64,000 bases of DNA, from the NCBI GenBank assembly GCA_021927905.1, contig BLLK01000058.1, forward strand, positions 868,001 through 932,000, written 5' to 3'. The notes under the pieces are model-generated. The model made no database searches. It saw nothing but the letters and a program-made list of their open reading frames with translations, and was not told the DNA's origin. The position numbers and the translations under genes are program-made. Numbering within the stretch: the stretch's first letter is position 1; each line of letters begins with the position of its first letter. The stretch comes from Chaetoceros tenuissimus. Lineage: Eukaryota > Bacillariophyta > Thalassiosirophyceae > Chaetocerotales > Chaetocerotaceae. Of the stretch, positions 1 through 64,000 are shown piece by piece.

Positions 1-1101
1 TTGATATAATCAGTAAGAGTGTGCTTGATTGGATTGAGTGCATTAACTACTGAAACGTGATGTATGAACTTATTAGAGCTAAGAAAGCTTTTTGTATAAT
101 CAAGGCAAAGAGAAACCATGTTGTTGCGTTACTATGATAGTGTAATGTAAAATTAGATAAGAAATCGATTTATAAAACATAAACTAAATTGAAATTGGTG
201 TAGTTGATGCTGAAGAGACTTCAGGGAAATGGGTGAGAGAAGTAAAGGCCACAAGTAGATGAAGAACGCTACAAAAACTGATTCAGATGAGGAGGTACAT
301 GCAAATGTAAGTAGTGCAAAGAATCGACAGTATCAATGTTGATGCTATTCCATTTTAGCTTCAGACTGTAGATGCATAATTATTTCTATCTTTTGTTGTT
401 ATCCCCGACTAGGCATGAGACCATGAAATTCTCTGCCCTGTCCTAGCACGTTCAAAATTATTAGAGTATCGGAAAATAGTAGGTTGAATGTATAGAAAGA
501 AATAGCTTTCCTCGGCAATTGAACATGTTTCCAGATAGTGAAGGAGGGTGTTTTTGAAGTGGTTGTGCAGTACAATTCCTCTTTATTAGATCTCCTCACA
601 TTCCGTACTAATGGCATATGGCTTTGGTAATGCATCGTAGAAGTAGAGGAGATAGTATGTATAGAAGATTTAACAAATACAGTGAGCCAAAAGGGAGAAT
701 GCAACTAAAATGAATACAATTCCCAAGCGGCTGAACTGACCTATTCTAAGCCTCGAAGTTTCTCTCCAAACCTACGTTAATTGTAGACCGAGGAAAGAAG
801 TTAAAGAATTAAAATTCTCACTATCCCTGATCCGCTTTCTCTAACATCAATTTAAAGAGAAATAGTTTTGACCATGCTCGATCTGATGGAGTGAAAGAGG
901 AATACAAATTTCTTCGTAAGACAAGCACGATAGAGTTTTCAAAAATGAGATAAAAAAGAGCTGAGACTGGAAGTCTCGACATGGTGCGGTCTAGAGTTAC
1001 TCGATTACGTCTTCATATAAGCCATACCCTTTGAGGTCGTTACATTTGGATAAACTGTGTAAGCAAGTATCTGTTGTGCCTTTCATTGTCCAAATCTTGT
1101 C

Positions 1102-1139
<38 letters not shown>

Positions 1140-2556
1140 ATATATATATATATATATCAAATCCTTTCGGAATTTATTCTGGATTTTTTCCAATTGTGGA
1201 AAGATGTTTTTGGTCCAATCCATGCCCAGGGCTGGGTTTGTCCAGAAATGAAGGTTGCGGTGTAATTTTCTCTTGCTGATCGTACCACAAACAAATATTG
1301 CCAGAGGTAAGGTACATCGTACTCTTCCATGGTAACTCATCAAGACGAGAAGTAAGACTATATTCCTAGCGACATTCTGTACCATGAATATCAATGGTGA
1401 AAGTATCAAGGATATCATTATATAGTGTCAAAAGGTTTTGAAGAAGTTTGCTTTGCTATGAAAGTACTGTCTTCCATGAGTTCTGTTACAACGATGTCTT
1501 ATGTAATAAATCCACAGACAGAGGAAACCATCCAAATGCAATGGGATTGAGTTGAAAAGGAACCGTAAACATCGACTGATGTCCATAAGGGTCTATGAGG
1601 AAGGAATACAAACCTCTTTGTAGTAGGAAGTCTGAATGGGATGGGTCTGCATCAGAAGGGAGGAGGAAACTTCCTTAAATCTCCAAGACAAAAGTGTGTA
1701 GTATGGTTACCGTTTCATTCTGGCAGCATTACAATTTGTTTAAGATGTTCATCGTCCTTGACAACATGGGCATGTGAAATATCTGCGTGTACTTTTATCA
1801 AACATTAATCAGCCAGTAGGTATGTTTCCAAGTTTCCATTTTGTAACAAACTTACGAACAGCAAACGAACGGTCTTCCTAGATGTAGAAAATAAAGTCGA
1901 AGTGATCACGGAGGTAATTTCTTCCGCTAAACATCTAGTAAAATTGAACACACTACACAAGAGGATTATGAAGGTATTTGAAGACAGGAAGTTCAGAAGT
2001 CCCAAGTTTACCTCATGCATTTATAGTTACTGAGCCAGCATGGGTAGTATTCATTCAAAGGATAGGTTGCCTCTTATTTGCATTTGCTTTTCTGGCATTG
2101 GATTTCGCCTCCACATCGTAAGTATGACTGAATATTCGAGTTATGCGAGGTCTGGACGAAGCTCATCTTGATGGACAGGAACATATTCCCTGTTGACAGC
2201 AGTCAGAGGATATAATTCCCATAGTAAAGAGTTGATAACAATTAGATCATAGTTTAATGAATTTAACTTAATCTATTATTTTTGTTTCGCACAAATATTT
2301 AATTCTCCTTCACCATCTTCAATCTAGCGTTGTTATTTTTTAACTCTTGTTTTCCGACCATCTAATGTTTGCGCAAAGATGGGATCCTGCTGTATCATCT
2401 AAATCTGATTAGAATAATGCACAAGGAGGCTGGGCTCATACTAAGGATTGAACAAAATGTTTTGTAACATCTGCAGATTGAAGGAATTGAATTGTCTTTG
2501 CCTTGATAATTCATTTATTTGCATCAAGAGTGAATTAACGCCTTGACCAAATTTTT
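1..2556. other. Gene-poor stretch
   Basis: I see no supportable gene here. Open frames are short, have no recognisable domain and overlap each other on both strands. The only distinct structure is a dinucleotide microsatellite near 1.1 kb. The sequence is AT-rich with scattered short homopolymer runs. It leads into the retroelement remnant that starts near 2.56 kb. Confidence 0.6.
1107..1159. repeat. CT/TA compound microsatellite
   Basis: About 15 CT units (1107-1136) run directly into about 11 TA units (1137-1158). Short open frames across it encode only Leu-Ser and Tyr-Ile runs, or Glu-Arg on the other strand, and are artefacts of the repeat. Confidence 0.95.
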
Positions 2557-4492
2557 TTGCATCGTTCTCCCTTTGAAGGTGATAGAAACAATTTCAATTG
2601 GCCCATGAAGCATGATATCCGTGCAAAAGACTACGCGGCGTGGATCAAAGCAATGCATTTAATGTTTCCACAAGGTAACAACATGTATTATCCTCTTTAC
2701 CAATGGAAACTTCCACGGGCATCTGAATGGTTAGAACACTGGAATTGGTTTCGCACACAAGATGGCTCCAGCCTCTTGTATAGAGAAGACGATACTTGGT
2801 TCTCCTATAGTCAACACCAACAAAGTAGGACGAGATTCAACACAACACACAGCATATCACAAGGTCCAGACCCAAATTCCGTCGTAGAGTTACTGTAGAA
2901 TATGATGGGGACTTCACACATGTCACACAGACATCCCCCAATTTTATGCTTAGTGACTGCACAGAGACAATACGACTGGGTCGTTATACCATATTCATGC
3001 CTCGGATTCCATACTTGTTTCAATTTATCAAAATGAGTGAAGACATAGATGGTCTCTTGCGCGATATAGCTGATGGGTCCGCTCTTTGTGCAGGGGATGA
3101 CTCTTACTTTGAATACATGGATATATGCACGTGCGGTTGGATCATTTGCTCCAGGGACGATTAAAGGAGGAGGGTACATACCAGGCTTGGAAAAAGATCT
3201 AAATTCCTACAGAGGTGAACTTGGATCTTTAGTCGGCATTGTTAACTGCATCGAAGCATTAACACCAATATTGCAGCCTACTCAGGTATCCATTACTACA
3301 GCTAGTGGTAATGACAGTGCTGTCGAATGCCTACAACTCCAACGATACCACCTGAAGTCCTCCACCACATCGGTTGATCTTATCTCATCTCTTCTGGAAC
3401 TCTGGGAAGAGGTACCCTACACACCAAAACCCACCAAGGTTAAAGGACATGCTGATGAGCTCCACAGGCCCTTGACCTTTTTGGAACACCTGAATTGCAT
3501 TGTTGATGAATACGCTAAGGAAATCGCTACCTATTATTTCTCAGCTCCTCCACCTACTGACTTCTCAAGGGAAGTGGGAATCCCTACCATCAAGATAGAC
3601 GCTTCTATTGTTACATCCAATCTGATCCCAGCGATTAACTCAGTTTTGGACAAAAGAACAGTCTGTGAATACTGGTCGGAAATGACCGGCGTGTCGTCTT
3701 CGTCTCTTCAACATGACATTGGCTGGACCAGTATAAGGAGAGCCCGTAAAGAACGTTCCTTCAAACAGAATCGGTTTATTACTAAGCTCATAGCAAATGA
3801 TCTTCCAATAGGAACTAATCTTGTACGTAGACACTCCAATACTGGGCTTTGTCCTTGCTGTAAGACTGTGGAAGAGACCAATGTTCATCTTCTCACATGT
3901 CAGGTGACCCGTGATTTTCGAGAAACTTTGCTAAAAGAACTCGATATCTATATGGTTTCCCTCCAAACTGAACCACAATTGCGTGAATTCCTACTAGCTG
4001 GACTTAGAAGTTGGATGGACAACCCAGACAGAGGTGTCATCCCGATCAATATATCCAGGGATTTTTCCCTGTGGCTTCAAAACAAAATCACATAGGATGG
4101 TATTCGACCCTTTTGGGCTTGCTACACAGGATTTAATCCGTTATCAACATATTTATTATCAACAGCTTCAATCAAGACGTACAGGTACAGCTTGGGCGAA
4201 GCACGTCATCACTAAATTCTGGAATGATGAATTCAGGGGCTTCGAAGCTCTTAAACTGTCAATCAAAATAGAACTGAATAGAGGCTTACGATCTCTACCA
4301 AGTTCTATATACTCACATCACTTTCGTTTAGATCCTGATTCAATACAAGATCTATCTACTGAAACCAAAAAGGAATGGCTCTTACTTATCAGATCAGCTC
4401 GAGAGGCACACATGGATGCTCCTATCGATGAGCTCTCCCATAATGATATCCTGCGAGAATGGATCGGTCTCGATCCAATCAATAGGACATGA
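2557..4492 (+). mobile_element. Broken retroelement remnant (3' coding part)
   Basis: This is a fossil of the 3' end of a retrotransposon polyprotein. An RNase H-like region lies around 3.05-3.55 kb, with a conserved-style glutamate in SYRGEL and a VKGHAD...VDEYAK segment typical of the RNase H C-terminal half. A zinc-binding knuckle (C-x2-C-x8-H-x3-C) follows near 3.85-3.90 kb, and then a tail of about 180 residues. That order resembles the C-terminus of non-LTR (LINE-like) elements, but no reverse transcriptase domain is left to confirm the family. The copy is truncated at its 5' end and disrupted in a few places. I saw no terminal repeats or target duplications. Confidence 0.7.
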
Positions 4493-7067
4493 GCTTTGAC
4501 GGCATGCTCAGACTCCTCTTGTTTAGCAACTTAGGTTGCTGAAGGAGCGGGAATCTAGCTCTCTTCTTTAGGCGTACGATTACTTAGTGCTTGATCGCTT
4601 TGGATCGTATTCCAACAGTGAGATTTATAAAAGATACCAGTTTGCTGTAAGACGAAACCTATTTAGGTATTCATAATCTTAGTAATCTTGTGTTATATAT
4701 TTATACATCAAGAGTGAATTATGAATTGGGGGATCTTTGATAGAATAGACTTTACAAAAAGTAGACATTAGATCTGAAGGCAACTTTAAATCCAATTCTA
4801 CGATAACTCAAATCTCTTTTTACTGACACAGATAAATATGTTTCATACGATATCTATCTTTATGTATATATGAATTTGTGGTCACGAAGGCTGTTTGTTA
4901 AAACACAGAAGTAGAAAACTCATTGATAAGATAAATATGAAGTTACTGAATTTTATTCTCACGTTGCTTTTGATGGAAGGAGAAGAGTGAAAATACGCCT
5001 AAGTGTGAGATAGGGATGATGCTTGCTCAAAAGTTTCAATAAGGAACACACAATCATATCGATGAAGTCGAAGAAGATAATTTAATGTAATTCAATAGCT
5101 TTTGAGAAAGTTAGAACTCTTACTGAAGTTAAAAGTATTTACACAGTCACTGCCTCGAGCAATACTCGTCCGAGTATACTATCAATTATCAGAAAGGGTT
5201 GCTACCTCTCTCATCGCTTTGTTCGCCAAGGCTATTCCAATTTTGTTGTGTGATAAGAAAGGTTACTACAAAAATTAAACCTCAGGGAATGTAGTATAAC
5301 GTCTATATCAACTGAGATTTCAATGACAAAGATGTAGAAAGTACAACTTCAGTGATACCAGTGATGCTTCTCTAAAGTATATTTCATCCCATGGATTGAC
5401 AGGAAAGATACTTTCCGTTCCAAACCTTTCTATGTCTCACCTTTATCTACGTTTGAGGAAAGATAAAAGCAGCGAAATCTAGGAGTGTATGGAGAGAAAA
5501 TGTTTCAGTGAATTTTGCTTCCTCACCGTTAACTCGGCATCCGCGATAAAATTGCTGTGTTTAAGCCATATCGATCCGGACCTAATTCGGCGAGGTGGTC
5601 TCTTGTTTTTAAAAACCTACGCTTGGACTAATGACTCTAGACTTATACTTCTAAGAATATCACGGTAATATTCTTGCAAATGGTAGAAACAGAAGCTTCA
5701 CTGGTAATATAGTAAAGCATTTTATAGCGATAATTTAACCAGACCAATTCAATTTGCTCATCATTTGTCAGACGTGGAACACCAGCTTCTCCTCACACAG
5801 AAACTATGCCTCGAGAAAAAGAGATAGATCTAACTCTCTATCTCACAGCAAGACTGCGCCTTGAAAAGAGTTAGATAAAATGACTACATTCTATGCCTCA
5901 GATAAAATGTCTGCCTTATTACATGCCTCATGAAAAGACTGTGCCTCGAGATAAGCGAGAATCTTACTCTGCTTCTCACAATGAGACTTCGACTCGAGGA
6001 GAATTGGCCTCTATAAATATCTTGAAAGATTACACAACTGTGCAAATGATGCCGGATGATTTAGTGTCAAAGTTGGCAAGGGAGTACTCTCTTTGAAGCG
6101 CAATGGGTGTGCAAGCAATCTCTAATTGGCACAGTCGCAGTCAACGTCAGTATTTTGATGTCGATCTTTGCCTTTGATATTTTTAAGAAATGCTTATATT
6201 ACTTCTCCAAGATAAGTTTCTTGTCGACGGAGATTATTGTTAGGATTGGGGCACACCTTCTTCATATTGACACCAACCTATCATCGCAATTACTGATACT
6301 AGGAGCTTTAAAGAAGAAGTTACAGCAGATGCCATTCCCTTCAATGGTTAATTTCTTGACAGCCCTCGTAGGGGACAAATGTAAACTTCAATTGCTATAG
6401 AAAACTACTGTATGGATCTGGAGCGCATTCGAAATACAAGAGTGAGAAGATTCGTATTCAATAGACTGTTAAACTCTTATTTATAAAATGATGCTTCATT
6501 CTATGTCTCTAAAACTTTTTCAAGCTGGAACATAATGATTTCTTGCTTGTGACGAGGATAAAGGATTCCTCAACAAATAATCATGGTACAAAATATTATT
6601 TGCGTGTTGGTTTATCAGGCCATTGAAAAATTGGACACGCATACGAGAAATCAGATGCTCGAGTAAGATACCTTCTAGTTTATGTTGGTGAATCATAATA
6701 AGGATTGATGCTCCCATATTCCATGCTACATTTGTATCGTAGTGGTGGACATATCAACTGTATACAAATTGAGTCATTGTCTTCCTATCCTATTTTGGAG
6801 TGACTTTATGAGAATTCTTCGCTTCTTCACACAAAAACCAGCATTGGACTGTAATCTACATATCACTGCTTCCAATAAAGATTTTCTTTGCGTTTCATGC
6901 TCTGACAGTTAAGGATTTCCTTCTAGACCATAGCGTACTCATCCATAAACTCTGTACACAGATGCTACAGTCTTCATGTTCCAATAGTCTTCATATTACC
7001 ACGTTATCTAGATCTACACATATAGAGTAGTAACATAATGATGTATACTAAATCTGCTTATGTTACC
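4493..7067. other. Intergenic stretch without recognised gene
   Basis: No gene can be supported. A degenerate repeat-like segment at about 5.79-6.00 kb contains several versions of a short unit beginning TGCCTCGAG or TGCCTC. Two small plus-strand frames follow (5893-6096, 67 codons; 6107-6400, 97 codons). The second is fairly hydrophobic, but neither matches a family I know. Confidence 0.5.
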
Positions 7068-7970
7068 TCATTGATACATCCAGCTAATTGCTTGTTCCTC
7101 GTACCAATGATTGCCAGTTGTAAATTGCTTTTCTCCATCTATGGTTGCCAAGAGATACGGAGTAAGTGCCCCTCTTTCAGGCGGAACAAAACCCTGGTTG
7201 TTATTCTGATCAGTTCGACAGTAACCTGGATCTACAGAATTGACCATCATATTTGGAAACTTTCTTGCCAAAATTTTTGTCATGGCTATAATCCCAACTT
7301 TACTTACACCATAACCAGTATTTGGCCATCCATTTTCAACATGATTACCATTCTGAGCATCTTGGACAAATTCATTCATGAAATCTTTCAACTTGTCAAT
7401 GGATAAATTATTGGAAGAAAAGGACTGTCGGCGTTCTTCACTTGGCAAGATGGACAAACGTCCCGCTGAACTTGCAATATTTATTATACGAGGCGATGAG
7501 CTTTTTTCTAAAAGAGGCAGTATTTTTTCAGTCAGTGACAATGTTCCAAAAAAGTTAGTGGCTACTGTTATTTCGGCCTGTTTTTCAAAAGGCGTATGTG
7601 GAACTTTGCCATACAGTGTGGAATCATTGAAGCACACAGCAGCATTATTGACTAGGATATCACATTTTCCATAAGTCTCAAGTATGTATCTCGCCACTTC
7701 ATCATGTGTGTCGGTCTTTTCGAGATCTATTTTTACTAGATCCAAGTTCTTACATCCATCTTTCTGAAGTGATTCAATGGCTTTCTTTCCAAGATCCATG
7801 TTCCTACATCCTAGAATACAGGTAATGTTTGAGTCTCGAGACAGTCGCTTCACAATTTCATAGCCTATGCCTTTATTTGCTCCGGTTATGAGTGCAATTG
7901 TTTGAGTTGAAAGGGCTTCACAGGAGGACATTATTACAAGAGACAGTAACACAACGAACAATGGCGTCAT
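7068..7970 (-). CDS. Carbonyl-reductase-like SDR with signal peptide
   Basis: A classical-type short-chain dehydrogenase/reductase resembling carbonyl reductase (CBR1) and predicted to reduce carbonyl compounds with NAD(P)H. The sequence shows the nucleotide-binding TGANKGIG motif, the structural NNAA motif, the serine strand INIASSAGR, the catalytic pair in YGVSK, and a CBR1-like VDPGYCRTD stretch followed by a PPERGA segment. The longest frame starts upstream at 8066. I chose the ATG at 7970 because it immediately begins a hydrophobic leader (MTPLFVVLLSLVIMSSCEA), giving 300 aa and probable entry into the secretory pathway or plastid. The upstream extension looks like untranslated sequence. 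Substrate is unknown. It is divergently arranged with the gene at 8400. Confidence 0.88.
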   Translation of the reverse strand: MTPLFVVLLSLVIMSSCEALSTQTIALITGANKGIGYEIVKRLSRDSNITCILGCRNMDLGKKAIESLQKDGCKNLDLVKIDLEKTDTHDEVARYILETYGKCDILVNNAAVCFNDSTLYGKVPHTPFEKQAEITVATNFFGTLSLTEKILPLLEKSSSPRIINIASSAGRLSILPSEERRQSFSSNNLSIDKLKDFMNEFVQDAQNGNHVENGWPNTGYGVSKVGIIAMTKILARKFPNMMVNSVDPGYCRTDQNNNQGFVPPERGALTPYLLATIDGEKQFTTGNHWYEEQAISWMYQ

Positions 7971-8399
7971 CGTTTTAATCTTTTCGATCTTTTTGGTGAA
8001 TTGGATTGATAAATCTACCAGTTCTTCTTCTTTCAATAACAGAAGCAGCCGAAGTATCCAAGACAATAACTAGGCACTATCTTCAAAAAAGTAGATTGAA
8101 TCCATTCAATTAAATTAAGTCAAGTCAAGTTAAAGTGTAGAGTGTGGACATCATCATCAAAAAAGAGATCAAAGAAGAATCCAGAGAAGAAGAAGATGAT
8201 GATTGATGATGGAACAACGTAGATATCGATTCCCATGTCGACAGGGAGCGAGGGTGATGCAAAAGGCCTGTTTTCCATTTTTGGTATCTTTCTTTCTTTC
8301 GCTAGCTACTTTTTTTTGAAGCTGAGAATGAGAAGTAGACTACTCTACGCTACCATATTGACTTAAGTATTGATAAGCAATTTCTTTTAATCTTCATCT
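7971..8399. promoter_or_regulatory. Divergent promoter region
   Basis: About 430 bp separate the start codons of two divergent genes, so both promoters should lie here. It contains a short tandem run of the pattern TCAAGTCAAGT near 8120 and pyrimidine-rich TCTTTCTTTC runs near 8290. I see no definite TATA or initiator element. Confidence 0.4.
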
Positions 8400-9362
8400 A
8401 TGTCGAAAATAAAGTCGAAAACAAGTTCCAAAGATGAGGAAGTAATCTCCATTAGTAGTGGGGATGAAAGTGATGATGAAATGCCGGTGAAAAGTGTGCA
8501 ATTCATCAAGCAAGAGTCAAACGTCAAGAAAGAAGGCACCAGTAAGAAAGTTATTTGTGAAAAGAATAATATTGACAAAGTAAACATCTCAGTGACCACA
8601 AAAATGAAAAAGACTATGAGCGAGGATACAAGATCTGCAATAAGAGTATGCCTTCAGAAAATGGATGATGAAGGCGAGGAGTTATCCATAGAGACGTTCA
8701 AGAAAAAGTATCCAAAGTTCTCTAATTACGATGGAAGATATATTTATCCCTTGATAAAAGAGCAATCTTCAAAGAATTTCTCATCCACGAAAGAAAAGAA
8801 ATTAGTAATGAAACATATGCAAGACTTGTTAGACGAAGGCAAAGAAGTCACTTGGGAACGGATGAAACAGAGATATCCAGATGTCATCAACTTTCATTGG
8901 AAATCGGTCATGAAGTTACTACCAGAAGTCAAGTCTGCGAAGGGGTTTAATACTACATCTGCACGTAAGAGAAGTAAGAGGGCTACGCGCTCAAATGTAA
9001 ACAATCCCCGAAACGATAATCCTCAAGAAGCTCTTGAATCTGTAGCTCCAGCTTCTAATAGGAAGAGCCACACTTCAAAAAGGACCAAGAGGTCAGATGT
9101 GGATCCACAACAAATTCGTGCAAAAAGTCTAACTAGAGTGCTATTAAAAATTTTCAATTTGAAAGAGAATGAAATGAGTGAGGATATTCAGAAAGAGATT
9201 TCAAAATATTGTAAAACTTTGGATGGATACGGTTGTTACAATGAGAGTTCTTTGAGAGATATGAGGTTGCTTAGCGATGAAGACCTAAACGACAAAGTGA
9301 GTTTCATGAAAGTCGTCCATCAAGCTCAGTTCAAAGATTGGCTCAAGAATGCACAAGAGTAA
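8400..9362 (+). CDS. Lysine-rich probable nuclear protein, function unknown
   Basis: A 320-aa hydrophilic protein of unrecognised family. Near the N-terminus is VISISSGDESDDE, a hydrophobic core followed by serines and acids, which is the pattern of a phospho-regulated SUMO-interacting motif. Two nearby lysines sit in psi-K-x-E-like settings (IKQE, VKKE). The middle holds two similar segments of about 55 residues (around 70-120 and 125-175), each with a KKxP-style MDDEGEE / LDEGKEVTWERMKQRYP pattern, suggesting an internal repeat of a small helical domain. Basic clusters (ARKRSKRATR, SKRTKRS) would serve as nuclear localisation signals. The C-terminal 80 residues look helical and globular. 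Nuclear location and SUMO contact are inferences. Confidence 0.75.
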   Translation: MSKIKSKTSSKDEEVISISSGDESDDEMPVKSVQFIKQESNVKKEGTSKKVICEKNNIDKVNISVTTKMKKTMSEDTRSAIRVCLQKMDDEGEELSIETFKKKYPKFSNYDGRYIYPLIKEQSSKNFSSTKEKKLVMKHMQDLLDEGKEVTWERMKQRYPDVINFHWKSVMKLLPEVKSAKGFNTTSARKRSKRATRSNVNNPRNDNPQEALESVAPASNRKSHTSKRTKRSDVDPQQIRAKSLTRVLLKIFNLKENEMSEDIQKEISKYCKTLDGYGCYNESSLRDMRLLSDEDLNDKVSFMKVVHQAQFKDWLKNAQE

Positions 9363-9443
9363 GTAATAAATAAAGTTTCGAAAAGGGAAAATATATGTAA
9401 TGAATACCGTAATTTTAAAACTATTCATATGTGATATTATATT

Positions 9444-10268
9444 TCATAGAACATTCTCTACAATTGGTGAACTCTGGAAAATATTCTCTTGAAATATCTT
9501 TGCGAGAAACTTCTCCGCCAAAGAATCCATCAATAGGTCCATACTTTCATTTGCTTGTAACAATAGATTATCACCGTTGTCACCATCTTGTCCGTCTGTA
9601 ATCAACTCATTCAATTGTTTCACAGATTCTTCACTCCAAAGTAGTGAATAATGTCTTTCTACATTCAATCCATTTCCAAGCAAAGCCTCCAAAACACTCT
9701 CATCACTATCTAAGCCTCCAGTCGGAGTTTGGTTCAATTGAAATGGATGCTCACTAATTAAGCCGCTTGCTTTCATATTTTCTTCTTCCTGCTCACACCT
9801 AGCTACCAATCCTCCAGTGTTGTTTCTACTAGGAATCAGATCCTGCCATACCTCCGTTGCATAATTTTGATCATAGTATCCGACACCTCTTGAAGCTCCA
9901 TACATACCTCCCATATTCGGGTTTTGACCTCCCAAGGCTATTGAATTTCTTCCAGACAAATTACCACTGACACCTCCATTCACCGATACCATATCATGAC
10001 CTGCATCATTGACGATACGAGCCAGTCGTTCCTGCTCTTCATGTAAGGCCTTTTGCTGCTCTTCCAATCTGAGTTTGTCAGCTTCCAATTGGCTGGAATC
10101 AGAGGGTACATTTGATATATTGTTGGCGACTGCATTACCAGAAGGCGGCGGTGGAGCTATGGAGTTTGGTAAGTTGGTTTGATCTGTCAGGATATTCCCT
10201 TTCTCGTGGATCGAGGTGAGTGCCGATGGCTTTTGCTCCTCGCTTTCTCCACAGCAAATATTTCCCAT
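9444..10268 (-). CDS. Predicted N-myristoylated membrane-anchored protein
   Basis: A 274-aa protein starting MGNICCGE: Gly2 fits an N-myristoylation site and the two cysteines at positions 5-6 fit palmitoylation, so it is probably tethered to a cytosolic membrane face. The middle is Asn/Gly/Ser-rich with a short charged coiled-coil segment (LRLEEQQKALHEEQERLARI, about residues 67-86). The C-terminal third is acidic and leucine-rich. I do not recognise a domain. The lipidated N-terminus and small size recall adaptor proteins such as LAMTOR1, but there is no clear sequence match. The 5S rRNA gene starts about 200 bp upstream on the other strand. Confidence 0.75.
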   Translation of the reverse strand: MGNICCGESEEQKPSALTSIHEKGNILTDQTNLPNSIAPPPPSGNAVANNISNVPSDSSQLEADKLRLEEQQKALHEEQERLARIVNDAGHDMVSVNGGVSGNLSGRNSIALGGQNPNMGGMYGASRGVGYYDQNYATEVWQDLIPSRNNTGGLVARCEQEEENMKASGLISEHPFQLNQTPTGGLDSDESVLEALLGNGLNVERHYSLLWSEESVKQLNELITDGQDGDNGDNLLLQANESMDLLMDSLAEKFLAKIFQENIFQSSPIVENVL

Positions 10269-10466
10269 ATTTTAAATATATCTAATTGTATGTAAATAAG
10301 GCTGACTAGGCTTTCGTAATAATTGTAAGTAACACGTCTACAAGCACAAGTAGTAGTATCTACTTTCTATTGTACTGTATTACGAGTAGGTCAAAGAAAT
10401 GATGTGAATATGAAAGTCAATCAATAGCTATGACTGTTCTTAGTGTGCAGTAGCGGCCAATATTGC

Positions 10467-10584
10467 AGGAACGACCATACAATCATGAGAACACCGATAC
10501 CCGTCTGCTCATCGAAGTTAAGCATGATCTGGTCGAGGTAGTACTACGGTGGGGGACCACGTTGGAATTCTCGATGTTGTTCTT
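10467..10584 (+). rRNA. 5S ribosomal RNA gene
   Basis: A 118-nt sequence with the eukaryotic 5S pattern: ACGACCATAC near the 5' end, CACCGATACCCGTC, the internal box-A region AAGTTAAGCATG, and the box-C region GGTAGTACTACGGTGGGGGA followed by the stem E region. Ends were set by helix I pairing of AGGAACGAC (10467-10475) with GTTGTTCTT (10576-10584), nine consecutive pairs allowing G-U. T-runs follow directly. Only one copy is visible and no other rDNA is near, so it is a dispersed copy or a lone member of a family spread elsewhere. Small open frames overlapping it are spurious. Confidence 0.95.
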
Positions 10585-10593
10585 GAAATTTCC

Positions 10594-10604
10594 TTTTGCT
10601 TTTT
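10594..10604 (+). terminator. RNA polymerase III T-run terminator of 5S gene
   Basis: TTTT at 10594-10597 and TTTTT at 10600-10604 begin 10 nt after the mature 3' end, the usual arrangement for Pol III termination. Confidence 0.75.
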
Positions 10605-11314
10605 CGAGAAGCAACCCAAGGCGGTGCTTCTTTATGCATTTTATAATAGATATTATAAAATTCAACTCACATTGATCGGTATGGATCAATATGCTTTTCA
10701 TATAATTATGCACATGTTTCGCTCACAGATATTTTTCCACTTTTAAAGGGGGCGAAGACAGAGCCATCAAGTAAGCAATTGTGGCAAACATCGAAACAGA
10801 AATGAGAAACAGAAATGCTCAAGAAAGAGGTAACAAATGAACGAGTTTCACATTAGGATAGGAGATTCGTCTCATTGTATTCACAATTTAAATATTTTAA
10901 TAATGTACAGGTATTGGAAAAGTGATTTGATTCAAAGTAACCAAATAATGCATGGTGTTTTACCTTTCCGAAATTCCATTATTCCACAAGCAGTTAATCT
11001 CTTTGGATAAACTTGGTTTTATTTATTTCACTACAACATCTCAATTTTAAGTTTCTATTTGATTTCATTGTGATCATCATTGCTGAAACTTATTCCTTTT
11101 ACGGAGTGAGTCCAGTCGTTGAGTCGAGGTCGTCAAATCATTGATAGGTTTTGAGTCTTACACCAGGGCTACGGGAAATTAGGGATACGCAGTGCCTCCC
11201 TTTTCTCTTGTATCCAACCATTGATGATGTTGTATGAATAGATGAAAGGATGAATTGAATGGAAGAATCAATTCAAATAAAGGAAGGTATGAACCCGAAT
11301 GATTGCATACTAAC
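10605..11314. other. Intergenic region before the LENG8-like gene
   Basis: About 700 bp without a supportable gene. It is AT-rich and presumably contains the promoter and 5' UTR of the downstream plus-strand gene. I saw no repeat or RNA motif beyond the 5S terminator. Confidence 0.5.
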
Positions 11315-13450
11315 ATGACCTCAAACAACAACTTTCAGCACAACTACATGTCATTAGGAGGATTGACAAACGGAATCAGCAGCTCAACCACAGGAAGCCA
11401 TTGGAATGGGACAGCATGGGTATCGAACACGAGCAATCAACATCAAGCTAGCAATCCTATTCCTCCTCCATCGACAGAACTTCCACAGATCCCAGAAAAC
11501 TTGAAAGGAACTATAAATGTGAACAATGCATCTGTGGAGCAGCTGACTACATTCTATTCAGAAGTTTATGCCTACTGGGATGCACAGGTGAACGCATGTA
11601 AAACGAGTGGCGATACATCTTCTACGAGTTATCAGTGGTCAGTGTACTACGCCGACCTTAGCAGTCGAGCTGCACACCACTATAACGGACTCAAGAATGA
11701 TCCAAAGTATAAGACTAGAAATGCAGTTCAACCTCCCAGTGGAACAGGTCCTCCACCATCATTTAAAAATTATGCTCATCGATGTATGAAACAATGTAGC
11801 ACGGAAACCCAACGTAGTTCCATGAAGAGTATGGTGGAAATGACTATTCGAAAAGCACTGCAAGATGGGACTATGCATACTAAAAATTGGAACATTGAAC
11901 CGCTGATTCCTTTGTATCAATCTTCCTCCTCATCTTTATCGTACTCTGCTGCCGTAATGGCAAAGAATGCCAACATTAGTGCAACTACTGGTAAGAGCAA
12001 TCACAATCTTGTTTCTCATTCTTTTTCTAATCAGGACTCCAAGGCTATTGCCCAACAAGATGGAAAGTATTATGGTCCATCTGCTACAACTACTTCATCG
12101 AACAAGAAGCGGAAATGGGATGACGTTCCAGTGACGAGTAAAAGCAAAAGTCAAAAGTTACCAGAGAATGATTCTTACTATGGACATGGTTCTTCTGCAC
12201 CTACTTCGCCAGTAAAGTCCACTAAAAAAGGCAAGACAAAGTCTGCAAAGCTAGACCTGGATGGAGATTTTATTTCATTATCGTCCCTTTCTACTGACCA
12301 ATATACAAAAGGAAAAGGTAAACTCGTCAAACTCACATCTACCACCTCATCCAAGAAAAAGAAGAAAACAAATGAAGGGTTCGATGCATCCAAGTCAAAA
12401 CTTGCATCTCGTGCCAATCGCTTCTCAGGACAGGGTGGTATACAAACTGCTACATCAACTGCATTACATTCCAATTATTCACAGGGTATAGATCGTTACA
12501 TGGGGAAAACGGTGATTGGAACTGGTAGCAAGACGAAACTGTCTGAAGAAGATTACGAAAAGATGACTGTGAAGGGTACTTGTCAAAAGCTAGAAAAGGA
12601 ATTCTTGAGATTAACGGCTCCACCCAAAGCAGAATTAGTAAGACCGCAGCCTGTCCTTGAGAAGCATTTGAAGAATATCATCAAATTGCGGAAACAGATT
12701 ACAGATGCAAAAATAAGAGGTAAGAAAGTAAAGGATATGAGAGAGTACAATTGGGTATGCTCCCAGATGAAAGCAATAAGGCAAGATTTGACTGTCCAGA
12801 GAATATTCAATTCTTTTAGTGTCAAAGTATACGAGACACATGCAAGGATAGCTCTAGAAGAAAATGATTTGAATGAGTACAACCAGAGTCAGACGCAATT
12901 AAAAGACCTGTACGAGAGTTTACTTCACTCAAAAGATAAAGACGATGCCGTAGAGGGCTTGAAGAATCAGAATGAATTCATTGCTTATAGGATAATCTAT
13001 CATGTTTTTCTCACATTGAATAAGAAGTATCAAGGTGGAAGTAGTGATTTATTGAAGATTTTGTTGAATTTATCTAATAAACAAAGAGCAAATCCGTTCA
13101 TTTCTCACGCTTTAAAAGTGCGTGTGGCTGTAGCTGACAACGATTATCATGCTTTTTTCAAGCTGCGGAATGAGTGCCAGAATCACGGCATTTATTTGAT
13201 GGACAAAATGATAACTCAGATGCGCTCAATAGGACTGAAATGTATGATTAAATCATATCGACCGTCCTTGAACAAAGATTTTATTCTGAATGAGTTAGGA
13301 TTTGATAAGAGCCAGTACAAAAAGGAAGGGAAACAATGGTTATCTGGGTCTAGATGCGTTCTCTCTAACGACGGTGATTTTGTCATGACTAAAGAAAGTG
13401 TCCTCGATGAAAGTTTCTTGTCAGGAAATCAAACTTCATCCCTAATCTAA
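11315..13450 (+). CDS. SAC3/GANP family protein, LENG8/THP3-like
   Basis: A 711-aa homologue of LENG8 (animals) and Thp3 (yeast), SAC3/GANP/eIF3-p25 family proteins tied to transcription, splicing and mRNA export. The diagnostic block starts near residue 417 with VKGTCQKLEKEFLRLTAPP, followed by an R-P-x-x-V-L-x-K segment, MREYNWVCSQMKAIRQDLTVQ and a helical SAC3 domain (about 450-640) ending in a winged-helix-like LNELGF segment. The N-terminal 400 residues are Ser/Thr/Asn-rich with lysine clusters (NKKRKWDD, SSKKKKK) that can act as nuclear localisation signals. The first ATG in frame is at 11315; the open frame extends only four codons further upstream. Nuclear role is by family. Confidence 0.9.
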   Translation: MTSNNNFQHNYMSLGGLTNGISSSTTGSHWNGTAWVSNTSNQHQASNPIPPPSTELPQIPENLKGTINVNNASVEQLTTFYSEVYAYWDAQVNACKTSGDTSSTSYQWSVYYADLSSRAAHHYNGLKNDPKYKTRNAVQPPSGTGPPPSFKNYAHRCMKQCSTETQRSSMKSMVEMTIRKALQDGTMHTKNWNIEPLIPLYQSSSSSLSYSAAVMAKNANISATTGKSNHNLVSHSFSNQDSKAIAQQDGKYYGPSATTTSSNKKRKWDDVPVTSKSKSQKLPENDSYYGHGSSAPTSPVKSTKKGKTKSAKLDLDGDFISLSSLSTDQYTKGKGKLVKLTSTTSSKKKKKTNEGFDASKSKLASRANRFSGQGGIQTATSTALHSNYSQGIDRYMGKTVIGTGSKTKLSEEDYEKMTVKGTCQKLEKEFLRLTAPPKAELVRPQPVLEKHLKNIIKLRKQITDAKIRGKKVKDMREYNWVCSQMKAIRQDLTVQRIFNSFSVKVYETHARIALEENDLNEYNQSQTQLKDLYESLLHSKDKDDAVEGLKNQNEFIAYRIIYHVFLTLNKKYQGGSSDLLKILLNLSNKQRANPFISHALKVRVAVADNDYHAFFKLRNECQNHGIYLMDKMITQMRSIGLKCMIKSYRPSLNKDFILNELGFDKSQYKKEGKQWLSGSRCVLSNDGDFVMTKESVLDESFLSGNQTSSLI

Positions 13451-13630
13451 ACTCTACTAAGCTAAATACTCATTTGTGAAATGTTTATTATTGTGTTCGA
13501 AAAAGCAAGTCTTTCTAGACCATATGAAAAAATTCCATCGCATTCCTATTCCATTAAGTTCTAGCAGATTATCTTCGATTGTGAGACAAAAAGAGCTTTT
13601 GAATACAAGATAAAATTTATGAAAAAGACT

Positions 13631-15955
13631 CTAAGGCGACTCTCTCTTCATATAAAAATACATGTTATAATTTACACTTTCTATTTTTCTACAATGCATA
13701 ATATTTAAGCAGCCGGAGCGCATCTTACGTAACTTGTATCCGAAAGATCTGCAACGCTAATTGTTTGGTGTGATGATACTTCTCTGACAAGATTATATAA
13801 AGTATCTCTGTCCTCATTGCTCATCTCAGTCTCATGTTCATGGAAGAAGTCCCATGCTTTCTTTGCAGCTTCATATGAATGCTCGTTAGAGTCTTGCTCA
13901 TTTAGAATCCATGCCATCTCAACTAGATTGGAGAAAATGAAACTCGCAATCTGGGAGGATAGCTCTGCTTCTTCAGCACTGATGTCGTCATCAAGCTCAG
14001 ATGACATAGCATTTTTTGCACTGTACAAAATTTGAAGAGATTGCTTCAAGAGATCTAAACCCTTACTTGTATGTCCCTTCTTGTTCATCAACGTCGAAAT
14101 GTTCGTGATTACATTAGCAATCTGCAAATCAATGCTAGGAGATTCGGCAAGATCAGCCTTGAGCTGCATGTATACTTTCAAGGATTTTTGAAAGTATGTA
14201 GATGCCTTGGAATAATTCTTGTTCTCAAAATGGACCATAGCGAGTAGATTCAATGTAGATGCAGCTGTTTTTTGCATAAGCAGAGATTGTTTCTGTCTAT
14301 CATGATGGTCACAGAAGTCAAGTAGCTCAAGCAGAGTTGCTTCAGCACTTTCGTAGTCTTCCTTCATCTTGTAGGTTAGAGCGATTTTGGTTTTGATGTC
14401 AATAACATCGATCATAGTTCTCTGATCAATGTCAGAAACAGTCAAAAGCTCAAGTGCAGAAGACAAGAATTTGATAGACTCATCGAAGAATCCATCGTCT
14501 CTCAAGACAGCTCCAATGTTACAAAGAGTGATGACAGAGGTACTCGGGTCCATACCGAGTTCTTGGTCTAGACAGAGCTGTGAATGGAACATCTTGATAG
14601 CATCGCAGTATTCTTCACGTCTATGGTAGATAAGTCCAAGTCTATTGAAGACACTACGAAGATACCTTGGCTCGAAGTCAGGAACATTCGTAAGAGACTT
14701 GTAAAAGTGGAGAGCATGAGCCCAATCACCAGCCTCGTAGTAGAGGTCAGCAACATTGAGGATGATGCTCGTCACATCGGTGTGATGTTCACCAAGGGTC
14801 CCAGGTGCAATGAGAATGAAGGATTTGTAGGCGGAAATGGCTGCGTCGTTGTTTCCGAGCTTGGAATGGACGTCGCCAATGTTGCAGAAAGTAGCAGCAA
14901 CATCGATATGATCGCAACCTAGGAAAAGTTCTTGTCTGATGATAAGAGCTTTGTTAAAGTATTCAAATGCCTCGTGTAGCTTTTGTAATCGGAACAATAC
15001 TCTACCGAAGTTATTGAGCATAGTAGCCTTCAAGCTAAAGATTGAAGACAGGGAAATTCCACCACTGCGATTTGCTTGTAGTTTTGCATTTGTGGAAAGA
15101 ATATTTTGAGCTAACTCAAGTTTCTTCAATGCATCGGACAGAGTTTCATGTTGTGTAGACGAAGGTGGAGCATGGAGTTTGCAGACTGCAAAACAATTTA
15201 GCGTAGAGGATAGAACAAAGGCTATGACATCAGATGACTGCTGCTGTGAAGATGGAGCGATCATATCAAGATAACGAAGGAAGTCATGGAATACCTGTGC
15301 AGCTTGTTCTAGTTTCCCATTTGTAAAATGTATGCTTCCAATTCTATGAATAGCAGCTGCATATAGGAAAACATGCTGATTCAGAGTTGTACCGTCAACT
15401 GCTGCTGGAAGAAGCTGGAGTGCTTTTTCATAGCATGCTAGAGCTTGAGACTTGTCTTCATGGTGCAGTGCAGAAAGGATCATACCTTGATTCAGAAGAA
15501 TGGTGACCTCTTGAAAGCTAAGTGATATTCTAGTTGGTGTAAAAACACTAGCTTGACATAGGGGGATAGCCTTGGTGAAAGTGTGCATGCCTTCTTCATA
15601 TGAGTGTTTCGACTCGCTCGACTGGTGAAGCGAATTGAAGTATTCATAGACCAATGGCGATGGAGGAGAAATAGCTCCAACTGGGGAAGAGTGGCGGTAA
15701 ATGTTCATGCTTTCGGATTCCGCAACTAGTTCCTGTTGCTGCAGCCTCCTTATGTCTTCTAGAGCTTGGTTGGAAGAGGCAATAGCTTCTTCGTATTGGC
15801 CAGTGCTGTGCATTGATATAGAAGAATGGTGATGGAGAACGTAATTCATAATGATGCAGTGTAACTAAGATGAGATGAATATTATGTCCTAAATAAAGGG
15901 GAAGGCAAAAAAGGCAGTTCCAAGTTCAAACAGAGATTGAAGACATCAGCTTCAA
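13631..15955. repeat. Left arm of 2.3-kb inverted repeat
   Basis: This segment is the reverse complement of 16092-18435 at very high identity. It contains the whole TPR gene, its 3' flank to a CTAAGG at 13631 and its 5' flank to TTCAA at 15955. Small indels break the match near both ends; the largest, about 20 bp, is near 15915. Confidence 0.95.
13705..15849 (-). CDS. TPR-repeat protein, inverted copy 1
   Basis: A 714-aa protein made mostly of tetratricopeptide repeats resembling kinesin light chain / TPR_12 arrays, for example NIGDVHSKLGNNDAAISAY, LNVADLYYEAGDWAHALHFY and LLAMVHFENKNYSKASTYF. Such arrays mediate protein-protein contacts; the partner is unknown. There is no signal peptide, membrane segment or added catalytic domain. 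The N-terminus is His/Ser-rich and the C-terminus ends VRCAPAA. It is a near-identical twin of the gene at 16220-18364, transcribed away from it. I count four differing residues between the two proteins, three of them clustered around residues 300-350. The clean full-length frame argues that it is functional. Confidence 0.9.
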   Translation of the reverse strand: MNYVLHHHSSISMHSTGQYEEAIASSNQALEDIRRLQQQELVAESESMNIYRHSSPVGAISPPSPLVYEYFNSLHQSSESKHSYEEGMHTFTKAIPLCQASVFTPTRISLSFQEVTILLNQGMILSALHHEDKSQALACYEKALQLLPAAVDGTTLNQHVFLYAAAIHRIGSIHFTNGKLEQAAQVFHDFLRYLDMIAPSSQQQSSDVIAFVLSSTLNCFAVCKLHAPPSSTQHETLSDALKKLELAQNILSTNAKLQANRSGGISLSSIFSLKATMLNNFGRVLFRLQKLHEAFEYFNKALIIRQELFLGCDHIDVAATFCNIGDVHSKLGNNDAAISAYKSFILIAPGTLGEHHTDVTSIILNVADLYYEAGDWAHALHFYKSLTNVPDFEPRYLRSVFNRLGLIYHRREEYCDAIKMFHSQLCLDQELGMDPSTSVITLCNIGAVLRDDGFFDESIKFLSSALELLTVSDIDQRTMIDVIDIKTKIALTYKMKEDYESAEATLLELLDFCDHHDRQKQSLLMQKTAASTLNLLAMVHFENKNYSKASTYFQKSLKVYMQLKADLAESPSIDLQIANVITNISTLMNKKGHTSKGLDLLKQSLQILYSAKNAMSSELDDDISAEEAELSSQIASFIFSNLVEMAWILNEQDSNEHSYEAAKKAWDFFHEHETEMSNEDRDTLYNLVREVSSHQTISVADLSDTSYVRCAPAA

Positions 15956-16091
15956 GCTTACGTAAGTTATAAAAGCAGTGGTTCTCATGTTCTCATGCTT
16001 ACTAAGTCATCATTTCCTCGTTTGTACGTATATATTAATACTGGGAACCTTAAATAAAGCATGACCGCGTAATTACAACTTCAACTGAAGT
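15956..16091. promoter_or_regulatory. Spacer between inverted TPR genes, shared promoter region
   Basis: About 136 bp of unique sequence lie between the arms. It includes TATAAAA at 15968-15974 and several TATATA/TTAAATAA tracts. Together with the mirrored 5' flanks (15850-15955 and 16092-16219) it forms a 370-bp intergenic region that must drive both genes outward. Because most of the upstream sequence is duplicated, both copies probably have similar regulation. Confidence 0.5.
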
Positions 16092-18435
16092 TTGAAGCTG
16101 ATGTCTTCAATCTCTGTTCCCTTCATGTTGTGTAAATACCGTGAAGACCCACTTCCTTTTTTGCCTTCCCCTTTATTTAGGACATAATATTCATCTCATC
16201 TTAGTTACACTGCATCATTATGAATTACGTTCTCCATCACCATTCTTCTATATCAATGCACAGCACTGGCCAATACGAAGAAGCTATTGCCTCTTCCAAC
16301 CAAGCTCTAGAAGACATAAGGAGGCTGCAGCAACAGGAACTAGTTGCGGAATCCGAAAGCATGAACATTTACCGCCACTCTTCCCCAGTTGGAGCTATTT
16401 CTCCTCCATCGCCATTGGTCTATGAATACTTCAATTCGCTTCACCAGTCGAGCGAGTCGAAACACTCATATGAAGAAGGCATGCACACTTTCACCAAGGC
16501 TATCCCCCTATGTCAAGCTAGTGTTTTTACACCAACTAGAATATCACTTAGCTTTCAAGAGGTCACCATTCTTCTGAATCAAGGTATGATCCTTTCTGCA
16601 CTGCACCATGAAGACAAGTCTCAAGCTCTAGCATGCTATGAAAAAGCACTCCAGCTTCTTCCAGCAGCAGTTGACGGTACAACTCTGAATCAGCATGTTT
16701 TCCTATATGCAGCTGCTATTCATAGAATTGGAAGCATACATTTTACAAATGGGAAACTAGAACAAGCTGCACAGGTATTCCATGACTTCCTTCGTTATCT
16801 TGATATGATCGCTCCATCTTCACAGCAGCAGTCATCTGATGTCATAGCCTTTGTTCTATCCTCTACGCTAAATTGTTTTGCAGTCTGCAAACTCCATGCT
16901 CCACCTTCGTCTACACAACATGAAACTCTGTCCGATGCATTGAAGAAACTTGAGTTAGCTCAAAATATTCTTTCCACAAATGCAAAACTACAAGCAAATC
17001 GCAGTGGTGGAATTTCCCTGTCTTCAATCTTTAGCTTGAAGGCTACTATGCTCAATAACTTCGGTAGAGTATTGTTCCGATTACAAAAGCTACACGAGGC
17101 ACTTGAATACTTTAACAAAGCTCTTATCATCAGACAAGAACTTTTCCTAGATTGCGATCATATCGATGTTGCCGCTACTTTCTGCAACATTGGCGACGTC
17201 CATTCCAAGCTCGGAAACAACGACGCAGCCATTTCCGCCTACAAATCCTTCATTCTTATTGCACCTAGGACCCTTGGTGAACATCACACCGATGTGACGA
17301 GCATCATCCTCAATGTTGCTGACCTCTACTACGAGGCTGGTGATTGGGCTCACGCTCTTCATTTTTACAAGTCTCTTACGAATGTTCCTGACTTCGAGCC
17401 AAGGTATCTTCGTAGTGTCTTCAATAGACTTGGACTTATCTACCATAGACGTGAAGAATACTGCGATGCTATCAAGATGTTCCATTCACAGCTCTGTCTA
17501 GACCAAGAACTCGGTATGGACCCGAGTACCTCTGTCATCACTCTTTGTAACATTGGAGCTGTCTTGAGAGACGATGGATTCTTCGATGAGTCTATCAAAT
17601 TCTTGTCTTCTGCACTTGAGCTTTTGACTGTTTCTGACATTGATCAGAGAACTATGATCGATGTTATTGACATCAAAACCAAAATCGCTCTAACCTACAA
17701 GATGAAGGAAGACTACGAAAGTGCTGAAGCAACTCTGCTTGAGCTACTTGACTTCTGTGACCATCAAGATAGACAGAAACAATCTCTGCTTATGCAAAAA
17801 ACAGCTGCATCTACATTGAATCTACTCGCTATGGTCCATTTTGAGAACAAGAATTATTCCAAGGCATCTACATACTTTCAAAAATCCTTGAAAGTATACA
17901 TGCAGCTCAAGGCTGATCTTGCCGAATCTCCTAGCATTGATTTGCAGATTGCTAATGTAATCACGAACATTTCGACGTTGATGAACAAGAAGGGACATAC
18001 AAGTAAGGGTTTAGATCTCTTGAAGCAATCTCTTCAAATTTTGTACAGTGCAAAAAATGCTATGTCATCTGAGCTTGATGACGACATCAGTGCTGAAGAA
18101 GCAGAGCTATCCTCCCAGATTGCGAGTTTCATTTTCTCCAATCTAGTTGAGATGGCATGGATTCTAAATGAGCAAGACTCTAACGAGCATTCATATGAAG
18201 CTGCAAAGAAAGCATGGGACTTCTTCCATGAACATGAGACTGAGATGAGCAATGAGGACAGAGATACTTTATATAATCTTGTCAGAGAAGTATCATCACA
18301 CCAAACAATTAGCGTTGCAGATCTTTCGGATACAAGTTACGTAAGATGTGCTCCGGCTGCTTAAATATTATGCATTGTAGAAAAATAGAAAGTGTAAATT
18401 ATAACATGTATTTTTATATGAAGAGAGATCCTTAG
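16092..18435. repeat. Right arm of 2.3-kb inverted repeat
   Basis: Reverse complement of 13631-15955. The outer boundary is CCTTAG at 18431-18435, after which the two flanks are unrelated. The inner boundary is TTGAAGC at 16092. It carries about 20 extra bases near 16120-16145 relative to the left arm, showing that the arms are not simply one molecule read twice. Confidence 0.95.
16220..18364 (+). CDS. TPR-repeat protein, inverted copy 2
   Basis: A 714-aa TPR protein almost identical to its mirror twin at 13705-15849. Differences I could see: Leu for Phe in HEALEYF, Asp for Gly in FLDCDHID, Arg for Gly in APRTLG, and Gln for His in CDHQDRQ. All TPR motifs, the start context and the 3' flank are conserved. 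The replacements are mild and no frame is broken, so both copies could be active. Conservation in mirrored flanks suggests either a very recent duplication or continuing gene conversion between arms. The function is undetermined beyond the TPR scaffold. Confidence 0.9.
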   Translation: MNYVLHHHSSISMHSTGQYEEAIASSNQALEDIRRLQQQELVAESESMNIYRHSSPVGAISPPSPLVYEYFNSLHQSSESKHSYEEGMHTFTKAIPLCQASVFTPTRISLSFQEVTILLNQGMILSALHHEDKSQALACYEKALQLLPAAVDGTTLNQHVFLYAAAIHRIGSIHFTNGKLEQAAQVFHDFLRYLDMIAPSSQQQSSDVIAFVLSSTLNCFAVCKLHAPPSSTQHETLSDALKKLELAQNILSTNAKLQANRSGGISLSSIFSLKATMLNNFGRVLFRLQKLHEALEYFNKALIIRQELFLDCDHIDVAATFCNIGDVHSKLGNNDAAISAYKSFILIAPRTLGEHHTDVTSIILNVADLYYEAGDWAHALHFYKSLTNVPDFEPRYLRSVFNRLGLIYHRREEYCDAIKMFHSQLCLDQELGMDPSTSVITLCNIGAVLRDDGFFDESIKFLSSALELLTVSDIDQRTMIDVIDIKTKIALTYKMKEDYESAEATLLELLDFCDHQDRQKQSLLMQKTAASTLNLLAMVHFENKNYSKASTYFQKSLKVYMQLKADLAESPSIDLQIANVITNISTLMNKKGHTSKGLDLLKQSLQILYSAKNAMSSELDDDISAEEAELSSQIASFIFSNLVEMAWILNEQDSNEHSYEAAKKAWDFFHEHETEMSNEDRDTLYNLVREVSSHQTISVADLSDTSYVRCAPAA

Positions 18436-18916
18436 TAAATGTAGAGGCAGTCATGATTAACTTTTAATGACAAAGGTAGCATGGTATTTTACTGTTTCCT
18501 TCATCTTGACGAACATTTTTGGTGTACATCAGGATAACTAAAGTCAGAAAAAAGTTGTGATATATATTTATTTCCTGTCAGCTATTGTTTGTGCTCTTGG
18601 TCTTTGGTGTCATCTTCTTACTTTTGATTGAATTTTGTCAATATTTTGATTATTAAATGCGTTGAATATAAACATTAGCATTAAAATATAACAATACAAC
18701 TAAAAATTCCAATGACATCTGAAATGCCCATAATCTATGTGTAAAATCACACATATTTTAGAATATAAGGTTAAGAACTACACCATCCATCATACAGTTT
18801 CAGTTCCATCATCCATCATCCATGTTCATGTATCACTCATTCAAATCTTCATATTCGCATACATTATAGTTACTAACTAAGTACTCCTGTAGTTCAACCT
18901 CTCATTCATAACTATC
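18436..18916. other. Intergenic region
   Basis: About 480 bp of AT-rich sequence beyond the outer edge of the inverted repeat. No gene or RNA is visible. It contains repeated CATCCATCAT-like units near 18785-18825 and should hold the promoter of the HIT gene. Confidence 0.45.
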
Positions 18917-19639
18917 ATGAAAGTGAAGAGTATCATTCCATCAGTACTCTTCCTATCAGACACTTCTTTTTCCTTCATTTTTCACAAAAGTCTAAAACAT
19001 CAGACAGATAACATCACCTCTCTGTCGACGAAACCTTGTCCCGTACTTGGCGGAGGTAAAACCTTTAGTAGTTTCAGTGCAAAGCAAAAAAATAGCAGAT
19101 CGATGGCCATCATGGCATCATTACAGGACGATCAGTTGATTTTTGGAAAGTTCAAGATCGACAAATCTCAGATTTTTTATGAATCTCCATTGAAATTAAC
19201 AAATGGGATTGTAAATCTTCGACCTATTGTTTTGGGTCACGTTCTGGTGATCCCTAAAAGAATCACCCCTAAACTTGCAGATCTTACCGACGAAGAATAT
19301 GATGATCTATGGAGATCTGCACGAATAATACAAAAGGCATTGGAGAGTCATTACAATGCAACAGGTTTCAATGTTGCAGTCCAGGATGGTAGGTCTGCAG
19401 GTCAATCTGTTCCCCATGTTCATATCCATATCTTACCTCGCAAAGAAGGCGATTTTGAGAGGAATGATGATGTCTACGATGCACTTGAAGTTTGGGCACC
19501 AACTGAAGCTATGGTTGAAGAGAAAATGAACAATAAAGCTGGTCTCGAAGTCCCAGATGACGAAGACAGGAAAGATAGGACAATGAAAATGATGGAGGAC
19601 GAATGTATGATCTATAGGAAACTACTTGAAGGCAAATAA
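18917..19639 (+). CDS. HIT-family hydrolase, FHIT-like, with N-terminal extension
   Basis: A 240-aa protein with a C-terminal histidine-triad domain (about 75-205). The active-site triad HVHIHILPR starts at residue 167 and is preceded by QDGRSAGQSVPH, the pattern of Fhit-type dinucleoside polyphosphate (Ap3A/Ap4A) hydrolases. Earlier FHIT-like segments are FYESPLKLTNGIVNLRP and GHVLVIPKR. The first 62 residues precede the domain, start with a hydrophobic stretch and are Ser/Lys-rich. They may be an organelle targeting peptide, since an internal Met at 63 or 66 would give a protein of ordinary length. The ATG at 18917 is the first in frame. Dual start use is a guess. Confidence 0.9.
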   Translation: MKVKSIIPSVLFLSDTSFSFIFHKSLKHQTDNITSLSTKPCPVLGGGKTFSSFSAKQKNSRSMAIMASLQDDQLIFGKFKIDKSQIFYESPLKLTNGIVNLRPIVLGHVLVIPKRITPKLADLTDEEYDDLWRSARIIQKALESHYNATGFNVAVQDGRSAGQSVPHVHIHILPRKEGDFERNDDVYDALEVWAPTEAMVEEKMNNKAGLEVPDDEDRKDRTMKMMEDECMIYRKLLEGK

Positions 19640-19731
19640 TTTTGATTATAAAAGTAAGAGCCATGACTTTGAACAATTACTATGTGGAAGTAGAAGTATT
19701 GATGACCTCCTCGACAACAGTATTGAAATCA

Positions 19732-20907
19732 CTACGTGGAAGTAGATGAATTGATAACCTCCTCAACAACGGTATTGAACGACGAGCATTTTGGGCATTG
19801 CACACCAAGGAAATGCCAGGAAAGGTTCTTACTTTTTTCTTCGCAGTCATTGCACATGATATCTACAACTCGTGCAAGATCATTAGGCATTGGTTGACTA
19901 TCAATATCAGATGCTCTCTCTGCCCACGCAGCTGCCATACTACGATGACTCACCACAGTCTTCTTACATACCGGACATCGGTAATCATACGATGCTAATC
20001 TTCGGAAACAATGGGCATGGATAGCATGTCCACAAGGCAAATCCTGTGGCGCATGACGAGAAGTATGCATATCTTCTCTACAAACTGGACAATTATTCTT
20101 GTACTTATCTCGTAGACAATTGTGTTGATCGAACGTATTCGCATTGATACACATGGAACACTGATCACAATGTCTATAATGCTGCTGCCCTCCCACTCTG
20201 CAAAATCCACATTTGTCGCAATGAAATGGCTGGTTTGCAAGTGCCATCCACAAGTTACACTTGTGACAGTGATATTCAGCAAAGGTAATTCCACACTGTG
20301 GATTGATACATCTATTGGAACAAGTTTGGCGAGTGTTACACTCTTTACAGACAATCTCCCTAATCGCAAACCTATCCATTTGACCATGTGCTCCATTTGT
20401 CAATTCATCGTGACATACGCGGCATCCAAACAATTTTCCACAGCATGGCGCAACAACGTTACATTTACGCTCATAGTGTACGCAGGGAACAGTTGCTCCA
20501 GTTGCAACAGCAGCTTGAAGTGCCTGTGCATTATTCTGACTAATTTCTCCATTTGCTACTTGCTGCTGGAGCTCATTTTGTTGTTCTTGCTGAAGTTGAT
20601 TATAAATAGTGTCTGGATTGGATCCATCCATGAGCTGTTGAATTCTCATAGATCGTGTTCTTTCATCAAGAGATCGATCCATCATGAGTGCCCGGATAGC
20701 TCTTCGTTTAGCTTGTGTAGCTTCTTGCTCCTGAGGTAGAGCAGAGGCTGACTCTGTAATGGACATGATTCTGTCACTTCCATCCAAATTGTTTGATCCA
20801 CTATCATTACTAGTTGGATTCATATCTTGGTCAAAAGGTTGATTGGCATCGGCTTCGGGGGTAGAGCTTCGGCTGCTCACGTCCATCATATCTATATCGT
20901 CGTCCAT
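19732..20907 (-). CDS. RCHY1/PIRH2-like RING E3 ubiquitin ligase
   Basis: A 391-aa E3 ligase with the full RCHY1 order: CHY zinc finger (about residues 142-208, starting CVHYERKC), CTCHY zinc finger (about 211-262, many CxxC/CxH pairs), a RING-H2 domain (273-314, CPVC...CGHAIHAHC...CPVC), and a C-terminal zinc ribbon (CNDC...CPKC). Family members attach ubiquitin to target proteins such as p53 in animals and MYB30 in plants. The N-terminus is acidic and Ser-rich with a Gln-rich helical stretch. The first true ATG in frame is at 20907; the frame remains open upstream only through non-ATG codons. The 3' end lies about 90 bp from the convergent HIT gene. Confidence 0.93.
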   Translation of the reverse strand: MDDDIDMMDVSSRSSTPEADANQPFDQDMNPTSNDSGSNNLDGSDRIMSITESASALPQEQEATQAKRRAIRALMMDRSLDERTRSMRIQQLMDGSNPDTIYNQLQQEQQNELQQQVANGEISQNNAQALQAAVATGATVPCVHYERKCNVVAPCCGKLFGCRVCHDELTNGAHGQMDRFAIREIVCKECNTRQTCSNRCINPQCGITFAEYHCHKCNLWMALANQPFHCDKCGFCRVGGQQHYRHCDQCSMCINANTFDQHNCLRDKYKNNCPVCREDMHTSRHAPQDLPCGHAIHAHCFRRLASYDYRCPVCKKTVVSHRSMAAAWAERASDIDSQPMPNDLARVVDIMCNDCEEKSKNLSWHFLGVQCPKCSSFNTVVEEVINSSTST

Positions 20908-21646
20908 TATGTTGCTATGTTTTCTATTATTCAAAGAATGCAATTGCAGTTATGTATGGATATTGTTCTTTCTATTGTAGATCTAGGAGAAGTTTTTCGG
21001 TGAAATAAAAAAGAAGATGAATCAAACCATCACCAAGCAATCACTGATCCCTTGATCACCACACAAACGATCACCACACAAACCTCTGGAGAAGGGAGGA
21101 AAAAAGTGTCCAGTATGACTTCAACATACGCTACTTCTCTCCTCCTTCCTTTCCCTATCCGATTGATTTTCTACCAGCTCAACACTTGCTTGAAATAAAA
21201 GATCTCATTCGCTCGCCATCGGCGAACTACTTGCTCGCTTGTCGCACCTTTACACGATTTCAAAGTGCGCGATAAAACGAAATTATACTAATCCCATCTA
21301 GAGGAGCTATGAAAACACATATTTATTCATCAATAGCTTATATATTCATGAACCTTTATACTATGGCTTACTTATACAAGGTATTGGACTGATTTTTAAT
21401 TTAGAAATAATGCAAAACATATCAAAAGCAGCATGTTCCAAAATTTAAAAGTCTAAATAGATCCAAGACGGCTTGTCAAAAAAGGGCTTTTTAGTCATTT
21501 TGAACCTCGCCGCGTTCTCAGTTACCCTCTTTTCCAAGCGTTGGAAACCCAAATAACACAATAATCAGGTAAACATACCATACCTTTTTGTAATCATAGG
21601 TAGTTGAAAAAGAAATAGCAAGCATTATAATATACAATAGGTAGCC
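20908..21646. promoter_or_regulatory. Divergent intergenic region
   Basis: About 740 bp between divergent starts. A 15-bp tandem duplication of GATCACCACACAAAC lies near 21054-21083. A GC-richer stretch with CTCGC and TCGGCGA units follows near 21205-21260. I see no gene. Confidence 0.45.
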
Positions 21647-23614
21647 ATGCCTCATTTGATAATGATGGGGAAATCGAAAAATTCCAGCAGTGAAGACACA
21701 AAGCAAGGTAAACCACCCCTAACTGCTGCCATGAATGACATGTCCGATACATCTACTTCTTCAAATGCTGCTGCTGCTGCCATGAAGAAAGAAAAAGATC
21801 AATCCATGTCTACAGATAAAGTTTCAGGTTCGGCTGCTGGAAATATCAAGACAGATACATCTCAAAATTCTCAACCTATAATTACACCTCACAAACCAAA
21901 TGAAAATACCCCCGAAAAAGTGACAGCTGGCGGTGACGATATCACAGATGATGTGAAAGAAAGTAAAATTTCATTTGAAAGCTCTGAAAAAGAAAAAGAT
22001 GGATCAGCTACACCAGCCATAGCTAGTAGTACTAGTCAAGCTGTCGTATCTGTCGAAACAAAAGCAGACACAAATGAATTGGATGCAGCTAGATGTGTAA
22101 CGACTGAGAAGAAAAATGAGCAACCTACTCCTGCCGAATCTACAGAGAAAGAGAAAAAGAAAGCTCCAGAGATTAATTTGAAGTCACCGGAGCCAACTTA
22201 TCATCCATACTTTCCTCCCCATCCTCCATCTGCAAAGGGACATCCTAATTTTGCTGCACCATGGTTTACCCCAAATGCAATGCATGGACATCCTCCTCCA
22301 CCGCCTCATATGAATCCATACTTTAACCATCCTGCCGCGTTTCCACCTATGCCAATCCATGCTCCTTTTACACCCGTTGCTCTTCCAAATGGGTATTTTC
22401 CCTCGCCTCCACAATACTTCACGGATCCTAGGATGGCTTCTACTCCAAAGGGGATGCCTCCTTCTCAATCTCGTCAAAATTACTTTCCATATCATGGATA
22501 CTATGCAAATTCTCCTCTCAAAACTGATAAGCGAAAACTTGAAGAACACGATCAAAAGCTTTCTAAAAGCAATGTGAAAAGTGAAAGCGCTGCAATTTCC
22601 AAGCCAGAAAATAAACGTGCGAAAATAGAGGAACATGAAAGAGCTGCTGTTTTGAATATACCACCGGCAACACCGAATGCACCGGTACAGCATCATGGCA
22701 TGTCTATTCCTATGCATTTGGTACCTCCACCTATGCACTTTTTCCCTCATACACCAGCAATGGCCCATGCGCTTCCTCATGTACCTCCACCTACTACACC
22801 TCGTCTACATCCATATTCTACTTCCTCTATTCCACCGTCTCATGACTCACAGTCAGCCCCAAAAGAGCATGTAACAGTGACTCAAAATGGATATGCGCCA
22901 CCATTAAGATCAATGGTGAAACAATCAAATGAAGTGGATAATAATGCACCGAAAGAGCAAAAACCTAAATCAGACGATTGTCAAGGGAACTGTATAAGAA
23001 TGGCTTTCAATAGGGATACTATTCCAGATGGATACTTTTTGACACCACAACATGAGTTACCAGAATTTCATTTGTTGATAAATTACCCACAACATGTCAA
23101 TTTACGTCGTAAATGGGCGACTTCAATGCGATGTGTCATGTGTGGCGAAGATAGACCTACTGTACAAACCAAGAACAAAAGTGGTCAGCCTTCATTCTCT
23201 CAAGCGGAATATATTATTCCTAGACAGAACAAGGGACTATGTACCGATTGTGATATTGCTATTTGGAAGATTGCAGATACAGGAGCATTCATCAAATGGT
23301 GCAAGGGCTGTAAAAACTTTCGTCCATGGCGTTCATTTGGGAATAAGCACTTTGCAACGAAATGTACACGTTGCCGTGACAAACAAAAGGAAAAGTATGC
23401 GCAAAAAGTTCAGGAAAAAATTGATTCAGGTGAATTACAGCATTGGAAGCCATTAGGTTCTATGAAAAAAAATGCAGGTGGAGTTGTTCAAGAAACGAAA
23501 AAGACTAGAACTCCAGCCAAAAGAGGTAACGGTGAAGATTCTAGGAAGGGCCAGACACCAAGTAGCGGTAGCAAGGGGCTTTTGTCACTACTCTATGCGA
23601 CTGATCAGATTTGA
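21647..23614 (+). CDS. Pro/His-rich protein with C-terminal CxxC zinc domain
   Basis: A 655-aa protein I cannot place in a named family. Residues 1-185 are low-complexity Ser/Thr/Lys/Glu. Residues 185-430 are rich in Pro, His, Met and Tyr (PPPPPH-type runs), a composition common in RNA-binding or transcription co-regulator proteins. The C-terminal part (about 440-595) looks globular, with four CxxC pairs: CVMC, CTDC, CKGC and CTRC. The last two form CKGCKNFRPWRSFGNKH...CTRCR, a pattern like Stc1-type zinc fingers. A basic tail (KKTRTPAKR) could direct it to the nucleus. Gene regulation is a plausible role but an inference. Confidence 0.8.
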   Translation: MPHLIMMGKSKNSSSEDTKQGKPPLTAAMNDMSDTSTSSNAAAAAMKKEKDQSMSTDKVSGSAAGNIKTDTSQNSQPIITPHKPNENTPEKVTAGGDDITDDVKESKISFESSEKEKDGSATPAIASSTSQAVVSVETKADTNELDAARCVTTEKKNEQPTPAESTEKEKKKAPEINLKSPEPTYHPYFPPHPPSAKGHPNFAAPWFTPNAMHGHPPPPPHMNPYFNHPAAFPPMPIHAPFTPVALPNGYFPSPPQYFTDPRMASTPKGMPPSQSRQNYFPYHGYYANSPLKTDKRKLEEHDQKLSKSNVKSESAAISKPENKRAKIEEHERAAVLNIPPATPNAPVQHHGMSIPMHLVPPPMHFFPHTPAMAHALPHVPPPTTPRLHPYSTSSIPPSHDSQSAPKEHVTVTQNGYAPPLRSMVKQSNEVDNNAPKEQKPKSDDCQGNCIRMAFNRDTIPDGYFLTPQHELPEFHLLINYPQHVNLRRKWATSMRCVMCGEDRPTVQTKNKSGQPSFSQAEYIIPRQNKGLCTDCDIAIWKIADTGAFIKWCKGCKNFRPWRSFGNKHFATKCTRCRDKQKEKYAQKVQEKIDSGELQHWKPLGSMKKNAGGVVQETKKTRTPAKRGNGEDSRKGQTPSSGSKGLLSLLYATDQI

Positions 23615-24312
23615 GAAGCTTTTCATGTTGATGCAAAATGGAAAAAGCTAGCTGTTAGTTGAGACAATAATTCAAAAGTAAAATACGCGTCCTATGCATA
23701 TTTTTTGTATTTCTTACTTAGGCATACTAATATGGACTGGAGTTCAACTGATATGTAATTGATTCTCAAGACCAGATCCTGATGCTGAGCTGGTATTGAT
23801 GTCTAAATACATTAGCTGTACCAGTTTATTTTGAATGTATTATCACGTTGCGACACGATCCAGATTGATGAGCTTGGAAAACGTCCCAATCTGCATCGCT
23901 TCAATTTCAACATGAAGTATGGTAAAGTATGGTGGCATTATTTAGTTCAACAAACAACTTTCGAATCGGAATGTTCAAGTCTGGTTGAGGTTTGTCTAAA
24001 TATCATTTTTAGTCACACCGAGTCGCGAAGCGAAGGAACTCAGACGGCTTCGTTGCCGGGAGATGGTCTGCATTAGTTGAATTGAACTTTGTCGCTTTCA
24101 AGATTTTGCAACGATGACGATGGGGTAAGAATTTGCAAAAATGCCCTTGATAATGAACATATTCTGATCGACTACTAGAGAGAACCTATGTTGTAATAGT
24201 CGAACGAACACCTTGAAGAATTTGAAGGTTTAGTTTCAGCGTGCCAAATACTTTTTCGAATAAAATGGATTTATAAAATTATATTAGTATTTGTCTTTCA
24301 TTGATTTACTCT
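23615..24312. other. Intergenic region between convergent genes
   Basis: About 700 bp with no supportable gene. One 81-codon frame (23831-24076) has no recognisable feature. A GC-rich patch near 24010-24062 carries CGCGAAGCGAAGG and can fold back on itself, but it is not a tRNA or a known RNA. Confidence 0.45.
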
Positions 24313-26107
24313 TTATTCCCACTCAATGGTTGCTGGAGGCTTGGAACTAATATCATAACAGACTCTGTTAATTCCACGGACCTCGTTGATAATTCTACTC
24401 GACATGTTGCTCATTACTTCATATGGCAAGTGGTAAAAATCTGCAGTCATGTAATCTGTGGTCTCAACACAACGGATAGCACATACGTTTTCATAGGTGC
24501 GACCATCTCCCATAACTCCTACACTCTTCACAGTTGGCATCAATACAACGAATGCCTGGCCAATAGCACGGTAGTGACCTGACTTGTACAATTCTTCAAT
24601 CATGATAGCATCTGCATGTCTAAGAATTTCAGCATGCTTCTTGTTGACTTCTCCAAGAATGCGGATAGCAAGTCCAGGACCTGGGAAAGGATGGCGCCAA
24701 ACACTAACTTCATCTATTCCAAGAGCAATTCCAAGCGCACGAACTTCGTCCTTGAAAAGTTCACGGAGTGGTTCGATCAGTTTCAATTTCATAGTAGCTG
24801 GAAGTCCTCCAACATTGTGATGTGTCTTAATAGTAGCTGAAGGTCCCTTGTATGAAATAGATTCAATAACATCTGGGTAGAGAGTTCCTTGTAACAACCA
24901 ATCACAATGTCCAAACTCTTTCTCAATCTTTTCTGCCTCCTCTTGGAAGATATCAATAAAAGTTCCTCCAATAATCTTACGCTTTCTCTCAGGATCGGTA
25001 ACTCCCTCTAGAAGCCCCATAAATCTATCAGCAGCATCAATACATCTCAGATCGACACCACAGTCTTCTCTCAATCTCTTCAGTACATTCTTAGCTTCAT
25101 CCTTACGAAGACATCCATTATCAACCATAACAGCATGGAATCTATGTCCAATAGCCTTATTCATGAGAACTGCAGCAACAGTGGAATCTACTCCTCCACT
25201 GACAGCTCCAATAACGTGCCCATGTTCCCCAACTTGTTTGCGTACACTCTCAATAAATTCGTTTGCGTAATCAGTCATTACCCAGTCTTGCTTTGCCCCA
25301 GCAATGTTTACAACAAAGTTTTTCAAAATATCAGCTCCACGAGGAGAATGGGTTACTTCAGGATGGAATTGAAGTCCCCACATTTTCTTGTCTTCATTCT
25401 CAATAGCTACGAAATCAGCATTTGAAGTTCCAGCTACAGATTGTATTGTGAGATCTTTACTCTACACAGATGGAAACGTACTAATCACAAGCAATACTCA
25501 CCAGCTTTTTTGAAGCCCTCTGGGACAGCATGAAGCTTATCTCCATGACTCATCCACATTTGAAATTCCTCAGGAAGGCCATCAAACAAACGACTTTGAC
25601 ATCCCTCAATTCTCTTTACCATAGCTTTTCCATACTCCCTCTCTTGTCCAGGAGCAACCTTTCCTCCAAAAACATGAGCCAACTCTTGCATACCATAACA
25701 GATTCCGAGGACAGGAATATCACGTTCAGCAATCATATCCCAAATCTCTTTGGAAACGTGTGGTGCCCCCTCTTCGTAAACAGAGTTTGGTCCTCCAGAA
25801 AGGATAATAGCAGTAAGGTTATGTGGTGCGAGTTCTTCAATTGGTACGAGGCAGGAGTAAAGCTCACAGTATACGTTCATTTCACGAACACGACGTGCAA
25901 TGAGGTGGGAGTATTGAGATCCAAAATCAAGAATCGCAACCTGTGGTCTATTTCATTGTAATGCGTGTTTAGATTCATGGAATATGAATATACTTGTTTC
26001 TCATTATTCATACAAGTATCTTGATAACATATATTGTAAAGCAGCAAAAGAACTCACCTATCAAGATTCCCAAGCTGGGAAGACTGCTTCAAGTATTCTT
26101 CAGACAT
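24313..26107 (-). CDS. guaA: GMP synthase (glutamine-hydrolysing), 3 exons
   Basis: Converts XMP to GMP using glutamine and ATP, the last step of guanine nucleotide synthesis. I read three exons: 26107-26058, 25947-25502 and 25433-24313, with introns of 110 and 68 bp (GT-AG, phases 2 and 1), giving 538 aa. The class-I glutamine amidotransferase domain comes first, with catalytic Cys100 in GICYG and the His-Glu pair in FHPEVTHS. Next is the ATP pyrophosphatase domain with its P-loop SGGVDST, then the C-terminal dimerisation domain ending KPPATIEWE, the normal GMP synthase C-terminus. Full length and intact. It sits 332 bp from the divergent p24 gene. Confidence 0.96.
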
Positions 26108-26439
26108 TTTAGAGTTTGTACAAATTATAAATTATTGATATCAATGAAGGTGTAATTAGAACAATTGTAATTCATGCAGTTGAGATCTAATGTATTGATT
26201 GTTTCTTTTCAATCGAAAAGGTTCATCAATGGTTGGGAGATGACCCCTACCTGATATGGTTGCAGAAGTTGGGACTTGATTTGTGTTTTAGGTTATGATC
26301 TCTCTTTCAGTTGGAAACAAAACGGGCAGAAAAACAAAACCTTTCACTTTGGCTTGCTTGTTGGAGTGCAATGCAAAAATTGGATACATCGGCAATCATT
26401 AGGGAGCTATTTCACCTCTATTACAACCCATAGTCAAGG
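26108..26439. promoter_or_regulatory. Divergent promoter region
   Basis: This 332-bp interval separates the start codons of GMP synthase (minus) and the p24 receptor (plus) and must hold both promoters. No clear TATA box or repeat is seen. Confidence 0.45.
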
Positions 26440-27480
26440 ATGTCATCGTCTAAATCATCTATATCATTGCTACTGTTGCTATCTTGGATCACCGGAATAT
26501 GCCAAGGTTTCCCCATGCTCTTTGAGGCTATTAATAGTAATCAAGTGGTGAGTTCGCACAAGATATATAATTGCACATCATTTATTTTGTTATGAGATGA
26601 AGGACTATGGGAAGCGTAAATTATTAGTATGTGATGATAACTCTCAAGTATTAATTTTATAAAATGAGAGAGAAAATCATCCATTCCTCTGTCCTTTAGA
26701 CTCACCTATCTTTTTTCTTTCCTTGGCTTTGCTTGTACCTTGCTCTTTCGACATCTTTTTTCAACGTTTTCTCTAATAAATCTAAATAAATAGTGCATGG
26801 ACTACAATATTCCCGACGGAGATGACGCACACCTTCTTTTTCTTCCCCTCCCAGACGACATTGAGCACGAAGTAGAAGATTGGTTCTACACTGAACTTTC
26901 CGAAATGACAAGACCCGATTCGGTGCAATTTCTCAAAGATCTATCCAACATGCCAAAAGACATAATGGAAAAAATCAGAAAGCATAAAACTAGGGCAAGA
27001 CTCACAGTCAATGTCGAAGAAGAAGAAACAAAGAACATTGTTCGTAATGCATACTTGACTTATTTCCGTCCTACTATTCTACATGATTTGACAAAAAGTG
27101 AGAGGGGACAGGGATGGGATGTGACACGTGGAAATTATAGATTTTGCATTCATGTTCGTGGTCAGGGATCTGCGAGAATTATTTTTGATGCTATTAAAGT
27201 ATCAGAGTATGAAAAGAAGGCACAGAGGAAACATGTGGTAAAGAAGGAACATTTGACTCCTTTAGAGAGGTCTTTGGAGGATACTTCTGCTACTGCCAAA
27301 ACTATCATTGATGACATGCATTATATGGAAAAGAGAGAGATTCGAATGAAGAGAACTGCAGATGGTACTAATTCCAGAATCAAGTGGTTCTCTTACCTCA
27401 GCATTAGTATTTTGATGGGTGTGACTTACTTCCAGATGACTCATTTGAAGGGATATTTCAAAAAGAAGAAGGTATTGTAA
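26440..27480 (+). CDS. p24/TMED family ER-Golgi cargo receptor, 2 exons
   Basis: p24 proteins cycle between ER and Golgi in COPI/COPII vesicles and help select cargo. The large exon (26794-27480) holds a GOLD domain, a coiled-coil-like stem, one membrane span (WFSYLSISILMGVTYF) and a short lysine-rich cytosolic tail ending KKKKVL. It has no signal peptide. A small upstream exon (26440-26547) supplies one: MSSSKSSISLLLLLSWITGI. The splice GTG|GTGAGT to ATAG|TGC keeps frame and places a cysteine at the start of exon 2, to pair with the second GOLD cysteine in YRFCIHV. The joined protein is 264 aa. The intron is 246 bp, long for this window. Confidence 0.82.
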
Positions 27481-27703
27481 AAAGTCATAAAATTTGGGAC
27501 GTGCTTTTGGATTAGGATACAACCAGATAAAAATAAATTCCAACATTTTTCAGAAATCTGACAAATGTACAAGAATAGAATATTTTCTTATTCGTAAGTT
27601 AGTATCATGCCTGGTGTAAGTGTTGCTAGCTTAACTTTCAATTAAATATGTGCGATGTAATGAAATCTTTTCAAATGGACTTGCTTTCCTCATCAATACT
27701 CAC

Positions 27704-29290
27704 TTATCCCTCGATATCGTCATCAACTTCTCTAAAGTATCTGAAAAATGCCTGGAACAATTCATGTCCATTGGTCAGATCAACCATTCCCATGACTTCT
27801 CTACAACTGTGCATACTCAATTGAGGCATTCCAGCGTCTACAGTTCTGATACCGGTATTTGCGGAAAGCATTGGTCCAATGGTCGACCCACAAGGGCAAT
27901 CATTTCTCACTACAAACTCTTGAAGTGGAATGATTCCTGCCTTTCTAGTAATCTCTCTGACAATGAAACCAGTAACGCCATTTGTAGTATATCTCTGATT
28001 CTGATTGGTCTTCATTACAACTCCGTTGTTCATATAAGGTGAATGATTCTTTTCGTGCTTAGATGGAAAGTTTGGATGAATAGCATGGGCTTGATCAACA
28101 GAAAAGATAAATGATTTACGGATAGAAGCACTGTAAAGATCCGGGTCGAGGACACCAGGGTTTGGACTAAGTGCAGTGGAAATACGACGAACAGCTTCAG
28201 AAACTATAGGTGAACCTGCTCCATGTGCCGATGTACTTCCCACTTCTTCGTGATCAAAAAGACAAACCTGGTAAAAAATGTAATTTGAGTAAGAAAAAGA
28301 CACAAGATGCACATCACAAGGCAAAACTGTATACTCACCATTGAAATATCACAGTCATTCTCGAAATCAGCGCCATTGGTGTAAGCAGTAAGAGATTCAA
28401 TTGATACAAAACAAGTTGCCTGATTATCTAATCTTGCAGAGTACAAAAACTCATCATTGATTCCTCCAAGGCATGCTGGTTGAGTATCAAAAAGATTTAA
28501 TTCAAAATCAGCGATATCTTTTACTTCAATATCCAACTCTTTTGCAATCAATTGAAGCAAGAGAGGATCTTGCGATTTTTGCCAAAAGTCCTGATCTCCA
28601 GTCAATTGCTTTGTAACTCCGTCCATGAGAATACCAGCAGTCCCAAGAATAGGCGCAAGGTGAGTCTCCTTATTCACAGTCAATGCTTTTCTTTCCTCAG
28701 CTGTTTTGAGGTGAATACAAAGCGATGAAACTCTTGCAATAGGTTTGTTAATTTTGACAAATTTCTGCACAACTTTTCCTCCTTCACGCACCAATACACG
28801 CCCCGAAATTCCAAGATCTCTGTCCAGCCATGTATGCCATAGTCCTCCACCATAGCATTCAACTCCAAGCATGACACATCCCGACGCAGAAGCCTTTGAC
28901 TTTGGTTTTACCTTTAGGTTTGGTGAATCAGTGTGACCTTTATATCACCACAGATTGAATGTTAATCGTATTGCTCAAGATATAGAAAAGAAGCAAGCGC
29001 ATGTCATTGTATTATTCTTTTCACTCACCTCCAATAATTTTAAAGCCATTTCCAGGTTGGTACTGCTTTCCAACTGCAAATGCAACCAAAGTAGTCCTGT
29101 TAAAAGTGTAGTAGTACTTTCCTCCCGGTTCAAGTTTTCCAGCAAATGGTTCACGTTTAGAAAGCTGTTGATATCCTGCAGCTTTGAGTTTGTCAACATT
29201 GTTTTGAACGACATGATAGTTATCAGGACTTGCAGTGAAGAATTCACATGCCTTTTCTGCGAATGGAATATATTTGGACAGATCCTTCAT
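27704..29290 (-). CDS. DNPEP: Aspartyl aminopeptidase (M18), 3 exons
   Basis: A cytosolic zinc metallopeptidase that removes N-terminal Asp/Glu. Exons 29290-29029, 28937-28339 and 28267-27704 are joined by introns of 91 and 71 bp with GT-AG ends. The product is 474 aa, matching the human enzyme's usual length. Typical motifs are the metal-binding histidine in GGHTDSPNLKVKP (formed across the first splice), LDNQATC, DHEEVGSTSAHGAGSP and AHAIHPNFPSKHE. A GNVVMKTNQNQRYTT-like segment and the final HSCREVMG block are also as expected. The downstream Met at 29290 was chosen because the frame upstream starts only with a non-ATG codon. The product looks complete and active. Confidence 0.95.
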
Positions 29291-29873
29291 CTTTTCTTTT
29301 TTCAAAAGGTCTATGCAATTAAATTTTTGCACAGTAAATATGATCCGATGACCTGCACTTCAAACAATGGAAAATGAAAATGTGAAGAGGACATCATGTT
29401 CCTTTTGCTCTGTGCTGTGTGGTGCTGCATGCTTGCATGCAGATCTGTGATAAACATGTCTATATGGTAGTAGAAACGGTTTCTATGTGTACAAGCCAAT
29501 TTTCCAATTGGCTAGGGTTCGGATCCAAAAAGACTGATTGAATTTTGCTGAATTTTGACACCTCAACATGTTGAATGTCGCAGGGTGATTTGTGGTGATG
29601 CCCTTCTCACAAATTCAGATGAAATTGCAAAATGAATCTATTGCAATAGCACCAATCATAAAAAAGAACTCTTTTGAATAGGAGAGCTTCATGGAATCGG
29701 AGTGAGTCAGGTCATTTGCATTTGCAATTCAAAATTTTCGCTTACGCAAGATTACAGAGAAAGCTGAAGCCTTTCCCTTTTCTCATAAAAAGAACCTGAT
29801 CAATACAATATACATCTCATCAACCAATACAACATAGATATCATATACATCAAAACATTCTAGACATAGAAAC
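29291..29873. promoter_or_regulatory. Divergent promoter with two perfect palindromes
   Basis: About 580 bp between the starts of DNPEP (minus) and the BTB gene (plus). It contains two perfect short inverted repeats: CTGCATGC-TT-GCATGCAG at 29425-29442, and AGCCAATT-TTCC-AATTGGCT at 29494-29513. The second holds inverted CCAAT/ATTGG boxes, a known binding sequence of NF-Y type factors. Function here is inferred. Confidence 0.5.
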
Positions 29874-30632
29874 ATGGCAACCGCAAGAACATTAACACTC
29901 TCAAACCATTCCCTACACAATCTAAATTTGGATGTGCTAGACCTAGGCTATAATAAAAAACAGAAGACTGACCACCCACGCACCACTGACACCGTTCTCT
30001 TCAACATCGGTGGTCAATACTATCGCATTTCAAAATCTCTGTTGAACACACAGCCACATTCTATGCTTGCAAGATCTGCATCGGCGCAGTGGCATCAACC
30101 AAGACCCTTTGAAACTCAAGGGGATAAAGAAAATGCAATCTTTATCGATCGCAATGGAGCTAGATTCCAATATGTGCTAGACTATTTACGAGATGGAAGA
30201 ATCTTTCTCCCACTCTCGGAGTGCAGAGAATCTATCCTTTCCGAGCTAGACTTTTATGCTATTGATTATGAAGACGAATACATCATGCACTCCCCTAGTT
30301 CTCAGGGAGTAGCAATGGGTGGATTAAAACTGCTTCAGAATCAAATTCTCAAATGGCGCTGTGCAGATCTAGCTGCTGATATCGTCGAAGCTGCTTGGAA
30401 GGATGCGAAATGGACTGGAAGAGAGGGAGATCGTAAGTACCTTTCTTTTGAGCCTCATAGATTTAAAGAGCTCTGCTATCAGCTCAAGCAGGAGGATGCT
30501 ATTAGTTGGACCAATGAACATCTCATGACTTTGGGTCTAAAGATTACGAGTTTAGACCTAGACATGAGCTGCGAGAAATGCAGAGTTACTGTACAAATTG
30601 TGGAGGAACAAGAGGTTGAAAACGACTCATGA
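29874..30632 (+). CDS. BTB/POZ T1-type (KCTD-like) protein
   Basis: A 252-aa protein with a potassium-channel tetramerisation (T1)-type BTB domain at about residues 37-140. Typical features are VLFNIGGQYYRISKSLL, the FIDRNGARFQYVLDYLRDG block and ELDFYAIDYE. KCTD-type proteins form oligomers and often act as adaptors for cullin-3 ubiquitin ligases. There is no membrane segment, so it is not a channel itself. The C-terminal 100 residues include a CEKC pair and an acidic end; I do not recognise a domain there. The ATG at 29874 is the only plausible start. Confidence 0.85.
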   Translation: MATARTLTLSNHSLHNLNLDVLDLGYNKKQKTDHPRTTDTVLFNIGGQYYRISKSLLNTQPHSMLARSASAQWHQPRPFETQGDKENAIFIDRNGARFQYVLDYLRDGRIFLPLSECRESILSELDFYAIDYEDEYIMHSPSSQGVAMGGLKLLQNQILKWRCADLAADIVEAAWKDAKWTGREGDRKYLSFEPHRFKELCYQLKQEDAISWTNEHLMTLGLKITSLDLDMSCEKCRVTVQIVEEQEVENDS

Positions 30633-30926
30633 AACCGTTTGCAGATAGTGTATAATAGCTAGCATCACTATATAGTTACTATTGGATGGAGAAACACCAG
30701 AACGTAAGACTTGCTCCGACTTGGTATATTGTGAGAAGCAAGAAGTATTTTGATATCAGACGTACAACGATAGAAATCAGTCAATCTCAAAATATTATGG
30801 ATGTGATCATTTCGTAAGATAAAATAGGGCTAATATATGTTTATAAGTAGGAAAAAGTACAATGGAAATTATGAATGAATCTTCCTGTTTGGTTCTACGA
30901 GAATGCTTGGGAAAATCAAGGGGTAC

Positions 30927-31478
30927 CTTTTCTACGCGCGTTGAAAAGTGACTAGCGTTGAAAAGTGACTAGCAGCCCTTTACGCGGGAAATCACACACA
31001 AACTGGAAAGAAGTCCCATTTTATATACACCTCAATTAGACCTCAACGTATCTCAACATACAAAAATTTCAAATAAACTACTGTTGCAGAAGTCTTGTAA
31101 ATACATTCAAGAAGTATATTAGCCACTGGAACGGTCATCATAGCACGTTTATTACACTACTAACCCATATGGAAATAAACCTTTTTTTGTGGACTTTTCT
31201 ACGTGAGTTTCTCGTACTTACACATACCAGAAAATACATTAATTCAAGCGTCTATAGTGCTCGTAATATAAAAAATTTGATCCATTGTTCTCATGCAAAA
31301 TATGTTTATATATACATATAGGAGATAGATGTGTTATGGATTTATGTTTCTAGAGATTTTTTTTCAAAAAATTACATGGTGATTCTCTCCAGTTTGACCA
31401 TTGTCCGTTTGTGGTGTACTAGCTTCCACATAATAAAAGAAAAAAGTGATTAATCACTTTTCAACGCGCGTAGCTTTT
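30927..31478. mobile_element. MITE-like element 1 with 5-bp target duplication
   Basis: A 542-bp element (30932-31473) bounded by 20-bp perfect terminal inverted repeats starting CTACGCGCGTTGAAAAGTGA. It is flanked on both sides by CTTTT (30927-30931 and 31474-31478), a clean 5-bp target-site duplication. Just inside the left end the unit GTTGAAAAGTGACTAGC occurs twice in tandem. No transposase frame is present, so it is non-autonomous. The superfamily is uncertain. Confidence 0.8.
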
Positions 31479-31552
31479 GTCAAGACTAAAACTTTGGCGT
31501 TAATTTATCAAGTGTTTGATAAAAGTGAAGAAAAATATTCTTATCATAGACT

Positions 31553-32120
31553 ACTATCCCTCTGTCAATGCGGGCAGGCTAGCTATATACCAAAAATCAG
31601 AAAATGGTCTGTTGGTAGTGATAGATATATCATTCGAAAGCTCTGTTTAAACGGAGTTAGGTTATCGTGTAAGTGACTGTATAGAAGCAGTTACAATAGA
31701 AAACAAGTGGATGATGTGTTTTTCTAGCTTCTTAATTTACTTAAGCCCTTTCATGAAAATCAGCTATATAGCTTATTCTTATTCAATATTACATATATTT
31801 TGAGACAAATTCTTTCGTGCAGAAGTCAGAATGGCCTAAATGAGGCCTTTTATGTACTGATACCATACTGATCGTGTATGGCACAACATTTTGCGACTAT
31901 TCTCCTTTTACTTAAGCCCTTTCGAGCTAAATATTTTCTGTAATTTTTTTCACCTTAAATAAAAGATTACATCACCTGAAAAAGTGTCTTAGGCAAAACT
32001 TCAATATTTATAGTATTGCCTAAGACAAGTCGGAAATTTCTGTGGCCACGGGATGTTGCCGAAAAAAATTACAGAAAATGCGCGAAAATTTGGCCTGCCC
32101 GCATTGACAGAGGGATAGTA
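31553..32120. mobile_element. MITE-like element 2 with TA target duplication (Tc1/mariner type)
   Basis: A 564-bp element (31555-32118) with perfect 26-bp terminal inverted repeats beginning CTATCCCTCTGTCAATGCGG, flanked by TA on both sides. TA duplication and a CTxxCCCTC-like terminus match Tc1/mariner-derived (Stowaway-like) MITEs. It contains a nested hairpin: a 19-bp inverted repeat (31933-31951 with 32061-32079) enclosing an 11-bp stem (31986-31996 with 32016-32026). A 17-bp direct repeat ending ACTTAAGCCCTTTC occurs at 31736-31752 and 31907-31923. There is no coding capacity. Confidence 0.85.
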
Positions 32121-32128
32121 GATGTATG

Positions 32129-32987
32129 CTAACTTCGTATTCTCAAAATCTCAACATCCCACACAGTTGCAGCTGGGAAACCTGGTTGATTTGGACCGTT
32201 TCCTTCTAGAATTCTCTTGTATCCTTCAATACCTGCTTTCCCTCTCTTCGTCGTTGGTTCAGGCTATGAAAGAGTGAAAATGATGTTAGATTCCACATGA
32301 AATAAATATATCTTACGGCAAGCTGTGGCAAAGTTTTTTCATTACCTTCCAATTACTTGTTGCAAATCCCACTCGAGGAGGTAATTCTACACGTCTTCTT
32401 TCTCCTTTTTTCATTCCAACTAAAGCACTTTCAATACCAACGGGTACGTCTTGTTTCCCTATTTCTACACGGAGACTATCCAATCCAGCATCCTTCATCT
32501 TTTTACCATTACCGACATCAATGTTTTCATACCCCATTCCTTGTGAGTAGATGTATCCATTGGACAAAGTCGAAACACTGTAAATTAAATCAATTTTTGA
32601 ATCATCCTTGACTACTTCATCCCCAAATCCTGTTTTGAGAACTTTGTATCGAGAGCCATTCTCTGTGATTGTGATTGGATTTTCTTTCAGGTCTTTTTCT
32701 TCTTTTTTCTCTCCAATCTCTCTACAACTATCAATATCTGTGCATTTTGCATCTGCCATAGGGGTATTTGCTAGTGAAGGTAGTAGTGCGACGAGCGGTG
32801 CTGTAGAAATTCTTTCAAGAGAATTTCGTCTTGATAGATTTGCCTGAAGACAAGTAGTAGTAGTGTGTGTGCGAATGTAAGTTCTTGTCGAATAGATATT
32901 ATTGAATGCGAGTATCCCATGTCCGCAAAGCAGCAACAATACAGCAGGAAAAGAAGTGGCTAACAATGCATTTGCACTAACTCTCAT
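32129..32987 (-). CDS. Thylakoid-lumen FKBP-type peptidyl-prolyl isomerase, 2 exons
   Basis: A 258-aa protein: exon 1 at 32987-32346, an 82-bp GT-AG intron, exon 2 at 32263-32129. The N-terminus is a diatom plastid bipartite leader: a hydrophobic signal peptide ending GILA-F (A-F cleavage motif), a Ser/Thr/Arg-rich transit region, then SRRNSLERISTAPLVALLPSLANTPMADA, which fits a twin-arginine signal into the thylakoid lumen. The C-terminal half is FKBP-like (YKVLKTGFGDEV, GIESALVGMKKGERRRVELPP, VWDVEILRI). Several FKBP active-site aromatics are not evident, as in many lumenal FKBPs, so chaperone or assembly roles are possible. The stop codon is 8 bp from the target duplication of MITE element 2. 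Confidence 0.88.
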
Positions 32988-33585
32988 GATGGAATCTAAT
33001 GTAGTCTACGAGAGTGCAATTGACTTGCTGTTGTTTCTTTCTACGAGATACTAGATTTATGGCACACACATCATCATCAAACATCTTCATCAGTAAAGAA
33101 TGAGCCTCATAACAATGACGACTACCTAATCTCATGATTATAACCTATTATGGCAACACAGATACCTTGTTTTAATTCAAATGTAAAATAATGTGGGCAA
33201 AACAAAACCTTACTGCAAATCTTCTACCAGGCACTCTTTACTTCTTTCATAAATTGCTTCGGAAAGAGTGGAAGACAATAGCTACATCTTCATTTGAAAA
33301 AAATGATATGTAATGATCCTTCTCTGGAAGAAAGAAGTTGGTGTTGTATTTACTTCAAAATGCATAACTTAGACACAGTATTTGTTTCGTCTAGTTTGGG
33401 AAAGATTCATTACATGAAAATAGCTGGAAAAAAATTATTAATTTAACTTAGTGTAAAGATATATGCACTTCTTCGCACTGATGTGACGTATTGGTACTGC
33501 GTAAAAACACGTTTGTTCAAATCATATCGCTGTTTGTTTGTTGAGACTCTAGCTTCTCTATAGCTAATGAAGAAAGTATCCTTGT
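32988..33585. other. Intergenic region between minus-strand genes
   Basis: About 600 bp, AT-rich. It should contain the FKBP promoter and the 3' end of the SDR transcript. No gene, RNA or repeat was recognised. Confidence 0.45.
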
Positions 33586-34338
33586 CTAACCTCTTCCAAT
33601 CAATGGCTGCTTAGTTGGAGTCACTGTCATTTCGAGAACATTAGAATGATATGGAAGACTTGACATTGCAAGAACACAATTTGCAACATCTTCAGCATTC
33701 ATAAATCCCTCTGATTCTGATCTTCGTTTGATTTCTTCTGCATCGAGAATTCCACTAATTACATTTCCTGGATGAATAACACCAACGCCAATCCCATGTT
33801 CTCTACAATCTAGTGATAGACTATGAGATAATCCAAGTAGAGCGAATTTGGACGCAGTGTATGGAGCTGAATTTGGGCGAGGAGAAATAGCAGATATGCT
33901 GCCAATGTTGATGATGCGCCCACCCTTTTTTGCAGGAATCATTCTCTTCATCGCTTCTCTTGCACAGATGAATGGGCCTGTTACATTCACACGCATTACT
34001 CTATCAAATTCTGCAGTGTCAAGATCAACTGTTTTGTCTTTCGCACCTGTACCAGCATTATTTACCAATAGATCAATACGTCCAAATGCTTCAATCACTG
34101 CATCGAACAAATTTGAGACATCTTTGTCATTGCAGACATCTCCTTGGAAATATTTAACTTCTCCATGATTTGCATCATCGGAAGTGAGTTCTGCGATTGC
34201 CTCCTCAAGACGTTGTTGGTTTCTTCCAGTAATGAATACATTACATCCAGAAATAAGAAGCCCCTTAGCAATGGCTTTTCCAATAGTTCCGCTGCCGCCA
34301 GTCACAACTGCTGCTTTTCCATTTAAAAAGTCTGACAT
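33586..34338 (-). CDS. Short-chain dehydrogenase/reductase (classical SDR)
   Basis: A 250-aa classical SDR oxidoreductase. The NAD(P)-binding TGGSGTIGKAIA motif is at the N-terminus, followed by NNAG, the catalytic serine strand INIGSISA, the YTASK catalytic pair, and HPGNV after the active site. Overall it looks like the 3-oxoacyl-ACP reductase / serine 3-dehydrogenase type, but no substrate can be named. No targeting peptide is obvious. The ATG at 34338 was chosen; 12 further codons upstream start only at a TTG. Confidence 0.88.
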   Translation of the reverse strand: MSDFLNGKAAVVTGGSGTIGKAIAKGLLISGCNVFITGRNQQRLEEAIAELTSDDANHGEVKYFQGDVCNDKDVSNLFDAVIEAFGRIDLLVNNAGTGAKDKTVDLDTAEFDRVMRVNVTGPFICAREAMKRMIPAKKGGRIINIGSISAISPRPNSAPYTASKFALLGLSHSLSLDCREHGIGVGVIHPGNVISGILDAEEIKRRSESEGFMNAEDVANCVLAMSSLPYHSNVLEMTVTPTKQPLIGRG

Positions 34339-34933
34339 ATTAGTATATGTATTGGATAGTGTTGTTTCTCTCAATCAATTTCCAAAACGGAATATGAATG
34401 AGACTCTTTGTAAGGAATCTTGTGATCATCGAAATAGGATTTTGCGGTCTGGATCTTTTGTCTGTGGCGTTGTGTTGCTAGGTTGGTGTTTGGTGAAGAG
34501 GACGGTCGCGCCATACCTATTCTAAAAAGCATGGATTTTAATATTGACACCTGTCTTTTTCTTCGAAATGTCCTTACAACTTTTTCAGCATTGGAGCAAA
34601 GTTCTTCAATAGATCAAGTTGCAGCAAGAAGAAACATAGAAATAGGATAAAGTATTATCCCTCCATAGGCTTAACACCGAGGATCAAACTGCGTTTCACG
34701 CCATCTCACTACACTTATAGCGGCAAAACCGTCGTAGGTATTATCATTATTGTTGTGGAAAATACCTACTATACTCGTGCATTAGAAAAGGTGGGTTTGT
34801 AGTAAAATAATGAAGCACATAGTCAGAACACAAAGCATGAAAATTCTTTGATGGAAAATAGTACATTCTTTTTACAGCATAAAGTGTCTTCCCATCAGCT
34901 TTTTCAATCTATATCAATCATGTCAAGGTTACA
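34339..34933. other. Intergenic region with small stem-loop
   Basis: About 600 bp. A 9-bp inverted repeat GTAGGTATT / AATACCTAC (34734-34742 with 34761-34769) could form a hairpin with an 18-nt loop. Nothing else stands out. Confidence 0.4.
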
Positions 34934-34967
34934 TCATTGTTCAAACCACAATCGTCTGTCATCAATA

Positions 34968-36161
34968 TCAATAGTGATCTGTTGGTCCTCTAGAAATGAT
35001 AGACCAACAACTATCATGTCCTTTGAACTTTTTCCAGTTCGGCTTTGGGTCGAATGGTGTGGTCAACGGCTTCACTGCTTTTATGCTTTTTGTATTTTTC
35101 ATTTCCGTTTCGAATGTCAATTCTACTTCACCTCCCCATAATTTTCTTTCTCTTCTTTCTCTAGCTTCAATATATCTTTGATCGTAAAGTTCCTTGCTGA
35201 CAACCATTCCTGTTGTTCCAGTATCAATAATTGCATAAATTGGTCTTTTGTCTCTTGGAATTAATTGTTGACCATTAATAAAGATAGACTTGAGCTTCGA
35301 GACATAATGCTGGACAGGATCACCACATTTCCTCAAATAGTTTGTGATTGGAATATAGTCTCGATTTGCCAAGTATGGCACTGTTGATAATGTGAGCGAA
35401 GGAGATATATTTCGTACTTCATCTTTCCTCAAATCAACAATAAATGAAGTCACTTCAGTTTGACCGAGGAAGCTAGGTCGTATTCTTTTATCTGTATTCT
35501 TAATCAACCCGAAGAAAAGGCCACCTGTGCCAGATAAAATATCATCATTGGCAACTCCAAAGATAAACGTAGGTGAAGAAACCATCATACTTCCTGTAGC
35601 ATTGTAGAATGAAAATCCACCTTTACGCCATTCAACTTCCCCTTCAAACCCATCAAATAATTCAATTGTATTGGATAAGCCTGACGGAACGCCTTGTTCT
35701 CTATAACACCCAGCTTTTGCGCGTGTATTTTCCGAGCATGAATTTGGAAGCATGAGAAATGGTGAACCAGTATCAAGCACAGCCCGAAATAGTGATTGGC
35801 TGACTCGATAATATATAAGATAAGAATTACCTGTTGATTCCAAAGGCATCGTTATACTCTGTGCTTGAATGTTTATTTCTTGAGCATTTGAACTAGATGG
35901 ATTCATGAGGAATGGAAGGATGCCGATGGTTGCTAAAACATTTCTCCTTGATGCATAAGTTCTTATATCATTGTTTAATTTGTGCTCAATGAAAATTCCT
36001 TCATCCCCCTTGATACTATTGAGTTGAATTCTATTAACATGAGATTTCCTTTTTACTGACTTTGGAAAATTGGCCAAATGATGCGGAGGTTGTAGAAAAG
36101 CTGAAGTCTGGCTTGGACAGTAGGAAAGCAGGATGAAAATGATAATGATGCCGAGAAACAT
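34968..36161 (-). CDS. Plastid-targeted pepsin-like aspartic protease, C-terminus probably frame-shifted
   Basis: A 397-aa A1-type aspartic protease with both catalytic motifs, DTGS at about residues 130-133 and DTGT at 313-316. The N-terminus carries a strong signal peptide ending QTSA-FLQPP (diatom plastid A-F motif), then a basic transit-like region and SRRNVLATIGILPFLM...NAQ, a twin-arginine lumen signal. This suggests a thylakoid-lumen protease, an unusual location for the family. After WKKFKG the frame ends in a non-conserved tail. The next frame, by contrast, encodes VVGLSFLEDQQITIDIDD and then RRLWFEQ before a stop at 34934, the usual last beta strands of this family. A one-base indel near 35020 (mutation or sequencing error) is likely. 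The first ATG is at 36161. Confidence 0.85.
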   Translation of the reverse strand: MFLGIIIIFILLSYCPSQTSAFLQPPHHLANFPKSVKRKSHVNRIQLNSIKGDEGIFIEHKLNNDIRTYASRRNVLATIGILPFLMNPSSSNAQEINIQAQSITMPLESTGNSYLIYYRVSQSLFRAVLDTGSPFLMLPNSCSENTRAKAGCYREQGVPSGLSNTIELFDGFEGEVEWRKGGFSFYNATGSMMVSSPTFIFGVANDDILSGTGGLFFGLIKNTDKRIRPSFLGQTEVTSFIVDLRKDEVRNISPSLTLSTVPYLANRDYIPITNYLRKCGDPVQHYVSKLKSIFINGQQLIPRDKRPIYAIIDTGTTGMVVSKELYDQRYIEARERRERKLWGGEVELTFETEMKNTKSIKAVKPLTTPFDPKPNWKKFKGHDSCWSIISRGPTDHY

Positions 36162-36545
36162 TTTATTCAACAAAAAGATTGATCCTTGCCATTGGTGACG
36201 AGTGACGAGGGTAGCAGTCTATATAGAAATCTATGCCAATCTTACCTAGAATGTTGTATTCGCACAATAGATTGCAATTATTTTTTGAGATGATGTATTA
36301 GCTCTTCTGTGTGAACACATTGTAGATTCAGATTGTAGTATCTACAGTACTGGTACATCTCACTCAAGTGAAAGTGCTCGCTCGTCATTGTCAGGATCAG
36401 GACCTCAAGACTAGCCATTTACTATGCTAGCCGCCTATGTTGAATTTGTTGCGAAAATTTTCATTTTTTTTTATGGAATAGGGAAAATCAATTAGACTGT
36501 TCAAATTCATATGCCAAAATATTTGTTTTTATAAAATAATAAATA
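36162..36545. other. Intergenic region upstream of the protease gene
   Basis: About 380 bp of AT-rich sequence ending at the dispersed repeat. It probably contains the protease promoter. No other feature is seen. Confidence 0.4.
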
Positions 36546-37156
36546 TATGATGGTAGATTGTACCTAATGGCAAGGTCAACGGCCCCCATTAGTAATCTGC
36601 GATCAATGCTTTTCTATGTTGTTTTATGCGGCTATTTAAAACGTTTGGCTAGGCACCTTTTTCTACTCTAGTACTACGTACGTAGCTACGAATTTAACAA
36701 AGCAAAATTGAATCGTATCGATTCATTTTGAACCCTTTAAGCAACATTCAAAGCCTTATTTCTATATGAAGTGTGTTGATTGTTATGTTTGTATGGTTGT
36801 TTGAATCGATTGCATTGTTTGAAGCTCGTTTCAATGATGTTGATGTTGTGTCGTAGTGTGAAAGTTGTGTTGAGACATGCGTTATTCCTGTTTGAGTCCC
36901 AGGAACCAAAATTAGGTGGTTTTCCATCAAAATCTGAACGAACAAAGCCCTCTTGAATTTTTCCTAGATTTTTCCCAATATCAACGGAAATCATTCTATT
37001 AGATAGGTATTTTACTTTAAGTGTACATATTGCCCAGCTCTCAATCAATTCAATTTTTTATCGACCCAGTGATTTCATTCATACCACACATGTACGTACA
37101 GGGGTTAAGTAAGTCAACACTCGTCGCTTCGCTCCTCCCGTTGACCTTGATTATTT
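36546..37156. repeat. 0.61-kb dispersed repeat, copy A
   Basis: This 611-bp segment matches 61665-62274 in the same orientation with only about five small differences (about 99% identity). The left part carries CAAGGTCAACGG and the right end its reverse complement CCGTTGACCTTG. The right end also folds on itself (GTCAAC ... GTTGAC around a GC-rich loop). A minus-strand open frame of 85-103 codons is preserved in both copies but resembles nothing I know. I found no clear target-site duplication. A non-autonomous DNA element or another small repeat family is possible. Confidence 0.85.
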
Positions 37157-38417
37157 GAAGCAAGAGAACCAGTAAATAAAGAATATTAAAATTCATAGTA
37201 GAAACAAGTTGAATGTTCGCGCCATTGCTTGATTCGCAAGATCTTTTGACAGCCTTTTTCTCTCATCAATTACAATTTTAATTGAATTAGGAAATCTCTC
37301 TCTTTTCTTTAGAACTATGCATTCGTAGACAACTGTGATTTTTCACTTTTTGCAAATGAGCATCGTAAAATTGTAGTGAATGTCCACAGTATCAAAGTGT
37401 CCAACCTGTACTATCGGAACAAAACACATTAGATTTTCCAAAATGGTCAGAATTTTAAAAGAGTACTAAAAAATGTTCCCTCTTACTATACCGCCAATGT
37501 GTAAGATACAAACAGAGACGGGCGAAATAAGGATATCATTCTTCCACCTACATTTCATGCACTTCATGTTTGAATCTGTGCATTTTGTAAACTATGTAAG
37601 GTGGTTTCCAGTTTCTATGTGCGCGATCATACATACCTTTTGCATTCCCTAAAAATAGTATCCTCTGCTTTGTTTCCCAGTTTAATTATATACTCGTATC
37701 TCTATAGGAGTGTAGGGGATAGCACTTGCATAAATGAAATTACTTCCTGCATTTGTATTCATCCCTTCTTCTTCTTGCTCCTAATCTTTTTCCCTCTTCC
37801 GTGATTCCTAGATTCTTCAATGCTTGCAACATCGACAGCATTGCTAACTTCTTGAAGCTTCATTACAATGTTGTTCAATTGGCAGATAACAGTACATGAT
37901 AAACCGTAAGAAACTTTCCAATCCCACTCCATTAGCTGCATCAGTAGATTTCCGAATGTGACTGTGAGGACAACGAGGAGTATCAGATGCAAAATCCTCT
38001 TCAAATCTACAGTAACTTTCATCTAAGCAATTTGTGCGACCGAAATGTATTCTGCTATATGCTATGTTATGTTTTATTGAGCAATCAAGAAATAGTAGGT
38101 GATGTCCAATGTGTGTGTGGTCAGGAGTGGATGTTTGATTCCCTTTTCTCCCCCTTTCTCTCATTTTCTTTAGGGAGAAAACTTTCTCATATAAAAATTC
38201 GAAAATGGAAATGAAAATGGAATGATGAGTTTTAACTTTTTATTAAGTAATTATGACATCCCACCTATGATTATTCATATAGTAGAAAAATTACAATTTT
38301 ATTTCTTGTTTCACGCACGGAATTGATAGTTACAAGAATCTCAACCACAAATCAAAAGCATGGTTGAATTCTAACCATCTTGGTTGTTCCTGCGCTATGA
38401 TATTTTTCAATTCATTT
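37157..38417. other. Long intergenic region
   Basis: About 1.26 kb without a convincing gene. A minus-strand frame (38022-37759, 87 codons) encodes one hydrophobic segment (ILHLILLVVLTVTFGNLLM) and a KKIRSKKKKG tail, but it has no recognisable family and overlaps an alternative frame. I leave it uncalled. Confidence 0.4.
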
Positions 38418-40370
38418 TTAAATGATGAGTATACATGCAAGGACAGTTAAGATACCAATATCAACAGTGAATCGTGTTGCTGAAGAAGATTGATCGCTGT
38501 TGGATACAGAAGCTCTCCCAAAATCAATGTCTCTTGTGGAACTTTTGCTACCTTTGCCACCACACCCTCTAACACTCTTGTTGCTTTTGTTACTTTTACT
38601 CTCCGATTTGTTACTTTTACTCTCCGATTTGTTACTTTTACTGCCTGACTTGTTGCTTTTACCCCCTTTGCTGCTTTTACTACCCGATTTGTTGCTCTTG
38701 TTGCCTGATTTGTTGCTCTTTTGTTTTGTTGGAGACAAAGTAATCACTGTCGGAGATGAAGTTACAGTTGGAGAAAAGGAAGGGCTGTCACTTGGAGCTA
38801 CAGAACAAGATGGACTGGTTGAAGGCATATCAGATGGAGCACTAGACACTGACGGATTCAAACTCGGTTCGGATGAAGGCATCAGACTTGGTTCAGAACT
38901 CGGAATAGTCGACGGTTCAGAAGAAGGTTCTACAGAAGGAAAAATTGATGGCTCAGAAGATGGCAAAAGGCTGGGTTCAGACGATGGCGATGAACTCGGT
39001 TCTTGACTTGGTTCTGAAGATGGATTTAGTGAAGGAGTATCTGAGGGTATCATTGACAAGGATGGAACTGAAGATGGTTGATCAGATGGTACGTCTGACG
39101 GAATATCTGACGGCATCGATGACGGAAGTGAAGATGGTTGATCAGATGGTACGTCTGACGGAATATCTGATGGCATCGATGACGGAAGTGAAGATGGTTG
39201 ATCAGATGGTACGTCTGACGGAATATCTGATGGCATCGATGATGGAAGTGAAGATGGTTGATCAGATGGTACGTCTGACGGTACGTCACTTGGCATTGAT
39301 GATGGAAGCAAACTTGGTTGATCAGATGGTACGTCTGACGGAATATCTGATGGCATCGATGACGGACCAGATGAAGGTTGATCAGATGGTACGTCTGACG
39401 GAATATCTGACGGAATATCTGATGGCATCGATGACGGACCAGATGAAGGTTGATCAGAAGGAATATCTGACGGAACGTCGCTTGGGATAGATGACGGAAG
39501 TGAACTTGGTTGATCCGAGGGGGTATCAGAAGGAACGTCTGAAGGTACATCTATTTTGAGCATAGATAGAAAAGAAATATTGCAGTTAGTAAACAAACAA
39601 CAACTCAAGTCAGGACACATTTGTAATGATATTGCATTGCATTGAATTCACTCACCACTTGGAATATCGCTTGGAATAGATGACGGAAGCAAACTTGGCT
39701 GATCCGACGGGATATCTGAAGGAACGTCGCTTGGAATAGATGACGGAAGTAAAGATGGTTGATCCGATGGGGTATCTGACGGAACATCACTTGGGATAGA
39801 TGATGGAACGGAGCTTGGTTGATCCGATGGTATGTCTGAAGGAACGTCACTTGGCATCGATGACGGAAGTGATGAGGGTTGATCAGATGGTACGTCTGAC
39901 GGTACGTCACTTGGCATCGATGACGGAAGTGATGAGGGTTGATCAGATGGTACGTCTGAAGGAATATCCGATGGTACAGAAGACGGAAGCAAACTTGGTT
40001 GATCCGATGGGGTATCTGAAGGAACGTCTGATGGTAAATTGCTTGGAACGTCCGAAGGTAAATCAGAGGGTACCATTGATAACGAAGGCTCAGATGAAGG
40101 CAAGCTACTTGGTAAATCTGAAGGCAAGTCACTGGGTAAATCTGAAGGCAAATTACTTGGTAAATCTGAAGGCAAATTACTTGGTAAAGATGACGGAATC
40201 ATTGAAGGTTCTGAAGATGGAATTGCCGATGGAGATGGTGAAGTAGTTGGAGTTTGAGCCTTTGCTTCATTTAAAATTGCTAGAAATACCACTGCAGTCG
40301 TAATCATATTTGTAGCTCCATAGTTTGCTCGAGATTTCTTTGTCGATTTTGATGAAACTTTTGTCACCAT
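38418..40370 (-). CDS. PSD/PSS-repeat mucin-like surface protein, 2 exons
   Basis: Exon 1 (40370-39656) and exon 2 (39550-38418) are joined by a 105-bp GT-AG intron in phase 1 that restores the repeat exactly (..DIPS|DVPS..), giving 615 aa. After a hydrophobic leader (ITTAVVFLAILNEAKA) comes a region of about 450 residues of tetrapeptide repeats (PSDx, PSSx, PSxx), arranged in places as near-perfect 20-residue units of the type SDQPSSLPSSMPSDIPSDVP. A Lys/Ser/Asn/Gly-rich stretch follows, then a hydrophobic end (VDIGILTVLACILII), as expected for a GPI signal or membrane anchor. Such Pro/Ser-rich proteins are likely heavily O-glycosylated and sit at the diatom cell surface or wall. The function is inferred. 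Confidence 0.88.
39060..39480. repeat. 60-bp coding minisatellite
   Basis: About seven units with a 60-bp period, each containing GGTTGATCAGATGGTACGTC and encoding 20 residues of the PSD repeat on the minus strand. Some neighbouring units are identical or nearly so, showing recent unit duplication. A related but more diverged array continues in exon 1 (about 39660-40190). Confidence 0.85.
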
Positions 40371-40960
40371 ACTTGATATTAATGTGTCTATATTTTCTGA
40401 ATCCACTCGAGCCTAAATTTTCAAATAAATAATTTGTTTCCTTTCGTCTAGTACTTCTTTTTGTTTTGTTTTTTCATGTATACTCGTATCTCTGTTTCTG
40501 TTGCACTAAAACTCTATGAGTAGTAGTACAAATGAATTTATGTGTAAAAGAAGAAAATATTTTTTGGTTTTTCCCAGCCAATAAGTATTTTCATTTGTAC
40601 CCGGATTTGGCACATTCAAAAAACATCCAATCTTGCAAAAATAATGCTGTACCAATGACCTGTTTAGAAATTTAGTAGGTTTTATTTCTTCCTCTTTCCT
40701 CTCCATCTCTTTTGCTTTTCTAGCTAAAATAGAGATGTATTGTACGTACGTTCGTAGTGTATAGTAGTATAACATGACACTTTTTCTCTGGTCAAAAACT
40801 CCGGAAACGTGAACAAAATTTACAGGAACATAAAAACAAAAGAGGAAGTGAACAACAGTGCAAACTATCACTAAAACTTCTTGCCTTCACTCTGTGACTA
40901 ACCTCTACAATACAACAAATAATTTGTGTTGGTTTCATCAAGAACTACCAATAACCAACC
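40371..40960. promoter_or_regulatory. Divergent promoter region
   Basis: About 590 bp between the PSD-repeat gene (minus) and the sulfotransferase-like gene (plus). It is AT-rich with a GTACGTACGT run near 40742-40752. No gene is seen. Confidence 0.4.
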
Positions 40961-41992
40961 ATGCCAATCTCCAAAGCTACAAGGGTCAAGATCCTGCTTT
41001 CAGGTGTTGCTCTTTTTGCATACACATCTTTCAATGAATACGAGGTCCCAATCCAACGCCAACTGTCACAGCGCGAAGTACCAATCGAGTTCGTTAGTAT
41101 GCCTCGAAATCTAGGTGCAGTGATTGAACGTGCAGGCTGTGAGAATGGAATCACATGGGGATCAATGAAGAAGCTATCAGACCATGAACTGAAGAATTGC
41201 AAAAAGGTGAACAACGGAAGACAACGCAAACTAGCAAAAGACTCATTTGTACCTCTAGAGTCATTCCATGCACCACCCCGAAAACTAAAGAAGAACACAG
41301 AGGCAGATTCGTCTGATGATACCGACGAAAGCCCTTATAACGAGGCTGCAAAGAAATTCATTGTTGTTCGCAATCCCTATGAAAAGATCGCATCAGAGTA
41401 CTATGACCCTATCGTTGGCTTCCAGGGCGATGACAAGAATAAAAATTCAAAGGTCTTCTTCAATGAATGGATCATGTCTAGATTACACAATAGCAACACA
41501 GCTGACTTATCCCTGAAAAAACATGAGAAGAATGTTTTCGAAGAGGAAGGTCATCAAGATGTTCGTCATTACATAGCTCAAGTGGAGTATGTATTCGACA
41601 AGAAAGGAGACCGTGTAGTAGACTATGTTTTGCACTATGAAAATTTGAAGCAAGAATTTGATGAGTTGATGAATAGCTTAGGACTCAATGTTACACTTCC
41701 ACCTGAATATCTAGAAGAGGAAAATCTCAAGGGGGAGCGTTTTACATACAAAGACATGAACAATTCAACACTCGCTGAGTTGAATCATTTAGCTGGACCA
41801 GATTTTGATGCATTTGGATATCAAGTAATTACAGGATACCATACTCCAATGACTGAAGATACTAATATTGCTAGCCTGATGGAAGGAAGAAAACTCTTTC
41901 GACATGAAGATTCATATAATCCTGCTGCAAATATTGGAACTTGTTTGAAATATCATCCAATGTTTGGAGCTAACTGCGGAGAAAGAAATTAA
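40961..41992 (+). CDS. Sulfotransferase-like type II membrane protein
   Basis: A 343-aa protein resembling Golgi carbohydrate sulfotransferases (Sulfotransfer_2-like), which move sulfate from PAPS to sugars. FIVVRNPYEKIASEYY at about residues 133-148 fits the 3'-phosphate-binding motif RNPYERLVSAY. EFVSMPRNLGAVIERAG near residues 43-59 lies where the 5'-phosphosulfate-binding PKTGGTSIE motif is expected, but the lysine is replaced (PRN), so activity is uncertain. Residues 10-22 form a short hydrophobic N-terminal segment (ILLSGVALFAYTS) that could be a signal anchor. The C-terminal part is acidic. Diatoms have sulfated polysaccharides, which fits the role, but the substrate is unknown. Confidence 0.7.
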   Translation: MPISKATRVKILLSGVALFAYTSFNEYEVPIQRQLSQREVPIEFVSMPRNLGAVIERAGCENGITWGSMKKLSDHELKNCKKVNNGRQRKLAKDSFVPLESFHAPPRKLKKNTEADSSDDTDESPYNEAAKKFIVVRNPYEKIASEYYDPIVGFQGDDKNKNSKVFFNEWIMSRLHNSNTADLSLKKHEKNVFEEEGHQDVRHYIAQVEYVFDKKGDRVVDYVLHYENLKQEFDELMNSLGLNVTLPPEYLEEENLKGERFTYKDMNNSTLAELNHLAGPDFDAFGYQVITGYHTPMTEDTNIASLMEGRKLFRHEDSYNPAANIGTCLKYHPMFGANCGERN

Positions 41993-42345
41993 AAACTACA
42001 GGAGTGTAGACTTGCATAAAATTAAAAATTTTACTACGTTGACATATCTGAAAAAAGCTAGAATAATCTCATGATTTTATAATAGATCGTAGTGGAGTTA
42101 AGATTCATCAAGGTTGGAAAAACAAAAAACAAAACCATTTCTCAGTCGAGTCAACATGCGGGTCATTTCTTTACCTGTGAATGATCGGACTTCATCTTTT
42201 CCCTGACATTTTCAACCACTTCAAACACGAGAATTATAGACCGAAACATTCTCGTACATCCAATACCTACGGTAGAGAAAACAAACACAACTCGAGCTGT
42301 TGCAGTATTCACATTATTCTATTTTTGATACACTTCCAAAACTTC

Positions 42346-42672
42346 ATGATGGTCTCTATAAACACCAATCGAAAACTAAAAGCAATAGGAATATTTCTAA
42401 TGGCGGTATATGTCGCTTACACTGTCCACGAGGGGAAAGCAGAGTATCATGAAAGCACTGCTGACCCTATGCAGAATGGAAGAAGTCTATCATCAAGCGA
42501 AGAGGAGTGGTTTGAAATGGATGGAATGAGACTAATGCATATGCAACACTCATCCAATCCTGAGAGCATAAATAATGCTTATGAGCAGGTTCAGTGGACG
42601 CAAGAGCAACAGCATTGGAGACAGATGCAACAACAACAACAACAAATTCAAAATCACCTGTTACAACCATGA
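42346..42672 (+). CDS. Small Gln-rich secreted or membrane protein
   Basis: A 108-aa frame starting MMVSINTNRKLKAIGIFLMAVYVAYTVHEGKAEYHES, a plausible signal peptide or anchor, followed by an acidic and Met-rich middle and a Gln-rich end (QQHWRQMQQQQQQIQ). The same frame is open upstream to an ATG at 42181, but the later start gives the leader at the N-terminus. No family was recognised, and its independence as a gene rests only on the leader and composition. Confidence 0.4.
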   Translation: MMVSINTNRKLKAIGIFLMAVYVAYTVHEGKAEYHESTADPMQNGRSLSSSEEEWFEMDGMRLMHMQHSSNPESINNAYEQVQWTQEQQHWRQMQQQQQQIQNHLLQP

Positions 42673-43424
42673 GGTCAAAATTAAAATTTCACAATCCAGT
42701 CATTTTCCAAGCGAGAGACAGCATCGAGTAATTCCAATATATTCAGTCCGTATTCAATTGCACATTGGCTCGGAATACACATGAATGTTGCAAATGAAGT
42801 ATTCAAAAGAGTTCCTGATGTACAATGACCTTTGACCGTTTAGTCACACTTCGGCACTTCTTTGGCTAATGCTGATAGGTTTCCTTTCAATGTGCCCACA
42901 TTCAGTTATCAAGTACATTTTACTTCCATCTGAAATTTGGCAACCTCAAACTTTGCATGAACTTTCGCAAAGAAGGATCAGATATAAGATCGAGCTCGAC
43001 GCAATAAGAAGAAAGACAATTATTGTTAACACTCAACAAGAACAACTAGGCCATCAAATTTCTTCTTGATATTTGCTTGTTGATATCAATTTATAACATA
43101 CATATATATATGTTAAAAGAAAATGTTTACTATGTCCTTTTCCAATAGATCTGTGATTCAATTCCATGTATTCTTTTTTAAAAAATATTTCCCCTTTTTT
43201 AGATGATGATGCTCTGGGTGTCTTTCTACGACATATATATCTCCTTCTCCTCTCTTTCTCATCTTTGTCTATTTTATCAGGAATGGAACGTTGATAAAGG
43301 CCACGCCTGCTTTTTTCCTCCATTCTTTTGCACAACACATACATTACACTGCAAATAGCATATTGTATCTGTCTCAAACAATCCTTTGTAATAGAAGAAT
43401 CGAATAGTACAGGGAAAAGCAGAA
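42673..43424. other. Intergenic region upstream of CYP51
   Basis: About 750 bp without a convincing gene; short frames on both strands lack features. A pyrimidine-rich patch (CTCCTTCTCCTCTCTTTCTC) is at about 43231-43260. The CYP51 promoter should be here. Confidence 0.4.
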
Positions 43425-45003
43425 ATGATTGCAGATATCGTGTCATCACCGATTGTGGCATTGCAATTGGTGCTACTTGGAGTGTTCCTCTACTTCACTC
43501 TTCCTAGAAAAGCCAAAAATAGCGATGCACCACCTATGGTAAAGTCCACTGTGAAGATTCCCCTTCTTGGTCAAATCATTGAGTTCGGAATGAGTCCTGT
43601 CAAGATGGTAGAGAGATGCTACAAGGCTTATGGACCTGTGTTCACCGTTCCTGTAAGTAATAACATTGAATATATTTGTTATATGAATGTATTTATACCA
43701 ATGCCAATGCTCATTCATATTGTATATCTAATAAATTTGAATCTTCTCCAAACATACATAGATGGGTAAAGAAAGAATGACTTTCCTCATCGGTCCAGAT
43801 GCACAAGAAGCATTCTGCAAGGCAAATGACGAAACACTTTCTCAAGATGAAGTATACGAGTTCATGAAACCTGTCTTTGGACCAGGAGTTGTATACGATG
43901 CAACTAAAAAGAGACGTCAGGTGCAGTTCTCTTCCATGGCGAACGGACTTCGTACCTCTCGTCTTAAGGGATATGTTGAAAAGATTGAAAAGGAAACCAG
44001 AGAATTTCTAGCTGACTGGGGTGAAGAGGGAGAAATTGATCTCTTCCATGCTCTTTCCGAGTTGACTATTTTGACTGCTTCCAGATGTCTTCATGGAAAT
44101 GATGTTCGTGAGAAGCTTTTCAGAGAAGTTTCAGAATTGTATCACGATTTAGATCATGGACTGACTCCATTGACTGTCTTTTTCCCAAATGCGCCAACTG
44201 AAGCACATAAGAAAAGAAATATTGCAAGAAAGGAGATGGTGGAACTTTTCTCCAAGGTTATTAAGAAGCGTCGTGAGTGTCCAGATGAATCCTTGTCAGA
44301 TGGAACTGATATTCTTTCCATATTTATGGATATGAAGTATAAGGATGGAACTCCTGCAACTGATGAACATGTAACTGGATTGCTTATTGCGCTTCTTTTT
44401 GCCGGACAGCATACTTCATGCATTACTTCTACTTGGACTTCCCTTTTCATTTGTTTCAATAAACAGATCAAGAACAGAATCATTGCTGAGCAAAAAGAAG
44501 TTTTCGATGATGACTTGAGTGGAAAATGTGATTTTGACAAATTGAACAATATGCAGCTTTTACATGATTCCATGAAGGAGGCATTGCGTCTTCGTCCACC
44601 TCTCATTCTTTTGATTCGTAAGGCACTTAAAGACTTGGCTGTGAAGGCAGGAGGCAAGAAGTACACTGTACCAAAGGGAGACATGGTCTTGATCAGTCCA
44701 ACTGTTGGTATGAGACTTCCAGATGTTTTTGAGAATCCAGATGAATTCGATCCTGATCGTTTTGGACCAGGACGAGAGGAGCACAAGAAGTCCCCTTACG
44801 CTTATCTTGGATTCGGTGGAGGAATGCATTCTTGTATGGGACAGAACTTTGCATTTGTTCAAGTGAAGACCATATTGAGTGTTTTATTCAGAGAATACGA
44901 TATTGAAATGGTTGCAGACGTTTTGCCAGAGATTGACTACAAGCAAATGGTTGTCGGACCTAAAGGAGATTGCAGAGTTCGTTACAAGCGAAGAATTCAA
45001 TAA
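43425..45003 (+). CDS. CYP51: Sterol 14-alpha demethylase (CYP51), 2 exons
   Basis: A cytochrome P450 that removes the 14-alpha methyl of sterol precursors in the ER, an essential step in sterol synthesis. Exon 1 (43425-43652) and exon 2 (43762-45003) are separated by a 109-bp GT-AG intron in phase 0, giving 489 aa. Exon 1 encodes the N-terminal membrane anchor and the start of the P450 fold (PLLGQIIEFG). Exon 2 has the I-helix AGQHTS motif (the CYP51 signature position), the K-helix EALR, the PERF-like DPDRFGPGR segment, and the haem-binding loop FGGGMHSCMGQ with the ligand cysteine at residue 434. Complete, with CYP51-like length. Confidence 0.95.
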
Positions 45004-45160
45004 GTATAACATGCTCGATGTGTAGAAATAAATGGCAGCAATGTACAAAGAAGCTACTGCCTAGTCTCTTAAACATAATGATTTCAATTTTAAAAGCTAT
45101 ACACTGCCCCATCTTATAAAATTTAAGAATGCAAAGTAATGATACTGCAACCCGCTAAAA

Positions 45161-48100
45161 TTACTTCGAAGGGACTCCATTTGTACCACATTTCGTACAA
45201 CAGCCCGAAGGACACGTTACGTAACAATCTACCCACAACTCCAGGAGTTCGTACATGTATCGCAAGTCGCAAATATCTTGTTGTCCTGTTAAACCAACCT
45301 GTAGGTCATTGTCATAAATAATCAAAGACACCAACTCATTCAATTTATTCATTTCTTGGGGGATGCCTCCTACGATTTGGTTAGAATGCACATCCATGAC
45401 ACGCAAGCTTGAAAGACTTCCTAATTCATACGGTAAAGTACCATGAAGATTTTTTGATGCCAGATTGATATTTGTAACAAACATATCGGTATCGCACTTT
45501 ACTCCTGACCATTCACAGTGATGCTTATCAGATTCCATCCAACTGGCGTAGTTATTGCTCCATTCAGGTCCGTCCATGGCGAAGAAGAGGACGCCCAATA
45601 TGTATCTCTCGAGGAACTGTGTGGAGTCTGGACTTAGATAGAAATTGTCGGCGTACAGCATCCAGCTCGTTGCAAGATCTCTGGCTTCCTGATCGCCTCC
45701 TGAACTAATCTTGTTTGAGACTGAATTCATTTTCTCTTTTTTGCTTTGAGTACTAGATGTCGAAGAGTTACTATTTGGTGTAACACCAGCTAACCCGCAT
45801 TTTGTACAGCATCCTGCAGGACATTGAACAGCACAATCAATCCAAAAGTCTCTCAAACTTTGTTCACAAAGTGCTGAATCACTATCTATGCTACCTTGAA
45901 TATCATTTTCAAATAATATCAAGGAATGGAGACTATCTAGTTTTCCCAACTCATCTGGTATCGAACCAGATATTTTGTTTTCATGAACATCGATTTCGTG
46001 CAATGATTTCAAGTCGCCAAGCTCATAAGGAAGTTGTCCATTTAAATTATTGGACGGTAGGTTGATAGCAATGACGTTAAGACTAGTATCACATGTAATC
46101 CCTTTCCATGCACATTGATGCGAAGAAGACATCCAAGTTGAATCTTGAACGTACCACTCAGGTCCATTTAGAGAGTAGTAGAAAACGCTCAAAATATAGC
46201 GCTCATCGAATTGTGTAGATGATATATCCATTTCAAGCTTGTCCGAGTTGAGAATCCAGTAGAGTGCCGACTTTCTAATCTCTTGTTCAGTTGAATCATC
46301 AGGATTCTTGACAGATATGTTTTGAATCTTATTAACGACCTCAAATGATTTTGTAGACATAGAATTATTTGTCGATGTAGGATTTTCGTCACACTTTGAG
46401 CAGCATGAAACTGGACACTGTAAACTACAATCAGGCCACACGAGTCTCAGTGTACCATCTCCTCGTAACCGACAAAGACTGTTATTACTATCGAAAGGTC
46501 CCTCTAAATTATTAGAGAAGATAATAACTGACGAAAGGAGTTCCAAGGTCTGAAGCTCATCAGGAATTTTACCTGAAATGTTGTTGGAACTAAGGTCAAC
46601 TTGGCGCAACTTTTTGATAGACGCTAGTTCGTAAGGCATTTTTCCATTCAAATTATTATTGGAAAGGCTAAGCGAGATTACATTTTCCTCTGAATCACAT
46701 ACTATTCCATACCAGAAACAGTGATGCGCACTAGGATCAATCCATTTGTCGGCAGTATTCTTCCAGTTGTCGCCTTCCATGGCATAGAAAAATACTGCAA
46801 GGGCATATCGCTCTTGAAATTGCACGCTTTCTACATTAAAAAAATGTGAATCTGTCTGCTCAATCCAATTTGCTGCTTTGGATCTGACTGTGTTTTCAGT
46901 GCCCGAGCTTGATTTGAAGGAAATCTCTGATATTTTACTTTGAATCTTCGCTGAGGTTGTACTAGGAAGTGTTTCATCGCCGGTCACAGGGGAACTATTT
47001 TTCCCACATTTAGAGCAGCAATCAACAGGACAACCAATATTACAGTCTAGCCATATGTCTGCTGATTGAGTGCAAACAATAGATGAATCGGGCACACTAC
47101 CTTCTATATGGTTCGAATATAGCTGAAGACTTGTCAAGGAACTCAAATTGAGTACTTCCTTTGGCAGAGTTCCTCCAATGTTATTTGAGCTGAGATTTAT
47201 TTTTTTCAAATGGCTCATTTGGCCAAATTCATAGGGAATTTCGCCACTGAGATTATTTGATGGCAATTCCATAGAGACAACGTTCTTATTCGTATCACAG
47301 ACAATTCCATACCAATAACAGTGGTGTTTGTTCCTTGTTGTCCAAGTCTCTTCTCCATTTGTCCACATACTTGTCTGGTAAAAATAGAAGAGAACCAAGA
47401 TGTATCTATCACGGAATTCGTCAGAGTTAACATCTAAATTTGTAGTGTCGTCATTTGTCATCCAATACAGAGCATCACTACGTGCACTTTGGGTATCATC
47501 ATTCAATACTTTAGACGAAATTGAATTGATCCTATTCTTTATCAGTTCAGACCTGATCTTATCCTGGGATTGATTACCGGAAGTACTGGTCTCAGTGCAC
47601 TTTGTACAACAACTTTCAGGGCATTGAATACCACAATCAACCCATAACTCTAGTAGTTCGGCATCATAGCGCAAACTACAAACACCTGAGTTATCAGTCA
47701 ATGTACCGACCATGTTATTAGAATATATAACAATTGAGTTCAAAACATCAATATCTCCAAGCTCTTGTGGTATTGTTCCCGTGAGCTTATTTGAGTGCAG
47801 GTCTATCTGTCTGAGATTGTTCATTTGTCCCAACTCATAAGGAATAGTACCGCTGAGATTATTTGATGGTAACCTAATGGCCATAACATTCCCCTTCGTG
47901 TCACATGTAATGCCATACCATGAACAGTGGTTGAGCTTTGGATTAAGCCAATCTTTCGCATTTTTCCACTGCCCACCTACGTTAGTTGCATAGTAAAAGA
48001 CAGATAGAATGTATCTCTCTTCAACTTGATGGGTGGAGGCTGATTCATCAATATTCTGTATCCATTGTTGAGCTGACAATCTAACTTGGTTTTCAATCCC

Positions 48101-51100
48101 TGTGCTTTGCTTGTATGAAATTTGTGCTATTTCTGACTTTTTTGAACCAGAACTGTTCGTATCACTTCCTCCTTCGCTGCATTTAGTGCAACAGCCAGCA
48201 GGGCAATCTAAGTCACAGTCAACCCAGAGCTCTGTGAGCTCATAAGAATCACGTAGCGGACAAAGACCAGAATTGTAGGGAATTGGTCCTTGCAATTGAT
48301 TCGAATATAACTTTACGGAGACTGAAGTAGAGATTAGTAAATTGTAGACATTGTTTGGAAAGTAAACATGCAACAGTACTTACGCAAATCTTCCAAATCT
48401 CCCAATTCATTCGGTAGTGATCCAGAGATTTTGTTAGAATGCAAATCAATTCGTTGCAATTCTTCCATTGCGCCTAATTCATATGGAATATGCCCACTCA
48501 AATTGTTCGAAGCTGAATGAATGAGATAGAAAACAAATGAAATGTCAGGAAATAATCAGAATATACGATCTGAATCTGGAAATAAATCTACTCACGCAAA
48601 CTTAATGAAATAACTCCACCGCTCTCATTGCATGTCACTCCCTTCCATGTACAATGATTCTTAGTTGCATGCAACCACGTATTTTGTCCATCAGTCCAAT
48701 AAATTCCATTTGTAGAGTAGTAGAATACAACCAAAGCATAACGATCTGCAAACCTCCTTGATTTCACAGGGATGTCAAGGGTATCTACATGCTGTATCCA
48801 GTCCATGGCTTGCGCTCTAATCTGTTTCTCGTGTCCGGCAACATTGTAGTTTCTAAATGAGATACTTTGAACTACGCTTTCAACATCATTTAGTTTCTGT
48901 GCTCCTTCACAGTTGGTACAGCAAGAGCACTGAACTTCATTACAATCAACTTGGAACGATAGCAGACTATTCGACCGTAGAGAGCATATACTTGCTGGAA
49001 TAGAATCAGAAAGCTTGGTTTGCTGCAAGTTGAGGTAAACTAGACATGAAAGACGAAGTTAGACGTGAGAAATCAAGGGAAGATACCCTACACTGTTTGT
49101 TCGTACCTAAATTCTTCAGAAAGGACCATTCATCTGGAACACTACCTTCGATATCATTGTTAGAAAAATCAATACGTGTCAACTCAAACAAATATTTTAT
49201 TTCTGGTGGTAGCTCGCCTTGCATACCTTCACCACCTTCAGTGAAAGAAAACTCCCAGTTAGAATCAAATTTATTTAGAAGTATTCATAAGTCAACACAA
49301 AAGGAAACTTACTAAAATTCAACTCAGTAATACGATTTGCTGAGTTACAGTAAATGCCTGGTATGCTACATTCACTTTTTTCAGGTGATAACCAGAAAGA
49401 ATTCACCCAATCTTCTCCGCCCAACGCAAAAAAGATAACTGCAACGGTGTATCTCTGTGCAAAATATGGCGAAGATATGAACAAGTGTTCCTTGTCCTCG
49501 TCTAGTAGAAATGTGAATAATTGTCACGAAAATATATAAAAAATGCAATAGAAGATTGATTGTACGTACCTAGAATCCAATTCATTGCAAGATGTTGAGG
49601 AGTTGATGGATCAAGTTCTGCGCCATTGGACAGGAGATTAATCTCTGTCTTAATATTTTCCTTTCGTGTTGCCTCATCAGTATTACCGAGATCATCATCA
49701 TTGCATTGGCAACAACTGCACACAACAAACTGATTACAGTCCACTACGATATGCTCTAAGACGCCTGTATTTTCATCTTCACACAATTTCTGAGGTACAG
49801 ATCCAGCAATATTGTTGCCCTCCAGATGTAAACTTTCTAGTTTTGTAAGATCCCCAAGTGCATCGATAAAACCACCATCTAGACTATTATGACTGAGATC
49901 CAAAATTTCAAGTTCTGTTAACACAGAGATTTCATTAGGGATAGAGCCATGCATATCCGAATGGTCAAATTTAATTTCAACAACTCGTCCCTCGTCATCA
50001 CACTTGACATGTTCCCACTCGCATTCATATTTGAGCGGATCCAGCGAAAACCACCTCTGGTCGCCCATCATAAAGTAAAAGATAGCCAATACATATCGTT
50101 GGTAAAGATGCTTACTTGAAGCTGTCAACATGCTTTTGTCATCGTTGATAATCCACTTTGCAGCTTTATTTTGAATTGTGTCATTAGTTTTCACAACAGT
50201 TCCAGATAATAGCTGTAGCTTGTCCATTAGCAATGCAGAACGACTACCTGATCCAGCATTATTTGTATTGTCTACGCAATTAGTACAACAGCTACAAAGA
50301 ACCTTTTGATTATCAGGTGTACAATCCGTATTGAATTTGAGTAATTGTCCAGAATTTCGGAGTGCACAAACATTAGCAGGCACGGAGCCAATAAGAGAGT
50401 TTTTCTCAAGATATAAATGTCCTTTTTTGAACAATGTGAGTTTTAAATACTTCATCAATTCAAAAGGATCAGAGGCTGTCGGATGACTTACCCAATTTAT
50501 TGAGGTTTGCAAGTGAATCTGGAACTGCTCCATCAAAGCTATTATTGCTCAAATCCAAATAATTGAGTTCTGGTAAAAACTTTAATTCATCAGGAATAGT
50601 TCCATCCATACCACAATTATCTAGGAAATTATATGGGTGAGAGAAAGACCAACCATCACTGGAACAATAAAAACTTGAGACAAAACTTACCCAATTTTAG
50701 ATATTCTACCAGACCATATTTATTACAAGCAATTCGGTCCCACATGATACCATCAACTCCTGTCGACATCCATTGGCATTCACTTACACCGGAACTTCGC
50801 TCAAAACAATTGTTTGAACTCAGTTCGGCGAGCAGAGACAACACATACCGCTGAAAGAGAAGTGGACTATCTGCGTTTAACATCATATCATCTTGTTTCA
50901 TTATGAAATGAGCTGCTCTATGCTGTGGAGTATTTTCTACTCCGACCAAGTTCCCAGACACAGATTTTAGCTTTTCCAAGATAGCAAGCTGCCTTGAGTC
51001 AAGCCCAATCAGAACCTCCCCGTCGCCATTCGACCCAATTGCACAATTTGTACAACAAGAGCAATCAACTTTGTCACTATCGACTGTGCAGTCAGATGTC

Positions 51101-52881
51101 AAACTCAACAAGTCCCCTCCCACGCGCATTTGGCAGATCTCAGACGGCATACTACCTTCTAATAAGTTTTTATCCAAGTACAAGTGGACCAAATGGTTAA
51201 GATCCTTCAGTTCCGATGGGATTTCACCATAGAGCTGATTATTACTCATATCTAAATAATCGAGTTCATCGAGTGCTTTCAATTCTTTTGGAATATTGCC
51301 AACTAAATCACATTTGTCAAGTTTGAGATAGTTGACTTTATTCTCTGCACTGCATGAAATGCGCTCCCATGTGATCCCTGTATCCATTTCATTGGATTTG
51401 AATTGACATTCTTCCACGTCGGATTCTATTTCAAAACACTTTTTGTCATCAGGCATCATATAATACAAAATGGCTATAACATATCTTTGATACAAACGTG
51501 AGATATCCCCGTACAAATTGAGCTCATCACTTTTCAGAATCCAATGAGTTGCTTTGTGTTGCGCTGTACCCTCTTTATTGACAACATAGTCCCCTGATAA
51601 TTGCCTCAAGTTCTTCAAAATTTGTTTTTGAGTGACATCTAGCAAGTCTTCACCTAAGGAATCCTGATTCAAATCCAGATCCGGCAAATCATTTGGACAA
51701 TTTGTGCAACATGCACATGATAATTTCCCAGTGGCACAGTCTGTATTAAAAACGCGTAAACTGCCTTTATCACGAAGGCTACAAATTTGGGGAGGTACTG
51801 AACCACTGAAATTATTACCATCTAGAAGCATCTCTTTCAACTTGACCAAGACAGAAATTTCTCCTGTCAATTCACCCGACAGGTTGTTGTCTTTCAAACT
51901 CAAGAACTCAAGTTCTGGAGGGAAGTTATGAGCAATTGAATCGAAAAAATTGCAAGAAAATAATTCATGTGCAATGTTGCACTCACCATGAAACACACTC
52001 AATTCTCTAGAAGGGAAAGAACCAGACATATTGCAGCTCTCAAAATCAATGTACTGTACAAAACCGTCTCCGTCACAACCGACTTTATCCCAATCACATT
52101 CATTCTTTTTGGCTTCTAATGAAAAACATTCCTTTCCATCTTCCATTTGAAAGAACATAAGCGCCAGAGCATATCTCTGCAAGAGAAAAGGACTAGATGC
52201 TCCAAGCCCACGTTTATCTTCCCAAATCATCCAATGAGCCGCATTATGATGAGCAGTCTTAGGCGTGGAAATAATTGGCCCACTGACTTCTCTCAATTTC
52301 AGAATAATATTCTTTTGATTATCTGTATACTCCAGCTGCCCGCCGCTATTTCCAGGGTAATCTCCATGATCATTATAGTATTCTCCAAATTCATTGTCAC
52401 CGTATGGTTTCAAGATTTTATGATCTTCATATGTCACTCCTGCCAAGATCATGAGAAAGAACACGATAAACACGAGAAAGATACAGCAGCACTTTTCCAA
52501 GGAGCACCATTTTGCAGTCTTTTCTACTGACTGATTAACTACACGAGATGCAGCTTTACGTACACCCTTTGGTTTCTTATGATATTTCGGTACATTCGGA
52601 AGACTATTCCCACCAGAGGTGAGTTCGGGAGAATCATCCAATAGTTCAGGAAATGGCACTTCTGGAGGAACAGGCTTGGGAGTGAATGTTGCCTTATTTG
52701 CTTCTGGATAAGGTACCGCAGTCTCTGGATCCTGAGAGATACCCTGCTCTACATCTGCATCTCCATCTAGATTCTCTACGCGCAAATAAGAGTTTTCCTG
52801 GTTCTTCTTCGGCTTCTTCAATTTCTTTGGTGTCTTGGACGACTTCTTCTTTTTCTTCGATGGCGTTTCTTCCGTCGACAT
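45161..52881 (-). CDS. Giant type II membrane protein with eleven tandem LRR modules, 9 exons
   Basis: Exons, in order of transcription: 52881-51987, 51914-50691, 50620-50492, 50421-49570, 49501-49313, 49235-49107, 49036-48596, 48512-48384, 48321-45161; introns are 62-83 bp. The sum is 7149 nt, in frame, 2382 aa. A Lys-rich N-terminus precedes one membrane span (about residues 133-151, CIFLVFIVFFLMILAGVTY). Eleven outside modules of about 200 residues follow. Each has a helical head (HKAxHWILxxD..LYQRYVLAIxYY), a Cys pair, two to three plant-type LRRs (LxGxIPxEL) and a closing cysteine knot (CSCCTNC in modules 1-3 and 5, a CSCC variant in module 4, CPxxCCTKC or CCSKC in 6-11). Adhesion or recognition at the cell surface is inferred. 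No kinase domain is present. Confidence 0.88.
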
Positions 52882-53550
52882 TATGAATTCTTGCTAGACT
52901 TATGATTTATTACTGTAGAACTAGTGCTAGTGAGAAACTTATGAATGTTGAATCTATTTGAAGATATAGTGATGGTAATAATGAAAGAATGAGTGGTGTT
53001 CTTGACCCTTTATTGAACCTGCTACGAGTAGAACCCATAATGACCAGCGCGGTCATTAGATATCCTTTCCATTCTCACATTCTTCATACGACAATGCTTG
53101 ATTAAAAAGGCCTTATCTGACTCCATTCAGTCGTGAAGAGAGTCTTGTCATTGGATGAAAAATTTAGATATTTGATATTATTAGTATTAATAACTGTACA
53201 GATGTTTTCCTAGCTATGAATTGAAAAGTCAACAAAATGCCAAGTACTCAATGATCTATATCTTTCATATGCATGGTGACGACCCGTGGAGGAAGCCAAT
53301 AATTTGTTCATATATTTACAGAAGTATAAGGTTGCCATTTCGTGAGTAGAATGATTTCACGAGTACGAGGTTTAACTCTTTCCAAAGGTCATAAACTTTC
53401 TACATTTTGCAAATATAATAATTCTATTTTAATGATGTAAGGGTGATTGCAGTATTTGTTAACCCTCAAGGACTTGTCTATGTTTATTCAATTCTCTATG
53501 CACACTCTGTTCAAGCGATAGCGCTCTGTTCTAGTCTCAAACTTTATATA
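52882..53550. other. Intergenic region
   Basis: About 670 bp containing the LRR gene promoter and the 3' end of the zinc-finger gene transcript. A short plus-strand frame overlapping the next gene is its antisense shadow. No RNA gene or repeat is seen. Confidence 0.4.
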
Positions 53551-54342
53551 TTAAGCAATGATGGGCTCTTGCTTCTTGACAACATTCTCAATACATCCGG
53601 AGAACAAATGCTGAAAAACAGCAATACCAAAGCAAGGCTTATCTTCCTTCATTTCATTCTGACTCAAGTTCAAATTCTCAACTCCATGATTACTATCCTC
53701 TTGAATAGAATCGCTCATGGATGCCGTAGGTACCTCTTCGAGCTCAAGTCCAATCTTTTCAATATCGACATTGTCAATAGCCTTGTTCTTCTCATGACAA
53801 GTAGAGCACGTAGCCTGTTTCAATGTTCTCTGAGTATCATGGAACGCTTCAATATCCTTTGTCTCATTACATACTTGACATTCCATTTCAGTTCTCGCCA
53901 TTAAATCACTCACGCATGACATGCATTTAATAGCATGATTTTCCTTCTTGGATTTGCTAAGCTGAGATCTACTATATTCCTTTTTACTTTTTACCTCAAG
54001 ACATTCAGAGCATTGAAAAGTAGTAGTAGGAGCAACTTCCACCACCTCCTCAGGTTTGGAAAGACACAAGGAGCATTTAATTTGATGTCCCTCTTTTTTT
54101 GATTTTCCTAGCTGTGATTTGGAATAGTCACTCTTTTTCTTGTCCATGTTGCATTCGGTGCATTTGATCAATGTTTGGATAGGAGCATTGGTCTCTGCCA
54201 TGTTGGAGATACATGCCATGCATTTGATTTCGTGATTGTTTTGAGAACGTGACTTTGATAGTTGAGCTTTGCTGAAATCGGATTTTGGCTTGTCGGTCTG
54301 ACAGAGACTGCAAGTGATTTTCTTTGACTGTGCTTTGGACAT
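53551..54342 (-). CDS. Tandem Stc1-like zinc-finger protein
   Basis: A 263-aa protein with three closely similar zinc fingers (residues 11-44, 61-93, 111-143), each CxxC-x3-K...FSKxQLxKSKxxxxHxIKCxxC, plus a shorter fourth (155-182, CQVC...CSTC). This spacing and the FSxxQL core match Stc1-type domains. In fission yeast, Stc1 links RNAi to heterochromatin-forming CLRC. The family link is pattern-based and the chromatin role is an inference. The tail (185-263) is acidic and low-complexity. No localisation signal is evident. The repeated fingers suggest binding several partners or one repeated ligand. Confidence 0.8.
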   Translation of the reverse strand: MSKAQSKKITCSLCQTDKPKSDFSKAQLSKSRSQNNHEIKCMACISNMAETNAPIQTLIKCTECNMDKKKSDYSKSQLGKSKKEGHQIKCSLCLSKPEEVVEVAPTTTFQCSECLEVKSKKEYSRSQLSKSKKENHAIKCMSCVSDLMARTEMECQVCNETKDIEAFHDTQRTLKQATCSTCHEKNKAIDNVDIEKIGLELEEVPTASMSDSIQEDSNHGVENLNLSQNEMKEDKPCFGIAVFQHLFSGCIENVVKKQEPIIA

Positions 54343-54901
54343 GTTTAAAAGAGGATAGTTAATAGCTTATGTAGTTAGTGGTTTCTGTTATTAGTGATGT
54401 CTGATATGTAGAAGGTATGTTTGAATGCAATACCGTAGTAGTATTTATTTGTCACGCTGTTGAAAGATTTTCTGTTTGTTCTTCGCTTTGCCGCCAAAGT
54501 TTTGAAATGTTACGGTATTCCGTTTTCGTCTGTCATCTACTATTTTAGCTATACAGAATAAAAGATTTTCTTTGTTTCAATGAATCCATTTAGTTCGCAT
54601 ATGTATATGCAGTAATTGTAATGTATTTAGTGATTTATTTATATTCATATGATAACATTCATAAAGTTGACAATATTTTTGAGCAACGTAGTCTGATTCA
54701 AGCACTTTTTAAAAATTTAGATTTTTTTCTATTTTTAGCCGATGACGTACGACGATCCAAAGCAAAAAGAAAGGCGTTAGAAAGAAAAAGCGTGATGAGA
54801 AAGCAATAAAAATCAATGTCAGATGTCAGTGCATGATTAAAGCTCTGATCAACACTGATTTAGCACGCTCATAATTTATATATTCATTTGCCCTAGCTAG
54901 T
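54343..54901. promoter_or_regulatory. Divergent intergenic region
   Basis: About 560 bp between divergent starts. AT-rich, with no gene supported; a 62-codon frame at 54621-54809 has no features. Confidence 0.4.
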
Positions 54902-55648
54902 ATGAAGCTTACTTCACTGACTGTTCTTCCAACAGTAGTTGCAACATGTGCAGCATTTACTTCACCAACAACACAGCGCCTTTCTACAAAGTTATCATCT
55001 ACTCATCCAAGTCAGGATGAACCATCAACACGCCGCGATATTCTTCAAAAGACAATTGCACTGCCAATTCTAGCTACAGCACTTACTCTTGACCCGCAAT
55101 CATCATCGGCAACATTAGCTTCCGCGCAAGATCAGTCTAATAAATTCGCACCGGAATTTGTACAATCATATCCAGATTTTGTGAAATCAGATGAAGGTTG
55201 GCAATACAAAGATGTCACAGTTGGCACTGGAGATGTGGTTTTGGAAGTAGGTGATAGAGCAGTCTTTGATTGGTCGGGTTATACCATAGGATATTTTGGG
55301 CGGCCATTTGAAGCCAAGGGAGGTCCACAAGGTGGAGCATTTGATAAGGACTTGGATTACTCTCGTACTGTGATCGGAAGTGGCACAGTTGTTCCTGGAC
55401 TGGAAAAGGGACTAATGAGTATGAAACCAGGCGGTGTAAGACAGATAATTGTGCCTTACGGCCCGTTAAGTTATCCAGCGGAAGATTTGGAGCACAATAA
55501 TGTCGGACCAAAGCCAACTTCTTTTAGTGGTCAACGAGCATTAAACTTTGTGCTCGAGAACCCAAGAGTTGATAGAACTTTGCTGTTCAATGTAAAGCTT
55601 GTAAGAATTGACAAGGCCAATGGAAAGGGTGGTTTCATCAGAGGTTAA
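54902..55648 (+). CDS. Thylakoid-lumen FKBP-type peptidyl-prolyl isomerase
   Basis: A 248-aa FKBP. The leader shows a signal peptide ending ATCAA-FTSP (diatom plastid A-F motif), a Ser/Thr-rich transit region, then TRRDILQKTIALPILATALT...ATLASA, a twin-arginine thylakoid signal. The domain (about 95-240) has the FKBP pattern: YKDVTVGTGDVVLEVGDRAVFDWSGY, a FDKDLDYSRTVIGSGTVVPGLEKGLMSMKPGG core and a final LLFNVKLVRID strand. It is better conserved than the lumenal FKBP at 32.1-33.0 kb, so isomerase activity is more likely. In plants such proteins assist assembly of photosynthetic complexes. No intron is needed. Confidence 0.92.
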   Translation: MKLTSLTVLPTVVATCAAFTSPTTQRLSTKLSSTHPSQDEPSTRRDILQKTIALPILATALTLDPQSSSATLASAQDQSNKFAPEFVQSYPDFVKSDEGWQYKDVTVGTGDVVLEVGDRAVFDWSGYTIGYFGRPFEAKGGPQGGAFDKDLDYSRTVIGSGTVVPGLEKGLMSMKPGGVRQIIVPYGPLSYPAEDLEHNNVGPKPTSFSGQRALNFVLENPRVDRTLLFNVKLVRIDKANGKGGFIRG

Positions 55649-55773
55649 ATCAAAAAGACGCTTTGTTCATTGTACCACTTTTTAATAATATTATGAATAT
55701 TGATCTTGTCTTTCTTATGAATTCTAAATCATTTGCGTAATGGACATAGATATACTAGTACGTATATATTTAT

Positions 55774-57198
55774 TTAACCACATGCATTCACAGTAGAGTC
55801 ATTTGTGCTAAACGACAAGGCCCTTACAGGATTGTTTCTTGTGATTGTTGTTACTTGTTCACCAGTCTCAATGTCATAGACGATCACTTCTTTATCTTCG
55901 CCCCCTGTTGCAATCTTGGTACCATCTCTTGAGAAGGATATGGCATATATTGTATCTTCACGTTCAATATTTTGGAGTCTCTTGCCTGTCTTTGCATCAT
56001 ATATACTAGTATTTCTATCGCAACCACCAACAGCCAGCTTGCTACTATCAGGTGAGAATGCCATTGCAAAGATAATGTTGTTTCTCCTGATATTCAACTT
56101 CTCCTCAGCTGTTTTGACATCATATATAGCTGCTCGATTATCGAAACCACCTACGGCAAGCAAGGCACCATCCGGTGACCAAGCCAATGCACTAATTATA
56201 TTTGTCCGAATAATAGTGACATACTCATCAAAGGTTCCTGATGCATAAATATTATAAATCGAAGCACGCATATCGTATCCACATACAGCAAGTTTATCCC
56301 CCTTTGGTGAAAACGAAACCGCTAGTGCTGAGTCCTTCCGATGAATACTCAAAATTTCTTTACCATCATCTACCTTGTATAAGGTAACAGTCTTCCCTTC
56401 CCCTGCAACTACAAGCATAGTTTCATCCATAGAAAACGCAAGACAATTTATCTGATGATCCCTTTGTATTCTAATAATTTCCTTTCCAGTATTGACATCA
56501 TAAACCTTGACTAAATTTTGCCTATTGGACACTGCGAGTTTACTGGCTGCTCCTGATTGCGGAGAAAAGCATACAGCGGATACACTTTGAATATCTTTTT
56601 TCCAATATGTTTTGACACCTGTTTTTGGGTCTTTGTATGATATAGTATTTGGTGAATCATCTGTGAGGGGTGATGTATTTTCTATATGACGCTTTTTGGC
56701 TTGTGGCACATATAGCTCTGGAGACTGAGATGAAACCATAGATTGCAACTCTTCATCAATAAAATGTTGATCTTTCTTGTCTTTGTAAAAGTGATCCGGT
56801 TCAATTGTAAATTCTGGTTCAGTAATATCTTTTTCAAGCATTAGATTCTTTGTATTCACTCTTGCTTTAGGTTTGAATGGTGGTATAGATTGTGGTTGTT
56901 TTCCTTCTGTGTCACTTTTCAAAGGAGGAAGGTTAAGCGTTTCTTCCTGAACAAATGTCTCTACTTTTCTATCTTGCGGAATAGCCTGAGAGTTTGGCTG
57001 AACATAAATACTCTTATTCGTATGAATGGGTGTCTCTGGTCCCTTCAAATAGGCATGGTCTGCATGATTCATATGAATGGAGTTACTCTTTGGCAAAGAG
57101 TGATTTGGAATGACTGTTTTGCATGTTGGGCAATAATGACAACCGCAGGATGGACAATGAAAGTTTTCTACCTGACTCGTACTCGTACAGTTCCCCAT
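55774..57198 (-). CDS. N-myristoylated WD-repeat protein with zinc finger
   Basis: A 474-aa protein. It starts MGNCTSTS, with Gly2 for myristoylation and Cys4 for palmitoylation. A small CPSCGCHYCPTC zinc-binding motif follows at about residues 15-26, then a disordered segment to about 190. The C-terminal 280 residues form about seven WD40-type blades with the recurring unit AxxFSPDGxKLAVGGxDxxxxIYDxxTGxxL. The beta propeller would be a membrane-tethered scaffold. The blades are unusually alike (IYDVKTAEEKLNIRR, IYDAKTGKRLQNIER), suggesting internal duplication. No enzyme domain is present, and the partner is unknown. Confidence 0.88.
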   Translation of the reverse strand: MGNCTSTSQVENFHCPSCGCHYCPTCKTVIPNHSLPKSNSIHMNHADHAYLKGPETPIHTNKSIYVQPNSQAIPQDRKVETFVQEETLNLPPLKSDTEGKQPQSIPPFKPKARVNTKNLMLEKDITEPEFTIEPDHFYKDKKDQHFIDEELQSMVSSQSPELYVPQAKKRHIENTSPLTDDSPNTISYKDPKTGVKTYWKKDIQSVSAVCFSPQSGAASKLAVSNRQNLVKVYDVNTGKEIIRIQRDHQINCLAFSMDETMLVVAGEGKTVTLYKVDDGKEILSIHRKDSALAVSFSPKGDKLAVCGYDMRASIYNIYASGTFDEYVTIIRTNIISALAWSPDGALLAVGGFDNRAAIYDVKTAEEKLNIRRNNIIFAMAFSPDSSKLAVGGCDRNTSIYDAKTGKRLQNIEREDTIYAISFSRDGTKIATGGEDKEVIVYDIETGEQVTTITRNNPVRALSFSTNDSTVNACG

Positions 57199-57554
57199 AG
57201 TTTCCTATAATAGCTTTGAATAAATCTTAGCCTGTCAGAGAAAAATGGATTCAGTATATGAATGAGTAATTATTAATTCAATAACACATTCACAGTTATC
57301 TGTGTGGAAATGGCAATTTTTTTAGATATGTTGGATTCTTCCGTAATAGCTTTTACTAAGTTTGTATGAAAAAGACATTTTCAAAAGTTGACATTCCAGT
57401 ACTACCGTGGCCGTAGTACTACACTTTTTACCGTTGAAAAAGTACTGAAAATTTGAAAGTAGTCCACAAATGAAAATAAAACCGACTGATGATTTCGAAT
57501 AATTGCAAAGGCACCTAATCACATAAGCTCTCCATACATACCTATATATGAACA
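57199..57554. promoter_or_regulatory. Divergent promoter region
   Basis: This 356-bp interval lies between the start codons of the WD-repeat gene (minus) and the glycosyltransferase gene (plus). It has the palindromic pieces AGTACTACCGTGGCCGTAGTACTAC near 57400-57422 split around TGGCC, and a CTATATATG just before the plus-strand start. Confidence 0.4.
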
Positions 57555-59498
57555 ATGAAAACAAATTTTGAAAAGACATTGATCTTGTCATTAGGACTCA
57601 TTTGTCTCTGGTTCTTTGGAACTACACTTCATTTCTCAACTGTTATTTCAGATGTGGAACACTTGGGCAAGGACAAACTTGGCCTCTTATCTAATCAGAG
57701 CCATGGAATAGTCTCCAGCACAAAGTATCTACATTCAATATCTAACAAAATCAAACAGATACGCTTCTCACCCATCAATGACCCACTAGGAATACAGAAA
57801 CGAGTAGAAATGCATAGAATACCTTTTCCTCAATCTATTCAGAATGAAGACTGGGAAACTATCATTCACCCATCAGTCATTATGCGTCCTAAAGATCACG
57901 AAGAGAAAGAAGATGAACGAAAAGAAGAGGAAGAAAAGTATAAAATGCAAGTACCATACTTCTGGTCTCCATCACATATAGATAATGTAAGAGAGTTCCT
58001 AGGTGAAAATGGAAAACGGCTCATGACTCCTGAAGAAGCGGCACAGATTGGAAGTTATACTCCTAATCTCAAGAAATATGATGTACAGTATGGTGATGCT
58101 GACTTGGAACTGACCTATGATGATAAAATGGAGAATATCAAAAAGGTGAATTACATTGTGGACGAATTGCCTCCAAAGGAGGTTGAAATGCTCGAAACGA
58201 TTTTTGTTGCAATTGCTTCGTATAGAGATTATCGTTGTCCACATACTGTTGAGCAAATTTTCAAGCAGGCGAAATATCCTGAGCGTATTCGTGTAGGAAT
58301 CGTTGACCAGCTAGATCCAAATGAGGACAAACATTGTGCCTTTCCTGAAAAGAGTTGCTTTGATGATCCAGAACAGATTTTTTGTAAATACGCTCATCAA
58401 ATCAATGTCTTTGAAATGGATGCACAACTTGCTGTAGGTCCAGTCTTTGCAAGACATATCGGTAATAGAATGTACAGAGGGGAATACTTCACCATGCAAT
58501 GTGACGCGCACATGGAGTTCGTCAATAATTGGGATGAAGATGTCATTGAACAATGGAGATCTGCAGAAAACGAAATGGCAGTTTTAACTACTTACGTATC
58601 TGAAGTAGAAGATCATTACAACAAACAAACTGGAGAACGCAAGAGGAATACAAGGCCATATATGTGCGAGTCAGATTTCGAGCCAGATTATTACGATGAG
58701 TCCTTGTCTTTTTTGATGCATGGTCAGCAACCAGAAGAAAAGCCATCTGTTGTAGGCGAACCATTGCTAATTCCCTTCTGGGCTGCTGGGTTTAGTTTTG
58801 CTCGTGGACATTTTGTTGTACAAGGTAAGTATCATTTTGGTGTAATGTATCTGATATCTTTGGAATTATTACTCACAGTTGCTACTTTAGTCCCATATGA
58901 TCAATATCAGCCAATGATTTTCCAAGGAGAAGAAATTAATATAGGAATAAGAGCTTGGACATATGGGTATGACTTTTATGCCCCAGAGAAATCTGTTCTA
59001 TATCATTATTATCATACAGACCCACATAATAAGAAACGTACTGTGAAGCGTTTCTGGGAACATGAGAATAGTTACAAGGGTATTGGAACTGTAAGTAAGA
59101 AGAGGCTTTTGGCTTTAATTGACATGCTGGGTGCTCCACCTACTGAGGTAAATGAAGAAAATAAAGGAGATAAAGAAGGATCAGAAAATGTTGTTAATGC
59201 CAACGAAGAGGACGGGGAATACGAGGTAGTCGATGTAGAATGGGTATCAATAGAAGCCGATAAGTATGGTTCAGGTCAAGTGCGACCAGTCAAAAAGTTT
59301 CTTGACACATATGGCATTGACTTGGTGGAAAAGAAAAAGCAAAACAATCTTTGCGTGTTTGTTGATGAAGCTATGACAAGGATCTTTACTAAAGAGATAC
59401 GAAAAGATCAGATGGGAATAGATTATTCAAAGATTGATTTTAAGTTCCAAGATCCTGAAAAATTTGGGAACACTTGGGAGAAGCTTCTGGACAAATAA
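57555..59498 (+). CDS. GT60-type GlcNAc-transferase, type II membrane protein, hidden intron
   Basis: A Golgi-type glycosyltransferase of the family containing the Skp1-hydroxyproline alpha-GlcNAc-transferase (PF11397-like). A signal anchor lies at about residues 8-28 (LILSLGLICLWFFGTTL). The catalytic domain starts near 213 with TIFVAIASYRDYRCPHTVEQIF and includes a DxH-type metal motif in MQCDAHMEFVNNWDED and FQGEEINIGIRAWTYGYDFYAPE. The open frame is continuous (647 codons), but 58825-58890 is most likely a 66-bp in-frame intron (CAAG|GTAAGT ... TTTAG|TC). Removing it joins FVVQ to VPYDQYQP as the family requires, giving 625 aa. The anchored form suggests secretory substrates rather than cytosolic Skp1. 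Confidence 0.9.
   Translation: MKTNFEKTLILSLGLICLWFFGTTLHFSTVISDVEHLGKDKLGLLSNQSHGIVSSTKYLHSISNKIKQIRFSPINDPLGIQKRVEMHRIPFPQSIQNEDWETIIHPSVIMRPKDHEEKEDERKEEEEKYKMQVPYFWSPSHIDNVREFLGENGKRLMTPEEAAQIGSYTPNLKKYDVQYGDADLELTYDDKMENIKKVNYIVDELPPKEVEMLETIFVAIASYRDYRCPHTVEQIFKQAKYPERIRVGIVDQLDPNEDKHCAFPEKSCFDDPEQIFCKYAHQINVFEMDAQLAVGPVFARHIGNRMYRGEYFTMQCDAHMEFVNNWDEDVIEQWRSAENEMAVLTTYVSEVEDHYNKQTGERKRNTRPYMCESDFEPDYYDESLSFLMHGQQPEEKPSVVGEPLLIPFWAAGFSFARGHFVVQGKYHFGVMYLISLELLLTVATLVPYDQYQPMIFQGEEINIGIRAWTYGYDFYAPEKSVLYHYYHTDPHNKKRTVKRFWEHENSYKGIGTVSKKRLLALIDMLGAPPTEVNEENKGDKEGSENVVNANEEDGEYEVVDVEWVSIEADKYGSGQVRPVKKFLDTYGIDLVEKKKQNNLCVFVDEAMTRIFTKEIRKDQMGIDYSKIDFKFQDPEKFGNTWEKLLDK
58825..58890 (+). other. 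In-frame stopless intron in the GT60 gene
   Basis: GTAAGT donor and CTTTAG acceptor, 66 bp (22 codons), with no stop in frame. The retained version would insert a hydrophobic stretch (YHFGVMYLISLELLLTVATL) into the catalytic domain between two conserved segments. Confidence 0.8.
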
Positions 59499-59841
59499 TG
59501 GAATGAAGTGATAGGTAAAGCCGCTGTCCACCATAATTACTTTTTTGTGGACTCTTTCTCTCCTGCTATTGTGAATGCATTGATTAATGGAATGGTAAAT
59601 CTACTACGTAATGTGAAAATATAATATGCCCTATTTAATTGTTAAAAGATGAATTGATGTGCATTTACAAATATGAAACAGGAGCCATGATTTCTTGATA
59701 AAAATATCATTTGATAAATACTTCACTCGTAGCTCTGGAACTTCCCTCTAGAATCGTTACCGATGAAATGCATTAGACTTATGTAAGACAGAGGAACAAA
59801 AATCGTCAATATCATAAGTCTCGCAGTTCAACCGAATGGTC
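59499..59841. other. Short intergenic region between convergent genes
   Basis: About 340 bp of AT-rich 3' flanking sequence; nothing recognised. Confidence 0.4.
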
Positions 59842-61302
59842 CTAACAATCAACTTCCTTCATTTTGGATGACTTTGACTTGATGACAACTTCTTTGATAC
59901 TAGGTTTGACGAAGTCAAGCGAAACTTTCCACTTGTCGCCGTCTTCTATATGTACCATCTTTCCTAGAGTACATGAAACACTATGAGCTTTCTTTTCTTT
60001 ATCTTGGAGAGTAACCTTCTTCTTCGAGATCGCAGCACTAATAAGATCCCCTCCTAGTGATTTAGACAATGCACCAAGTTGTTTGGAAGTAACTGTTATG
60101 TCAATTCTATCCCAAGTTCCCCAGAGTGAGTAGTCCATATCGAATTTGTATTCAAAGTACGGTCCGTTCTGCCATGACCACTTCTCAAAATTACTACTTG
60201 GTACTAGGCATTTCTTGTCAATGTTATATTGTCCAAATGCAACCTTGTGATATTTCTCTTGAGCCTTAGTTCCAGATGAAGTGGATACAATTGGCAATAC
60301 ATTCCAGACTTGTCCTACCATGGTATTTTCCCATCCAACAATAAGTACAGGGTGCTTCTTGTTTTCCAAATCATTGTTGAAACTAGATCTTCTTCCAGTA
60401 CCAAAATCCAGGAAAGCAGAAGACAAAATAAAAGAAGTAGAGACTACAGGACCACGTTCCACAAGCTCTCTCTTGATAGCATCGACGTTGGTCAAAGTTT
60501 CATATCCACCCCATTTTCCAAACTCGTCACGGACACTATTGGTCATCCCATTTTTAGAAGAGTACGCTTTTTCAGGAGCTCTTCCATGAGTAATGGCACC
60601 TCTAGCATTGATGCATTGAAAAGCAGCTCTACTTCCAATTTGTTCAGCTGGTGGAATGTTAGGATGCTGTTGAATGTTCATAAAAGGCCATTTCGTAGTA
60701 ACGTCAAATTCAGCATCATTGTTCTTGGGGATAGGATTACGAAAACTAATTCCTCCAAGCTTGGGAGCAGAACTCTTCGCCGGCTGTCTTTTTGCAGAAG
60801 TACGTTTATTGGCAGGGTTGAAGAGACTATCCGTACTAGGTGCACTCTTAATACCAAAACTGTCGGAAGTTCCATGAGTAGCAGCACTTCTAACGCTTGT
60901 ATCGGCACTTCTGATACTTGCAGCACTGCGTAGGCTATCTGTACTGTTTCTACTTTCAACCATTCGCCTTCCAGAAGTGGTACTTGCAGTACTCCTGGCG
61001 CTCCTTGTACTTCTGGCAGATGCAGCAGAAGAAGTACGTGCTCTTGATCCTCCTAGGGTCTTGACGCACTTTATGTAGAATGGTTCAAGGGACTCACATA
61101 CAATTTGAGACCTGATAGCCTTGGAGGCATCAGTGTTTGAGTTAATCTGAAATTGTACTTTCTTGTAGAGATTAAGATGATCTTGCTTTACACTTGCTCG
61201 GTCCAGGGTAGGCGACACAAGTTTAAGTAATTGGTAAAGTGATTCTTCACTGGGTTCCTTACTGAGCACTGTCTCAACTTGATCCAAAATTCTTGCAGTC
61301 AT
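59842..61302 (-). CDS. Unknown protein with degenerate papain-like region
   Basis: A 486-aa protein. Residues 1-85 look helical. Residues 86-145 are Ser/Ala/Arg/Thr-rich with a recurring SxRSAAS pattern. Residues 200-370 resemble the second half of papain-family (C1A) cysteine peptidases: IKRELVERGPVVSTSFILSSAFLDF matches the ExxxxGPVxxxFxVxxDF block (GPV at 284-286), and HPVLIVGWE at 317-325 matches the catalytic-His strand HAVxIVGWG. The catalytic CWAF motif is not found upstream and the NSWG motif is replaced (WNVLPI), so peptidase activity is unlikely. The final 130 residues look globular. It may be a pseudopeptidase or a diatom-specific fold; the similarity is by eye only. Confidence 0.75.
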   Translation of the reverse strand: MTARILDQVETVLSKEPSEESLYQLLKLVSPTLDRASVKQDHLNLYKKVQFQINSNTDASKAIRSQIVCESLEPFYIKCVKTLGGSRARTSSAASARSTRSARSTASTTSGRRMVESRNSTDSLRSAASIRSADTSVRSAATHGTSDSFGIKSAPSTDSLFNPANKRTSAKRQPAKSSAPKLGGISFRNPIPKNNDAEFDVTTKWPFMNIQQHPNIPPAEQIGSRAAFQCINARGAITHGRAPEKAYSSKNGMTNSVRDEFGKWGGYETLTNVDAIKRELVERGPVVSTSFILSSAFLDFGTGRRSSFNNDLENKKHPVLIVGWENTMVGQVWNVLPIVSTSSGTKAQEKYHKVAFGQYNIDKKCLVPSSNFEKWSWQNGPYFEYKFDMDYSLWGTWDRIDITVTSKQLGALSKSLGGDLISAAISKKKVTLQDKEKKAHSVSCTLGKMVHIEDGDKWKVSLDFVKPSIKEVVIKSKSSKMKEVDC

Positions 61303-61664
61303 GATGGGTTAATTATCTTTGATATCTATATATAAATATGAAAACAATGTATATAATGAAGACTATGAAAGTATGGAATGCAGATGCAGTGATTTATGTT
61401 CTTTATTAAAAACATCAACTATGGTCCTCTCCACGACTTGGATCGCCGTTTTATTCGTCGTTCTGGCTTTTTATCGGAACTCACATTTCCAACTGTCAAC
61501 TCAAACGTGCTTTGCAAGTGCGTCATAGGAGGTGCATGTGAGTGGAAATCTTAGAATTAACTGATATTTAACGGTTTTATGTACATCACTTTTTTATTTT
61601 TTTACAATTTCTTATTGTATAAACAACATTCATTCCTTACTCATAGACTACAGTCAAATTATTT
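61303..61664. other. Intergenic region before repeat copy B
   Basis: About 360 bp containing the probable promoter of the minus-strand gene. No other feature. Confidence 0.4.
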
Positions 61665-62274
61665 TATGATGGTAGATTGTATCTAATGGCAAGGTCAACG
61701 GCCCCCATTAGTAATCTGCGATCAATGCTTTTCTATGTTGTTTTATGCGGCTATTTAAAACGTTTGGCTAGGCACCTTTTTCTACTCTAGTACTACGTAG
61801 CTACGAATTTAACAAAGCAAAATTGAATCGTATCGATTCATTTTGAACCCTTTAAGCAACATTCAAAGCCTTATTTCTATATGAAGTGTGTTGATTGTTA
61901 TGTTTGTATGGTTGTTTGAATCGATTGCATTGTTTGAAGCTCGTTTCAATGATGTTGATGTTGTGTCGTAGTGTGAAAGTTGTGTTGAGACATGCGTTAT
62001 TCCTGTTTGAGTCCCAGGAACCAAAATTAGGTGGTTTTCCATCAAAATCTGAACGAACAAAGCCCTCTTGAATTTTTCCTAGATTTTTCCCAATATCAAC
62101 GGAAATCATTCTATTAGATAGGTATTTTACTTTAAGTGTTCATATTGCCCAGCTCTCAATCAATTCAATTTTTTATCGACCCAGTGATTTCATTCATACC
62201 ACACATGTACGTACAGGGGTTAAGTAAGCGGTCAACACTCGTCGCTTCGCTCCTCCCGTTGACCTTGATCATTT
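61665..62274. repeat. 0.61-kb dispersed repeat, copy B
   Basis: A 610-bp segment, about 99% identical to and co-oriented with 36546-37156. Ends, internal fold-back segments and the 85-codon minus-strand frame (62109-61852) are the same as in copy A. The match starts abruptly at TATGATGG and stops after GATCATTT, so the boundaries are sharp and the repeat is a defined unit. Confidence 0.85.
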
Positions 62275-63299
62275 CGTGTAGAAAAATATTAGCGATTATT
62301 ATATAATGCTTTTATCATGGCAACTATGATGATTCGTCAAGATTCATTCCCGTTATCTTGCACATACAATTAGAGTCAACGGTCGATCTTGATGTCAACA
62401 GGCTATTTTCACCAGCATCCTCATTTTTGGCTTGTTGACACCTTTCAATTTGTTCTTTAATGTAAATGTGGTCTCTGAAAGAAATCCATCAACTCTCGTT
62501 TTTACAAATGCAGATCTTGTGTTCATAGTAGCCTCATAGCAACCAAAAATGTTTCAAGTTATCTCTCCAAATCTTTTTGCGTCAATTATCGAAGTTACTA
62601 TGCAAAAGTCCAAGCATTTTACATCATTTCAACGACCAGAGAACTTCAATAGGCAAAAAAAGACTCAACTATTGAAACTGCAAAGATCGCCTTCTTTTCA
62701 GATCAATACTCATGGATACTTTTGCTGATACCGATTCTCTTTGCATCTCCTGTACGGACCGTTGGCTCTGACTTTTATTTACTCGAAATAGGAGGGAAGG
62801 GAGGTAAATGTGCTTGTTCATATTTATCAAGGATTGTCATCAATTAAAGGCGGTTTCCGAGTACAGCAACCCTAGCTCAGTTCATCTTTCTTATAGTTCA
62901 AAAATACTACGTTAGTAGAAGTGCATAATCTCTGAATGTTTACATAACACAAATTATTCTATACAATTTCCTCATGTTGCTATCGTAGATGGAATCTAGA
63001 GTTTGAATAATGTTATGAGCATGAAGATGAATATATCCATGGGCTAGAGAGAAAAGAAATCTCGCAATCTGTATATGCTGATTACAAAATGAAGCGAAAG
63101 TAATACTATATTTTAGGTGCAAAAGCATTCGCACTTCCCAAACATCATCAACATCTACCATCTACCTCCAACATCCACACATCTACATTCTTACATTCAA
63201 CAGTTGAAAATCTAATGCTTAGATTCATATTTTTAAACTATGTAGTAGCGATATGAAGAAGTCCCCTCAACGTTCCCATTACCCTAGGTATGACTTCAT
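62275..63299. other. Intergenic region
   Basis: About 1 kb without a supportable gene; short frames only. A CATCATCAACATCTACCATC-rich stretch near 63142-63178 repeats CATC/ACATC units. It should include the 3' end of the minus-strand EEP gene transcript. Confidence 0.45.
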
Positions 63300-64000
63300 C
63301 TACATTTCAAGTGTAGCTGCAATCATTAGATGATCACTTGGTTGCTCGTCATCTGGGTAAACCCCTTCCAAGCTTTCTCTCTTTGGAGTTTCCAAGATTT
63401 CTTTAACCTTCCATTCGTCTGACAAGAAGATATAATCCAAGGTTCCGATGAAAGAATCATTATTGAGAGCACCATTATGAGCAGCATTAGTGTATTCTGG
63501 TTCTTCTCCCGTCATATCAACATAAGCTGATCTCATCCCTTTTAGGCTTGGCTTCCACATTACATTATGCTTTTCATCAGGATAAGTTTCATCCTTTTCG
63601 TCCAATTCCCCAGTGCGAAGAAGTTGATAATGAGGTGAGTCAGGGAGGATGTTGAAATCACCAGCAAGAATAAAAGGAATATTTCCATCCTCTTCTTTCG
63701 CAAGCTTTTGAATACGACAACCTACAAGGTCAGAATGAATGTTCATGACAGCTGGGGTTCTAAATGCACAAGGCATATGATAATTCCCAAGCCAAAATGG
63801 GGTGCTTTTGTTGTTGCCTTGTTCATCAACAATACGGTGCTTCAGTTTCACAGCAATAAACTGATTGAATCTCCACTGACTTACATCCCACGCATCGTCG
63901 ACTCTTTTCTTCGGACGATAATATCTATATGCTGCCTTCATAGGGTTGTAAATAGGATCAAAAATGTATTTTCTCAACTTGCTTGGTTCTGGTGTCTTTG
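63300..64000 (-). CDS. Endonuclease/exonuclease/phosphatase family protein, 5' part outside window
   Basis: The C-terminal 233 or more residues of an EEP-fold phosphodiesterase resembling CCR4-type deadenylases and PDE12 (2',5'-phosphodiesterase). Visible catalytic blocks: LGNYHMPCAFRTPAVMNIH (histidine strand), ILAGDFNILPDSPHYQLL (metal-binding D-x-N), GTLDYIFLS and the final PSDHLMIAATLEM with the catalytic Asp-His. The frame stays open through position 64000, so the N-terminal part with the remaining metal ligand lies beyond the window. RNA 3'-end processing or nucleotide turnover is the likely family role. The exact substrate cannot be chosen from this part. Confidence 0.85.
   Translation of the reverse strand, partial: KTPEPSKLRKYIFDPIYNPMKAAYRYYRPKKRVDDAWDVSQWRFNQFIAVKLKHRIVDEQGNNKSTPFWLGNYHMPCAFRTPAVMNIHSDLVGCRIQKLAKEEDGNIPFILAGDFNILPDSPHYQLLRTGELDEKDETYPDEKHNVMWKPSLKGMRSAYVDMTGEEPEYTNAAHNGALNNDSFIGTLDYIFLSDEWKVKEILETPKRESLEGVYPDDEQPSDHLMIAATLEM

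Follow-up and report, generated by a model that had tools for sequence, protein, structure and literature searches.

Two near-identical TPR genes standing head-to-head in a 64,000-nt stretch of diatom DNA (C44:868001-932000, hereafter the window) are probably an inverted duplicate pair of some age that has been partly homogenised by interlocus gene conversion. The two inverted arms, ungapped and 2,278 bp each, agree at 2267/2278 positions (11 mismatches, 99.52%), and most of their differences fall in one short island. We infer that conversion, not youth, accounts for the likeness of this pair.

Layout of the inverted pair

The genome searched comprised 41,027,912 bp in 68 contigs. The published assembly of C. 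tenuissimus NIES-3715 is given as 41.0 Mb, with 38.9% G+C and 85 scaffolds, the largest of 4.46 Mb (PMC8613185); G+C in the window ranges from 36 to 42% per 2-kb block. Elsewhere in the window we observed a 610-bp direct repeat (36546-37156 and 61665-62274, 98.4% alike), whose nine genomic copies of at least 440 bp in a DNA search, both window copies included, suggest an interspersed element or a solo LTR. Tandem repeats of ~60 bp lie inside minus-strand ORFs at 39061-40036, and one ORF, 38418-39620, has a match to the PT disordered repeat family. The features of the near-palindrome are, in window coordinates:

13641..15918, minus strand: left arm of the near-palindrome (gene with 69 bp upstream of its ATG and 64 bp downstream of its stop)
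13705..15849, minus strand: left TPR gene, one intact ORF of 714 aa (Pfam TPR_12, E 1.7e-41)
14707..14967, minus strand: divergence island, left copy, with 8/11 differences (codons 295-381; dS 0.087)
15919..16150, no strand: the 232 bp that separate the ungapped arms
15929..15959, no strand: block upstream of the left gene, mirrored at 16088-16118 with 97% identity
16088..16118, no strand: mirrored counterpart of that block upstream of the right gene, shifted by 22 bp with respect to it
16151..18428, plus strand: right arm, inverted counterpart of the left arm
16155..17101, plus strand: 947-bp identical run that starts 65 bp upstream of the ATG and extends to codon 294, equal to 14968-15914 on the minus strand
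16220..18364, plus strand: right TPR gene, one intact ORF of 714 aa (Pfam TPR_12, E 7.4e-41)
17102..17362, plus strand: divergence island, right copy, the same island as 14707-14967 in the left copy

The near-palindrome of two TPR genes described in the initial annotation is present in the assembly, with inverted arms, an intact ORF in each and an identity that does exceed the 99% it had claimed. Its exact ends, set at 13631-18435, did not hold, as the ungapped arms stop 10 and 7 bp inside them. The genes are divergent, with 370 bp from ATG to ATG. Searched at the DNA level, the 41-Mb assembly contains the arm sequence at these two places only, and the nearest other protein relative in the genome is 29% identical. 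The outer flanks were said to be unrelated, and they show no homology above shuffles over either 300 bp (score 11.0 vs 12.4 +/- 2.0) or 1,000 bp (14.0 vs 15.2 +/- 1.9). We are therefore dealing with adjacent inverted paralogues of high identity and unlike outer flanks. The unrelated sequence beyond the arms and the lack of a third copy make a simple fold-back assembly error unlikely, as previously argued, and we reject it as the whole explanation. Retroposition was also rejected, there being no poly-A stretch at the arm ends.

The interval between the arms required more revision. A 136-bp spacer had been reported, together with an indel of ~20 bp and a few substitutions between the arms. The ungapped interval is 232 bp, and the non-mirrored centre shrinks to 128 bp only if the displaced 31-bp mirrored block (97%) is counted as arm; the indel corresponds to the 22-bp displacement beyond the arms, which are themselves ungapped and differ by the 11 mismatches. 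Both earlier figures reflect a gapped continuation past the ungapped arms. The spacer, described as unique, is not wholly so, because its halves have in common a block of ~45 bp (the 31-bp block and a weaker extension) scoring 32.5 vs 8.3 +/- 1.3 in 500 shuffles, beyond which similarity between the halves does not exceed shuffles. The 26-base core of the mirrored block occurs at these two places only, with up to 3 mismatches allowed, and each TPR copy has its own 31-bp block at an unequal distance from its ATG.

Both products are TPR proteins (TPR_12 scores of 140.7 and 138.7 bits, cut-off 30.1) and not of the NPHP3 type, whose TPR model gave 42.9 and 46.7 bits against a cut-off of 100. In a search of solved structures the first natural match, after engineered TPR proteins, was kinesin light chain 1 (E 2.8e-10, covering the TPRs only). 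A single-sequence structure model was all helical and weak (mean pLDDT 54.3, pTM 0.38), and scans of viral and prokaryote contigs gave no relative. A scaffold or binding role is predicted from the family only.

Clustered differences and competing explanations

Eight of the 11 arm differences lie inside 261 bp, a clustering with p = 0.0002 in 20,000 uniform placements. The span frequencies for k = 5 to 9 differences were 0.0067, 0.0059, 0.0008, 0.0002 and 0.009 (again 20,000 uniform placements). The length of the 947-bp identical run was reached in 3.1% of 20,000 uniform placements (p 0.031), which is weak alone. Synonymous divergence follows the same partition, with a dS of 0.087 in the island (5 changes) vs 0.0024 in the rest (1 change), a contrast supported by a Fisher value of 1.3e-4 for a window picked after the fact. 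Identical and diverged tracts alternate in the pair to a degree that exceeds chance, and a second TPR pair on contig C13 displays this more clearly. Among the 10 coding differences, 4 are nonsynonymous vs 78% of sites (p 0.01), so the differences accumulated under constraint. Diversifying selection on the island was rejected, as 5/8 of its changes are synonymous. Codon bias is weak in the pair (ENC about 50; 48.5-55.7 in four neighbour genes), and we therefore rejected codon constraint as the cause of its identity.

In the history that we favour, one nuclear TPR gene of a diatom, very probably C. tenuissimus NIES-3715, would have been duplicated head-to-head, in inverted orientation. Flanks and spacer would have diverged after the duplication, and interlocus gene conversion would have copied parts of the genes onto each other. 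The outcome would be an extended tract of identity, one small island that escaped conversion, and homology that is eroded immediately inward of the arms. Having two copies may simply provide more of a TPR scaffold protein, and no function of the arrangement would be required. Speaking for conversion are the clustered differences, the eroded inner block just inside the arms, the mosaic of the C13 pair and an arm difference of 0.48%, below the 1.56% heterozygosity reported for strain NIES-3715 (PMC8613185); against it stands the outer edge, which is sharp and without eroded homology, as a young duplication would give. The earlier proposal that gene conversion can keep such palindromes uniform thus gains indirect support from clustering, eroded inner homology and the C13 mosaic, short of proof for this pair. 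With such methods, it has been cautioned, the way in which identical bases are distributed should not serve as the sole evidence (PMC3966223).

Because the outer edge is sharp and the comparison is made within one genome, the main rival is a very recent inverted duplication, into which the island of eight differences would have entered later by recombination with the other allele of a heterozygous diploid. The sharp, unrelated outer flanks and the dS of 0.0024 outside the island fit such a history, and the heterozygosity of the diploid strain, 1.56%, supplies allelic tracts. However, the eroded block past the 22-bp displacement needs a further event at the arm edge, and the island dS of 0.087, resting on 5 changes, is large for alleles that differ by 1.56% overall. 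We consider a recent origin clearly less probable than conversion, yet well ahead of the remaining explanations.

An improbable reading is that both genes are real and their near-identity was partly made by the assembler, through short-read consensus or haplotype merging, in which case the island would mark a failure of this process or a haplotype switch. MaSuRCA was used to combine MiSeq with early MinION reads in a hybrid assembly of a diploid, to which HaploMerger2 was then applied (PMC8613185), and local homogenisation by the hybrid assembler is conceivable even with a fold-back error set aside. Nevertheless, the unrelated flanks and spacer mean that the arms were kept apart in the assembly, and the C13 pair, at 95.6%, was not homogenised throughout.

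Least credible of all is a palindrome selected as such, whether because it extrudes a cruciform, as a source of hairpin RNA or as a single two-way promoter for both genes: the divergent genes, the 370 bp between ATGs and the mirrored upstream block would suit it, but divergent transcription alone makes no hairpin RNA, the upstream block is present separately for each copy, and the ATGs of the C13 pair lie 1,436 bp apart. Non-mirrored sequence of such length between arms disfavours cruciform extrusion, and these arms do not meet at or near the centre (232 bp, or at least 128 bp with the displaced block, are non-mirrored). The initial annotation's ideas of cruciform extrusion and of two copies served by one promoter region are accordingly unsupported, the latter since the 31-bp blocks lie at different ATG distances.

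Head-to-head pairs elsewhere in the genome

A protein search gave at least 70 TPR matches, from which opposite-strand neighbours were chosen by eye and two pairs compared. The C13 pair (L033 and L034; 840466-843112 and 844519-847182) is likewise head-to-head, with 2.65-kb arms. Its left ORF is open for 47 further codons at the start. The coding sequence begins with ~44 diverged codons, in which about a quarter of bases differ, and a 21-bp gap; next comes a stretch of 646 bp without a single difference, then a region crowded with differences, and the remainder differs by about 2%. In 5,000 shuffles no identical run exceeded 460, vs the 646 observed, and dS downstream of this tract is 0.05-0.11. 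A tail-to-tail TPR pair on C22 showed no DNA similarity between its members at E 1e-5.

Both head-to-head TPR pairs carry a long identical run in their 5' part, which, in two pairs, no more than hints at conversion starting close to the upstream region that the genes share. The first 44 codons of the C13 pair, nearest the spacer, have diverged, which argues against a simple centre-out gradient. A common position for the divergence islands of the two pairs was rejected, as the islands do not align. We put forward with reserve, as something less likely than the history of the single pair, that head-to-head pairs are a recurrent conversion-homogenised architecture here (TPR and light-harvesting genes), in which conversion would start near the shared upstream region while promoters diverge and coding sequences stay alike.

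We surveyed further families for opposite-strand neighbours within 5 kb, picked by eye from position lists (63 light-harvesting matches; at least 151 heat-shock-factor matches). Three light-harvesting head-to-head pairs are near-identical, L039 at 99.7%, L040 at 99.9% and L041 at 98.7%, with unlike spacers of 234-696 bp and identity confined to the CDS plus at most 58 bp. In L039 and L041 identity continues for 3 bp past the stop codon and for 14-23 bp upstream of the ATG, the corresponding lengths in L040 being 58 and 55 bp; 6/7 mismatches of L041 fall within its first 66 bp. Other light-harvesting head-to-head pairs are less alike (L043 81%; L054 80% over 148 bp; L055 no match), and tail-to-tail pairs of this family gave 86.9% (L042) and no match (L056). 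Among the matches listed for heat-shock factors, none of the five head-to-head pairs is near-identical (91% over 335 bp, 75%, 75%, 87% and no match). Heat-shock factors also form direct arrays (C14:1446884-1479633 and C43:61844-70866) with several identical scores, the light-harvesting neighbours being inverted instead. No close head-to-head pair was seen in the position lists of the HSP70 and cyclin families.

Overall, of 13 head-to-head pairs, a total that takes in the two TPR pairs, four exceed 98.5% identity. As the other 9/13 are not near-identical, the head-to-head arrangement alone does not bring homogenisation. Near-identity peculiar to inverted pairs is also unsupported, since dispersed light-harvesting copies likewise reach 96.7-98.9% identity, limited to the CDS. 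As an example, the light-harvesting genes L048, L049 and L050 lie on different contigs and are 97.5-98.9% alike, with little similarity beyond the CDS and unlike flanks. The direct duplicate L051/L052, 12 kb apart, is 96.6% alike across the full 2.8 kb compared. Light-harvesting genes show extreme codon bias (ENC 27-30), which is not rejected as the cause of their identity. Because of this bias and of the similar dispersed copies, the light-harvesting pairs are weak evidence for conversion.

Parallels in other organisms and significance

Conversion between adjacent inverted duplicates is already established in other organisms. Drosophila hsp70 genes, for instance, have an inverted arrangement. 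Conversion has been described among the transcribed sequence of these duplicate genes (PMC2871787), as we propose for the diatom pair; theirs is a highly expressed multicopy family in which others have shown conversion across species, whereas ours comes from one genome. The C. elegans hsp16 modules likewise form an inverted repeat about a short, 416-bp unique spacer, and their near-identity is ascribed to conversion, not youth (PMC3966223). These are two-gene heat-shock modules of 1.9 kb and 100% identity, in contrast to the single gene per arm and 99.5% seen here. In primate Y palindromes, too, inverted arms surround an unduplicated spacer and arm-to-arm conversion keeps the arms alike (PMC3403216). 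Those arms measure tens to hundreds of kb and lie on a sex chromosome, and arm-to-arm vs orthologue divergence was measured there, unlike in our single genome. Divergence islands inside duplicates undergoing conversion are reported for Tigriopus GOT1p1/GOT1p2 (PMC3728101), a likeness that leaves gene arrangement aside and draws on several populations where the TPR pair draws on one genome.

In the open-licence literature we recognised no paper on conversion between inverted diatom gene pairs, and none joining Chaetoceros, 'inverted repeat' and 'gene conversion'. Frequent mitotic recombination is attributed to Phaeodactylum (PMC9266582, crediting Bulankova et al. 2021). Nine further C. tenuissimus strains have been named (PMC8613185), and they would allow a direct test of conversion. 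With two TPR pairs that differ in divergence within one genome, and several light-harvesting pairs, this 41-Mb genome offers a compact natural case for measuring conversion between inverted diatom duplicates.
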